64,000 bases of DNA from Cliona cf. orientalis (Eukaryota > Porifera > Demospongiae > Clionaida > Clionaidae), in contig OZ005707.1 of the NCBI GenBank assembly GCA_963930775.1, positions 5,084,001-5,148,000 on the forward strand, in the 5' to 3' direction. Below the pieces are notes generated by a model, which was not told the origin of the DNA, did no database searches, and was given only the letters and a program-made list of their open reading frames with translations. Position 1 is the first letter of the stretch. Each line of letters starts with the position of its first letter. The position numbers and the translations under genes were made by a program. Below, one piece after another: positions 1 to 64,000 of the stretch.

Positions 1-353
1 TGCATAATACTTGGTTGTGATGCCTCACTCGATGCTAGTCTTTGATAATCTGGGATATTGGTAAATTGTAATCCAGTTGGAGTTTCCGATCTGACAATGG
101 CTTCACCTTCTGTAATACTAGCAAGAGAGCTGGACATAATATTATGTAAGGAGGACAGTCTTTGTGATAAGTTTCCACTTCTTTCCTTCATTTCTTCTAT
201 AGTTGGCAAGTCTGAGCTCTTTCTTAGTAGAGAAGCACTTATTTCTCTGCTTGGAGCATAGCCAGAGTCAACAGACCCTGCCTCAGATGTCTTTCTTGGT
301 GATGGTACACCTAGCAAGTTAGAATCTGATGAAGACATTTTCTCTTGGTCCAT
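1..353 (-). CDS. 5' exon of an unrecognised Ser-rich protein, cut by the window edge
   Basis: An open frame on the minus strand runs from an ATG at 353 to the left edge without a stop (117 codons). An in-frame TGA lies about 20 bp upstream of the ATG, so this is the first Met available; a cagAAT just before it could alternatively be a splice acceptor. The protein is rich in Ser, Asp and Glu, has no hydrophobic segment, and looks disordered with some coiled-coil potential around residues 48-75. Residues 29-35 read DSGYAPS, which fits the DSGxxxS class of beta-TrCP phosphodegron (known in NF-kB p105 as DSGVETS). I do not recognise the family. It diverges from the CARD gene starting at 1820. Confidence 0.55.
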   Translation of the reverse strand, partial: MDQEKMSSSDSNLLGVPSPRKTSEAGSVDSGYAPSREISASLLRKSSDLPTIEEMKERSGNLSQRLSSLHNIMSSSLASITEGEAIVRSETPTGLQFTNIPDYQRLASSEASQPSIM

Positions 354-1819
354 ATTCTGCCCGGCACCCGAGAATCAGTTTATCACCAGCTCAGTACTGT
401 AGAGATTTGATTGGCGTTTAATGATGGGGGAGTCAAAGTTCAGTCATGGGTATAAATTGTGTGACGCATGATAGGATGCCATGACGGGCCACATATACAT
501 AGCTGAGATTCTATAACCAGGGCATAATATAGTACTGAGCAGCAAATGACGTATACTACTGACACTGCCTACACAAATCAGAGCATGCAGTACGTTTGTC
601 ACGTCACACACCTGATCAAACAGCTGTAATATTATAACTGACCCCATTTAATGAAGTGGGGGTGGACGGGTTCATGGTTGAGTACATTTTGCCATGTGAC
701 ATAATGATGCCGTGACCAAATTAATGATCTATAATCAGGGCTTACATAATAATAGTAATAATTATTATTATTGCTAACATACATGTAATTATATAATATC
801 AATGCGCCATACACACTGACACTGCCTACACAAACCATAGTTGGATATGTAGTCAAAAGCTGGAATCTATTATTATACCCAGTACATGCACGGCTGAATC
901 CCTTTTGAGGTTGATCGCACGTGTTCATGCTATATATTGGCATGAGTACGGCCATAGTGTATGGATTATATACCATTATTATTATTATTCTCTGAGTGCA
1001 AGTACCCCTAGCAATATGTTGCCTGGTGTTGATTAATTCTGAGTGCATGTGAAGTTAAGATTATAGCGATCGGTAGATCATCCATGCCTGCATGCATGTC
1101 TTCTGACCTGCACAATAATAATTTTATTAGGAATCAGAACTATAATTATATCAGTAAATTAAAATTGTTACTGCTATAATATACACAGTGGAAAGAGTCT
1201 TGAGTCCAAGTGCCATGTGTACGTCGCTGGTAGTTGTCTGTATTATGTCTCAAGAATTCTGGGGGTGTGTACATGCATGTACACGTAGTAACAAGCCACT
1301 CCCGCTATAGTACAGGATGGTGATGCATTGCAGCCTAGCTATAGCTGGAGGATCTAGACTCTAGTGACTGGTACTATTATAGCTGTTAATTACACATTGC
1401 AGATCCATGTTTACTGCATGCAGTAGTCTTCTAAAGTGGATGTCACTTGGTATTAAAGTTCACCGACAATCATAATTGTTTTTACCGTAATATGATCCGG
1501 CATACCGTGGTATGATCTTCAACCTCTCTTATAAAAACAATGGCCGGTATGATGATGTCATGTATGACAGGACATCCAGCTGTTTATTCCTTTGGGCTCC
1601 CAAAAAAATTCTGTGGTCAGCGTGGTCAGACCATCCCACACTTGCCATGAATCCCCTTGGCCCTATTTTAAATTTATAAGTAGCTACGTGTAGTCTCTCG
1701 TATTGAATTTCTATGTCAGAATTAGATAGAATTACTGATAGCTGCAGAAGATTTTGAAGTGCTTTTTTTTTGGCAAATTATTTGGTGCATTCTGGAATTT
1801 CAGTTAGCTAGCTACCAGT
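354..1819. other. intergenic region between two divergent genes
   Basis: About 1.47 kb between the start of the minus-strand edge gene and the plus-strand CARD gene. It is AT-rich with AAT/ATT trinucleotide runs near 748-775 and 970-990. Two similar stretches (about 540-570 and 805-835) share a word around cactgacactgcctacacaa, a short local duplication. Short reading frames here have no homology or splice context that I can support. It presumably contains both promoters. Confidence 0.4.
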
Positions 1820-3558
1820 ATGAGTAAGAAGCTTGCACATTCACACTCATTGCGGCGAAGGTGTTTCGCAAAATCAGATCTCCTCCTTCCTGACTCCTGC
1901 AATGCATCTGGCGGAGCAGATCAAGATCCCAGTACACCAAAGACTCCTGACGATCACACTCCAGCCGCCCTCATTACTATTGAGGATGCAGACAACAGCA
2001 ATCTTCCACAGCTGTCTCCCAAGCCCAGAAGAAAACATGCTTCAAACACACTCTCTTCACCAACACATGTCACACCTCAATCTCCCGCCCATGGCCAGCT
2101 CTCTCGCTCAGTAAGTGGCTCTTCAATTGACTCTGGAGTTGGCTTAAGTCGAGCAAGTAGTTCGAGCTCACTTTTGAGTAGCAGCAAACGGCCAAGCAGG
2201 GCGAGCTCCAATGCAGTGGATACTGCTTCACCATTGCTCGAGTCACGAAGGCCATTTTCCATCAATACGCCAGGAGCTGAGAGACCCAGCATTATTGATC
2301 ATGAAGTACCAGTAATTTGCAGCAGGAGTCCACCAAGTGACAGTGGCATAACAGATGAATCTACCAGGCTCCTCAACAGCCAGAGTGAGGGCATACTTGG
2401 CTACAACACTAGTACTGCAGAAGGTGATATTGATGATCTGACTCTACGCACACACAGACTGAGCATTTCAAAAGGAATTGAAGATCTACAAACAGCTGTT
2501 CAGAGACTTCTAGATGATTTGGAACAACGTGATCAAACGGGGCAAAGTCACAAGCAGAGGTATCTTGATGCTGATTTCAAATCATCAGATCAAGATGAGA
2601 GCGATGGTCCCTACTGTCCTAAACGAAGGCATAGTTCTGCGGGACCCTACGTACCTTTGACTCAACGTCAGACCAGGGAAGTGCAGAGAAAGAGAAGTGC
2701 CCAACCCTTCTTTCATCGGTCAATGGAGGATAGCAACAACACTCCCAGAGGTCGGAAGACATCGGCCTGCATTATGTGCGAGAGAAAGCACAGGGAGATG
2801 GCTATGTCAGCAGAGAGCGTAATAGTTAAAACAACAAGATTTCCTGATCGTAAAAAACAGAGGAGATACTCTGAAGTCCTTAAGGTAATACTGATAGCTA
2901 AAAATTATCTGATATCAAGTTGGTGACAGTGGCACAATGTATAGATCACCTACATGCTCCATTATTACAGGTTTGTGCACCAAATGACATTCCATACACA
3001 AAAGTGCGGCTGATGTCCATCGAGGAGTTGAGACAAAAAGGTATGTAGCTAGCTAACTAAGGGTTAAAGAAGTCACTAGCTATAAAGTGGTATGTTTTAT
3101 TAGTCACAGACACACCAAGCCACCAGCAGTTGCCTACGAGACATGCTAGATCACTTCCACGCACCTTATTTCGATCATGCCCTTCAGAGTTGCATTTGAA
3201 ACTCCCCGATGAAGTGCGAGATGAACAATTGCAGTTTATTCTAGAGAGGAATATGCCCGAGTTTGTGCAGTACACCAACTGGACTATTCTATTTAGCCAC
3301 CTTGTATCTAAGCAGCTGCTAAGCACCGAGTGTCGAGAGATTCTCCTCTGCCCCTTGAGAACCAGCGTCTCTAAAGGTAACTACTTTTATGGGCATATTC
3401 TCCCTAGAATGGGACAACAGAGTAAAGCCTTCATCAAGCTTTATCAGTGTTTTGAAGAAACCAGAACTGATCATTTGGGTCATGGTACTCTGCTGGACAT
3501 CATTGACAAGGGCCTGCACAGATACTTTTACGACAAATATGTGCATGCACTATCATAA
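1820..3558 (+). CDS. CARD-domain protein with a long disordered N-terminus (529 aa)
   Basis: Three exons: 1820-2884, 2971-3040 and 3104-3558, joined by GT-AG introns with matching phases (0, then 1). Residues 1-355 are Ser/Pro/Arg-rich and low complexity. They carry two DSG motifs, DSGVGLS at residues 104-110 and DSGITDES at 174-181, that resemble beta-TrCP phosphodegrons. A short amphipathic stretch around 215-235 (KGIEDLQTAVQRLLDDLEQR) may be a coiled coil. The last 110 residues have the six-helix pattern of a CARD, with conserved-looking helices ILFSHLVSKQLLSTECREIL and KAFIKLYQCFEET followed by LLDII. CARDs mediate homotypic assembly in apoptosis and NF-kB signalling. The exact partner and orthologue are unknown; a DED or other death-fold is the alternative. 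The gene ends tail-to-tail with the IKK gene. Confidence 0.7.
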
Positions 3559-3965
3559 CTAAACTAAGCACTTCCAGGAATATCCATTAGCTATAGTGAC
3601 TATCGAGGCCACCCAAATTAGTGGGAATTACCCCCCGATTCTTGTGTAGCTGAGCAATAGCATTGTAGTGTTACGGTAGTACGTATAAAGCACCTCTAAA
3701 TTTGTTTAACTTCATTGTTATTATACTCTTTCATTGGTGTTTAAATTTTATTGTTATAGTGAAATGTTACATTGTCCTCATTATTACACCCAGAATGAGC
3801 AGCTTTGCTGTACCTGATAAGTAATGTACCGATAATAGTATAAATCTTAATGCATAATCATGCATGGTACATATCCTGGCAGCATTCATATGATTCAATA
3901 ACAACAGTACTCTGGCTAAGCAATAAATTACTCTACCAAAACATTATATTATAACATTTCCTTGT

Positions 3966-4082
3966 CTACGTGATAAACTTGGGTGTCCAAGAATGAGACT
4001 GTCGTAATAGCTGTGTACACAAGTCAAGTGAGTAGGTACTCTCCACCAAGTACTGGAGATCATCCCACTTCCAAGCGATGAA
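3966..4082 (-). other. candidate last coding segment of the IKK gene (NEMO-binding-like)
   Basis: In one minus-strand frame this stretch encodes 38 residues and a stop, beginning FIAWKWDDLQYL. The spacing of F, A, W, L and Q matches the NEMO-binding tail of vertebrate IKKs (FTALDWSWLQ). A TGA lies just upstream in this frame, and I could not find a canonical AG acceptor that joins it in phase to the exon at 5149-5253. A second frame entered from the acceptor near 4107 gives a different, unremarkable tail. The assignment is therefore tentative. Confidence 0.3.
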
Positions 4083-4573
4083 TTTTCAACCGTAGTAATT
4101 GTTATGCAACTACAGGCAAGGATGCATTAGTCCTACTAAAAATTAAATGGGTATTTTGTGGCTTGGCCCAGATCAAGGCTATTGTATTATGCATTTTCAT
4201 TATGTGGTTAATGTCCCCAAGCCAAGGATATCAATGATGGAATGCAATGAGCAAGAGTTTAGTGAGTTCCACCATGGGAGGACGCAAAACAGGATTTGAT
4301 GTCATAGCAGTAGGGCAAGCACCTGCCATAATTACGCATTACACAGGATACATATCACTACTACCCAACCGTGACACTTTCTTTGTCGACCCCTGTAGTG
4401 TGGCAGTGTGGCTTCACTTTATGGCATATCACAAGGTGCTGCAACCTTATGCAAATATCCAGAGTCACTGCTGTAGGGTGCTGTGGTCAGTAATTAATGT
4501 ATCCACAACTAACTTTCAACTCTGCTTCAGTCCATCATTATTATTATAATATTATCTGTACCCTTGGGTTGCT

Positions 4574-4762
4574 ATATACAGTAGCGGGAACTTCAAAACT
4601 TTCATGGATCAGTAGGAAGGGAGAATTTCATGTTAAACTGATCGCATAGATATGTGTGGTGTACATATATCTGCCTAAAATTTCGTGGAGAAAGTTTTAA
4701 ACTTTCATGGGTGGCTATAAAATCGCGAAATTTATGAAGGTTTTCTCCCTCGAAAGCTACAA
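4574..4762. repeat. degenerate foldback element, family of 17384-17594
   Basis: The ends are imperfect inverted copies (left: gtagcgggaacttc...; right: ...tttctccctcgaaagctac). Internally it shares ordered words with 17384-17594, such as ggatcagtaggaa, aaactgatcgcata and aatttcgtggagaaa. It is best read as an older, diverged copy of the same non-autonomous element. Confidence 0.6.
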
Positions 4763-5148
4763 TGTCATATTATTATTATGGTAGCTCTAGGTTGCCGTTG
4801 AGTATAGCATGTGTGGTCATATGACACATCCCACAGTAATACCAAACGTAATTAACACAATTATGCGTGGTCACATGATTAACAAAGGCCCCTTCTTAAT
4901 TACGACAAATTATCCCCTCAAATATGGAGTAAAATGATTAGTTGTTATTAATTTTCTAATCATTATCTCATCACATAAAATTAAATGTTGAAAAAGTGGT
5001 ATACACTAATTATAATTATTACGTTCCATTAAGGGAAACTGCAAAATTAACAAAATTAATGAGACCTATTAAAGTCACTGTACATGTACTTGCCAACCAT
5101 TTTGCTACCACGACAACACAGAGTACCACAGACGCATGTACCCCTTAC

Positions 5149-8100
5149 TTTTCGTGTATGACACCGACATTGGGGGTGTAGCCATTCGAACTGCTACGAG
5201 AACGAGATGGTTTTACTGCTCCCGAGGGCGTGGTGTCCAGCAGTGAATTAAGCCTGCAGTGCAAATACAATGTTCATGCATATGCATGATCTTTGATGAT
5301 ATTATAATTATGTATCTGTACAGGATCTATGGTGCTTTAGCGGAGTTTGGCTGCTTTCAACACATATAGACATGATGTTAAGGCCCCATCCACATTGGGG
5401 TTAAGCCTGAACCAGAGCCTGAACTGTCATGTACATAAGGCCTTTGGGTGGGCATCAATTTAAACAGTGACACAATACAGGTTTTATTTCAGGATTTTGC
5501 TCCAGGGGGGGGGGGGGGGGGGGGGCAAATGCTTAGCGCCCAAATATTAGGGGGGGGGGCAAGTATAAAGAATCAGCACAGTGCGTGCATAAGCACGCCC
5601 ATCTAGGGGGGTCTGGGGGCATGCTCCCCCAGGAAAATTTTTAATTTTACAATCCCTGAGATTGCTTCTGGTAGCTTCTGAGAGCATATATGATGATGAT
5701 GACCACAACCTTTTAGCTACCATTTTGTTATATTATTCAGCTACATCTCTCTCTCTCTCTCTCTTTCTCTCTAGTAATTTCTAAATTTCTAGGGGGGGCA
5801 ACCAACTTTCCAGGGGCGGGCAAAAGCCCCCCCCCCCCTTGCCCCCCCTTGAAATAAACCCTGCAATACGTACAACTATACATTGATACAGCCTGAACAC
5901 ATCATCAACAGCAAGCCACTGATATTATCACTGTTTATAATAATATTAACAAACAGCTAGATTTGAGATAAGCCACACCCACCTTGTCATCAACACCTTA
6001 TTCTCCTCCAATACCTTATCATTCTCCTCCTGTGAGACACACCTACAGAAATAAAACATACATGTAGCTGACTCCGTCTCTTGAAACTGAACCACTTAAT
6101 TGACAGTATCGGAAAAGTCTCTACTACGCCTGACTGTACCCGGTGGTCTCTATAGCTACTAGTCACTGCAGTCCCTATGGACTTCATCAATAGTCTCCAT
6201 ATCAACACTATACTTCGCTACTATAGACCAAAAGAGGTCCACAGTGTCCACAAAAAAACTTGGACAAACCTTTGAAATTTAGTAAGGCTCTTGAGCAGGG
6301 CTGGGTTGTCGTTCAGGGAACCCTCCACCGAGACGACGGACATCTCAGACGTCTGCCGACTGAACTCTGTGTCTGCACTGCTCCTCCTGCTCCCGGATAT
6401 CTGCTGAGTCAGCGCCAGAGGATGCACCTCGGAGGAGCCACTAGAGTTGGCGGAGCCGGGATACGAATTGGTGGGGCTAAATGGCGTCACTTTGTTCTAT
6501 ACAAACAATAAGAAAGGCACAAGAATAAAAATCACAACCTTGTCATTGGCCCATTTCTTTATGTAGCTTTTCAGTTACGGTAGCAGAGAAAGGGCCTAAT
6601 GTATATGTACATTGTAGGAACGAGGCTATACATGTAGAAATTATATTGTCTTGAAGTATGATAGCAAACTTGACTGCAACACATAGTTAATCCATTAAAA
6701 GTGATGTACTGGGTCTGTCACGATAAATTTGGACCCCGCTTTTTTGTTCCCCCCAGTCCATATAATATTTCGAAACATTTGGACCCCCCGGCCCTTATAT
6801 TTCTGAACTATATGGACCCCCATGCATGTTATCAACTATAGCAGAGATTCAGAGGGGTCAGGGGCTGGGTTCTGGGTATGAATGGTTAGCAGGGTTAGTT
6901 TCCAGAGTCTGTATGGCAAGGGTTAGTCTTCAAGGTCTGTATGGGGGGTCCGAATATTTCGGGGGTCCAAATATCACGTGACAGGTCTTACATATCAGCT
7001 AGCACATACACAATAGCAAGAGTACGTGAATAAAAAAATGTTTGGTACATGTAGGACACTTACTTCATGCTGCACTAGATTCCAAAGGTCCTGTCTTCTC
7101 CAAGCATCAGTCTGCGAGATCTCCGCCTTGATGGACTCTATGTACTCCTTCTTTCTCTGCAGCGACGCTGCGAGGTTGGCCAGAGCCATCCGACTGTTGG
7201 CAAAGCTGATGCCATTGAGGTTCTCCTCGATCATGGCTCCAGCTTCCTGGGTCGCTCCAACAAGAACGTCCTTCATACGACCCTCTCTCACAACCCCTAG
7301 ACAGTAGAACACAAGAAAAAGTATCACTTGTACCAATAAAGCTGATTGCGCAACCATCACTCTGATACATACAAAATGTATAATGGTAACACATGTGTAA
7401 TGAATGGTTAACCACCAAGCCAGACTTTATGCTACAAGTGTGGTATAGTATACCAGGATATGCTGTATCCCATGTAGCCGCATACTCAGCTTTGCATATT
7501 ATTGAAACCTTATCCACCTCGTGATATTGATAGCCTCATCAGGCAATAATTTATTGCCTGATGAGGTGGATAAGGTTTTGCTAAGGTACATGTACATGTA
7601 CAGTATATACATGCTGCATGATACATCACTGAACATGCACAAGTATTCATTCAAACTCACCTCTATTGAGCTTTGCCTCATGGTACAAGTCCTTAGCCTT
7701 CACAACACTGCACAAACACATACACATACACTCAAATCATCACCAGGTATACATCTCCTTGACTTTTGACCAAGTCTTACTAGCTGTGGTAGTAGTTTGA
7801 GAATCTCTTCCCGTTGGTCTGGTGAGTGGTGCAGACTTCATCGGCAACCCGGATGTACGTCTCTGTCTCCTGTCTCAGCTGGGCCACCTCCCGGGACATT
7901 CCCCGAAGCTCCTAGCAATATCATAATAATTATATGGTATAATGTCATGTGACCACAAAACTGCTGATTATGCAATCTGTCACGGGGAGAAGGTGGTACA
8001 GTGTATATAATATACCTGCTGTCTTTGCTCTAGCCGATGAGATGCAGACTGCCATCCCTGGAGAGTTCGGCTCATCACAGCCGGAGGGAGAACTAGAAAG

Positions 8101-11100
8101 AGAGAAATTGATGCACAATCGTGTATAGCAATTGTTATTATTATACAGTACATGTACACAAGATGTACAGGTAAGTCATTATAGTAGAGAGTCGATCTTA
8201 GACTCCATCTCTGCAACTGAGACCCAGCATCGATGTGTATATTGATGACCTTTTACCACATGCACCTTTAGAACTATGTACGTAGCTACTGGGGATGTGG
8301 TCAAGTTTTTCATAGTAAACAAAATCCAAGAGTGCTACTGTGATCAATGGATTTATAAAACCATAAGGGCTTATAAGAGTGACTTCACCTCCCTGTTCTG
8401 GAGGCAGCCACCAACCAGGTACATGCACATTTACATTTCTAATCAAGACTGCTCACTTTTTCTTTCGCTGTGCAGTAAGCTCAACTGTTCACTGTCTTTT
8501 GAATGCCTGTTTCAAGTAAAATAGTAGGTACATGTACGTGTATATAAATGTTACTTGTTGCTATAGATTTTAAATGTTGTACGTTTCAGATATGAACGTT
8601 AGAAGTGCCAATACAACGTTGTAGGTGTTGACTAGAGCTTGCTCGCCAGTTCTCACTTCACCACACAGGTTGTCAATCTGAGTTCTATAATTTTTTGTCA
8701 GATGAATAAAGAATAGGGATAATAAGCTACATATAATTTATAGCTAGTGAGAAATTGTTTGTCTTACAGGATTGCCCTGTGGGCCTCGTGCAGATGCATG
8801 AAGTAGGAGTAGTGCTCTCGAATGTGAAAGAACACATGAGAAAATACTTCTCTCTTGGACTGCAATGAATAAACCAATCAATCAAGTCCCAAATCACAGG
8901 AATTGCACAATCATAACTTGAGAACTAATTACGTAATTGTATAATAATAATTAAGTACCTCAGAAGGGATTCTCTCGTCGCCATATGCTGCTGCGGAAAT
9001 TGTAACAGAAAACAAACATCACTTAAACTTACTATTTCTATTACAATGACTATCATTACGGACTCTATCTACATCTTAACGGCGGGCCTTATCCAGCAAG
9101 GGGACACTACCAGGGGATACACCCCCTCCCCCATCCCCCAGGTCCAGGAATACACCACTAGCTAGGATTTAATAATAAAAGGGATTAGTCAGATCAGATC
9201 AGATCAGAACAGAATAGAAATTTAGTGAGCAGCAAATCAGCAATATAAAGTATGGGAGATGACAGAAGAGCTGAGCAGACACGGGAGCCTCCCAATCCGG
9301 AGGCTGGCGGCTGCAGAATAATATTAAGTGACGATGATACTAAGTACAAAACAGTAACCATTGGCATTTTAGTCTGCAGCATGCTCATTGCCCGAACTGC
9401 AACACTGGTGATCGTACCCTGTCTGGAGTTTGCAGCAGAGAATCCCTGCTTGCTGAATTCTACATCTATCGTTAGAGTCACATCCATGGTTTATAGCTCT
9501 TCCTCGGAGTATCTTCGACGACTCTCGGTCATCATGATGATTATTATAACAATACTGCAGTGGCCAGCACACGGCTATCTCCTTTACTACCTCTACAGAT
9601 TCTTTTCACAGAAATATCCAGAGTGGAAGAAGAAAAATCAGGTCGAGGAAGGAAGATACAAGTGGACTTCTTTCGTATGTGGGCAACGCTGCAAAGGTGT
9701 AATAGTTGTCCTATCCTTAAGTATCCTCACGATTGCCTCAGTGCTAACAATATCGGGTGCTATCATAAAACTGGCCAGGGAACGAGTTTCTCTCAGTTGC
9801 AAGTACCCCCCTCATTTGCTGTATGCACATCAAATAGTCACCTATATCTACTATGGAACTACATTTTTTACCTACATGCTAGAAGTGGCTGAGCGATACT
9901 TAATGGTGTGCTTCACCGCTTTCATAGGAGCTTTGTGGCATGATGGGTACGAGACAAGAAAGAAAGAAATGGCCCCAAACACTCAAAATAATGAACAGCC
10001 ACAACAGACACAACAGCCACAACAGACACAACAGACACAAGAGACACAACAGACACAAGAGACACAACAGCCACAACAGACACAAGAGACACAACAGACC
10101 ACCAATGGCTACGTCGATGAATTTAATAAAATCGTGAATTGTGTAAAACCCATATACAAGATCTTCCGCTCTTTCTTTGTGTTTCAGTGGCTTGTTCACG
10201 TCTACCTACTCTTTACACAGCTTGTTCACCTTCTCTACCCGTGGATCAAGGAAGGAAGAAATACTTTCGTGGATACTACAGAATCTGATGCGTCTCCCCT
10301 CTATAGCAACGCTGCAGCTGTCATCTTCTATGCACTGGCTCTTCTTACAGCCTACGTTTGCGGGCTGAAGATGAACTCGTATCGACGTCGCTACATTCGC
10401 AAAGCTCAGCTGACACACAAACAGCTGCTGGAGCACGACAGAGAGAATAAATCAATCTTTACACCACGAGTACCAGGTACGGGGCTGAGCATCTCCCTGG
10501 AAAGCCCTGGCTACATGCTTGGAGTTGTGCTGACAATGTTCGGACTAGTGGGAGCACTGCTTGCTATGTGAATATCCTATAACATTGCCTATACATTGCT
10601 AATTGCAAATGATAATGTGTTATGAGCAAAACACTTAATAATAGGTGTGTGAAATCTACTGATAACGGTATTTTTGAGTCAACTTTTAGACAATAATGAT
10701 AGTAGAGTTAATAATGCACGAACTTTGCACAAAGGTCAAAGGTACATGTATACCACTTCAAACATTCATGATTTTGTATATTTGTACATGTACATATGTA
10801 CCACTACATAATCACATACATATCTGGTGACCCCTTACCATATATTATATGCACACCCTAAAGCTACTTATATACAGTTGTAGGATTTGGTAAGCAGTGA
10901 TAACGAACTATAATAATTATACTTACTAAGTCTGGAGACAGAGCTGTTGGTACTGTGTATCATCTTGAAGGAGGGATCAACTGCCGTGGTGAAGGCGTAC
11001 ATTGTGCCAGTGTTCCAGGACTGGAGGCAGCTGGTGGCGGGGTCAGAGTCCATGGGAGTCTTCCCACCAGGGAGGACTAGGTAGAGGTCGTGCGGGGACA

Positions 11101-14100
11101 CACTGTTGGCACGGTGAAGCTGAGACTTGAGGGAGGCAACACTGATAGAGGGAGGGAAAGCAAGAGGGAGGAAGAGAGGGAAGAGAGGGGGAGAGGTGGG
11201 GGAGGAAGGAGGGAGGAGAGAGAGAGAGTTGATATACACACTAGTGTCTTTCCCAAGCAAATTTTAAGGCATGATAAGAGGGTATGCTTTGGGTGGGCCT
11301 GTTCACTCTCCCTAGCCTATTCCCACATCAGAGAAACATCCATACTGAAAGCTTGCTGGGACTACATTCATACGCTTTAAACGTGCAAGGGAGAAACACA
11401 CACTGATGTCAGTTCTCTCAAACACAGCAGTGAGCTTACGTTGCTCCATCATCCCCAATGACCAGGGGGTAGACCTCACCAGTGGAGGTACAAACTGAGT
11501 TCACCACCTACATTTTGTATAATGTACACACAAAAGAGGTAATGTTGATACTCTCATGCACGCCGGCATCCGATGCGAACTATACATGTCGTGCATGCTG
11601 GCTTGCCTTTGTCTGTAGTATGTGGTCCATGTTGACGAGGCAGGGAGCATCCTGGGTAGTCGTCCTCCTACCACCTCGCATCTTGGGGTTAAAGTGCAAC
11701 ACCGTACGAAGCCATGATGTAATCAGCTCCTCAAATGGCCTGTTAAGTATATGCATACATATGAAGTGTTATAATGAAGCAGCTCAATCTTGTGTGACTG
11801 GTCAAACGGGATGTACAAACCTGGACAGCCTGTGTGGCCGAGGCAGCTGCTTGGAGCATTCAGGGTGGATATCTGCAGGAAGGAGAAAAGTGGGCATTCT
11901 CACAATACACATGTACATGTACATGTGTATGACGTTCTAAAATCGTATACATGAATGTGTATGTTTTCCAAAACACCTTCAAGTACAGTTTACAATTGTT
12001 GAGAAAGAGAATAAAATTTTTAATATCATTGCTTACCACTTTGACCCCAGTAGATGTAGATGACTTCAGGGTCCTTCTTGGCCACAAACTCGTACCTAAC
12101 AGTGGGGGGGGGGGGGGGGGGGGGGGCAATGGATATATATGTACATGCAGTGAAATCTCTAGCTAAAGAACCAGCACGTTTTGTCCTCAATAACATGTAC
12201 AATGTATGTAAAATACATATAAGAAATTAATGTTGAATATGGCGGTTGAAAATGCAGAGCAACTCACCATCCAATGGGTGACTGGTCGCCATGGAGAAAG
12301 GGGCGTTTCCCTGTGATGCACTCAAATACAACAACACCAAAACTCCAAAAGTCCACGCTGCTGTTGTAGTTAGTGTGCTGGAGCACCTCAGGAGCCTGAG
12401 GGAGGGGGAGAGAGAGAGACGGGGGAGGGAGAGGAGAGGGAGGGGGAGAGGAGGAGGGAGAGAGAGAGGGGAGAGAGGGAGAGAGAGGGGGAGAGGGTCG
12501 AGTGCACCATATAATCGATGTATTTGTCCATAACCATCTACTCTCATCCCATAGCCGATTATTTGGTTGGTAGGTGAACACGCAAAAACACACTCACTCA
12601 CCACATATTGTACTGTCCCGACCAGTGAGTCACACACACTGCTCTGGTCATAGGTCTTGGCATAGCCAAAGTCTGTCAGCTTATAGACAACCTATGGATA
12701 GACAGAAAATGTGTAATGTACTACAGCAGTTTCAATATACAAATCCCAGAAATTGTGCTTCTTATCATCATTATTACTTCTTCGAAATTTACAAATCTTA
12801 CATCCACAACCTTAGGTGTCACTTCCTTCAGTTTATCAGAGAGGGACTTTCCCCACCCACTCACAAATTACCATGGATATTACCACTACCGTAGATGTTA
12901 TAGACTACTATGCCATTAACTGACCATCATCATTAGCCTGGTCCCAAGGCCACTTCCAGCATTGCAATATTCGTGCATAAACCAGGGATCAACTACATGT
13001 ATACAGGGGCTATAGACTCTTGGACTGTAGGGGGGTTATCGATTACTGGTTCTTCAGACATACAATGTGAGTGTATCCCAGCACTTTGGGACTACATGTT
13101 CCACATGTACGTAGAAGTTGCACTGAGGGATTTCAAATCAACCCTAGGGATGGAAAATGCCACGTGCTCCATGCCACCCTCTAATAAAAATGGATGAAGG
13201 ACTTACCCAGACATCATACCATGTACCTCATCCACATGCAATGCTTTGAAGGGGAAATGTGGTCTCTCCCCACAAACATTCATCCACATCATTTTAGCTA
13301 TAAAAGGGGGAGGAGGGGATTTACCACCAGAGTGATCCCACACACCATGCATAATAGAGAAGCCCTTGAGAGTCAAGACTCTCCCCCATTTGCACAGAAG
13401 TAGTAAACAAACTCACTACAATGCAGAAGACTTATATGTAGCCTCAAATCTTCCCTAAAAAAATAAACGTCCTATACCCAGGCTCATTTGATCTCTTCCC
13501 CCTCCCCCCCTCTCCCCCCCCCCCCCCCCCCCCCCCACACACACACAAATACAAAACGTTTCCTGTTCTGTAAGCAACATTGAAAATATATATATGTATA
13601 GCATCCTTCCCAGAAAAGCTGGAGGGCCTGGGGACTAGGCTAGAAAAGCTAGGAAAGAGGGGGCGATGTTTTTCTTGGAAAGGGATGGTATGAGGGTGTG
13701 CAGATCTAAACTAGCTAGTGCACATGTATACATGCTGGTTGGTGAATGATACTGCAGCTGGTGAATATATAGCACTCACCCCGCCCGCCCGGCCAGCCAG
13801 GCTTACCTCACTCTTGTTCTTCTTCTTGATAAGGATGTTCTCTGGTTTGAGATCTCGGTGAATGACTTTCTGGGAATGGAGAAACTGAATTCCCTCCTCT
13901 GCATAATAATGTATGTACATACACGTACAATGTCATGTATATAGATGATGTATGCGTATGCAAGGGACAAAAAAACATACCTGCTACATGTATGTGCACT
14001 TGTATATCCTAAACTAGGACGCACAAGAATGATAACTATTCCAAATAAAATCAACACACAGATCAACATAGCTAGCTACGGACAGCCGCACTCTCGCTCG

Positions 14101-17100
14101 CTCAGCTCAGGGCGGAAGTATTGGTTTGGAGTTTATGCTTGTTTAGCCAGCTGATGAAGTTGATTCTGGGAATAGTAGAGACAACCACGGTGTTGATGTT
14201 ACATGTTGAACAAACTGTGGAGGCCACACTACTACCAGTGTACATGTACAGTAGTATGGACAATACAATGTGAATTCAATATTGTGTTCTAGTTGTAGAA
14301 AAATAATTGTCAAAAATGTGCGAAAAGAAGGCTCTATTATTGACACCCTCATGACAGATAAAGTGCCTGGGCAACGGACGGTATAGGGAGAATTACACGT
14401 AATCCTTACAGCAGCCAAAAATTGAGTCGTCTGACCGGATTGAACATTGAATGGAATCTCTTTATTATTCAGTCTCGCCGCTCGACAAGCCCTTGCTATT
14501 ACTGAATAAGTCTCGGAGTCTCTGGCAATGAAAACGCATGTACATATACATGTACCGTATCCTCCCGAAAATAAGCCCCCTCCCCTCTTTGACCGTCAAG
14601 TTCTTGCACAGGTATGTTTGCCTCGATTATAAGCCCCCCTCCCACCAAGTAGAGTACACATGCATATACACGTGCATGCGAGCGCAAACGTACGAACGTG
14701 ACCCCGCCCTTCAATTGACTACGAGTACAAAGAGGAATCTTTTGTATAGCTATGGTGGTGGCGTTTAGAAAGCCTGTCTTGAAGTCATTCTGTTATGATG
14801 GCATTTCTAGCTTGGCGAAGACACTTTAATATGAGCCAGTCAAGATGCTTTTGCTTTCCTCTGAAGACGTACACACATGGAACAAGTCCTTTCCCCACCG
14901 CCGATCGTCGTCTGTTGCCGTCTACTTGACAGGTCATCTCGCTGCCGCTCTTAGCTACAACAGCTAGTAAACCACTGGCCAAGGGGGCTTATATTCGAGG
15001 GAAAGTGCATATTCGAAAATAAGCCCCCTCCCCAGTCTAGGTCATATCTATTGCAAAAAAAGGGGGGGCTTATTTTCGGGAGGATACGGTACATGTACAT
15101 AATATTATTCAAGTGTTATGGTAAGGTAGAATAGTCAGATGAACTAGGCCCTCTTCCTCTGTTGTTCGTGTAGCGTGTGTAGCCTCATTCCCAGGCCCTT
15201 CCCCGGCCTCCTCTTTATTTAATACGCGCAATTTTATTGCACACTAATTTCGCGTAAATAAAATCACACGTATAAAATAAAGAGGAGGCCGGGGAAGGGC
15301 CTGGGAACGAGGCTACAGCATGTCTAGTGTAGGGAGAGAGCACGGGAAGAGAAAGGGTTTTGATTCATTAAGCTAGATGTAGGCAAGTGTACGACAACAT
15401 CACACACACGGGTATTCATTAAGCGTCGTATACACATGTACATTTACAACATATATAACTTTGTCAACCGAGCCTAGATCTGAAGGTAGGGCTTATAAAC
15501 TCCTATAAGCCCTTGGTGTTGTATACATGTACAACATACATACATGTAACTTTGTCAATCGAGCCTAGGTCTAAAGTTAGGGCTTACAGACGCCTATAAG
15601 CACTTGGTGTCGTATACATGTACAACATACATGTATATAACTTGGTTAACTGAGCCTAGATCTGAAGTTACTAGCACAATGTGAACCACACTACTCAGTA
15701 CAAAGGTTGAAGAGTATATCATTTGCAGCTGCCACTGTTGGGTACAATCTACTGGAACTAGTGTTACTACAGTTCACATACATACATGTAACTAGATTAT
15801 TTACTCTCTTGACAATTCCTGCAACTTTCATAGCTAATCTACCACCAGCCTATGATAACATAATATGAAGCAGGCATAAGTCTACTGTAGTATCAATTGG
15901 TCTCATAAGCACTAATTATTGGAGCATGCTAAAATCTAAATGGCCATCAATATTTCCGGCTACATGTATACGGTACTTAAATACGGAAAGGGGGGCGGTC
16001 ATTAAACATACATACACGTACTGTATGTGCACACTACCGTAGCTAATTCACCGGCCGACTGGTTAGTTAACTCATTAATCACTCAAAATGCTGTGGTCAC
16101 GTGATTTCAAGTATTTTCATCCAGGGACATCAACAAAATTAATAAGCATGATCTCTGCTCACACTAATTTCTTAACCCCTCATACAGAACCCACCCCAAT
16201 GCCAATACAAGCTAGAGTAAATGCTCAGGATGTGTATACTGTACGCCCCTAAAATAAACACATCTCTCTTACATCACAGATCCAGAGTAGTACTACTATA
16301 GTTCCATGTTTCAGTGTCCAGCATCGAAATTAAGCCTGGAAATGGGCACGCTATACAACTATCACTGAAGTGAGGACTCTCGAACTGAGACAGTCTCAGG
16401 TGTTACAATGCAACGGAGAAGCTACTGTATAGCTACATTAATTTTACAGTAATTAATCTGGACATCTTTGTAGCACAAAAAATTCAATTTTCGTATTTCA
16501 CGTATACAAAAAAAACTTTCGTAGCTTTTACAAATTATGTACATTGACTAAGAATTCCCAGATTTACCCTTATCATACACACCAACAATGTACAGTAGTA
16601 CACCACAGATTACACTCACTGATATTGTGGCAGAGCTGCCTAATCTGCACCTCCTTGAGGCCACAGACATTCTCCGGGTCCCTCAGCACGTGTCTCAAGT
16701 CACCACCGTCACAGTACTCCATACATATGTATGGGGTATTGCCTCGGGGGGAGTAGGGAAAGCCTTCCGGAAGGTTCTGGGCCTTGACCAGGTTGGGGTG
16801 GTCGAAGCGCTTCGTCAGCTCGAGCTCCCTGTGCCATCGCTCTATGTTCTCCTGCGAGAGGTTGAGGAGACGACACTCCTTAAGGACAATGCGCATCTGG
16901 GAGGTCTGCAGAGAGGGAGGGAGGGAGGGAGAGAGAGAAAGGGATGAGAGTGTGTGAGTGTTAAGTTCTATACAAAAGAGAGGGCACACAGCCTTTAGAA
17001 TTTTAATATTTGCTTCTCAGCGTCCACCCAACAGAACGCGTTTAATAGGTAGTCAGCCCAGATCAATAGTATCTTGTTTGCACAAAATTAATTCTAAAAC

Positions 17101-17231
17101 ACCTTGTTGATGTACAGCTTGACGAGGCCAAAGCCCCCCTTCCCGATCTCCTTCTCCAGCACCCACGGACTGTTCTCCTCCGGCGCCGAATAGAAGTCGT
17201 CGTCGAACTCGTAGCTATGGTAGTAACTCAT
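5149..17231 (-). CDS. IKBKB-like: IkB kinase, IKK alpha/beta type
   Basis: Ser/Thr kinase that phosphorylates IkB proteins in NF-kB signalling. Exons: 17103-17231, 16620-16905, 13807-13898, 12602-12691, 12268-12395, 12037-12095, 11821-11872, 11607-11739, 11440-11507, 10927-11141, 8959-8990, 8768-8859, 8583-8684, 8389-8438, 8016-8092, 7781-7911, 7661-7707, 7064-7296, 6270-6496, 5983-6042, 5149-5253; all phases match. Kinase domain: Gly loop at 30-35, Lys52 in LKECR, HRDLKPEN at 152-159, DFG at 176-178, and activation-loop Ser187 and Ser191 in SSVCDSLVGT, equivalent to the two IKK-beta activation serines. A ubiquitin-like domain (STGEVYPLVIGDDG, LASLK-type), a helical scaffold and an RRQDLWNLVQ segment follow, in IKK order. 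The model gives 802 codons before the unresolved last exon. The intron at 11508-11606 uses a GC donor. A TBK1/IKK-epsilon identity is less likely, given the SxxxS loop. Confidence 0.9.
5477..5862. repeat. G/C-homopolymer element with inverted ends
   Basis: The left end (caggttttatttcagg...) and the right end (...ccttgaaataaaccctg) are imperfect inverted copies. Between them are a run of 21 G (5505-5525), a second G run, a CT microsatellite and a C run near 5830. It resembles a non-autonomous element seeded with homopolymers and lies between the last two supported IKK coding segments. Confidence 0.4.
6713..6987. repeat. foldback element with GGACCCC-type inverted ends
   Basis: The left end reads gtctgtcacgataaatttgg then acccc. 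The right end is its inverted near-copy, ggggtccaaatatcacgtga then cagg. The interior repeats ggaccccc and gggttagt words. About 275 bp, inside an IKK intron, with no coding content. Confidence 0.6.
7505..7578. repeat. strong inverted repeat (hairpin) in an IKK intron
   Basis: cctcatcaggcaataa at 7533-7548 pairs with ttattgcctgatgagg. The right arm continues into gtggataaggtt, which pairs with aaccttatccac at about 7506-7517. The left arm has an extra bulge of about 13 bases. It is a small foldback remnant or structured intronic hairpin. Confidence 0.6.
9252..10571 (+). CDS. intronless multi-pass membrane protein nested in an IKK intron (439 aa)
   Basis: A single uninterrupted 439-codon frame starts at an ATG at 9252. 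It lies wholly inside the IKK intron between exons 8959-8990 and 10927-11141, on the opposite strand. Hydrophobic stretches suggest about seven membrane segments, near residues 37-57, 92-115, 149-170, 188-205, 300-325, 348-370 and 415-437. A hydrophilic loop at about 245-285 is built from Gln/Thr repeats (units such as QQTQETQ) encoded by a caacagacacaa-type tandem array. The protein has charged, Tyr-rich loops and several Cys in predicted loops. I do not recognise the family; a seven-helix receptor-like fold is possible but unproven. Lack of introns suggests a lineage-specific or retroposed gene. Confidence 0.7.
   Translation: MGDDRRAEQTREPPNPEAGGCRIILSDDDTKYKTVTIGILVCSMLIARTATLVIVPCLEFAAENPCLLNSTSIVRVTSMVYSSSSEYLRRLSVIMMIIITILQWPAHGYLLYYLYRFFSQKYPEWKKKNQVEEGRYKWTSFVCGQRCKGVIVVLSLSILTIASVLTISGAIIKLARERVSLSCKYPPHLLYAHQIVTYIYYGTTFFTYMLEVAERYLMVCFTAFIGALWHDGYETRKKEMAPNTQNNEQPQQTQQPQQTQQTQETQQTQETQQPQQTQETQQTTNGYVDEFNKIVNCVKPIYKIFRSFFVFQWLVHVYLLFTQLVHLLYPWIKEGRNTFVDTTESDASPLYSNAAAVIFYALALLTAYVCGLKMNSYRRRYIRKAQLTHKQLLEHDRENKSIFTPRVPGTGLSISLESPGYMLGVVLTMFGLVGALLAM
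12104..12126. repeat. run of 23 G
   Basis: Homopolymer directly 5' (on the minus strand) of the acceptor of the IKK exon at 12037-12095. On the transcript it is a C run that serves as the polypyrimidine tract. Its length is prone to assembly error. Confidence 0.9.
13514..13536. repeat. run of about 23 C followed by an AC repeat
   Basis: A C homopolymer is followed by acacacacac, in the intron between the IKK exons at 12602-12691 and 13807-13898. No other structure was seen beside it. Confidence 0.9.
14553..15091. repeat. MITE-like element with about 27-bp terminal inverted repeats
   Basis: The ends are near-perfect inverted copies: left taccgtatcctcccgaaaat then aagcccc, right ggggcttattttcgggagga then tacggta. 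Subterminal copies of ataagcccccctccc occur in both orientations (about 14630-14643, 14986-15000 and 15018-15033). The 539-bp body has no transposase-length frame, so it would depend on an autonomous element elsewhere. It sits in the large IKK intron between exons 13807-13898 and 16620-16905. Confidence 0.8.
15179..15316. repeat. 138-bp foldback element, 48-bp arms
   Basis: The left arm at 15179-15226 (gtagcctcattcccaggccc...) and the right arm at 15269-15316 (...gggcctgggaacgaggctac) are inverted copies with about two mismatches around an AT-rich loop. The terminal words recur singly elsewhere in the window, so it belongs to a dispersed family. Confidence 0.85.
15427..15672. repeat. tandem repeat, about 95-bp unit, 2.5 copies
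   Basis: Three successive blocks share cgtatacatgtacaacatac, then aactttgtcaa, gagcctagatctgaag and agggcttataaac...cctataagc. The third block is truncated after gcctagatctgaagtta. Units are roughly 85-90% alike. Located in an IKK intron. Confidence 0.75.
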
Positions 17232-17383
17232 CTCTCTAAGCTAGCATAGATAATTATCTATGAAGCTAGTCACTGTAGCTGTACTTGAAAAGGTTGACAA
17301 TTTCGGCACACGGTGCACTTTTGTCTACATGGTAATGGTCGTCACGCCAACCACGCACAAAATATTACTGTACGCAGGGACTA

Positions 17384-17594
17384 TACCGTATAGCGGGAAA
17401 TTTTCGAGGGAGAAAACTTTCGCGGATCAGTAGGAAAGGAGCATTTCGCGGAGAAAACTTTCGCGGAATGTTAAAACTGATCGCATAATGGGTGTGGCAT
17501 GCCTAGAATTTCGTGGAGAAAACTTTCGCGGATGGCAGGAAAATCGCGAAATTCGTGAAAGTTTTCTCCCTCAAAAGTTTCCTGCTATACGGTA
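17384..17594. repeat. foldback element with TACCGTATAGC inverted ends
   Basis: The ends taccgtatagcgggaaa and tttcctgctatacggta are inverted copies. Subterminal gagggagaaaactttcg and its inverse gaaagttttctccctc extend the arms. It lies just upstream of the IKK start codon, between IKK and the 3' end of MCU, so it could have promoter effects. Related degenerate copies lie at 4574-4762 and probably around 39140-39362. Confidence 0.8.
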
Positions 17595-17904
17595 TATACA
17601 TTATTGCGAATTGCGAGTTTTTCTACGTTTCGCAGTCGTCCGTCGCAATTTGGCCTGATTTGACTAGAACGCAATCATTAAACTACGCAATTAAAACCCG
17701 TCCTACGGTATCAGGTAGCAACTGATATAAATATTATTGTTTATTCAGATTTCTTGGTCCCACCCCATGCAATTTCAACTTTCAACAATGTCAGAGTGCA
17801 ATAATATTATACTATATCCATGGAACAATTAAAAAAATTCTCTAGATTTCTCTCAGTGCATACAGTTCTCTCTTGATGTTGTACTTTAATGCCGATCACA
17901 AAAA

Positions 17905-18198
17905 CTATTGCTGCTGTCTTGTGGTATCAGGGGCTGGTGTGGGCAAATTTAGCTGCAGGGGGTCATGGAGTCGCTCTAGTTCCCCCTCGACATGAGCAAC
18001 AGCATCCTTCAAATGATTGTACCTGATAATTAACGAGAAAAAAAATCAACATGCATAGCTTCATGCTTTAGTGAGGTACACTGTACTTGTCAATATCAAA
18101 TGAATGACGCTTGGCCATTCGGTGGAAGGCATTGAGATAGGTCCTTTCTCGAAAATCAGGATATGTATAGTCCTGCAGGGAGGAAAGAACGAGTGAGT

Positions 18199-18295
<97 letters not shown>

Positions 18296-21200
18296 CAATG
18301 CTTCTCACTTGTCTTGTGACGAGGAAGTATGCCAGTGCTGCCATGGCGGTGCTGTACCCCCAAAAGTAGGTGACTGGTTCCATGATATCCCATGAGTACT
18401 CCCACCAGGTCAGCCGAGCAAAGAAGCCAAAAGTGAGTGACATGAACCCCATGGTGCCCCACACCGCCACAGTGGACTGAGTCGTTGAACGAGAGTCTAG
18501 TTCTCCCTTCAGCTTCTCCATTGGAGCCAGCTCTCCCTTCAGCTGCTCAAGCTGACCTCGAAGCTCAAGCTCTTTTGATAGCTATATATACACAGAGAGA
18601 ATTATTAGACTGATAATCATGTATCAACAAGCAAATAATAATAATATGATGCATTCACCTCGTCCCCATGCAGGCCCATTCCATACCTTCAATAGTCACT
18701 GTACTACGCTGGGGACAAGGCTGTACAAACACACCTCTACTCTATGCTACTCTACGCATTGATATTAAAATTTATCACAGTACAAATACACACATATACA
18801 CTGGCCTCCTAGTCCCAAGCAGCAAAGGAAAAAAGGTGGTCATGTAATCCATATATACACTGAAACTACGATACTTGATACCATTACAGTGACAATGATA
18901 CCTGGTGTTTCTCCACATTGAGTGAGGTGTAGAGCTTGTGGATCATGTTGCGAACATCAGAGAGACTCTTCTCTCCATCAAGAGACAGAGGCACTGCCAG
19001 AGAGAGAGAGAGTATACCACTATCATCAGTTTGTAGAGCTAGAGTGCATACAAAAAAAACTCTTGTTCTCCCGGGGAGCCTGATATACCATGTAGCCAGA
19101 ATTTTTTAACAGGAGAAAAATGATTTCTAATTTTGTTCCACTTTATACTCTCATTGGCGACTCTTTTTTTATCCATAATTTTTATTCCCAGAAGATATTG
19201 TGGTAATCATTGCCACATATCGGTGAAAATCAAATACTTTTGTACTGTTTGGTGAAATTTTTGCCCAGTGAAAGTTTCAGCTATACATTTATGTATGTAC
19301 TTCAGGTGAATCAAGGGCTTATAAACTTTACATGAGCCCTTGACTGAATGCATATACAGTGTAACAGCACTGCACAGCGAGTTAAAGTCTCTCCTAACCT
19401 AGTGATAGCGGTTTGGAAATAGCAATAGCGATTAGCCAATTAAAGGGGCATGACTGCATTAATTGATTAAAAGCATTTGGTAGCTTCAGTCAATTAGAGT
19501 CTTGATTGCCGTGTCTGTAGCACATAGTAATTAATTTCATCACATGCAGTACGACTGAACTAGACTAATAGTCTGTGAACCAGTGTGAACCACTCATCCA
19601 TACAGTGTACATGTAGGCAATAGCACAGTGTCACATGATAATCACATGATGTAAACCACTGGTGTGAATCTGATTGGTGCAACAGAATTCAGAAGTGATC
19701 TATACCAGAATCTTTCAACCACTCGCAAAGGGTTAATTGGTCTGGGAACGAACTATCCCTCTGTAGCCATGGCAACTACTATAGCATGATTGTATAGCAT
19801 ATTCAATGATTGTGAAAACAAGTGAGAATGTATAACATGTAATGTACAAATGTACGTACGTTATAGTTACAAGACCTTAATTGGGGTGCATGAGATGCAT
19901 GGTCGAATGCACCCCAATTAAGGTCTTGTAACTGTCTTATTGGCCCATGACCCCCTCTCGTCATTGGCCTACCCTATGATCACCCACAACCCTGTGGTGG
20001 CCAGCAATTTGCCTATAAAAACTTTGGTTGCTAGGTGATGGTCAATAAATGGTGGTATGCACATACAATGATATTGTAACTTACAGTCAGTGGGCACTTC
20101 AACTCTGTATTTGAAACCATTTATGAGGATGTCAAAGTTAGACTGTAGTACCATGTCCATACCAGTTGACCTGGCTATCCTAGTACCCTCAGTGTTGTAT
20201 AGGGCGGCACTGCAAGAGAGAGGGAGAGAGAGAGAGTGGGAGAGAGAGGGAGGGAGAGAGAGAGAGAGGGGGGGGGGGAGAAAGAGGGAGAGAGAGGGAG
20301 AGAGAGGGAGGGAGAGAGAGAGAGGGAGAGAGAGAGGGAAAGAGAAAGAGAAGGAGGGATAGAGCTTTTAAGGCATGTCTGATTATCGTTGGCGTGCGCG
20401 CGCCCGTCTGCGAGCTAATTAGTGGCTTGTACTGTGACGTCACTATCATACAATCACGGGATCCCCAAACAAGCCACAGCAAAAAGTGCACAGCCGCAGT
20501 TTTGAGCTCACTTCATCGAGCAAATGCCATCCAGAATTGTAGCACTCGTAGTTTCGCAGCACTAATGATCAAAAACCAAAGTTGTTGACGATCTATCGGA
20601 CGGATTGTCGATAGCTGCTTTCAGTTCGGAGCTACATGTGAAACATCGTGCCGTGGATCCCCCCAAAATCTAATTTTTTTGCGACTAAAATCGTAGCAGA
20701 GGGGTTTTTCGACAATCCGTCCAATGATATACTAGATCATCATAGTAAGCCTCCGTTTGTGAGGTACCAAACCACTGTGTGTAACACTGAAAACGTGGGA
20801 GTGGCCTGGGGACAAGGCTATGTTATGATCAACCATACAAAATTTCCCACTACACTGCATACGGCAAATGCTCTTCGCTAGCTCAGACTGCACAATTAAG
20901 AGTCTTCCTACTAATTGTAGGAACCACAGTGAACAACTATGTGGTTCCTCTAATAAGGCCTCTGACCACATCAATAGAGTAAACAATCAACTGATCATCA
21001 AGACAGATACACACAATGTACAAGTGTCCCTTGCATTATGAGACCATTTAAGATAAACAGACCCTAAATAATCTAGTAATCTTATGAATCAGATCACTTC
21101 CTTCTGCAGCGCTGGTGTATAGCATCATCAGTACGTATGTACATTCAGCCAGTGATGCAGAAGGAAGGGGATGCATCAGGGAAGTCACTCTTTGATATTT

Positions 21201-21849
21201 AACCAAAGCACCACTCATGGAATTTGTTCTTGTGCATGAGCAGAGAGGCTCAACTCTCGAACTACTTACTTGTCAATACCATTGTCTTCGCTGGAGAGTT
21301 GCGTGAGAAAGTCTCCCACGGTCTGAAGGTAGGGGCGCACGACAAACTCACAGCTCTCCCTCCGAGAAGGCAGTGGCAGGGAGAGCACAGGGAATCCATT
21401 GCGAACACTGACAACCACTGTGTACACAAGATACATGAGATAGCATGGATTACTAGACTATGAGTGGGTATATTATACATAATTTGAGCGGTGAAATTTA
21501 TGAATTTGCACCAGCTCTCTAATATCTACGTTTGTATCAAATATCTGCAGCCATATACACTGGCAAAATATAATTATGTAGGGCCAACATAACAAGGGTA
21601 AATCATATAGGCTTAGCTGAAACTGCCTGATAAGTCCAAAACACAAACCTAGAAATCCAAATCATATTAAATTTTCTGTGTTTGACAGCGATTCACACTC
21701 CACCACCTCACCAGCCGTTCTTTGATAGGCTTACCTGGTAGAGAGCTGAACGGAGTTCCGTTAGAGTAGGCCCTCCAGACAGATAAAAGCCTGGTCCGCC
21801 CACCCCTTCCCACTAGCTGAACGACAGAAAACCTCCTCAACGCTGCCAT
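17905..21849 (-). CDS. MCU: mitochondrial calcium uniporter pore subunit (318 aa)
   Basis: Forms the Ca2+ channel of the inner mitochondrial membrane. Exons: 21735-21849, 21270-21417, 20085-20209, 18902-18993, 18309-18581, 18087-18172, 17905-18022; phases agree and the stop is TAG at 17905-17907. The first 40 residues are basic and Ser-rich without acids (MAALRRFSVVQLVGRGGRTR), as in a mitochondrial presequence. An N-terminal domain follows (VPSRRE-like LPSRRESCEF), then a coiled coil at about 161-195. Two membrane segments (about 198-215 and 231-247) flank the pore signature WDIMEP at residues 224-229, with LTWWEYS before it. A second coiled coil (KYNHLKDAVAHVEGELERL) ends the protein. Upstream ATG at 21876 is also in frame. 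The human protein is about 350 residues. Confidence 0.95.
18203..18293. repeat. (GA)n microsatellite
   Basis: About 90 bp of pure GA/TC dinucleotide in the MCU intron between exons 18087-18172 and 18309-18581, only some 15 bp from the donor. On the transcript it forms the pyrimidine-rich tract. All reading frames through it are repeat artefacts. Confidence 0.95.
19865..19933. repeat. perfect 26-bp inverted repeat with 17-base loop
   Basis: Left arm 19865-19890 begins agttacaagaccttaattgg. Right arm 19908-19933 is its exact reverse complement. It lies in an MCU intron. The perfect pairing and small loop could be a young foldback element or a small-RNA precursor. Confidence 0.8.
20213..20352. 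repeat. GA/G-rich low-complexity tract
   Basis: Imperfect gagagag and ggagagag repeats with a short G run, abutting the acceptor of MCU exon 20085-20209. It acts as the intron's pyrimidine tract on the transcribed strand. Confidence 0.85.
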
Positions 21850-22049
21850 CTTGTACTTGGTTTGTTTAATGAGCAAAAAAGGAAGTTAAATTGTGCCCCT
21901 CTTCAAAGGGCGGGGCCAAATCTGTGAATCAACTCTCAAGAGTCCGACCCGAGTGAGTTGCCGTTGCCTTTATTCTTCTTTAATAAAGCTACCTCCTAGC
22001 TATATATTAACTGATGTGCTAAATCTTCCGTACAGATATACTGTCACCG
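21850..22049. promoter_or_regulatory. bidirectional promoter between MCU and MICU1
   Basis: Only 200 bp separate the two start codons, so the core promoters of both genes must lie here or overlap the 5' exons. A gggcggggcc GC box is at about 21908-21917 and an aaaggaagt ETS-like site at about 21876. No TATA box is evident at a fixed distance from either start. Confidence 0.7.
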
Positions 22050-25000
22050 ATGAGGTCCAGCAGGCAGGTTGCTGTGTTGACTAGGCAGCTGACTCGAGTA
22101 TGGCTATCAACACCACCACAGCTCTCTACCACAATCTCCTCGGGGCCTACTGTGTCTATGAGCTCCCCATCACCCACAGGGCCACCACTACTACCACTGC
22201 TTAGGCCTGGCTACCTCAGTCAGAGCCAGGGTATGGCTACTAGTAGTCAACCTTGGTCTGGGGAATCACAGCAGCAGGAGGAACAGCAGGAATCGTCAGG
22301 TGGTGGGTCCGGGGGCTCAGGGGGGCCGAGCGAAGAAGCCAAGAGGAGGGCAAGGAACTTTCAGATTGCCACGGGAGCAGCGTGCGGGTTTTTTGGTGCC
22401 TCGTATCTCCTCTACTGGCAGTTGAGTGTGAAGGCAGCTGAAGCTACTGTGGTCAAGGAGGTGTGTGTTGGTGTACATGTGTGTGTATTAAAAGCTGAAG
22501 CTGATGGTAATGATTATTCAAACGGTCTATGATGCTCAATGATGCATGTGTGGACAAATTATCAAATCCATTGTTCGTGCATGGATGGCCACACATCATG
22601 TATTCCGATCCCCTGACATTATAAATATACATGTACGTATACATTTTATGTGATGTGGTTTGTTAGCATTCCTCCGTCATGTGATGTATGGTGGTGGTGC
22701 ACACCTCTTAAAGTATACATTTCTGAAGCAGCTAGCCTCTCTAATGTAGCATGTAAGTACATGTACATGTATACCGATTTGCTGGTATAATATGTATACC
22801 TACTGAAATGTGAATACATCACTGGTGGATATGTACACTGTCAAGTGTTGTTGTACTAATTGATTTTACTTGTGAAGTACATGCCAAATACTGAAAATCG
22901 GAAGATTCACTAAAATGTACAATTATGTAAGAAAACAGCTTGGTATAGGTACAAACTCCCAAGGATATGGATAGAGTCTGTAGATCTCAGTGTCTACCTC
23001 AAAGGTAGTATTAGATAGCAAAGCTACATGTGTAACTCTTTCTCTAATCCTCAGGGTATTGCTAGTGAAGACGAGAGTGGAGAGGGAGAGGCTGAGGAGG
23101 AGAAGCCGAGAAAGAAACACGTAACTCTGCACGACAAGCACGTGATTGGCTACGAGAATCGCATCAGGGCCTACAGTACGCCGGACAAGATATTCCGATA
23201 CTTTGCCACGCTGCAAATCCTCGAGGGGGACGGTCAAGCCCAAATCTACATGACGCCGGAAGATTTCTTGCGGTCCATCACTCCGGGCTGGATTCAACCA
23301 GAAGGCCTTGGACTGGACCAATTCTTACCAAAGATGACAGCAGAGCAGTGGAAGGTCCACCCCGCTCATAAGAAGACAGATCCCAACAGCATCTTCTCAA
23401 AGCTTGGAAACTACGGCCTCATATCGTTCTCCGACTACCTATTCTTGTTGACATTACTAGCTAGTAAGTTTATACTTCATTCTCTCACTTCATAACTTCC
23501 ACTCCCACTTAAATGCCTACAATAGTGTGCTCTATAATGCCATGTACATGTTCAGGTGCACAATTGGGTGGGAGTGAGGATAAGATAATTACGTGTGTGT
23601 ACCAAATATCTTTGTGGTGACTTTGGAGATTGATTCTCTCTCTCCCCTCCCCCCTCTCTCTTTCTCTCTGAACTTCTAGCCCCCAGTCACCATTTTGAGA
23701 TAGCTTTCAAGATGTTTGACCTTAATGGTGATGGAGAAGTTGATGTGGATGAGTTTGAAAAGGTCAGAGATGTTGTGTTGAACTCGACGTCTGTTGGTCA
23801 TCGCCATAGAGACCGCAGCACCACTGGTAACATTGCCGGGTCGGTGGGGGATGCTCTTGTTGAGTACTTCTTCGGACCAAACAAGGACGGAAAACTGACG
23901 GTTGAGAAATTTGGGGAGTTTCATGCACAACTTCTTGAGGAGATACTTAGACTGGAGGTATCTAGTTAATAATATTTAGCCATAGACCCGTGACCACTTT
24001 GCTGCAACCATTAATTTTCGGTAATGGTCGTCAACCTTGATGGGGCGGGCAGAGGCATATACATGTATATGGCAGTTTATCTTGGAGGGAAGACCATTCT
24101 ATAGGAATGAATAATCCCTGGGCTCTGTGTAACAATGTCACTGTTTGCAACCTTGGTGTATTACTTTCTGCACTCCTGCATGTGTATTATAGGCACCAAA
24201 TACATGACATTGTACATATACATACGTGACATTATTCTTTATACAGTTTAATAATATGTGCCCAGTCAACAACCGCATCAGTGAGTATGACTTTGCCAAG
24301 TCAGTCCTCACCTTCTCCTCCATGAACGACCAGGCAAAGAAGAAGTTCCTCAAGAGAATACGAAGAAAATATGGAAAGGGACTATCAGACTGCCCTGACT
24401 CAACGGTAGAGAGTTACCTCTCTCTCTCTCTTTTCTCTTCCTCCCTCCCTCTCTCTTCTCTCCCTTCCTCTCCCTCTCTCTCTTCTCTCTTACTCGTTTT
24501 ACACTCCACACTCAGGATGGTATCACCTTCAGTGATCTTCGAGCATTCACCCAGCTACTGGAGTCTATCAGTGACATAGAAATGGCCCTGGGCATGTACA
24601 TGGCAGCTGGAGCATCTATTACTGCAGGTACACATTCTATCATCTATTATTATCATATCAAATCCCTCATTTCCACTTCTACTCAAAAGCTGGCCCCAGA
24701 TCTAGACCCCCCCATTTCACCTAAATGGGTAAAGGTCGTCGGGCGAAAAAGGGTGTCTATCTTAATTAACCCTAACTTGAATCTTTACTGTTGTCATTGC
24801 ATCATAATTATAGCTGACCTAAAGACTGTATCGCTGGCTGTGGCGGGTGTAGACCTGAGTGATCATCTGGTTGAGGTGGTCATCACTCTCTTTGATGAAG
24901 ATGGTGAGTAGTCTTCCCATTGGCCTACTATATTATACCACGGGTGACTGACTTACTTTCTCACTGTTGCTATAAAAGGTGATGGCGATTTGAGCTATAA

Positions 25001-25112
25001 AGAGTTCATCAAGACAATGAAGTCAAGAACCACAAGAGGACTAGAAAAGGTACCCATCTGATTGAATTCCCAATTATTATTGATCCGTCCACATGATCCT
25101 CCCCCCCCCCTT

Positions 25113-25146
<34 letters not shown>

Positions 25147-25237
25147 GTCCAAGGAGCTGGGTTTTGCTAGACTGCTGTCTTCTGTCATGGCTTGTAGTGA
25201 AAAGATGGCAAAAGAAGCTCTAGGCATCAAAACATGA
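22050..25237 (+). CDS. MICU1: mitochondrial calcium uptake protein 1, uniporter gatekeeper (539 aa)
   Basis: EF-hand regulator of MCU in the intermembrane space. Exons: 22050-22460, 23055-23463, 23680-23957, 24247-24405, 24516-24627, 24814-24903, 24979-25049, 25148-25237, all phase-consistent. The N-terminus is basic and mitochondrial-like, with a Gly/Ser/Gln linker and a hydrophobic segment at about 108-125. The basic patch PRKKH and then YENRIRAYSTPDKIFRYFAT and MTPEDFLRSITP are characteristic of MICU1. The first EF-hand loop is at about 287-298 (DLNGDGEVDVDE) and the second at about 484-495 (DEDGDGDLSYKE). Both keep acidic coordinating residues. A Cys in the final helix (VMACSEKM) aligns with the human MICU1 Cys used for the disulfide to MICU2. 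It is longer than human MICU1 (476) because of the N-terminal extension. Confidence 0.95.
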
Positions 25238-25560
25238 TGAACTTTATTACACACCAACAACGATAATTATTATGATTGTGCATTAAACTATTATTCTGTA
25301 GTCACTGCCAAGTGCCAAATCTTTTCACCTTTCAAAAATGAAATTAATTTTTATACGAATTATAAAAAATTAATATAGATAGTGAAGAGATGACTGTACC
25401 ATGTGTGTGGATGCATGCATAGTGACATAGGTGTACAGTGGACACACTCGTCCATGAAATCAATTTGAAGAATAATTATGAGGAAGAAGTGAATACCAAA
25501 GTACGAATGACTCCAAGTTGCAGCTGGAGAGAGTAATAAATGCAGCTAGCTGTAGCTGTC

Positions 25561-26344
25561 CTACCGGTTGCTATTATCACGAGAGCGGTAAGGAATTCCC
25601 TTGTCTTGGAGGGAGTCAATGACATCTTGGGGGAGTTCTCCCGTCACAGACACAGCGTAGCAACCCTTCACAAACTTATCTGCATTAAAACAATGCCATG
25701 CTATCTGACTGTGCTGTATCACGTCCACTTCTAGATTATTCATAGCTGTGCCCCACATACCATATTACAGCGGGAATCTTTGGTGAGGATTTAATTAATA
25801 AAAATCGCCATGCAACTTTAAGCAATAAATAAATACCAGTCGGTATTGTAAGAGACACTAGTACGTATGCAGAAGTAATGTGAAGTTTTGGTACATACCT
25901 ATTCTCTGCCATCTTCCAACCCAGCTGTCTTCAGGAGACATTAAAGCAACCATACTGAAACAGAGACAACAGCACTTTAATATGAGATGAGCAAATTTAA
26001 ACGGGTGGATCCAAACGTACAACTACCGTACTTGTACCTTTGGTTGAAGGCTATCTAACATTTGTCATTATCTACATAATATTATTATTGTATACCCATC
26101 AAAGTTTGAGCTGGTGCAGTCTTGTACCATCTCTCTGTTTCCCTTCATCCTCAAGTATCGCTCACAGTTGTCACAGCCGTTGTACAAAAACTGATCAAAA
26201 GACTGCAAGAAATGAGACATGTTTCTATGATTTTATTGACACAGTGGCAAATTTTAGACTGACTGAAGGGCCTACCTTGACCATAGAGCACAGCTTGCAT
26301 GCTCTGAGTTGACGCATATCCTTAGGAACTGAATCTAAAGACAT
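25561..26344 (-). CDS. SUPT4H1: transcription elongation factor SPT4 (116 aa)
   Basis: Small zinc-binding subunit of DSIF (SPT4-SPT5), which controls RNA polymerase II pausing and processivity. Exons: 26276-26344, 26096-26202, 25899-25954, 25561-25679, with stop TAG at 25561-25563. Residues 14-36 contain the two Cys pairs of the zinc ribbon, CKLC and [21 protein letters not shown] and [13 protein letters not shown] are diagnostic SPT4 segments, and [11 protein letters not shown] contacts SPT5 in known structures. The length matches human SPT4 (117). The gene converges on MICU1, with 323 bp between stops. Confidence 0.95.
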
Positions 26345-29300
26345 CTTTCCTTCTGAGTCAACTGTGAGTGGTCTCTCAATTGATTTCAATATTACTTGCT
26401 CCTATCAATTACCGTTTATTTAGAAGGGAAATAAAAATAATAATAGGCGTGGTTATAGGCGGAGTTTAAAGTCATTGGCTTGATGTATAGAACCAGATGC
26501 AAGAAAACAAGTAGAAACACCAGTTTGATGTCGTCGTGTGCTGTCATTGTAAGTAAAGATAAAGATTGGTAAGTCCTAATCTTACTCTATTAGCATTTCG
26601 TCTGTGTGATTTCTGTCTATGAACTGGGCTTCTAAAACCGTGCCATACGGTGTGCCATAGCAACGATACAAGTCGTAGCCAGCTACCATCGCTTCTATTT
26701 AAATGCGACGAAGACCAATGAATAAGTCGTTCGTATTTGAGAGCCATGTGGCTGGGCGATTGATATCGGTCAAGCTTATTCTTGAGGGGCTAGCTACGTG
26801 TATGTGCTTTGCCAGGGTCCTGCCTGCGCCCACTGGCGGCCGTGCCAGTCCAACGGTAGCTAGTTTACGTGCCATACGAGAAATTCACCTCTGGACGCAT
26901 GCCAACCGCTGAGCCTATGATATGCCCTTATGCTGCACACCTTGCATGTTGCAAATTCGTAAAGATTGCTCCCCCGTTTAATTGGGATGCAGGGGAGATT
27001 GCAACTTTGTACCACCTAAGTTTCTTTTATCGCCGAGATCGAGATGAAAGCTTGCTAAACGAATCGGGACGGGGGTGGAAAACAGCTAGATAGTACTACA
27101 GAATTTACTTAGACGTTGTATAGATTGGATGTGCGGTGCTGTATCTTATTAGTAGCACTAGCACTCTACGGGCATTTACGCTGCGCTGCTGCTTCTAGCA
27201 CTGCAGCTGTGCATTTTGCACTACATGTGTAGTTGAGCCTAGGCCACATGAAAACCGCCAGTGAGTGTCCGTTACACCCTTTATGTGGTGTTTGGGGGGA
27301 TTCCTACCCACCCAGGTCATCTGCAAGTGTAAACTTTTCCAGATATCTTTTCTAACTAGCTGGAGTTTATCTTCCTGCCTCCTCCACTACTAACTACCCA
27401 TCACCCCCCCCTCCCCCTCCTCCCCTCCTCAGTGACTGTATGGCTTTAATACTGTCTTCCTCTGATCTGCCCTCTTCTGTGCTCTTGAGTATAAATATTA
27501 GTTGCATGTAACTGAAGAAGACTACGGAGGGAGGGAAAGAATCATTGAAGAGCTGGGAACCCGGTTGAACTGTAGTTGTATGTTTATACACTATAGGCTG
27601 TCCCCCAGTTTCCTGTAGCATGTCATGATCTAGTGGGTGGATATGTATTAGGAATACAAAATGTTAAGCAGTTTGACCCACCTCTTTTTGACCATCATCC
27701 TGGTAGGAGATGAACTCCCACTTGGGTTTAACCTCTGTTCCATGAGTCGATTACCTCATGGATGATTAAAGTCAGTTTATGATGCCCAACCCTTTGAAGT
27801 AGCACATGTGGGTACATACATGTACCACTTTCAAGGATAAATAACTTCCCCATCCCAGCATGAAAGAAAGTGCCCACCTTGATGAAAATTGCCCTAGATT
27901 TTTTTATGTAAGATTGCTGTGTGAGCGAGTATTCAGGTGAAGTAGTAGTGGGGTGCTGCATCTAATTGGCACATTGCTGTCTGGCTGTGAACATCCTGTT
28001 CTCACATTCAAGCTATTCAAGCCAGCAATCTGCGCAAATAGCCAGTGAGAATCCCTTTTAATAAATGTGCATTACTATGCATATTTTTAGAGCCCTATGC
28101 TCAGATTCTCAATCTTTAAGTATAATTATAGCATGCTAGGGTTTGGAGATATGGCTAACTTTCTATGATATATTAGAGGGTGCTGCTAACGGTAGGAGGA
28201 GCTGCACATGTAGTACAGGTACCGTTGTTTGTTTTCTTGGGAAAGGTGCGTGGAAGTAAGTGGGTGCATGTAAATGGAAATGGTTAGTTTTGTGTCGGAT
28301 GATAACAATAATAATATTGTGGTTGTGGCTTTATATTATAACGCGAGATCTTGTAGAACAGTTTGCAGTAAACCCAACGACACTGATCTTTGTCAGCTTG
28401 CCTTGATGTAAGGTATCAAGAGATTCGCCCATCTCTTTGAGCTCAAAGGAATCCCACCTTTATCAGCTTCAAAGTTTCCAGTCCGTTTGGGTTGTTAACA
28501 CAGCAGGCCTTCTAGTAATAATGTTGAATTAGCTAAGAAAACAGAAAATTTTCCACCCTTTTGACTTTTCTCATTGCACTGATGTGTGTATATTAGCATA
28601 ATGGTCCTACAGTCTCTCAAATTAAACATGTATGTCACCGGGAATAGGATCTGGGAATGAGACTAGTAATTATATGACTCTACACAACATAAACTATCTG
28701 AAAAAAAAAGCTTGGCAATTATTGAGGGATCGGATTAGTTGGTGAGTTCAGCTGGCTGTACAGTGCTGTTCTATGCTACCAGATTGAGCATTCAGCATAA
28801 TAATATAATATTCCCTTCAATGGAGGCCACTTAGTGCATGGCTGTACCATGCCTGTAGCACGTTAGGGTCATGAATCATTCCAAGGGGGAGAAGAATAAC
28901 ATTCTGTAATATAATTATGTATCTATAGATGCAGCTGGGTACTGCACTAGGATCAGTTGTAGCTTCACTCTATACACCTGGCTGTATGGGCAGCTCGGTA
29001 CCTCAAAGAGCCTTAGTTTATCGAACATTGGGTAACCACGCATCTCATTAATGAATACGCTTTGAATGGGCAGGAAATTGTGCTTAGCCAAGCAGAAACA
29101 ACCTGCTTCTTCAAAAGAAGCGAGTTTTGTTGACCTAAGCAAGTATGATAACTTTAGCTCTTTTATGATAACTTCTGAAGATCTTCTTCCCCGTTTCCCT
29201 TTGTTGTTCTCAACTTGCACTATGAGGTGTCAACGCCTTAGCGCGTCGAGTTTGTCAAATAGCATAATAGTAGTTTGTTTTTTCAATGGGCTGTTAAATA

Positions 29301-29903
29301 TGGTCCAAACTAATCAAGACTACTGACCACAGAGTGTAAACTGATCTCCAACCATCATGGGTACATAGCAAGCAAGTTTAGCGTACAGTGGCTGGGACAG
29401 TAACTATAGGGTCTCTCAGTCTGTGGCGTACAGTTGGTGTTTCGATTGCGCAACTGCATTTCTAGGACTCACTGGCAGTGGGAGGGAGTACATACAACAT
29501 CTTAGTACATATACACTGTACATGTACATGTACATTAATTGGCCGCTCCCACACTATACATGTATTTATTGTGGCCTGTATGCTGCGTAACTATATAGTT
29601 TGAAGCTAGGCCTCACATATACCTCATATGAGTACATGTATGCATATGGGAGGATACCAAACCCTGCCATTTGTTGTCAGTAGTGAAAGCAATTATGGCC
29701 AGTGTTGTCTATTTGTTATTTCCTCCATTATTCCTTGTTCTCTCGTGTAATAATTATGTACTTGTATACATTTTGTAGATAAGCATGCACCGCATTAATA
29801 TAACTAAAGGTATATTCATCACTGTGCTTTACGATTTAGGTAACCAATCTGTGTATCACCACCGAATGCTGCTTGACTAACACTCACTGACTGAGTGAGA
29901 GAT
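26345..29903. other. 3.5-kb intergenic region, no gene recognised
   Basis: This lies between the divergent starts of SPT4 and the large pseudokinase gene. Short frames near 26703-27093, 27394-27621 and 28915-29326 show no recognisable domain or paired splice sites. It may hold non-coding 5' exons and regulatory DNA of the large gene. An ACATGTACATGT-type palindrome lies at about 29518-29533. Confidence 0.4.
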
Positions 29904-32900
29904 ATGTCCAAAGTGGGTGTGGCAGACTCCTCCTCCTCCCCCTCCCATCTTGGTGATGGCAGCAGCGGCAGCGGCCAGACGAAGGTGGAGCCAAACAAGC
30001 GACCCCTGATCGTTGCCGCCTACCGCTACGGTGAACCATTTCGGAAACGTCGAGTGAAAGTTCCCACAAATATCAAATGGAAGGAGTTCTTGGCATTAAT
30101 CTACTCCAGGCTCGAGATTGACACCAACTTAAACATCGAGATTTATGATGAACAGGGGATAGAGATCGTTGATGTTGACGATTTAGTGGAAAATGACGTC
30201 CTAGTGGTTCGAGATATGCCAGCGTCTATGAAGTCCTACCCCAAATCTGCAGCAAAGGGGGGCAAACCAGTGGCCCCCATGGTGGGGGGAGGGGGAGTGG
30301 GGGGAAGAGAGGGTGGCCATGGGGGAGAGATGATTCAGAGATACCCAGAACAAGCCAACAGTGTATCGGTTCCAGCCGTAGCTGTGAGATCACATGACAA
30401 GTCACGTGACCTCGGTATTGAGCACTCGATGATGGTGAGTACCCCGCAGCTGAGTCATTTCATCCAGCTCAACAGCTTTGGCTACTACTTTCTCGCCGAA
30501 GTGGAGAACATGAAACTGGTGCCAACTCACGGCAAGATCAAAAAGATTCACTGCATTGTAAAGGTGCCTCACTGTCAGAAAGGTATGCTCACTATCTAAG
30601 CCTGTCTGCAACTGGTTAATTCTAGCTATACTATAATATAGCTGAGCTGTAGCATAATACTGGGTCATAAGAAGACGCTGAAAATAGTGTTCAGTGATGC
30701 ATAATTGGATTTTGTCTGGGGGTACATGACATTAGTCCTGGTGTGTGTCCACTGCTTGTCTAAGCTTACTTCAGTTTCTCAAGATCCTTCCGGCTTTTTA
30801 GCTTTGATGTACGTGATTTATCCATACATGGTTGTGCCTGATTAATTATTAATGTACATGTACATGTATATATGTACATGTATATTATGTATATGTACGC
30901 TAGCTTAGCAGGAGGATGGTGGCGGGAGTAAATAGGTTTATGTAAAGTGAGGGGGTGCTAGTAGTGTTTGAGTGCAAGGTGGGTGGCCCAATCAGAAACC
31001 AAACGTTCCCCCCACATCAAAGCATTCGGGAGGTTTTGATTTCTGCAGCCTAACATGTTGTTGAGCACTTGTTTAGTTAGTAACTGTCTCTATGCCACAT
31101 GCAACGGAACAGTCCTTTGATCTCTGTCTATACCTTAACTACAGCTAGACTGCTATGAAATTTTTATTGGCTTATCTTCTATAGAGAGTTGTTTTACGCC
31201 ATTCTTTCATGTAGAACGCTTGATTGGGTGTACACAGAGCAGTCTCTCTCAGTGTCTCAATTAGCTCAATCACTTGCAAATTTTCTCTCCTCTCTCTCTC
31301 TCCCCTTCTCCCTCTCATTTTTCCTTCCCTTCCTCTCTCTTTCCCTCCCTCCCTCACTCCCTCCACACACACCAGGAGCTCCGAGAACATTTGCTGATGA
31401 GGCAGATCTCCTTCGCAAGGTGTCCAATCACAAGAGCATCATATCTCCTCCATCAGTTCAAATCCTCAACTTTTCCGACGACAGTTTACAGCATTTCTTT
31501 TCCAGCTTGCTCCAGCAGAAGCAGGTGGTAGTGAGGGAGCTGTTTATGAGCGGCGGCTGCATGGAGGCTTACATATACCCCCTCTATGGGGTAACAATGG
31601 CAACTAGAGTAAAGGTGAGCTAGAAAGTCTAATACCATTCCCGCGCATCCAAAAATGGGGCTTGGAATGAGGCTATGATGGAATGAAGAAATCTAAGAAG
31701 CTAAAATTAATTGTTAATATATAGCGAGACAATTGCAATGTTTTGAAATTAGCTGGCTTAAAAAGCATTTGGCTTCGGTAAACGTTAGCTGTGTGTCTCT
31801 TGCACATAAAGAAAATTAGTAGCATGTGACAACATTCTGGTGGAAGTCTACTCCAGCTTGAGGTTGTGAGCATGCAATATTTAATCTGGGCAGATAGGAG
31901 TGCATGGTAGCTAGGAGAGTACATACATATACGCTGCAGAGCTAAGCTCCCAAATTAAAAATGTTATACTACGCATCCCAATTAAAAATGCAGTGAACAT
32001 ATGGGAGTAGTGCCTCCTCCATGTGTATGTGTCATATGGTACATAACAGGAGTGTGTGTGTGTGAGTGTACACCTTGGAGCCAACACCAGAGCCAGAGCA
32101 GCTAGACAAATTTACAATTCTCTCATGTACGTGTAGCCAGTGCTATCCCCCAGGCTATCCCCCAGGCCAGCAGGCCGGGTATGTGTTCACTATGTGTGGG
32201 TATGTATTTAGAGCATTGAGTGTGGCCAACTACATACATGTACATATACAGTGTACGTACGTAGTTCTACTGGAGTGACTCTCAAATTGGATTTCCCATC
32301 CCTTATCTGAAACTGGAAGCCTTGTTGATCACTGTATACCTATGTACTACCCAAGAGTGTACTACATAATATAATTATTATACATCGTTGCACAAGATGG
32401 GACATTTGGCTACAGTGACTATTTACACATGTACAATGTAGCCCTAGCCCTGTTGCTAGGCACATGCTGTGGCCACTTGTGGCCTGCCGTGGGGGAGAGG
32501 GAGAGGGAGAGGGAGAGGGCGAGCTACGTCAGTCAGATCAGTCAGTCCGTCAGTCAGTCAGTGGAGGGGTGCCCAGTCATTGTGTCTATGTGGGTGGATG
32601 GATGAGTGGTTGTCCCGGTAACGGCAGAAGCCCCTGGTGTGAGCTGTCCATGCCTGTAGGCCACACTAGCCACACTAGCTGATGCAGACAATCAGCGCAG
32701 ACAATAACAAGCTTTAAAAAATATTTCGTGCACTTTTGGCGTAAGTGTGTCACACAAAATCATGCATACGTACATATAATAATGGATGATATTGTTATTA
32801 TTGAGGTGATTGACCACTAGGAATTGGTATTTTTTTTCCCCACCATTAAACAAATAAGAATTTTTACGTAGGTTTAGGGAGTAGCTGGGGCTGCGGACTG

Positions 32901-35900
32901 TTTATAAAGTTCTGTAATCTATGGAAGGGGGTACATACATATTATGCAGTAGCTAGTCCACCTCTTAAGCTTGGAGGCTTGACTGTATGGAGACTGTGCA
33001 TTTGCATGTACATGTACATGTACATACTTGTACGTGTGATAGGGGCTTCAGTATGCACGCACCACACATGGACGGAAAGAATTTCACACTGTTTAGAGTG
33101 TGTTTGCATCGTAAGGCCACAAATGGGACCATTGGCTGACATTTAATTACGTGAATGTTTTTAGACCATATTTAAACCAATTTGGTTAACAGAGACGAAG
33201 GGAGGGAGGGAGGTTATGGGGGGGGGGGGGGGGGAATCTATCTGTATATGCTCCGTCTACTAGGGTCAATCAAGGTGCACTTTCCTTCAAGTTTCCTTCA
33301 CCTGTTGCCTTGTTTGTCCGTGTCCATGGCAGCACCAGCCTGCAAGTATTTGTGGGGGCTGGCCAAGGTGGATAACCTACTATGTCATGTATGCTACAGC
33401 TACGTAGACAGCTGCAACAGTAATTTGCTTACTTCAAAGAAACCGCTTATCCTTTTGTGATTTGTTTTATTGGCTTATACATACTATGTACACGTACATA
33501 AACATACATGTGCATCTATTACTGCGATAAATATATTATTTCTTCTTGGTATGTGCTTAATTATCATAAATTATATGCTGCAAATTTACATGCATTTTAT
33601 ATGTAAGTGTTGATGAACAGCTAATTAACCAACTTTGTTAATTATTACCAGCCCCCTCCCCTTTATCCCCTCTCTCTCCCTCTCTCTTCCAGAACGGTTT
33701 GACTCCGGATAAGGTATTGAAGTATTCCTACCAGTTGGCAGACATCATGTTCTACCTCCAGCAGAGGGGAGTCATCCACCAGAACCTTCTGCCAGAGAAC
33801 ATCCAGGTATATTACACATGTACATGTATATTATATAGTACAACTGTGGAACCTATACATCTACTATGGTCAGCTATAGGCTGAAAATTACTGACTGTAA
33901 TAGAGAGATTGGCTGCTGTAAAGAGGTGTTTAATGTATGGAGTTTTGCCACTCGGAGCTTGAAACTAAGTGGCCGCTATAATTAAGGAGGGCCGGGGGGG
34001 GGGGGGTGCCTTATACACAGTGACCACTGTACTGTAATACTACACAGGTTCGACTGTATCCGTATCATAGAGAAGTTTTTCACCCCCAGTCCATGTGCAT
34101 GTCCATGAACCAACTTCCCTCCCCACCTCTCCCTCTCCCACCCTCCTCCTATAGCTGTAGACTATGCTTGCAAATCCCTTGACAGTCCTGCAATTGTCCA
34201 GTGAGAGAAAAGAAGAGAAGAGAGTTACGTCTATTGTCAATATACATACATAACAATCCTCTTCCCTCATTGGTTAGTCTGCATTCAGTGGTAACTGTCA
34301 AGTGATCTGCAAAATGTAGTACCAACCCCTGATAAATCTGACCAGTTATTGATCAGTGCTTAGATTGTCTTTGAAGTCTGCGTGTACACAGTGTGCATTT
34401 GGTATTTGTGTTCATATTTTAACAATGTACTTTTATAATAATAACTCGATGTCACTGGATCAGTTTTCCACGTACACTCGTATCTCCATAGCAACCAGTC
34501 AGGCTGGCTATGATCCCACGTAGCGTACAAAATTCCTCGCGTTTGTGGTGCTGTAGCTATGGGCTTGCGGCCAGGGCTCACAAATTAAAACTAGTTTGCC
34601 TTCTGCGGCTAAAAATCATCATTCTTGAACTAACGAGCCGATATACTTTTTTCTTTAGGAGTAGCTGGCTGTATGTACACATAGTTATCTAGTTGGTATA
34701 GTGGGTCTTTTTGGTTGATACACCTGGAAGTTAAGTCATCAATTAGGTCACTTAGCGGGCCCGTGAATCTAGTTTAGTCTCTTTTGAGCAATTAAGGTGA
34801 AAATGGTTGAACAAACTATTATGAAAGGCACCAATGCAATAATTTGTGTGTGTGTGTGTGTGTGTGTGTCACATGATTGTGTGTAAGCGTGTGTGTGTGT
34901 CTGTGCGCGCTGTACATACATGTATTATACCGAGTTCAAAGGCAGAAAAGTTTATGTTTAAGACAGAGGCTATGGGTATGTTGATCGTTAAATATTTTTG
35001 AACTGGCCAGGTTATAATAATATTATGGAGTTAGTACTACATTTTGCAGATCATTTGACAGTCACTACTAAAATTAATGTGGAGTGACCAATAAGGGAGG
35101 AGGATTGCTGCATCATATTGACAATAGATGGTGTACATGTATATTTGTGTGTGTGTATGTGTTAGTACGAGTGTACTATGTAAAGAAGTTAGCGAAAAGT
35201 TTGCAAGTACTCATACAGTACAGTGCATCATGAATACGACTAGCTGTGTGCAACCATAGTATTGTATTGTACTGTAACGACGATAAGAAGAGTGTACCCA
35301 GGTGTGTGTGCATACGTGTGGGAGTTAACCCCTTGTGGTATAAACATTTGCCTCTCCGACCATGCATAAAACCGCACTGGCACAGCGCACATAGAATGCA
35401 ATAAATAATGACAACCCAGTGTGGCATGTACATGTAATGTGAATTGAGTGGATACATAGAGCCAAGTCATTCATATGTAAGAAGTTTATAGCTGTAGATG
35501 TACACCTGTGCATGCGTACACTCTTTTGAGTCGACCTACTTAGCTAGTTATTATTGTTTTGAAGTGGATTATTCATGATTCGAGATGTTTGTATGAATCT
35601 GCTTGCGCTTGAAATACATAGCTACGGTGAGATCAAGGAGATAAGATTAGGCCTATACCAGGTCGAAAGCCTTAATGTTATAATTGGTAAAATAATATAG
35701 TCGAACCTTCTCATTTCAGCCACTTACTTAGTTCCTAGCTCGAAGCGGCAAACTTCATACATTATTATACACGTCTTTTCAAGTTGCCACTTCCACTATT
35801 TTTCGGCATATGGTGACCACTATAGACAGATTCCACTGTTACAGTATCTTGCTGGTACATGTACATGCATGTACTTCCCTATTTCGCTATAATTGTACTG

Positions 35901-38879
35901 ACTAGAATTGAGGACAATTATAGGTAATGGATTTGTGGGGCAAAGGCAGATGGGAAAGTGAATGTACAGTGTGTGAGTTCTGGTTGGTTGGTTGGTGTGT
36001 TTTGCCGAGGTGAGCAGCTTGCAAACAGCTGTTGATCAGAGTTACGACGTAGGTACACGTACACATACATGTAGGAGGCTGGATGGTGAGGCCAGGGAAA
36101 GATGGGAAGCCTTGTAGTTGGTAATGTCTATAGGTTGGTACTAGTCTAGTGCTCAGTGTTTACTGAGACAACCAATTCCAACTGTAGGTCGATCAGTACT
36201 AATGTTGTATGAGCAAGGGGTATGGCTTGTTTGGTGGGCCTAGGCGGGTGGGAAAGCCTTGTAGTAGACTCTGTAGTTGGTAGGCAATTTGCTGGATTCC
36301 GTGAATACCACCGACAGAAGGTTGGCTGTTTGCGTGATGGTGTGTTTGAGTGTGTTCATAATTACCAAAAATGAAGGATTGGCAGTAGCCCATAGAATGA
36401 GCCACCAATAATTGACCAATGTGGATTGGTGGTGGTATACCTCAATTAATGCATGTGTGAGGTTCCACTAGGTATTGCTAGGATGCTTGTAGCCTCTCAA
36501 TGCTTCACTGAGTACATGTGCACATCTTTAGGCATAGCAAATGCACCTAACAGATAATTATGTACTCGCACATTTGTGGTTTAAGTGTGTCGTTCTGTAG
36601 CCACAATGGCAAGCTATCCAAACCCATTTATCTTAATTAGATTAAACATATTAGCAATAATTAGACATGATTACACGTTCATCCTCACTTCCTCCCACAT
36701 TCATCTCTGATCTGATCATCCCATCCCATCCCCTCCCCTCCTGTCGCCGTCCTAAGCCACCCTACCCTGCTCTGGGAATGACTTCAACCGTCTGTGGTAA
36801 TTGAGTAAAACGAAACTCATGTACATCTGTACACTATCGTGATTCAATAAAAGATGGGTGTGCTCCACCCACCCACACACACACACGCATACAATGTACG
36901 CTAATACGAGTATGAGTGCTCGGGTGCACATATGAAATTGCGTGTAACTCTCGATTTGTGAGGGCAGAGTTTTGGAATTAGATCACTTAAATATTTGCAC
37001 ACGGTTTCCCATAGACGAGGTGCAGTAATTAAGCAATGCACCCATCCGTTTGATACGTACGTTGTACAGGAGTGGCCATGAGATCATGCATATGATTGGA
37101 TTGTACCTGGCTAGCCAATAATGAAAGTCATAGTATCACCATATCAATCATCTCATCATTTATACATTAAATTACTTTTCCCCATAGCGTCAATTGTAGT
37201 TGCTGGCTATGCAGTCCACTATATAAATTATAGATACACATAAAGAACGTTGCATCATTTGCCATAATATCATGTTTGATAGCACCGTTATGTCCCGCAT
37301 TCCGAGCATACAAGCTGGCCAGCTTAGCATTGCACATGTACCTTATGTATTTGGTAGTCTATATAGCTGTGAACAGAATTCGTTGTGTGTGGTATGATGT
37401 CATATATATACATGTATATAAGCTAAAGCTTCCCATGATAGCAGCAGCAGCCAGTGCGCCACGAACGGATCCTAAGTATGGGTAGGTCTCACGTCGCAAT
37501 ACCACTCCTCAATCATGCAATACCTTTGATGTGTGTGAGCATTCCCCACTATACCTACTCAACACTCTGACACTGATGCTATTTATTTACCTCTTACTGC
37601 CAGCATATCAAGTTTAAAGAGGCTGACTGCACGATATGACTATTATCCCATCCATCCAGCCAGCCACAGACATGCGAGTATACTGTAACTCAGATCATCT
37701 GTCACTCAAAGCGTGTGCCGATGTACAGTTGTACGCATGACATGGTACATGTACGTACGCATGTGTAGCTAATAGCTTGCATGAAAGTGTGTTGGTTGAG
37801 TGCCCGGGCCATCTGATACTCTTCATAGTGTTTCTGATTCATGAGAAGGTTTAGAGTGATGATCGCTCAATTCAACGCCACTTAGGCAGCTCTGTGTGCT
37901 AACAGTGACGACATAATATATGTACAACTGTACATCACCACTGCTCTGTGTTTGCAGTTTGGATCCCGTGCACTTTCACAAGTACCATTGGTTTAGTTAG
38001 TGTACTCTGTACTGTTTGATTGTCCTTCTCTTGCTTTGCCTTCGATCTCTACTGCGCCTACTATAATATCTAGATGACGTCCAACGACCGTTACATGTAT
38101 GTTGAGGATGATTAAATTCCGTGCATACACTTTCACAAATTGGTTGTCATTAAAATTTTTCTTCCTTTGCCCTGCTGGCATTTCATACTAGTTGATGTCT
38201 AACGACCAGGTGGTGCTGTTTTAACTTTAATCACATCATCACTGTGTTTATCATGAATTATTGCACATAATAATGTTATTATAGTATGTACTCTGTCTGA
38301 TTGTTGTCGTGGCAATGGAATTTTCTATTAGGTTATGTCCAACGACAGAGTGGTGCTCTGCAACTTTGAGACAGCTGTGCAAACAAATCCAACATCCTGT
38401 CTGCTAGTTGCCCCACAGAGTGTCATCGCCCCCGGCAACCGGAAGGGACTAGCACCAGAGGTCGTCCGTTCCTTTTCCTGTCTCAGGTAATAACAATGTC
38501 CCCAAAATAAGGATGTAATTAGGACACTATATTATAGATCTATTGAGTCTGCAGTACAGAAAAGTGCATCTTTGAAACAAGAGCACTTCATGTATTCTCC
38601 CGGGAATATCGAATCCCAAGGGTGCATGTGTGTATAATAGAGTTCCATTGTATCTATACAGGTGTCCCTGTGGTTGCAAATAAATTGAGATGGGATAAGC
38701 AATACCGTACAGTATAGTATAGTATTGGAGTGAGATAATTCCCCTCAAACCACCATAACATGCACAGCGTGCCGTGTGTATGTAAACACAAATTTAGTTC
38801 ATACACACACTCTCTAGCTCTTGGCTCTCCCTCTCTATCTCACATATGCACACATGCACACACACACACACATGCACAC

Positions 38880-38919
<40 letters not shown>

Positions 38920-41900
38920 CACATGGCAATGCACCCTCACCAGAGTTGAAGGTGAATGTATTGACTACTCAACTCAGTACCCTTGGAGTTTTGGTGTTCT
39001 CTCTGTTCTCATGGCAACGGGGCTCCACCCACTGAAGGATTACCCTGAAAGCTACGAAGGTGGAAACAAAGTCAAGTATAGATCACATGACTATCAGGCT
39101 CTTCCTGATACTGAACAGGTACGTATACGTCTGAGACATTTGGGAACTGTTACATGACTGTATATGTGCAAGCAAAGCACTTTTGAGAAAGAAAACTTTC
39201 ATAAATTCTGTGGTTATGCAGCCAACTGCAAACAGTTTATCCACAAAACTTTTAGGTGAGGTATGTGATTTAGCTAGCACTATAATCCTTGAAAGTTTTC
39301 TCTGCAAAAGTTTGCTTATTCACAAAATTTTATTTGTTCGATAATTTCCCAGTATACCGTATGTCTATGTGCCAATGTACCTTTCCAAGTGTACCATTAA
39401 TTATTTTTCCGTTAATTTGCAGTATCCTCCTATATTCTGTAAGCTGGTGAAGCGGTCGTTGGCTTGTGATCCGATTCGTCGACCAACATTGCCTCAGATC
39501 CTCTCCATCATCAAGAAGGACAGCAAGGTGATCGCCCTGATGACCGGCAAGAGGCTAGGGGGACCCAGCAGTTCCACGGTGGCCCATGGCCAACAACAGA
39601 GGGGCGTGTCCACTGGTGGGAGTGGTCAAGAGAGAGGCCTGTGGGGTTCAATGGAGTCCATCAATCGACATGCCCAAGGAGGTCAGCTATGGCAGTTAGT
39701 GGGCGTAGATTAGCTTAAAATGTACATTGTAAACATTATTGACATTTTAGATCGCTTAGGTAGAATATACATGTACATGTATACAGTCCAAATTCTTGAA
39801 CTTATTTGTGATTATCGGCGTTCATACTTCCAGGTATTGAATTGTTTGAGTCATCAAAGACCACTAAGTCCTCTAAGCCCAATCTCCCATCGTCATTCTC
39901 GTCCAAAGATTTCTACGATACTCACCCTCCGTTTGCAAATTCACATGCTAGCCGGCATCTGCCCAATATTGATGACACAGCATCGGACGTGACTGGCTAT
40001 AGAAGGTCCTCGAACTTGCAGCACCAACAGCGGACAACAAGAACTGAGGCACGCCACTCCTCCCACTATGAGACGACCACTACCGAGAGGATGGAGACTA
40101 GTGATCCTGTTCTCCCAACCACTGGACATTGCAGTGCTCCAACTCGAAGAAAACAGCAGCGCTCATCCTGGGACACATTCGGAGGAGGAGGAGGAGAAGA
40201 ACAGAAACAGCAGCGGCAACAACGACAACAACAAAGCAATGAGTTCTCCTTTGTCCCTCTAGCTCAGTCCGATCACTCTCCTCCTATGGCAGTGAAACAA
40301 CGAGAAGGACTAACTCTGAGGCGCTACAGTTCCTCGGGAGCCTTTTCAGATGATTTCGTACTAGGACCACAACTCTCGAGAGCTTCGAGTAGCCGGAGTG
40401 TACATGCATCTCAGGCCATGCGTAGGGTTGGTTCGGCTTCCAGGCCGCACGGCAGTTCTGAAAGACTGCTCGGTAGGTCAGGAACCACGAGTGAGAGTGA
40501 CCTGAGCCAGATCCAAGAGTTTCAGTACCATCGGCTGGGACTGAGCCCCGATGAGAGGTTCCAGAGAAGCGACCAAGAGAGACTGCTCCACAACAGTAGT
40601 CCTGAGATGGACGCACACGACCTATCCAGTGGAATGCACGAGTATTCCCAGAAAACTCGCCGAGGGAGGGCTCATGCTCAACCGAGTTTTTCACCAGAGA
40701 CGTCTCCTCGTTCTAAAGTAGCTCGAAGCAACAGCTACCAACGTTCGGTGGTCGATGCAAAATTGAAGGTGCCAAGTCCACTCTCTACGAGGCGATGCCT
40801 GTCGAATGATAAGTCCACAGGGGAAATTCAAGAGGGAGGTAGGGAGCCCAGATCTGAAAGGATGGAACTGGAACCTCCAACAAGGGACGTGACCAATCCA
40901 CCTGTTTCTACACTTTCTAGTCCACTAAGACAGCAGGCTCCAGGTGAAAGGACTGAAGAGAGTAGTCGCTGCTCACCTTCCCATCAGCGGACCAACTCCA
41001 ACTCTTTATCGACTGGTCCAGAGGGTATCCTCATGAGCAACAGTACCGTAGGAAATACTGAGACACAGACCACTACCTTATCTCTTGACCTGACTAGCCA
41101 ATCTCAGTTGTTACACGGAGGGGAGGTGTCTGGTAGTGAATTCATTGAACGAATGGACACCCAAAGTGGCAGAGAATCGAGTGAAGAGAGGGCTGGTCTT
41201 CTCTCTCCAGTTTATACCTCCAGATCAGAAGTTGCTCATGCCACTACCAACAAAGCCTTTTGGACTAGTGCGACGCCGGCTGTCTCTACTTCTGGTACTA
41301 GAACAGTGCATAATGGTGAAAACAGGCCAGGTCATTACCAATTTTCAACAGAAGACTCCAGTGCCAGCAATGGCCAGCGCCTGCCAGGTGTACATGGAGG
41401 TGACAGCCACCAGGACCAAGACGTAGTGATGATCTCTCCCATCACATGTACTCCTCATAGCCAGGCCGGTTTGGATATCTTTCCTCAGGCCTTCTCCTCA
41501 ATGGACTCAAATCCAGTAAGAGGTGATGTCGGTGTCCGTAACAACAATGATACTTCTGTCGGTGGTTCTCAAGTACCCCTGCTTGGTGCCGGTGACGATG
41601 AGGAGCTTACTCCGAGGGAGGAAGACAATACCAGAGAGCTGCAGTTTAGACAACATGACAGTCAATTGGAAGATAATAGTAGCATGTCGTCATGGAATCA
41701 TGGTTGTATTCCCACATCTGAAGCAGCTGCAGCTTCCTCATCATTAACCTCACCAGTGTTCACTGCTGAAGACTCGACCATCGACTTGTATGCTTCACCC
41801 AATCACCTGCCGCCACATCGTGACTATGGTGTGATGTCACCGATCCCAGAAGCCAGCCAAGAGCTGACCAATTCCATGTCAATGTCACAGTCCAATGCAA

Positions 41901-44900
41901 ATCGGCTCTCAGGGTCGCACATGAGGTCCCAGTCACGTATACGCTCAGTGTCTCCAATATCAGAGTATGCCAATGTATCTGGGATGGACGCTACTACCCC
42001 TTCACCTCGCCATGGGAGTGTGTCTCCCTTCCGACATTCGGCGGTCACCTCAAGCAATCAAGAATCCACCACCCAAAGGAGTCAAAGCACGAGTGAGCAT
42101 GACTCTACCACACTGAGCTCAGCTTTGAATAGACCACAGCCGCAGCTGATGGACACTGGGACAGCTGCAGCTGTAGTCATGAGTAAGGATCTAGGAGAAC
42201 AAGATAGAGACGGTATTTATAGGCACCAACACCATCAGTCAAGATCAAAAAGTGCGACTCCCGTCATAGCATCTGGTGCTGCATCAAGAGAAGGCAGTGT
42301 ATCAAGTACGAGAGGAGAAGCAGTTCACTCAGACAGACCTGATGTTCAAAGTGAAGCAAACATTGCAGAGCAGCTATCAGGTACGACGAGTTCCGGATCT
42401 CGAGAGGCCTCAGTGTCAAGTAGCACGAGGGCCCAGGTTACCATTGATGTGAGCAGTGCCGTACGTGCCTTGACGTCTCAACCAACCACCCAACCTCCTT
42501 CCTCCTCTTCGTCCGTGCAGCTGCGTGGCTTTCACTCACGAGTGACCAACTACTCCCGTGAACCACTGCAGCAGCTGCTGTCCTCCTCAGAGAGCATAGA
42601 GCGCGGGGGAGGCCAAGTGAGAGCTAGCACTCCACAAAGCAGCAGCAGTGCTCCGGCAAGGATACACAGCACAGATTCTGGTCAGCGCCCGCCGGACATG
42701 GCTGCTCGACAGGTTTCTCCCTTGACCACGACTGCACATGCTCAGAGGGCTATACATCCTCAGCAGCAGCAGCAGCAATTCCAGCCTCAGCATCAACAGC
42801 AGCTGCAGCAACCACAGCCAGCTGCAAATTCGCCACACACATCAAAGAGGTACTCCCAGCAGAGGGTAGCTGAGCTATCAAGCAGTAAGAGTCAGCACAG
42901 AATCAATCAGGATATCGAGATGATGCATCTTGCCATTTCTGGCATGGACACTACTAATCGGAGTATCAGTCGCACCAGAAGCTCTGCGGTCCCACGTTCT
43001 CAGAGTGCGATACAACAAACAGCTGAAAGACAAGGAACTACTAGTAGTAGTGGCCGTGTACCCCCTCATAATACTGCCACACTTAACATGGAATCATCTA
43101 GAACATTTCGACCAATCACACCGGCAATGATGGATATCGGTCAGTCCCGTCCTGCTTCTGCTCCGGGAACCAACACTGCCACTGTTAGGCCAGCTGCTTC
43201 ATCATCTACTTCCACTCCAGTTCCAAATTCCGCACACACCATGGCCACAGCACAACATCAGCAGCAACAGTCTCCATCACCTTCCGTTCCCTCCAATACC
43301 ACAGTCTCCCAGTCAGCCACTCACAGTCAAAACTCTGCCCCTCAACCACCTCGTGTGTCGACAGACTCCTATGACTACCTTCCTCCTTACTCACCTCCTC
43401 AAAATGGAGGAAGGTCTCAGTCCCAGCAGCAACGGCAACAGCAACAACAGCAGCTGCCAGTTGCACAGCAGTCTTCTCAGCAGAGACCGCGTAGTCGGCA
43501 GTCTAGTGAGCCACCACTCTACCCAGAACCTCCTCCTAGCTACGATGAGATCTTTGGAGGCCAGAATTCAAGCGGAAGACAAAGGAGGCGTCGGGGACAG
43601 AGGCGACAGCGCGGAGCAGAAACCTTGCCGGGAGCGAATGAGGATGGGAACAGACGGTCACGCTCTGAACTCAGGCGATCAAGTAGCCAGAATGAGGGCC
43701 CCATTAGACCATCTTCCAGTCAACGTCGGCTGGCCTCGCTGACAAATTTCTTTCGTAGAGCCAGGAGGCAGACTCACTCAGGGAATTCCCAGAATCAGAG
43801 CTCAAGGGCAGTTCAGAGTGATACAAACACACCAACTAGTGTCAGTACTAGTGCTGCTGATGCTTGCCCTCCAATGGACACCAACGAGTATGTGGCCAAT
43901 TGGGTGGAGTCTTACAGCAGAACACCGAGACCAGTTGAAGCGATGGAGGCCAGAGCTGAGGCGATGTCGCAGAGTGTTGGAAGCACTGCAACTCACTCGT
44001 TAGCCTACCCTCACGTTTCCCGTGCCGCCAGTGATGTCTCAGACTCTCGACCTCACTCCGCCTCCTATCATGGTGGATATAGAGGAGGAGGAGGAGGAGG
44101 AAGTGGTGGAAGCCATCCAGTTCCTTACAGGCCACCTCCCCCATTTCCCACGGAAAATGCTGATTCAGCAGTTAGCTCTTACCCGCCTGCTGCTGTACGA
44201 GGCTTTTCGCAGGTCAGCACCGACTACAGTCTGTCTCTGAGCCGTGCTTCATCGGATATCAGTCAGTCGAGGGTATCCAGAAACAACAGGAGCCAGCCAT
44301 CATCATCATCATCATCGAGACCTTCCACCAATTACATCATCGGTCCAGGATACCAGCAGCACCACACAACGAGGCCTAGTGTTGGAAATGTTTCAAGAAG
44401 AGGAATGACGCGTGAACACCGTCGACCTGTATCAGCCATTGTTACGTCTGAGGTGTCTACAAACAATACCATCATTGATGGTGTCCTGCCAGCGCACTCT
44501 GGGACGGATCTAGTTCGTTTTGATAGCAATAATCATCGTGCTTCTCCCCAGCAGCAGCAGCAACAACAACAGCAACGGCAGCTGTCAAGACACCTTGACA
44601 ACACGGCACACATCAGCACCTCTTGCTTTGACATTGCCAGCCCTGTCCCTGCTGATAGTGAACACCAGCACTCACAACACACCCAAGAAGTAAATGTGCC
44701 ATCTTCTACTTCAAGACAAGCAACTGAAGCAGCTTCTACTAGTGTAGAACAGTGTGCACAATCAAATGATTCCGTCAGGACAACTTCCAGGCAGAGCCAG
44801 ATTCTGAGTCTGAGTCAAGGAAACAGCCAAGGTGGTGACTCCACCCTAGCCGCAAACGTCAATGCTAATAATATCAATACGACTGCTGCAAGTCCACGAG

Positions 44901-46330
44901 CAAGCAATGCCTCATCCTCGTCACCGATCAACGTGGTTTTAGTGATAGGCTCAAACACCTCACTGGGTCAGAACAGCCAGCCCAACCCTCCTAGTCCCAA
45001 CTCAAACGTCATAAACTTGTCGCCCACGGCACAGGAAGATCCTACTCAGCTGGCAATTAGTCCAACAAGCTGGTCCAACAGTGAAAGAAGAGCAAGTGCA
45101 GGAACGAGTAGCCTATCAAGCCGAGCAGCTGCCAGGCAAAGAGCTGAAATGAGACTGTCTCAGCGTGATGTGAGTAGCTCAGACGAGGAGAGCAGCCAGA
45201 GAAGCGATCGATCACAGAACGGGGTTGTCAGGTCGCACAGACTGAGGCACAGGAGGAGACGGTCACAAGGATCGATGATGAGTCAGGCGGAAAGTCTCAG
45301 GTCAAACAGTCGAGTGGACGTACAGCAGCTTTCTCAGATGTCAAGACCATCCGATCTTCGAGTCAGTTCAAACAGCCGCGTGGACGTACAACAGCTATCA
45401 CAGACGTCTAGACCAGCTGATCTTCGAGAGGAAGAGATGGAGACTAACGTTGAATCTCGTGCTCTATCACAGGACCAGTCACACGTCGTCAACCAGACGG
45501 ACGTCAGGCCGAATGGGACAGTGGAGGAAGAGCAGGAGGTGCAAACAGGTATGTATGCCTTTACTCCGTATACTATGTATATACATACAATGTATAGCCT
45601 ACATACATGACATTGTACATGTACATGTACATGACGCTGTACTCTGCATACTGATCAAACAGGCTTAGCTTGCAAACTTGAAACATGCAGCTATAGCTAG
45701 GTTTTGCACAGTAGTACTTGTTACAGTGGTTGAGCACTGTTTACGTCATTATTCTGTACGTCATTCACAGTTGAGGTGGCCATTGAGGATGCGAGTGAGG
45801 GCTCCACTCAGAACCACCAGAGTCTTGTCTCGAGTGGCAAGTCGTGCGGCCATTCCTGTGAGGCTGAGAGCCAGGCACTCTGCTGCATCTGCACAGTGGA
45901 ACAGGGAGAAGTCCACGCCACCACTGAAGGGGACATCATCAGGATGCTGTCAAATTGCTCACTTTGTCAGAGGTCAGCTATAGCATATTGCAGAATTCAA
46001 TCCCCCCCCCCTCTCTCTCTCACTCCCTCCCTCTGTCTCTCTCTCTCGCTCCCTCCCTCTGTCTCTGTATTTCTCTCTCTCTCACACACTCCCTTCCTCT
46101 CTATAATAATTATAGCCATCATCTTGTTATTCATTCCCCTATTCTATAGGCGCTGTAATAACCAAATCCATCAAACTCACAGCTACAGCAACAAGATTCA
46201 CTCTCACTCTCAGGCAGGTAGTAGTAGGATGTCATCTCAAACAGCTGCCCCAGGTACCACCACCACCAGGGCTGCAGGGGAAGTGGAACCACAGAGACAG
46301 AGGGGAGGCAAAAACTGTGTCATCATGTGA
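29904..46330 (+). CDS. giant pseudokinase with beta-grasp-like N-terminus and CaaX C-terminus (about 2,572 aa)
   Basis: Exons: 29904-30582, 31376-31614, 33693-33806, 38332-38486, 38944-39118, 39423-39681, 39834-45548, 45771-45972, 46150-46330; all phases match. Residues about 33-104 resemble a ubiquitin-like beta-grasp domain of the DCX/KHA kind (DEQGIEIVDVDDLVENDVLVV). Residues about 180-510 follow a kinase fold: NSFGYYFLAE in the glycine-loop position, Lys220 in IVKV, LAPEVV and YPWSFGVL. The catalytic HRD is HQN (335-337) and DFG is NFE (355-357), so it is probably inactive. Residues 541-2445 are one exon of Ser/Gln/Arg-rich disordered sequence with poly-Q runs and L/PPxY motifs. The end has CGHSC, CCIC and CSLCQRRC clusters and finishes CVIM, a farnesylation-type CaaX box. 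I do not recognise the family. The gene converges on NOLC1. Confidence 0.85.
33807..38331 (+). other. 4.5-kb intron of the pseudokinase gene
   Basis: This is the longest intron of the gene, between the catalytic-loop exon and the NFE exon. It holds a GT repeat (about 34844-34869), a G run at about 33997-34006 and several ACATGTAC palindromes. Near its 3' end are decayed copies of the next exon's start. No gene was seen inside it. Confidence 0.7.
38071..38360 (+). repeat. three successive copies of the NFE-exon start
   Basis: tagatgacgtccaacgacc (from about 38071), agttgatgtctaacgacc then aggtggtgct (from about 38190), and the genuine exon start aggttatgtccaacgaca then gagtggtgct (from 38331) repeat at spacings of about 120 and 140 bp. 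The second would encode MSNDQVVLF and then a stop. Flanking words such as gtactctgt...gattgt also recur, so whole segments were duplicated. Confidence 0.6.
38850..38918. repeat. (CA)n microsatellite
   Basis: Imperfect CA repeat with ATG and ACG interruptions, just upstream of the acceptor of the exon at 38944-39118. It supplies much of the C-rich tract there. Confidence 0.9.
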
Positions 46331-46585
46331 ATTGGACGATCGAGACGTATACTATTCTGCTCATTTATAACGATACAAAACGTAGTTTGTACACTTATAC
46401 AGCTATTCATCAAAATTGTAACATTATTATACAATTCAACATGCATCAATTATTTCAGACAAAAATAATATAATAATATTATTATAGTGAATGGTACAGG
46501 TGCCCATTTCTTATCAAGGATGTGAATATACCGTATATATATAGTAGTGACAATGATTGTACAAAATTATGATTGTTAGGATCAC

Positions 46586-49292
46586 TTAGTCACTATCAAA
46601 CTTGATGCTGTAGACCTGAGTGTCAATGGCACCCCCTCTGTAGGTACCTCGCTTCTTCTTAGTCTTCTCATGGCGGAAAGATTTACCTATAGTTACCAGC
46701 GAGACAGAGTCAATGGGTATAAGTAATGAAGCTGGACCCTTTTTCGTTCGACGACCATTACCAACTCCGTACACATGTACCATGGGTGTATAGAGAGACT
46801 ATGATATAGCTAACCTTTGGTGAACTTCAAATCTTTATTTGCCTTCTCTCCCCACGAACCCCTGGATCCAGCCTGAACATACAATAGTAGTACAATGTCG
46901 TGTACTAGCCTTGCCTAATAGTTCACTATTATAGCTAACCTTTGCTTCGAAAGAGTTGTCCACTAGCCTTGGATCAACGTTGATATCTCCTTCGACCCGT
47001 CTGAACGGAGTAGACACGCCATTTCCCTTCTTGCCTTTTCCACCATTGACCTTCTGCAAGAGAAACACACAATGCATGCACATACCGTAAATCTGGAAAT
47101 TTTCGTTGTAAAAATATTTTCGTAGTCGATGGCGGGTATATACGAAAATTAATCTTACGAAAATTAGCATGCACTATTAACGCTAATGCAGTAAAGGGTC
47201 GTTCCTACGAAAATTTTTTTACATGAAAATTTATCATACGAAAGTTTTTTACACGAATATTTCCAGATCTACGGTACATGACATTGTACAGACTCGTAAC
47301 ATTTACATGTATGTAGTACCATAGTGATTATATCCCTTAAAAATAAATAATAATTATTATTGATTATGTATCAAAACACACCTTTGATGGTTTGTTGGCT
47401 GCTGGAAAAGTTGCAGAAGTGGTTGGTTTGGATGTCTTCTGATCGGGAGTTTGGGCAGCTGCAAAGAAACAGAAACAGGTGGTGATCTTTACCAACCATT
47501 AATAATTATTGTAGGGTGCATACCCATACTACCTACATTACATAGCACCAATAAAATTATCTCTGTACCTGCTTTCTCCTTTTTCCCTTTCTTTATCTTA
47601 GCACCACTGTCAGCTGTCACTTTTTGTTGAGGTACAAAGGCTTTAGCTTTAATGATGACCTCCTCTTGGTCAGAATCCTCACTGTCGGAGCTGCTGGAAC
47701 TCTCACTGGTTTCAACTTTCGTCTTCTTGTCAGTCTTGAGCAGAACCGGCTGTGTCTTTAGCCCCTTGGTGGCAGCTGCTAGTTTGGTCTCTTCATCATC
47801 ACTACTGTTCTCACTGTCGCTACTGGAGCTCTCACTGGTACTATCTTCTTCCTTAGCTGGTTTGGCTTTGGAAGGAGTGGCTTTAGGGGCAGCTTTCTTC
47901 ACCTTCACATGATCACCGCCAGGATTGGTCTCTTTATCACTACTGCTCTCACTAGTGCAGCTATCGCTTTCTTTTTTCTTAGCTGATTTGGCCTTTGAAT
48001 CAGATACAGCCACCTTCGATGTAGTAGTCACCTTAGTGACAGTCTTCTTGGCTGATACATCTTCGTCATTTTCATCTGAACTGGAATCTGATGCACTCTC
48101 ATTCGACTCTTCATTCTTCTTTTTCTTCTTAGCCTCAGCTGGAGTTACTAACTGTCTTTGCTTAGTCTTGGCAGGTGCAGCTGCTGGTGTCTTCTTTGTA
48201 GTGGCTATGCTTGGCTTTTTTGTACCATCATTCTCTTCGCTTTCAGAGTCTGTAGTGCTTGAGGATGTGTACTCGTCATCACTCGACTCCTTCTTGGAGC
48301 CTGGGGTGGCTTTTTCTTGCTGTTGGGTACCTTTTGAAGACTTTGTCTTCTCTAATGGCTTCTGCTGAAGAGGCTTAGTTTGCTGAACTTTGACCTTTGG
48401 TGTCGTCTTCTTTACTTCTTCTTCCGATTCAGAGCTGCTGTCGCTCTCAGATGAACTTGACTCGCTACTTGACGTTTTGGCCTTTCCCTTAGACTGTGCA
48501 GATTTGGTAGCCACTTTTATCTTGGCTTTTGCCACTCGAGGTCCACTGGTGTCCATTTCCTCATCATCTTCTCCATCAGACGTATCACTGCTATCCGAGC
48601 TATCAGCAGGTGCTGCTTTCTTTGCAGGTTTGGACATAGGCACCTGCTTTTTCGACTCAACAGTCTGTTTGATATTCTTCTTCTTGCTTGCTGTTTTGGT
48701 GGCAGCTGCCACCTCTTTTTTGGATGTCTTAGAACTCGTCTTTTTCTTTGCTTTTCCACTTTTTCCTTGATCCGTTTCCATCTCATCATCAGACTCCAAA
48801 CCAGAACTAGAGCTTGGTATTGTAATCACAGTCGACTTGCTCTCCACCACAGCTTTGCTGTCTCTTGGCTTCTGCTTTGTCACTGTTTCTTTCTTTCTCT
48901 TCTTTGCAGGAGGAGAGGCATCACTCGTCTTTCCATCTCGCATGCTGACTGTCCGTTTACCAGGGCGGCTGCAGACACAACACAGCAAGATAATAATATT
49001 AGCATGAAACGTGTATTTATTAGTACTTTGAAACTATAGTATACCTTGTTTGATAGTGTTGATAAAAGTCCATCAATCCAGGACCTTTCTGAGTTTGAAA
49101 TGGCTGTGTAATGGCATGGCACAGTATAGCTAAACCACTTTAATATTCTCCCGGGCAGAATCAGTTAATACTTACAACTTTGCATTCTTTTTTCAGTGAT
49201 TTGGCTGCTTTGGTTAAGTTACATTCAACCAAAAAGGCATGGACGTGAGGAAAGAGATCAGAAGGAACCACAGCTTCCTTAGCAGATGACAT
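46586..49292 (-). CDS. NOLC1: nucleolar phosphoprotein Nopp140 (636 aa)
   Basis: Nucleolar and Cajal-body chaperone of snoRNPs. Exons: 49176-49292, 49045-49088, 47569-48968, 47382-47458, 46940-47053, 46815-46872, 46586-46686. The N-terminal exon encodes a LisH-type segment ([20 protein letters not shown]). The central exon has about ten alternating acidic-Ser (SSSSDSE, CK2-site-like) and Lys/Ala/Pro-rich blocks, the hallmark of Nopp140. The last three exons form the conserved SRP40 C-terminal domain: [40 protein letters not shown] and the closing SIKFDSD. The order and the length (human about 700) fit NOLC1. Antisense frames across the acidic blocks are shadows. Confidence 0.93.
47083..47276. 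repeat. foldback element with TACCGTAAATCTGGAAAT-type ends
   Basis: The left end taccgtaaatctggaaat and the right end atttccagatctacggta are inverted near-copies. The interior repeats ttacgaaaattt in both orientations. 194 bp in a NOLC1 intron. Its terminal TACCGTA is shared with other elements in the window. Confidence 0.8.
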
Positions 49293-49462
49293 TGCTAGCC
49301 TCGTGGGTACGAGGCTACTCCCTTGCCTGATCTTTGTGCTTTGATGTCCCTTTTCCTGATGAACTGACGTGACCACGTGGTCGATGGTGCACTCACGTGA
49401 TCCAGCTTCCTCTACAAAAGTGGGCGGGGCTGGTGAGGTTGGGTCAATGGGTCAATCTAACG
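49293..49462. promoter_or_regulatory. bidirectional promoter of NOLC1 and MTHFD2 with two E-boxes
   Basis: 170 bp between divergent start codons. CACGTG occurs at 49374-49379 and 49394-49399, 20 bp apart. A tacgaggcta word near 49308 matches the end of the 15179 foldback family. Confidence 0.75.
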
Positions 49463-52400
49463 ATGGCTTCGATCGGAGTAAGAAGAGTTCTTTCATCTCT
49501 GAGGACAGAGGTAAGTCCTTAGTTCACATATCGACCATTATTTGATGGTACAGAGCACATATTTAATAATGATCATGCTTAGCTTATGAAATAATTTATA
49601 CAATACACTTGTGTTGTACTTGTCCATACAGGTCCTATCAAGCTGCTCTCTGAGGTTATCACCCAGCGTCTCTTTGCGCCCTATTCAGCGCAGCTATGCC
49701 GGTGGAATCAACGAGGAGTTTCTAACTACCAAGCCGGGGCTGAAGGCAAAGGTCCTGGATGGAAAGCGACTGTCAGCTCAAATTCAGAAGGAGGTGCGAG
49801 AGAGTGTCGACCAAATGACAGAAGTGGGAAAGAGGTGAGAAATATGACATGCTAATTAATTGTAAATATAGTCCTTTCTGTGCTGGATATTTCATCCCAT
49901 ATTGTTATACACGTTGTTGCATAATTTATTTTCAAGACAAGGCACCTATTACAGTGGCTCTGCCGTAGCTGGGCCCAGGATCAGGTTCGCCTGAGCAGGC
50001 AGTGGGATGTATAGTTGCCCTTTGGCAGTACGGTAGTATTAAAGATAGACCTGTATACTGCTGCCGCAATGTTTACTTTCTCACAAAGCTGCTTCTGTGA
50101 GAGTTAGCCCGGAACAATCATTAATGAATATAGAATTATCTTTCCTGCCAAAAACTGTATAATAATATTATTGTGTATTTCCTATCATGTACTATGGCCA
50201 CACTGTATGGCAAATCTTAATGTAGATTCTCTATAGTAATATTGTATCTCCTACTCTGGCAAAATTTTATAATACATTTTACCCCTCCACAGGCCCCCTC
50301 ACCTGGTGGCAGTGATAGTTGGTGACGATGGTGCATCGAGTGTCTACGTCAACAACAAGACAAAGGCTGCTGAGAAGTGTGGCATAATTGGAACTACCAA
50401 AAAACTGGGCAAGAATACCACGCAACAGGAACTGCTTGACCTCGTGGACGCACTCAACAAGGATAAGGAAGTGAGCAGTTTGGCACATCTGTCCTGTAAT
50501 AGGGTGACGTAATATTATACCCCAAGCTACATGGTATATACCTCTTATGTGGTTCCATGAATATTAGTGCATGTGTTTATAATTTGTCTGTGTTTCTTGG
50601 CCTGTCCCCACCATGCAGTCCACAGCCTCGTAGTTACAGACAGACTGCTGACAAATGTAGCTTGGGTATTATGATTAGAGGGACATCCTTATTTCATAGA
50701 TCCTTTACAAAGAGGTTCTACTGTATCCCCTCCTCATATACACACTCACTAACACTTAAGGTGACAATCATGACAATCTACTTTTTGACCTCAGTTTTTA
50801 TGTTGTTTTTAAAACCACAATAATGCTTTGATCTTTAATCACCACCCCTTTTAAAATACGAGCTGTCTATAACACTGGATTTTTCTGCGGATTAGCCCAA
50901 AAATGAAAACTATAGAATTTGCCAACCATTTCTGTAGACAAATCATACTACTCTTAAAACGTGCTTTAGCAGGAAGTGAACAAGCACATAATCAGGAGGA
51001 GGGTGGCCGCCCTCCATTTTACCCTCTGGCTATTATACAACCCTGAAATCAATCTTAAGGTGCATACCCTCTCCACCCCATTCTCACGCACACTTGTGCT
51101 CCCACAGGTGGACGGTATCCTGGTCCAGCTTCCCCTACCCCCACACATTGATGAGAAGACAGTCTGCTACTCCGTCACCCCGGAGAAAGACGTTGATGGG
51201 TTTCACTTCCACAACATCGGCCGGTACTGTGCCGGGGAACCTGGGAATGCCCTGATCCCGGCCACGCCCCTTGGGGTGCTGGAGATCATCAAACGATGCA
51301 ACATTCCAACGTACGGGAAGAACGTGTGCATCGCTGGAAGATCAAAGAACATTGGTACGCTTAATGCACAAGTGTGACTAATTTCCATGCATGTATGTAT
51401 TGTAATGTATTTGCAATTGGTATTGCACATACGCATGTCCATGTATTAATTCTTACTAACTTGTGTAGCCTATTATAGCCCCAGGGATAACTTAAATTAT
51501 CATTGGCCAATTCTGTAGCCTGTGTATCTTCTGAAGTGCACAGTGACCGATTCTAAGAATTGATTATCTGCATACATGTACATGCATGACATTCTGGAGA
51601 GTATTGTGTACTGAATAATTTTTATACATTATTTCAGGGTTTACTCTGATGACGCTGCTTCATAGCGATGGTACTGGTGATGCCACGACAACCATGTGCC
51701 ACCGTTACACTCCACCAGAGCAGCTCCCCGTCATGACAAAGACTGCTGACATCGTCATTGTGGCAACAGGTATGCACAATAATATTTATTATGGTACGTA
51801 GTATATATAGATCGTAGAGATTTCTTTCGTTTAATGGTGGTTTTTGTGTATAATAATTATAGGAGTGACTCATCTCATCAAAGCGGACATGGTCAAGGAG
51901 GGGGCAGCTGTCATTGATGTTGGTGAGTTCAGAGTTAAGCTGAAAATCTGTGTGAAGACTAGCAGTATATATTATGATCTTTAGCCTTGCTTGTTTCCAG
52001 GTCCTATTCCCAGTTTTCAGTATTGCATACTGAAGTGCATGCATGTGTGCATTGAAAGATCGGGGAGCCTGGGGACTGTGACCCATCATGCTCATGCTAT
52101 GAGGCACCAAGGGTGTTTGGGTGTATCCCCTTGGTAGCACAGTAATACCGTATTTAAAACCAATGTAGCGCAAGAAAATTCACATTCTAGGATTATTCAT
52201 AGTGTAAAGTGTGACGACCTTTACCAGAAAGTTGCACGAAATTGCTTGCATTCTAAACACGGAGGATCTACGTAGATTCTTGTTCTCTACTCTCTGTCTG
52301 GATAGAAATAGTGATTTTTGTGGTATATATTGTTTATTTTCATAATTCATTTGCAGGGATCACTCGTGTCAAAACAGCCGATGGTAAAGTCAAGCTACTG

Positions 52401-52556
52401 GGTGATGTAGACTTTGATAATGTGGCGCAAAAGGCTTCCATTGTCACTCCTGTTCCTGGAGGGGTGGGGCCTCTCACAGTTGCCATGGTGATAAGGAACA
52501 CCCTCTATGCAGCACAGAAAGACTTCAAGTTTGAGTTCCAGACCATCTATGAGTAG
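49463..52556 (+). CDS. MTHFD2: mitochondrial methylenetetrahydrofolate dehydrogenase/cyclohydrolase (355 aa)
   Basis: Interconverts 5,10-methylene-THF, methenyl-THF and 10-formyl-THF in mitochondrial one-carbon metabolism. Exons: 49463-49510, 49632-49834, 50293-50470, 51108-51354, 51638-51769, 51863-51922, 52357-52556, with TAG at 52554-52556. About 40 N-terminal residues are basic and Ser/Leu-rich, as in a mitochondrial presequence. The catalytic YxxxK is Tyr102/Lys106 in SSVYVNNK. The folate signature is [12 protein letters not shown], the nucleotide-binding loop GRSKNIG, and the C-terminal signature [11 protein letters not shown]. The lack of a formyl-THF synthetase domain separates it from MTHFD1. 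MTHFD2 and MTHFD2L cannot be told apart here. Confidence 0.93.
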
Positions 52557-52808
52557 AAGTTACACGTACAAACCTGGAGATTAATTTATTTTGAGAGCAC
52601 TATTACTCTAAAAATCATTAATAATCTATATTTTGAGTATTTATTATTTTGTAGGGACAGAAAATTATCAACCATTTTTTGCAAAAACTGTGAAATACAT
52701 TATTATTATACGGCAATAATTATAGTGCAGTGTGTGGGTGCATGGACAGGTATAATACAGTAATCATTTATGTCTCCCATCCAGCTTTGGCTGCCGGGAG
52801 AGACTAGT

Positions 52809-55800
52809 TCAGTAGTGGCTCTTCTTGGCTTTCTTGAGCGAGTTCAAAGCTCTTTCTCTCAGTTCTCTCTCTTTTGCTTCGTTGCCCTCCACCTCACTCC
52901 CACTACCAGACTCCTCCTGCATGTATCAATATACAGTTCAGAGATCAATGCACAACTATACTACAGTGATGTAATCATAGTCATTGGTCAATATAAAAAA
53001 ATAGGTGCTCACTTCAGGATTTCATTCAAGAGGGTAGTGCCAAAAATTCAATTTTGGGGGGGGGGGGGGGGGGGGGGGGGAAATAACTGAAGATTCAATG
53101 AGGGGAGGGGGATATTATTATACATATACAAAAGTGCCGCCAAAAATCTTGCCTATTCCCAGTGACTATCCAATGTACAGCTAGAGCGTATCAACTAGCA
53201 TCAACCCACCTCTTCCCTCCTCCTCTTCTTCCCGTGTTTCTTGTGCTTCTTGCTGTGTTTCTTACTGTGCTTCTTTTTGTGATGAGAGGATCTCTTGTGA
53301 GCCTTCTCTGGCGAGGATGTCTCACTGCCATGCCTCTTGTGGTGTTTCTTGCGTTTCTGCAGTTGAAGAGTATCATGATGTTACAATGTCATGTTTACTA
53401 TAGTGTAGTGCTCACAATGTACGTATTGTTTGGTGAGTGTGCAGCTAATTAGCAATACATGATATCATGTACATGTAATTAGAGTGGAAATTGTAAACAA
53501 CAGGGTTGAAGGGTGTGGTCTGGGAGGGGTGGGTATGGCCTATCAAATGGGTCACCATAATACTGGGGGAAAAAAAACTGTACTGTACATGTTCAATACA
53601 TACCTTAGTGGGAGGAGTTTCTGGTGACATGGATCTCTCCGAGAGGGACACAGACCCTTCACTATCGCTGCTTCTCTCCCCTCTTCTCCTCCTCCTTCTT
53701 ACTGGTGGCTCGGGACTACTCATCCTGCGCTTCTTCTCAGCTACTTCAGCCATCATCCTACCAGCCCTTTCATCACCACCACCACCACCTCTGGCGCTCT
53801 CTCTCCCACTCCTCTTCGTTTCATCCCTAGACTTCTTTACAGGAGGTGGCCTACGTTCTGGGCTCTCATTTGAAACTCTCCGGTGTCTACTGGACTGTCT
53901 TTTATCTTCCCCTGACTGTCTGCGTGAGGTTGAAGGTGGGGGAGGCTTCTGTCTCTGTTTCTCTCTCGGAGGAGGAGAGGGGGAGGGAGATGGAGAAGGG
54001 GAGGGAGAGGGACGGCTCTTTCGTTTCCTTGGCGGGGGACTAGGTGGTGACATGGAACGGGATGACCTGGAATGGGTATCAGACATACCAGCTTCAGACG
54101 GTGAGCTTGATCGGCTACTATCAGGTGTTGGGGAGCGTCGCTTGCTAGCTCGTTTTTGTCCTTGCCGTTGTTGTTGTTGTTGCTGTTGTCTAGAATTAGA
54201 TCGCTTGATTTCAGGGACACGTGCTTCTTTCCTCTCCCTCTCCCTTTCTCTCCTGTCAACACCTTTAAACTCTCTCTTTTCTTGCTGCTGCCTCTTCTTG
54301 CGCTCAGTTGGCGAGGGACTTCTCACTCTCTGTCTATTATCACGACCTGATACCGGCTGTCTCTTGCGTTCGATTGGTGAAGGGCTCCTCCCTCCCCTCT
54401 GCCTACTCTCACGACTGGTCGTTACCTTCCCCTTTGAGGGTTTCTGCCTTTGCGGGCTAGGGGAAGGAGAACGAGAGCTGGCAGAATCAGATTTACTGTC
54501 CTCGGTGCCAGAATCGGGGCTAGGTGACCTTTGAACCGGTTGACCTTTCGGCTGCTTGGACTTTGCCAGAGGAGGAGGAGGAGGAGATGGCTCGGAAATG
54601 TCAGGGTCAGGGGACAGTGAACTAGATAATGAATCCACCGACGAAGGAGACTTTGATTTGACTTCTCTCTTTTCTTCTTCCGATTCGCTGCTGCTTGAGG
54701 AGATGTCGTATTCTGGGCGCTTGTGAGGGGGTACGTGCACAGGGGAGCGGGCTGGTTCCCCCCTCTTAAGGGGCCGGGAGGAGGAGGATGATGAGGGGGG
54801 ACGGCGAGGGGGAGGAGAGGACGCGTAAGGGGGCCGTCGCATCTTGTTGGGAGGGGGAGGGAAGTCTCGTCGCTGGCGAGGGGTGGGGGAGATGCGGATT
54901 GGACTCCGGATGGGGTTGGTGCCTCTGTGCAGGGTGCATGCAGTGTGTGGGGTAGCAGATGAAATCAATACCCTAATAGTACTAGTAATACTGTATAACT
55001 CTTAGAGCATCAGTTAATGCACAGCTTTATTACGGGTGATATAAACATAACTTTTCAGTCAACTACTTCTAAGTACAAACATTATAACATACCTTCTATC
55101 AGATAACCGGCCACCTAGCTTCCTGGGGCTAGGGGAGGCAGACCTGGAGTGGGGTCGTCTACGCCGGTCTGGAGATCTGGAATGAGACCGTTTTCTCCTT
55201 GACACAGGTGAACGAGAACGGGATCGAGACCTGCGTCTTGGCTGATATTTGGGACTGGGGGAACGGGAATAGGACCTCCTCCGCCTTCGGTTGGGAGATC
55301 TTGAACGGCTACAGCACCAATGAACAACTGTTGTTAATACAATTCAAATGAAGCAATATCGTGCAAAACCCTCGGCACAGTTGCCCAAGCATATCAAGAG
55401 CTTGCAAGATACATATTTGGATGCATAAACCAGGTATATGTGCAGGTAGCGCGGTAACACACTCACAAAATTAATGGAACGACTACTTACCTTCTGGATC
55501 TCCTCCTCCTATAACGAGGAGAGTAGCTTCTTGAGCGACTTCTAGATCTGCAGAGAAACACAAGGCACAACATGCACACAATGAGAAATGGTCCACTTTC
55601 ATTGATCTACACGCATAAATGTACCTTCTCCTGCGGTGAGGGGACCTGTAGCTCTGTCTCCTTCTGGGTGGACTCCTGCGCCTAGGGGAACGGCTTCGAC
55701 TCCTCGACCTACACAGTTCAAAGAAAATTATAATAATGGACAAATAATTATTAATGGGAAATTTTTGCACACTTGAATAATATCACAAGCAATAAACAAA

Positions 55801-57991
55801 TGATTATTCACTGCATGATCTTCTAAAAGGCACATACTTACCTTCGTCGCCTAGGAGATCGCGAGGAGCTCCGCCTTCTATTTCTAGGACTCCTACTGCG
55901 TTTCCTGGGTGACCTCGACCTGGACTTTGGTGACCTGGAATCAGATTTTGACCTTGAGCGGCCCTTGGCAGAAGAGGATGACGATGATGAGGCGTCATCG
56001 TCCTGGTGGGCGGAGTTTCCCTTCAGGGGATTCTCGGCCATGTGGTCGGGAAGATTCTTGACTGCTTCAGATATGGCCGCCTCTGCTCCATTAGCGACGG
56101 TGGGCAGGGGGAGAAGAGGCTCTCGCTCTGGCTCCGGCTCCGGCTCAGGCTCAGGGGAGGATGGCTCAGCTTCTGCAGGGACACTGCACAAAAGGGAGAT
56201 GCAGACAACTATGAAATACATGTAAATGGAAATACGATACTTGGTAGTCCTAGTGGATAAAGGTTTGGTATTGCATTGTGGCTAGATAATCACTCACCAC
56301 AAAGTCGTGAATTTAAGCCCCATCCATGCACTATATAAACCCTGTTTGCATTAGACATGCTACGTACACGTACATGTACATCCAATTAGCCTGAAAATTT
56401 CATGTACATGTATGACAGTGACTGCGCAGCATTGACAGTCACACCAGTGCAATTGTAATAATTATTATGAGAAAATATTGACTTACTGTTGCTCATTCTG
56501 TTGCACTGGCTCCACATAAGCAGGCGGTGGTTGTTCCACATGCTGCTGCTGTTCTTGTGCATGAGCTTCCTCTCTCTGCTGGTGTCCAGGGTGAGGAGGC
56601 TGCAACAGTGGTGGCTTTTGTCGTTCTTCCTGCTGCTCCCTCTCCCTCCTCCTAGCCTCCCTCTCCTCGTACTCCTTCTGGCGTCTCTCTAGCATCTCCC
56701 TCTCTGTCTCTGTGTGCCGCTGAAGGCTCACGGCAATCCGCTCCTGCTCCAACTGTAGCCGTACAAAAACGTGTGTGTGCACAGCAAGGGAAAGATGCAT
56801 GCGAGAAATTTCTTTGTCAAAAGCAGTATTACACACGGTCTATGATCACATACAAGATGCTACATTATAAATACATGATAATAACGTGTATATATCATAA
56901 GATGTTCACAAAAAACTCTATGTACATACACATGGTGTGTGAGTGTGTGTGTGTGTGTGCATGGGTGTGTAGTTACTGTATACCTTCTGGAGCACAATAT
57001 TTTATGTACAAAGGATGCCTCTGTCAAGTGAGGGAAGATACAGAGCAGGTGACAGCATTGAAACAAAAACAAGAAACATGCAACTAAGAATATACAAGGG
57101 GAAATTCCAATTGGAGCCCACCACAACTCAACATGCACAATAAACTAAACTACAAAAGGGAGCTACATAACTCGAGCCTAAGGAATCATAGGAAATTTCT
57201 AATAAGAGCCCACCAAATACAAAACTGAGCATAAATTTCCAGCAGATAACATGTTGCATGTGCATGCATGCTTACCCTAGAGTACACAGGTCAGTGGGGA
57301 GAGCGGCCATAGAGTGGCGGACCCAGTACTCTGAAGGGTCTTGAAAGACGAGACAACAGTAAAAACAGTGTACACAAAAATTACATTCCCAATAATATAC
57401 ATGCACTAATACTTACACATCCTTTCAAATTTCTCCACGTAAACACACATACAGGGAAAAAACAAACCAACCTTCTTTTGTCGTATTTCCTCTTTCTTTT
57501 GCTCCAAGAAGATGGATGGGATCCCACCTATGTTTTCCTGGGCACTGGCGAGAAGATCCCACAGCTCTTGCATGAAGATGCGGGCATTTTTGCCGTTCAG
57601 AAATCCAGTGAGGTTCATCTGCATGTCTTTAGGGTCGGGGAACTGGGTGTTTTCGAGAAGGTTGAAGACAAATTCAACCACGACATCATCGTCAATCCCA
57701 AGCAGCTGGTTCACACGAGTCGTGATCCATGGCTTAATGGTGTCTAGATTCACCTTACTCATATCGACCTGTAAATGTGCAATTACTGGATTGATATAGA
57801 CAAGTGTTTGTGGCACCTTGGTCCCAATATTTGAGGGAAATTTCATGGTCTTCAATAGTTTCTTCTGCTTATTGTAGAAGCGAGCATCTTGCTCAGAATT
57901 GGTGCCCTGACAAGAAGATTGATGGCATCAACGCAGAGTACTAAAATTAAATGCAGGTACAACTCACCCTGAAGAAACCAGCATCCGCCAT
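52809..57991 (-). CDS. SRRM1: Ser/Arg repetitive matrix protein 1, splicing coactivator (983 aa)
   Basis: SR-related nuclear protein (SRm160) that promotes splicing and 3'-end processing and binds nucleic acid through a PWI domain. Exons: 57968-57991, 57817-57906, 57472-57768, 56487-56752, 55842-56183, 55625-55708, 55491-55547, 55093-55308, 53604-54924, 53210-53356, 52809-52916; phases agree. It begins MADAGFFRGTNSEQDARF. The PWI domain is at about 40-125, with IKPWI at 49-53 and LTGFLNGKNARIFM. A charged Gln/Glu/Arg helix at about 138-190 follows, with a PPAY motif. Long RS/SP-rich segments come next, then a His/Lys-rich tail (KKHSKKHSKKHKKH) as in other SRRM1 proteins. The long plus-strand frame at 53506-54534 is an antisense shadow. 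Confidence 0.94.
53056..53080. repeat. run of 25 G
   Basis: Homopolymer in the last intron of SRRM1 (between exons 53210-53356 and 52809-52916), following attcaatttt. No inverted partner was seen. Confidence 0.9.
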
Positions 57992-59282
57992 CTTCAAACC
58001 TTTAATAGTCATGCGGGTCGAAGCTCATTTCCGTATACTATAGCGTATACGGAAAACACGTTTTTTGAGAAGGTGTGTCGTGCACTGGTGGTACTGGTAG
58101 GTGCAGGTTTGCTCCATCGTGACTGGACAGCAAGAAGGGCCCTTACGGTTAATTTTCAGGCAAGGTACGTTGGAAAAAGTGTGTGCGCAGCTGCTAACCA
58201 ACTTGTAGCTTCTCTGGGACTACCGACATGGTGGGACAGAATGCCCTCAAGTTGTCGCGCTCAGGCTATCAAAATCTGATACCTGGCTGCGCATATTGGA
58301 GGGTTATGGTTTAGTAGAGCCTAGTCCCCTGGCCCCTTCCCAACTTTTCAGTGTGCAACATAATGCATAAAAATTATAGATACGTAATAATAGTGCCGGT
58401 GGAGCGCCTTATGAATATGGTTACGGTAGCGGTAGCGCGCTCTAATTAGAATCGATTCTTTCATTAACCCTCGGCGCATGCGCGAGGGGCACGGTAGTCC
58501 AGTAATCATTCTGTTACCACGCCAGCTGCTACATATATACCGTACTTACTGTAATTTAGACACCACTATATTAATATAAGCGCCATCTGGCCATTTATGG
58601 TATTTTTCCTTCTAAATATAGCGCCAAACATTGACGGAATTATTTTTAGGTGGCGCTTAGTAAATTACAATGTACCACAGGCCACTGATTGATCAACCCT
58701 ATACCAGTCCATAAATAAATATGTGTATATAGTCCAGGCGTTGTGACAAAGGTCGATTAACAGCTACTTGTAATTACGTACCCTAAAATTCTCAAAATTA
58801 TTCCAGTTGATGCCTATAATGCTAGCATAATTCTCAAGTGCTTACACATACCTATTATGCTCAAAATTATGTCGGCATAATTTACTTACCCCTACCTACC
58901 AACCCCCTTTCCATATTGGTGGATCTGCTTATATATAAGCATAATAAACCATCAACAGTATGAAGAGAGGTCTACATAGTTTTTTGGCATGGTCTATAGG
59001 CCCATTGGATATGGCATAACTACAGTAGTTTTGATCCAGTGTACCGTTGCTGTATAAGCTGTGCATGCGTGGCTTGTTATGTGACCATTGGGACAGATGT
59101 GAGTTTGCTGTGTTGGGGAACGGGCTTCCATGCATTCAGGAATGTCTTTTACGGCTTCCCTGCTCACCAGCTATGAATAGTGGAAACAAAGCCACATAAT
59201 GTGATTCATTGAGTGTGATCCTAGCACCAATTTATTATCATCCAGGGGGACTCTTTCTTTTTTCCTGACAGGTCAGATCATA
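57992..59282. other. intergenic region upstream of SRRM1
   Basis: Contains the presumed SRRM1 promoter. A perfect inverted repeat (arms 58028-58038 and 58045-58055, tttccgtatac/gtatacggaaa) lies 37 bp upstream of the ATG. A foldback element is at about 58540-58677. The frame near 58073-58279 is not supported as a gene. Confidence 0.4.
58540..58677. repeat. small foldback element with GCGCCA inverted words
   Basis: The left part has taccgtacttactgtaattt and ataagcgccat. The right part has tggcgcttagtaaattacaa then tgta. It gives imperfect inverted arms about 138 bp apart, again beginning TACCGTA like other elements here. Confidence 0.55.
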
Positions 59283-59657
59283 ATGGAAGAGAATAACAAA
59301 TCAAGTAGCCCAGACACAGCCAATCCAGATGAGCGTGCCACTGAGGCGTCCAATCCAGATGAGCATAGCACTGAGGTGTCCAATCCAGATGAGTGTGCCA
59401 CTGAGGCGTCCAATCCAGATGAGCATAGCAATCCAGATGAGCGTGCCACTGAGGCGTCCAATCCAGATGAGCGTGGCGAAAGCATAACAGCTGTTGCCTC
59501 TGCGACTGATGAAGATCAACAGATCAACCTCCTTACTAAGTCATATCTGGCCAGGCTGAACGTCATGGACAACAGTGAAGATGATGATCTGGAGGAGTAT
59601 GAGCGGGGAGATGATGATCCCGGGCTCCTCAGCGCTATATCCTCAGTGAACAACTAA
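59283..59657 (+). CDS. small acidic protein with SNPDE-type tandem repeats (124 aa)
   Basis: An uninterrupted ATG-to-TAA frame. Residues about 12-62 are built from five to six near-identical 10-11-residue units of the form ATEASNPDER or STEVSNPDEH, encoded by a 33-bp (once 18-bp) DNA repeat. The rest is acidic (NSEDDDLEEYERGDDD) with a short C-terminal helix. A cctgacag just upstream of the ATG could be a splice acceptor, so this may be one exon of a larger gene. No family recognised. It may be a real disordered protein or a repeat-driven chance frame. Confidence 0.4.
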   Translation: MEENNKSSSPDTANPDERATEASNPDEHSTEVSNPDECATEASNPDEHSNPDERATEASNPDERGESITAVASATDEDQQINLLTKSYLARLNVMDNSEDDDLEEYERGDDDPGLLSAISSVNN

Positions 59658-61294
59658 AGTATGCACTGGATAACTAACTTAACCTCTTGGTAAAACTTCC
59701 TTGTATATTTATATTATATTAATAATTTATCATAGTTCAACATAGTATAATAATAATAATTTATCATGATTGTAGCTCATTAACAAAATTATTGCTTGTT
59801 TAATATCATACCTTACTAACAATAATATTATGCAGGAAGTTGGTTGTTGTGTGACATAATACCATGATAATAATAATATTATCATGGTGTAATATTATAA
59901 TATTATTATTGTTTGAAACAGCAGATGATGATAATGAGTTCAATGTTTCTCTTCTTCCATAAAGGAGATACTTGCTGATGGTTTCACGTCATATGTAGAC
60001 CCACCAATGGATGAAAAGTCTATTGTGATAGTTCCTCGGGTTGGAGTGTATTGCCTACATGCACATGACCAGTGTATGTGTATACAATCATAGTTATTAT
60101 GATTATTGGTGCAATAATCAATAGAAACTGATATAGCTATAGAGGGTACGTTGGTACAGTGGTTTGCAGCAAGTAAAACAGGCCACTATACCTACAATAC
60201 CATACTTGCCACAGCAGTGTTTTTTTTAACATGGGGTAACTACAAACAATAGATTACATCCTGAGTCCCAATCCATAAAACGATTTGGCCGACCAATGAG
60301 ATAATTGGGGCGAGCCTGAGCGAGCCCCACAAAAACGGTACATCCATGCGCGAATTGTATATATATATATATATATAATTATATATTATGGTACGTCGGT
60401 CACCCTATAATAGCCAGCTATGGGCATAAACGCGAAATAGTCTATTGCGCATTCTCATGCCTGACACTACGAGCCGTATATATACCGTTCTAATTTAGCG
60501 AATTGCAAATTTACCCTCATTTTTTTTCTACATCGCGAGAAGACAGGCAAGAGAGAGGGAGAGAGAGAGAAAGACAAACTTATCGTCAGCTCAACAGCGC
60601 GAGGAGCAGCTAAGAACGTGATAAAGATAGACGTGCTGCTCACTGAGCCTGTGGTATTAAATAGAGGCAGCTAAGCTATAAATAATTTTTGACTATTGGC
60701 TATGGGTAGATACGTACGTGGAGGGAACTGTCATGCAGCTACATGGCACTATGACTGTCATTGTCTGCTTCGATCTACATGTATGTCGGTGCATGGTCTT
60801 CAGGATCTATCGTGCTTTGGCTTTGTCTTTGGCTACTCCCGGAGTCCAACAGAGGCTCAGCTCAGGCTCGCCCCAAACAGGCCCTGCATGACACTAGTTA
60901 TGATGAAATGATGATGAAACCTATGATGAAATTGGGGTGAAGACTGCTTCGAAATGTTTAGCTCGCATGACAGGTTGTTGGGACCCAGAAATCGAACCTA
61001 GCGTAGAAGAGATCATGGACTATCGATGATATAATATGGCGATTCTCTAAGTTTGATTTCTTCAGCGAGCTCGCTCTCTGGGGGTATTTCCCTATTCAGT
61101 CGAGCACATGGCAGGTGAAGGTCATGTCTGGGTCATCAACCGGCTCAAGCGGCCCAATATACGTGTATACAGAGAATGCGCAGTTTGTCAATGTAATGGG
61201 CGCGGTGAATACTTTTCTTGAGGGACTCGGGATGTAGTCTATAGAATAGAAAACGCCACTTTGTGAATTAAAAACAGTGGAAAGCTGAGTATAC
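59658..61294. other. AT-rich intergenic region with a possible exon remnant
   Basis: Mostly AAT/TTA-rich DNA. Following a pyrimidine tract and ataaag, bases 59965-60093 form a frame reading EILADGFTSYVDPPMDEKS onward to a stop. This looks like a coding fragment but has no start codon and no partner exon that I can identify. A (TA)n stretch is at about 60357-60377. No complete gene was seen. Confidence 0.3.
60306..60880. repeat. possible transposon remnant with 16-bp inverted ends
   Basis: ttggggcgagcctgag at about 60307 and its exact reverse complement ctcaggctcgccccaa at about 60864 bound a 575-bp segment. The left end also contains a direct gagcctgagcgagcccc palindrome. No transposase frame was found inside. 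Target duplications were not evident. Confidence 0.45.
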
Positions 61295-61386
61295 CTGCAC
61301 TTGACTCCTGCCATATCCAGTAGCCTCCTTGAAGCCTTCATCTCTGGCTTGTCCTGGTACTTATCACTGACATAGACCACCTCAGC
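61295..61386 (-). other. orphan exon-like fragment at the SRRM1 duplication breakpoint
   Basis: On the minus strand an open frame reads EVVYVSDKYQDKPEMKASRR, LLDMAGVKCR and then a GTATAC donor at 61294. It has good codon texture but no recognised family and no partner exons nearby. It abuts, within a few bases, the left breakpoint of the SRRM1 duplicate. It could belong to a gene disrupted by, or carried with, the duplication. Confidence 0.35.
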
Positions 61387-61387
61387 G

Positions 61388-64000
61388 ATGGTGTTTCTTG
61401 CGTTTCTGCAGTTGAGAAGTATTATGATGCCACATGTTTACTACAGTATGAGTGCTCACAATGTATTGTTTGGTGAGTGTGCAGCTAATCAGGTGGTACT
61501 CCAAAACAACAATAGCAATACACGATATCGTGTACATGTAATTAGAGTAGTGAAAATTGTAAACAACAGGGTTGAAGGTGTGGTCTGGGAGGGGTGGGTA
61601 TGGTCAAATGGGTCACCATAGTATAGTACTGGGGGAAAAACTGTACTGTACATATCCAATACATACCTTAGTGGGAGGAGTTTCTGGTGACATGGATCTC
61701 TCCGAGAGGGACACAGACCCTTCACTATCGCTGCTTCTCTCCCCTCTTCTCTTCCTCCTTCTTACTGGTGGCTCGGGACTACTCATCCTGCGCTTCTTCT
61801 CAGCTACTTCAGCCATCATCCTACCAGCCCTTTCATCACCGTCACCACCACCTCTGGCGCTCTCTCTCCCACTCCTCTTCGGTTCATCCCTAGACTTCTT
61901 TACAGGAGGTGGCCTACGTTCTGGGCTCTCATTTGAAACTCTCCGGTGTCTACTGGACTGTCTTTTATCTTCCCCTGACTGTCTGCGTGAGGTTGAAGGT
62001 GGGGGAGGCTTCTGTCTCTGTTTCTCTCTCGGAGGAGGAGAGGGGGAGGGAGATGGAGAAGGGGAGGGAGAGGGACGGCTCTTTCGTTTCCTTGGCGGGG
62101 GACTAGGTGGTGACATGGAACGGGATGACCTGGAATGGGTATCAGACATACCAGCTTCAGACGGTGAGCTTGATCGGCTACTATCAGGTGTTGGGGAGCG
62201 TCGCTTGCTAGCTCGTTTTTGTCCTTGCCGTTGTTGTTGTTGTTGCTGTTGTCTAGAATTAGATCGCTTGATTTCAGGGACACGTGCTTCTTTCCTCTCC
62301 CTCTCCCTTTCTCTCCTGTCAACACCTTTAAACTCTCTCTTTTCTTGCTGCTGCCTCTTCTTGCGCTCAGTTGGCGAGGGACTTCTCACTCTCTGTCTAT
62401 TATCACGACCTGATACCGGCTGTCTCTTGCGTTCGATTGGTGAAGGGCTCCTCCCTCCCCTCTGCCTACTCTCACGACTGGTCGTTACCTTCCCCTTTGA
62501 GGGTTTCTGCCTTTGCGGGCTAGGGGAAGGAGAACGAGAGCTGGCAGAATCAGATTTACTGTCCTCGGTGCCAGAATCGGGGCTAGGTGACCTTTGAACC
62601 GGTTGACCTTTCGGCTGCTTGGACTTTGCCAGAGGAGGAGGAGGAGGAGATGGCTCGGAAATGTCAGGGTCAGGGGACAGTGAACTAGATAATGAATCCA
62701 CCGACGAAGGAGACTTTGATTTGACTTCTCTCTTTTCTTCTTCCGATTCGCTGCTGCTTGAGGAGATGTCGTATTCTGGGCGCTTGTGAGGGGTAGCAGA
62801 TGAAATCAATACCCTAATAGTACTAGTAATACTGTATAACTCTTAGAGCATCAGTTAATGCACAGCTTTATTACGGGTGATATAAACATAACTTTTCAGT
62901 CAACTACTTCTAAGTACAAACATTATAACATACCTTCCCTGGAGTGGGGTCGTCTACGCCGGTCTGGAGATCTGAAATGAGACCGTTTTCTCCTTGACAC
63001 AGGTGAACGAGAACGGGATCGAGACCTGCGTCTTGGCTGATATTTGGGACTGGGGGAACGGGAATAGGACCTCCTCCGCCTTCGGTTGGGAGATCTTGAA
63101 CGGCTACAGCACCAATGAACAACTGTTGTTAATACAATTCAAATGAAGCAATATCGTGCAAAACCCTCAGCACAGTTGCCCAAGCATATCAAGAGCTTGC
63201 AGGATACAGATTTGGATGCATAAACCAGGTATATGTGCAGGTAGAGCGGTAACACACTCACAAAATTAATGGAACAACTACTTGTAATTTCTACCTTCTG
63301 GATCTCCTCCTCCTATAACGAGGAGAGTAGCTTCTTGAGCGACTTCTAGATCTGCAGAGAAACACAAGGCACAACATGCACACAATGAGAAATGGTCCAC
63401 TTTCATTGATCTACACGCATAAATGTACCTTCTCCTGCGGTGAGGGGACCTGTAGCTCTGTCTCCTTCTGGGTGGACTCCTGCGCCTAGGGGAACGGCTT
63501 CGACTCCTCGACCTACACAGTTCAAAGAAAATTATAATAATGGACAAAATAATTATTAATGGAGAATCTTTGCACACTTAAATATCACAAGCAATAAACA
63601 AATGATTATTCACTGCATGATCTTCTAAAAGGCACATACTTACCTTCGTCGCCTAGGAGATCGCGAGGAGCTCCGCCTTCTATTTCTAGGACTCCTACTG
63701 CGTTTCCTGGGTGATCTCGTCCTGGACTTTGGTGACCTGGAATCGGATTTTGACCTTGAGCGGCCCTTGGTAGAAGAGGATGACGATGATGAGGCGTCAT
63801 CGTCCTGGTGGGCGGAGTTTCCCTTCAGGGGATTCTCGGCCATGTGGTCGGGAAGATTCTTGACTGCTTCAGATATGGCCGCCTCTGCTCCATTAGCGAC
63901 GGTGGGCAGGGGGAGAAGGGGCTCTCGCTCTGGCTCTGATTCCGGCTCTGGCTCTGGCTCTAGCTCTGGCTCAAGGGAGGATGGCTCACCTTCTGCAGGG
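61388..64000 (-). pseudogene. SRRM1: partial tandem duplicate of SRRM1, probably broken
   Basis: Near-identical (roughly 98% by eye), introns included, to 53340-56180 in the same orientation about 8 kb away, and continuing past the right edge. Exon equivalents: 61667 to about 62790, 62934-63103, 63295-63351, the RS exon near 63430-63512, and 63644 to the edge. Differences that should disable it: a deletion of about 222 bp removes the acceptor and first about 65 codons of the large RS exon. A net 46-bp loss changes the phase of exon 62934-63103. A 9-bp insertion turns one donor from GTAAGT to GTAGAA. At the left breakpoint the His/Lys-rich exon is cut after KRKKHH and runs into a stop. A functional truncated isoform or an allelic misassembly is the alternative. 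Confidence 0.8.

Follow-up and report, generated by a model that had tools for sequence, protein, structure and literature searches.

A sponge gene predicted to encode a PINK1-like pseudokinase with a giant conserved tail and a C-terminal CaaX motif

Gene model and exon organisation

The window, i.e. the whole 64-kb stretch of DNA analysed, carries nine exons between positions 29904 and 46330 which, in a model rebuilt from the raw sequence, join in frame to encode a protein of 2,572 residues (all coordinates are positions in this window, + strand). All 8 introns are of the GT-AG type with consistent phases, the rebuilt reading frame contains a single stop codon, at its end, and the start Met is almost invariant across 12 aligned rows. 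The exons are:

29904..30582, + strand: exon 1, with the start Met, PB1-like domain, linker and first pseudokinase strands (model and 11 relatives)
31376..31614, + strand: exon 2
33693..33806, + strand: exon 3
38332..38486, + strand: exon 4
38944..39118, + strand: exon 5
39423..39681, + strand: exon 6, in which the kinase fold ends
39834..45548, + strand: exon 7, giant low-complexity conserved tail, residues 541-2446
45771..45972, + strand: exon 8, carrying a Cys cluster
46150..46330, + strand: exon 9 and stop codon

A preliminary description of this DNA had proposed a single protein of 2,570 residues. The single-protein architecture is confirmed overall by the in-frame nine-exon model, and the size class holds, whereas the exact count becomes 2,572. 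The tail, announced as about 1,900 Ser/Gln-rich residues in one exon, measures 1,905 codons and is rich in Ser, Arg and Gln (18.4%, 9.1% and 9.0%, respectively). The Cys cluster and CaaX box placed at the C terminus are both found in the rebuilt model, for one genome. Tail conservation, a putative PINK1 kinship and WW-ligand motifs are additions to that description.

N-terminal PB1-like domain

The N terminus is composed of a Ser-rich stretch followed by a ubiquitin-like domain:

30000..30215, + strand: ubiquitin-like (PB1-like) domain, residues 33-104 (profile match and 12-row alignment)

An invariant basic patch (K48, R49, R50 and K52) and invariant acidic residues (D82, E83 and D93) are identical in 12/12 rows of this domain. 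Residue 41, set by eye in register with the strand-1 Lys of PB1 domains, is R in 11 of the 12 rows and K in one, and Y81, compared with the strand-3 Tyr, is found in 10/12. The sole named support for a beta-grasp fold is a Pfam PB1 match in a segment search (E 9e-4), whose best score, 19.6 bits, lies below the cut-off of 23.6; just 4 of the 12 family members match Pfam PB1 at E <= 1. Comparison by hhalign with five of the six PB1 matches of the genome (L012, which has two internal stops, was excluded) gave a probability of 4% over 24 columns, and 2/200 column shuffles scored equally high. The OPCA core of PB1 domains, given as D-x-D/E-x-D/E (PMC7051960), is absent at columns 82-86, where 10 of the 12 rows read DExGI and the other two DESGV and DENDI. 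We considered membership of the PB1 family and did not accept it, the domain lying below the Pfam cut-off and lacking the OPCA core. One row, P0006, fits the OPCA pattern, at a different place.

Pseudokinase domain and its proposed kinship with PINK1

The second domain has a kinase fold, recognised by Pfam PK_Tyr_Ser-Thr (E 2e-14) and Pkinase (E 2.3e-12) with scores of 53.9 and 47.3 bits versus curated cut-offs of 23.1 and 31.7. The profile search of the N-terminal part suggested in the preliminary description thus places the kinase fold above the Pfam cut-offs and PB1 below its own. The features of this domain are:

30459..39521, + strand: pseudokinase domain, approximately residues 186-487, exons 1-6, with introns within the span
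30561..30563, + strand: VAIK Lys (K220), retained in 12/12 rows
33777..33800, + strand: catalytic loop HQNLLPEN instead of HRDLKxxN
38362..38370, + strand: NFE instead of DFG
38428..38463, + strand: APGNRKGLAPEV, counterpart of the PINK1-type GGN...APE segment

The Gly-rich loop is absent from the domain, and the catalytic Asp, the catalytic-loop Lys and the DFG Asp are all substituted. The HRD and DFG positions read HQN or HQT and NFE in the two sequences that cover them (2/2), so that the loss of catalytic motifs is common to Geodia. The earlier view of a degraded kinase is borne out by these features.

Within its own genome, the pseudokinase has a single non-self match at E <= 0.001, a PINK1-like kinase locus (E 9.8e-20), and the two proteins share stretches around DYP..Y and GN...APEV. 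The GGN...APE segment is typical of the PINK1 family; GGN occurs in three PINK1-type rows, and the pseudokinase rows read APGN..GLAPEV and APSN..GLSPEV. In the tree, pseudokinases and PINK1 kinases fall in one 5-row branch with a support of 99/98. From these sequence comparisons, the pseudokinase looks PINK1-related. It might instead have another descent, the link to the PINK1-like kinase being due to long-branch pull: the pseudokinase stem has a length of 1.88 in the tree, a tree with the pseudokinases outside the PINK1 group is not rejected by the AU test (p 0.27), and PINK1 is not among the best 60 and 50 matches listed in two direct PDB searches with the pseudokinase. The sole genome match, the common stretches and the 5-row branch argue against such a descent, which we consider unlikely although it deserves to be kept in mind. 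No pseudokinase relative of PINK1 is known to us.

The giant tail exon

Exon 7 is conserved in relatives, and the following elements were delimited in it:

40331..40360, + strand: conserved tail block SSGAFSDDFV
41834..41920, + strand: conserved tail block starting MSPIPEASQE
42893..42949, + strand: conserved tail block ending LAISGMD
43379..43390, + strand: LPPY, motif of WW-ligand type, 16/16 rows, within the query part
43532..43543, + strand: PPSY, motif of WW-ligand type, 16/16 rows, within the query part
43886..43933, + strand: conserved tail block EYVANWVESYSRTPRP, within the query part

Fifteen relatives, with lengths of 1,612-1,942 residues, match the tail and are 31-97% identical to the frame of the window. 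Their alignment with it (16 rows) contains 28 conserved blocks, defined as at least 5 positions identical in at least 14/16 rows, and 22 of these lie outside the part of the tail used as query. Conservation in the relatives begins at the exon 7 acceptor and ends at its donor; at the 5' side, it runs from about the acceptor onward, 86 codons ahead of the first Met, and the stretch before this Met aligns in the 10 of the 15 relatives that reach well into it (16/61 to 81/83 identical). Several relatives begin near the acceptor with an M that is possibly TTG, the codon present there in the window, and a common [QSV][TIV]G end was seen by eye in 15/16 rows. Since both ends of the tail resemble conserved splice sites, exon 7 is probably an internal exon.

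The presence of LPPY and PPSY in all tail rows is partly a matter of selection because both sit inside the query part of the search; PPLY is found in 12/16 rows. The window tail contains 2 PPxY motifs versus 0.2 expected, a number reached by 22/2000 shuffles, and R..[ST] is mildly enriched (59 versus 45.1 expected; 14/2000 shuffles). In the same motif counts against shuffles, the window tail shows no excess of 14-3-3, PKA-type or SP/TP patterns. The host genome has 42 WW-domain matches. It is from motifs alone that we infer a putative WW binding and scaffolding function.

C-terminal exons

Exon 8 carries the Cys cluster (45845-45967) and exon 9 ends with a candidate prenylation signal:

46316..46327, + strand: C-terminal CVIM, CaaX-type farnesylation motif (gene model)

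A C-terminal pattern C[VIL][VIL][MSQACT] is expected at approximately 1e-4 to 5e-4 from residue composition, and two loci of the host genome together give 5 matches to the prenyltransferase alpha-repeat. The Cys cluster gave no family above cut-off in Pfam and none in NCBIfam, and one chance-level match in PDB (E 3.8). A single weak hit (E 0.05), interrupted by two stops, was all that resembled another copy of the C-terminal exons and was taken as chance. The tail relatives found all end at the tail exon, and support for exons 8-9, the Cys cluster and the CaaX motif comes from the frame and composition of one genome.

The same gene could have another C terminus, either by retention of the last intron, which would add the hydrophobic FLSIIIIAIILLFIPLFYRR, or with exons 8-9 left unused. 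This intron has 177 bases and no in-frame stop, the frame 45734-46330 being entirely open, and CVIM remains the end with or without it. In composition scoring with two trainings, 3/3000 and 0/3000 intron samples reach the score of exon 8, which looks coding, and 0/3000 and 130/3000 reach that of exon 9, a less clear case; the last intron, equalled by 1037/3000 and 1285/3000, looks non-coding. This measure separates frames poorly, the held-out exons 2, 3, 4 and 6 scoring highest in another frame. The scores of exon 8 and of the last intron speak, within that frame-insensitive measure, against a different C terminus, which we hold to be improbable.

Relatives and linkage of the two halves

Twelve proteins, one of them labelled Geodia barretti, match the N-terminal half and 15 match the tail; among these relatives, no second species was seen to join the two halves, and the contigs of the two sets have no lengths in common. 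A full-length protein search with N-terminal words gave nothing at E <= 0.001 among 5498 candidates, and viral and prokaryote contigs contained no relatives with flanks. The N-terminal half and the tail recur in other species, so the protein is no local accident. The preliminary description had suggested looking for the same architecture in other sponges; among the relatives found, these two parts recur separately, and their union in one protein was seen in the window alone.

Two genes could also account for the locus: translation of the pseudokinase would then run past the exon 6 donor and end, after 550 residues, at the stop at 39713, and the tail would belong to a gene of its own. The exon 6 frame is indeed open until that stop, its donor (GTCAGC) deviates from the usual form, and Geodia P0001 ends near the end of exon 6, though it is named partial; the halves, as said, are linked in no other species among the relatives found. 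Nevertheless, the gap between exons 6 and 7 is just 152 bases with consistent phases, and the tail conservation upstream of the first Met, like the relatives beginning near the acceptor with a possible TTG, argues against two genes, a solution that we judge very unlikely. The earlier opinion that the fusion is hardly a modelling artefact agrees with the in-frame splicing and with a tail conservation bounded by the acceptor and donor of the exon.

Proposed role as a membrane-tethered scaffold

We suggest, with slightly better than even confidence, that the locus is a single gene whose product, a PINK1-related pseudokinase devoid of catalysis, acts as a membrane-tethered scaffold that recruits WW proteins. 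Some kinases once termed pseudokinases proved active by unusual routes, and the VAIK Lys is identical in 12/12 rows, but with the catalytic Asp, catalytic-loop Lys and DFG Asp replaced in 2/2 covering sequences such activity is highly improbable here.

The mechanism of a membrane-tethered pseudokinase scaffold can be sketched as follows. Farnesylation of CVIM would tether the C terminus to a membrane. Through its basic patch and acidic residues, the ubiquitin-like domain may bind other proteins or further copies of itself, head to tail as PB1 domains do, and the pseudokinase would serve as a protein-binding module. The tail would be an extended, flexible docking region in which the short conserved blocks capture partners; LPPY and PPSY may attract proteins with WW domains, for example ligases of the NEDD4 type or regulators of the YAP type. 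Together these parts would make a platform, tethered to a membrane, for signalling or for ubiquitin ligases. A more ambitious version, that a sponge protein family not known to have been named combines a PINK1-derived pseudokinase, an oligomerising PB1-like domain, a conserved WW docking strip of nearly 2,000 residues and a farnesyl anchor into a polymeric hub at the membrane that serves NEDD4-type ubiquitin ligases or Hippo-type signalling, is speculative and, in our opinion, doubtful.

Comparison with known proteins and significance

At the level of titles and abstracts, the literature matches listed include no description of this protein architecture, in line with the initial impression that such an order of parts had not been described. 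The mitochondrial kinase PINK1 is close in its kinase fold, grouped with the window pseudokinase in the tree, and in its GGN...APE segment, resembled by GN...APE; in contrast, the window protein has its catalytic residues replaced, a PB1-like N terminus, a giant tail and a CaaX motif, and PINK1 is missing from the direct PDB matches listed. MEKK2/3, MEK5 and atypical PKC are PB1-kinase proteins and likewise have such a domain N-terminal to the kinase fold, whereas the window protein resembles PB1 only in part, has a dead kinase and adds the tail and CaaX. Angiomotins, which are WW-ligand scaffolds and bind WW proteins, carry LPxY/PPxY motifs, as the window protein does, and are not known to have a kinase fold or CaaX. 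LKB1/STK11 belongs to another kinase group and is not known to have a giant tail. It is described as a farnesylated kinase (PMC3898322) and, like the window protein, combines a kinase fold and a CaaX box at its C terminus; LKB1 is active, whereas the window kinase fold is without catalytic residues.

If true, a giant scaffold that incorporates a dead PINK1 relative, in a lineage from early in animal history, would show how a kinase became a docking module. Among relatives, the exon of some 1,900 codons varies little in length and retains many identical blocks, and the tail is well suited to studying how short motifs persist in low-complexity regions. Sponge cell biology would thereby gain a directly testable candidate membrane scaffold.

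Gene model and domain architecture

When rebuilt from the raw sequence, nine joined plus-strand exons from 29904 to 46330 encode 2,572 residues; the outer coordinates of the preliminary description stand and its length of 2,570 residues does not. Its statement that all exon phases agree is borne out; the eight introns all start with GT and end with AG, and the only stop is at the end of the joined frame. The single-exon tail (exon 7, one open frame of 5.7 kb) and the Cys cluster with its putative C-terminal farnesylation signal (exons 8-9, CVIM last in the gene model) were likewise recovered. The N-terminal half and the tail each have relatives in other species, and among the relatives found for either half no second species was seen with both kinase and tail. 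One of these 27 relatives is named, from Geodia barretti; the others would be sponge proteins, judging from their identity to the Geodia protein. No such protein appeared in the titles and abstract openings of the matches listed for pseudokinases with sponge kinomes, PB1, CaaX/prenylation, PINK1 paralogs and the Amphimedon queenslandica kinome.

N-terminal PB1-like domain

A ubiquitin-like domain seems to occupy residues 33-104, and this part of the earlier reading failed to pass the profile search: the Pfam PB1 match of the cut-out segment (E 9e-4) reached 19.6 bits against a cut-off of 23.6, the longer piece gave E 0.025, and PB1 matched at E ≤ 1 in four of the 12 rows of the N-terminal alignment. 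No significant hit came from a PDB profile search, in which an EF-hand protein ranked best (E 0.033) and GABARAP-type ubiquitin-like chains scored near E 1. Of the six PB1 matches in this genome, five were compared with the domain profile to profile, and the similarity was weak (24 columns, probability 4%; 2/200 column shuffles scored as high). A study of how PB1 domains evolved (PMC7051960) defines PB1 by a D-x-D/E-x-D/E core and a Lys in strand 1. This core is missing from the matching columns in 12/12 rows. A basic set (K48, R49, R50, K52) and an acidic set (D82, E83, D93) are identical in all 12 rows. We therefore describe the domain as PB1-like, not PB1.

Pseudokinase and its probable kinship with PINK1

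The degraded kinase was confirmed: a kinase fold at about residues 186-487 exceeds the Pfam cut-offs, the Gly-rich loop is lost, HQNLLPEN replaces HRDLKxxN, NFE replaces DFG, and the VAIK Lys is retained. Since the Geodia barretti counterpart (P0001) has HQTLLPEN and NFE, motif loss is common to both. Searching the same genome with the pseudokinase (E ≤ 0.001, 30 candidates scored) returned, apart from six rows that are exons of the gene itself, a single further locus, C19:1557899-1558429 (33% identity, E 9.8e-20). An insect PINK1 stretch picked out this locus first (E 2.6e-17). Of its 29 matches, a second PINK1-like locus ranked next (E 4.5e-7), with ordinary kinases only slightly behind (6.3e-7 onwards).

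PINK1-like kinases of the same genome

L025 4262-5488 (G000:C19:1557899), minus strand: PINK1-like kinase, one open frame, catalytic motifs intact
L028 (G000:C17:6144056): second PINK1-like kinase, over several frames, with HRDLK, ADFG and GGN motifs

The C19 kinase retains HLDLK and CDFG, and the nine best PDB matches to its kinase stretch are all PINK1 (E 2.5e-20 to 3.5e-14), followed by GCN2 (9.6e-11). By eye, coiled-coil-like frames lie downstream of it. A frame at L026 4099-5178 (minus strand) is presumably enolase-like. The C17 kinase is perhaps the PINK1 orthologue.

In a 21-row tree, the two pseudokinases, the two PINK1-like kinases and insect PINK1 fall on one side of a branch (99/98), with the pseudokinases and the C19 kinase grouped at 80/74. 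Against descent from PINK1 we count the AU tests, under which a group of the three PINK1-type rows that leaves out the pseudokinases stays acceptable (p 0.27), as does a pairing of insect PINK1 with the C17 kinase (p 0.09), the long pseudokinase stem (1.88), and direct PDB searches with the pseudokinase, which gave other kinases and no PINK1 among the 60 and 50 matches listed. On balance, we consider it likely that the pseudokinase descends from PINK1.

Conserved tail and its junctions

A 235-residue tail query (model residues 1706-1940) found 15 proteins of 1,612-1,942 residues (all E ≤ 6.7e-15), which are 31-97% identical to the window frame over the alignment. Counting as blocks those stretches in which five or more positions are the same as in the window in 14 or more of the 16 rows (window counted), we obtained 28 conserved blocks, 22 of them outside the searched part (including SSGAFSDDFV, MSPIPEASQE, LAISGMD and FRPITPA); those within include DSYDYLPPYSPP, PPLYPEPPPSYDEIFG and EYVANWVESYSRTPRP. 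LPPY and PPSY occur in 16/16 rows and PPLY in 12/16, counts to be read knowing that relatives without these motifs would have been harder to find because the query contains them. The window has two PPxY against 0.2 expected (reached in 22/2000 shuffles), and 42 WW-domain matches were found in the same genome.

Three alignment features make it probable that the tail is an internal exon. Firstly, although the tail frame has no Met before residue 627, the sequence ahead of that residue can be aligned in all 10 of the 15 relatives that extend well into this part (16/61 to 81/83 positions identical; the other five cover 16-27 positions). Secondly, the tail ends by eye in a common [QSV][TIV]G in 15/16 rows (P0026, a tail relative, has no clear fit), followed by unrelated residues or the entry's end. 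Thirdly, identity to the window averages 0.62 within exon 7 and falls to 0.17 over the 19 positions past the donor. Several database entries start with a M near the exon 7 acceptor, where the window has TTG; this M may not be real, because bacterial gene callers accept TTG as a start codon. Exons 6 and 8 have donors (39679-39690, 45970-45981) with a common GAG|GTCAGCTAT.

Neighbouring frames

47489-49451, minus strand: Ser/Lys-rich acidic frame

We take the frames here to resemble NOLC1; the adjacent frame matches LisH weakly, at E 9e-4 and under the cut-off. The frame at 49590-49838 (plus strand) presumably resembles the start of folate dehydrogenase/cyclohydrolase, with no Pfam match at E ≤ 0.01.

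C terminus and proposed function

No known family was found for the Cys cluster. Codon composition marks exon 8 as coding-like, its score being reached by 3 or 0 of 3000 intron samples depending on the training set; exon 9 is less clear-cut (0 or 130 of 3000), and the last intron does not look coding (1037 or 1285 of 3000). This measure separates frames poorly, however, since exons 2, 3, 4 and 6, when held out, gave their top score in a different frame. The last intron (45973-46149, 177 bases) has no in-frame stop and the frame 45734-46330 is open right through, so that CVIM would be the end whether this intron is removed or kept; its retention would add a hydrophobic stretch (46094-46150) potentially able to span a membrane. 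Composition alone would give the wider pattern of this gene end with a probability of about 1e-4 to 5e-4. K-Ras4B also ends in CVIM. Prenyltransferase alpha-subunit repeats occur at two loci of the same genome.

We think that this protein is a scaffold, and we infer each functional step: the N-terminal domain would serve for pairing, the dead kinase would be a binding part, the long tail may be a strip of docking motifs, and a C-terminal farnesyl group would provide the anchor.
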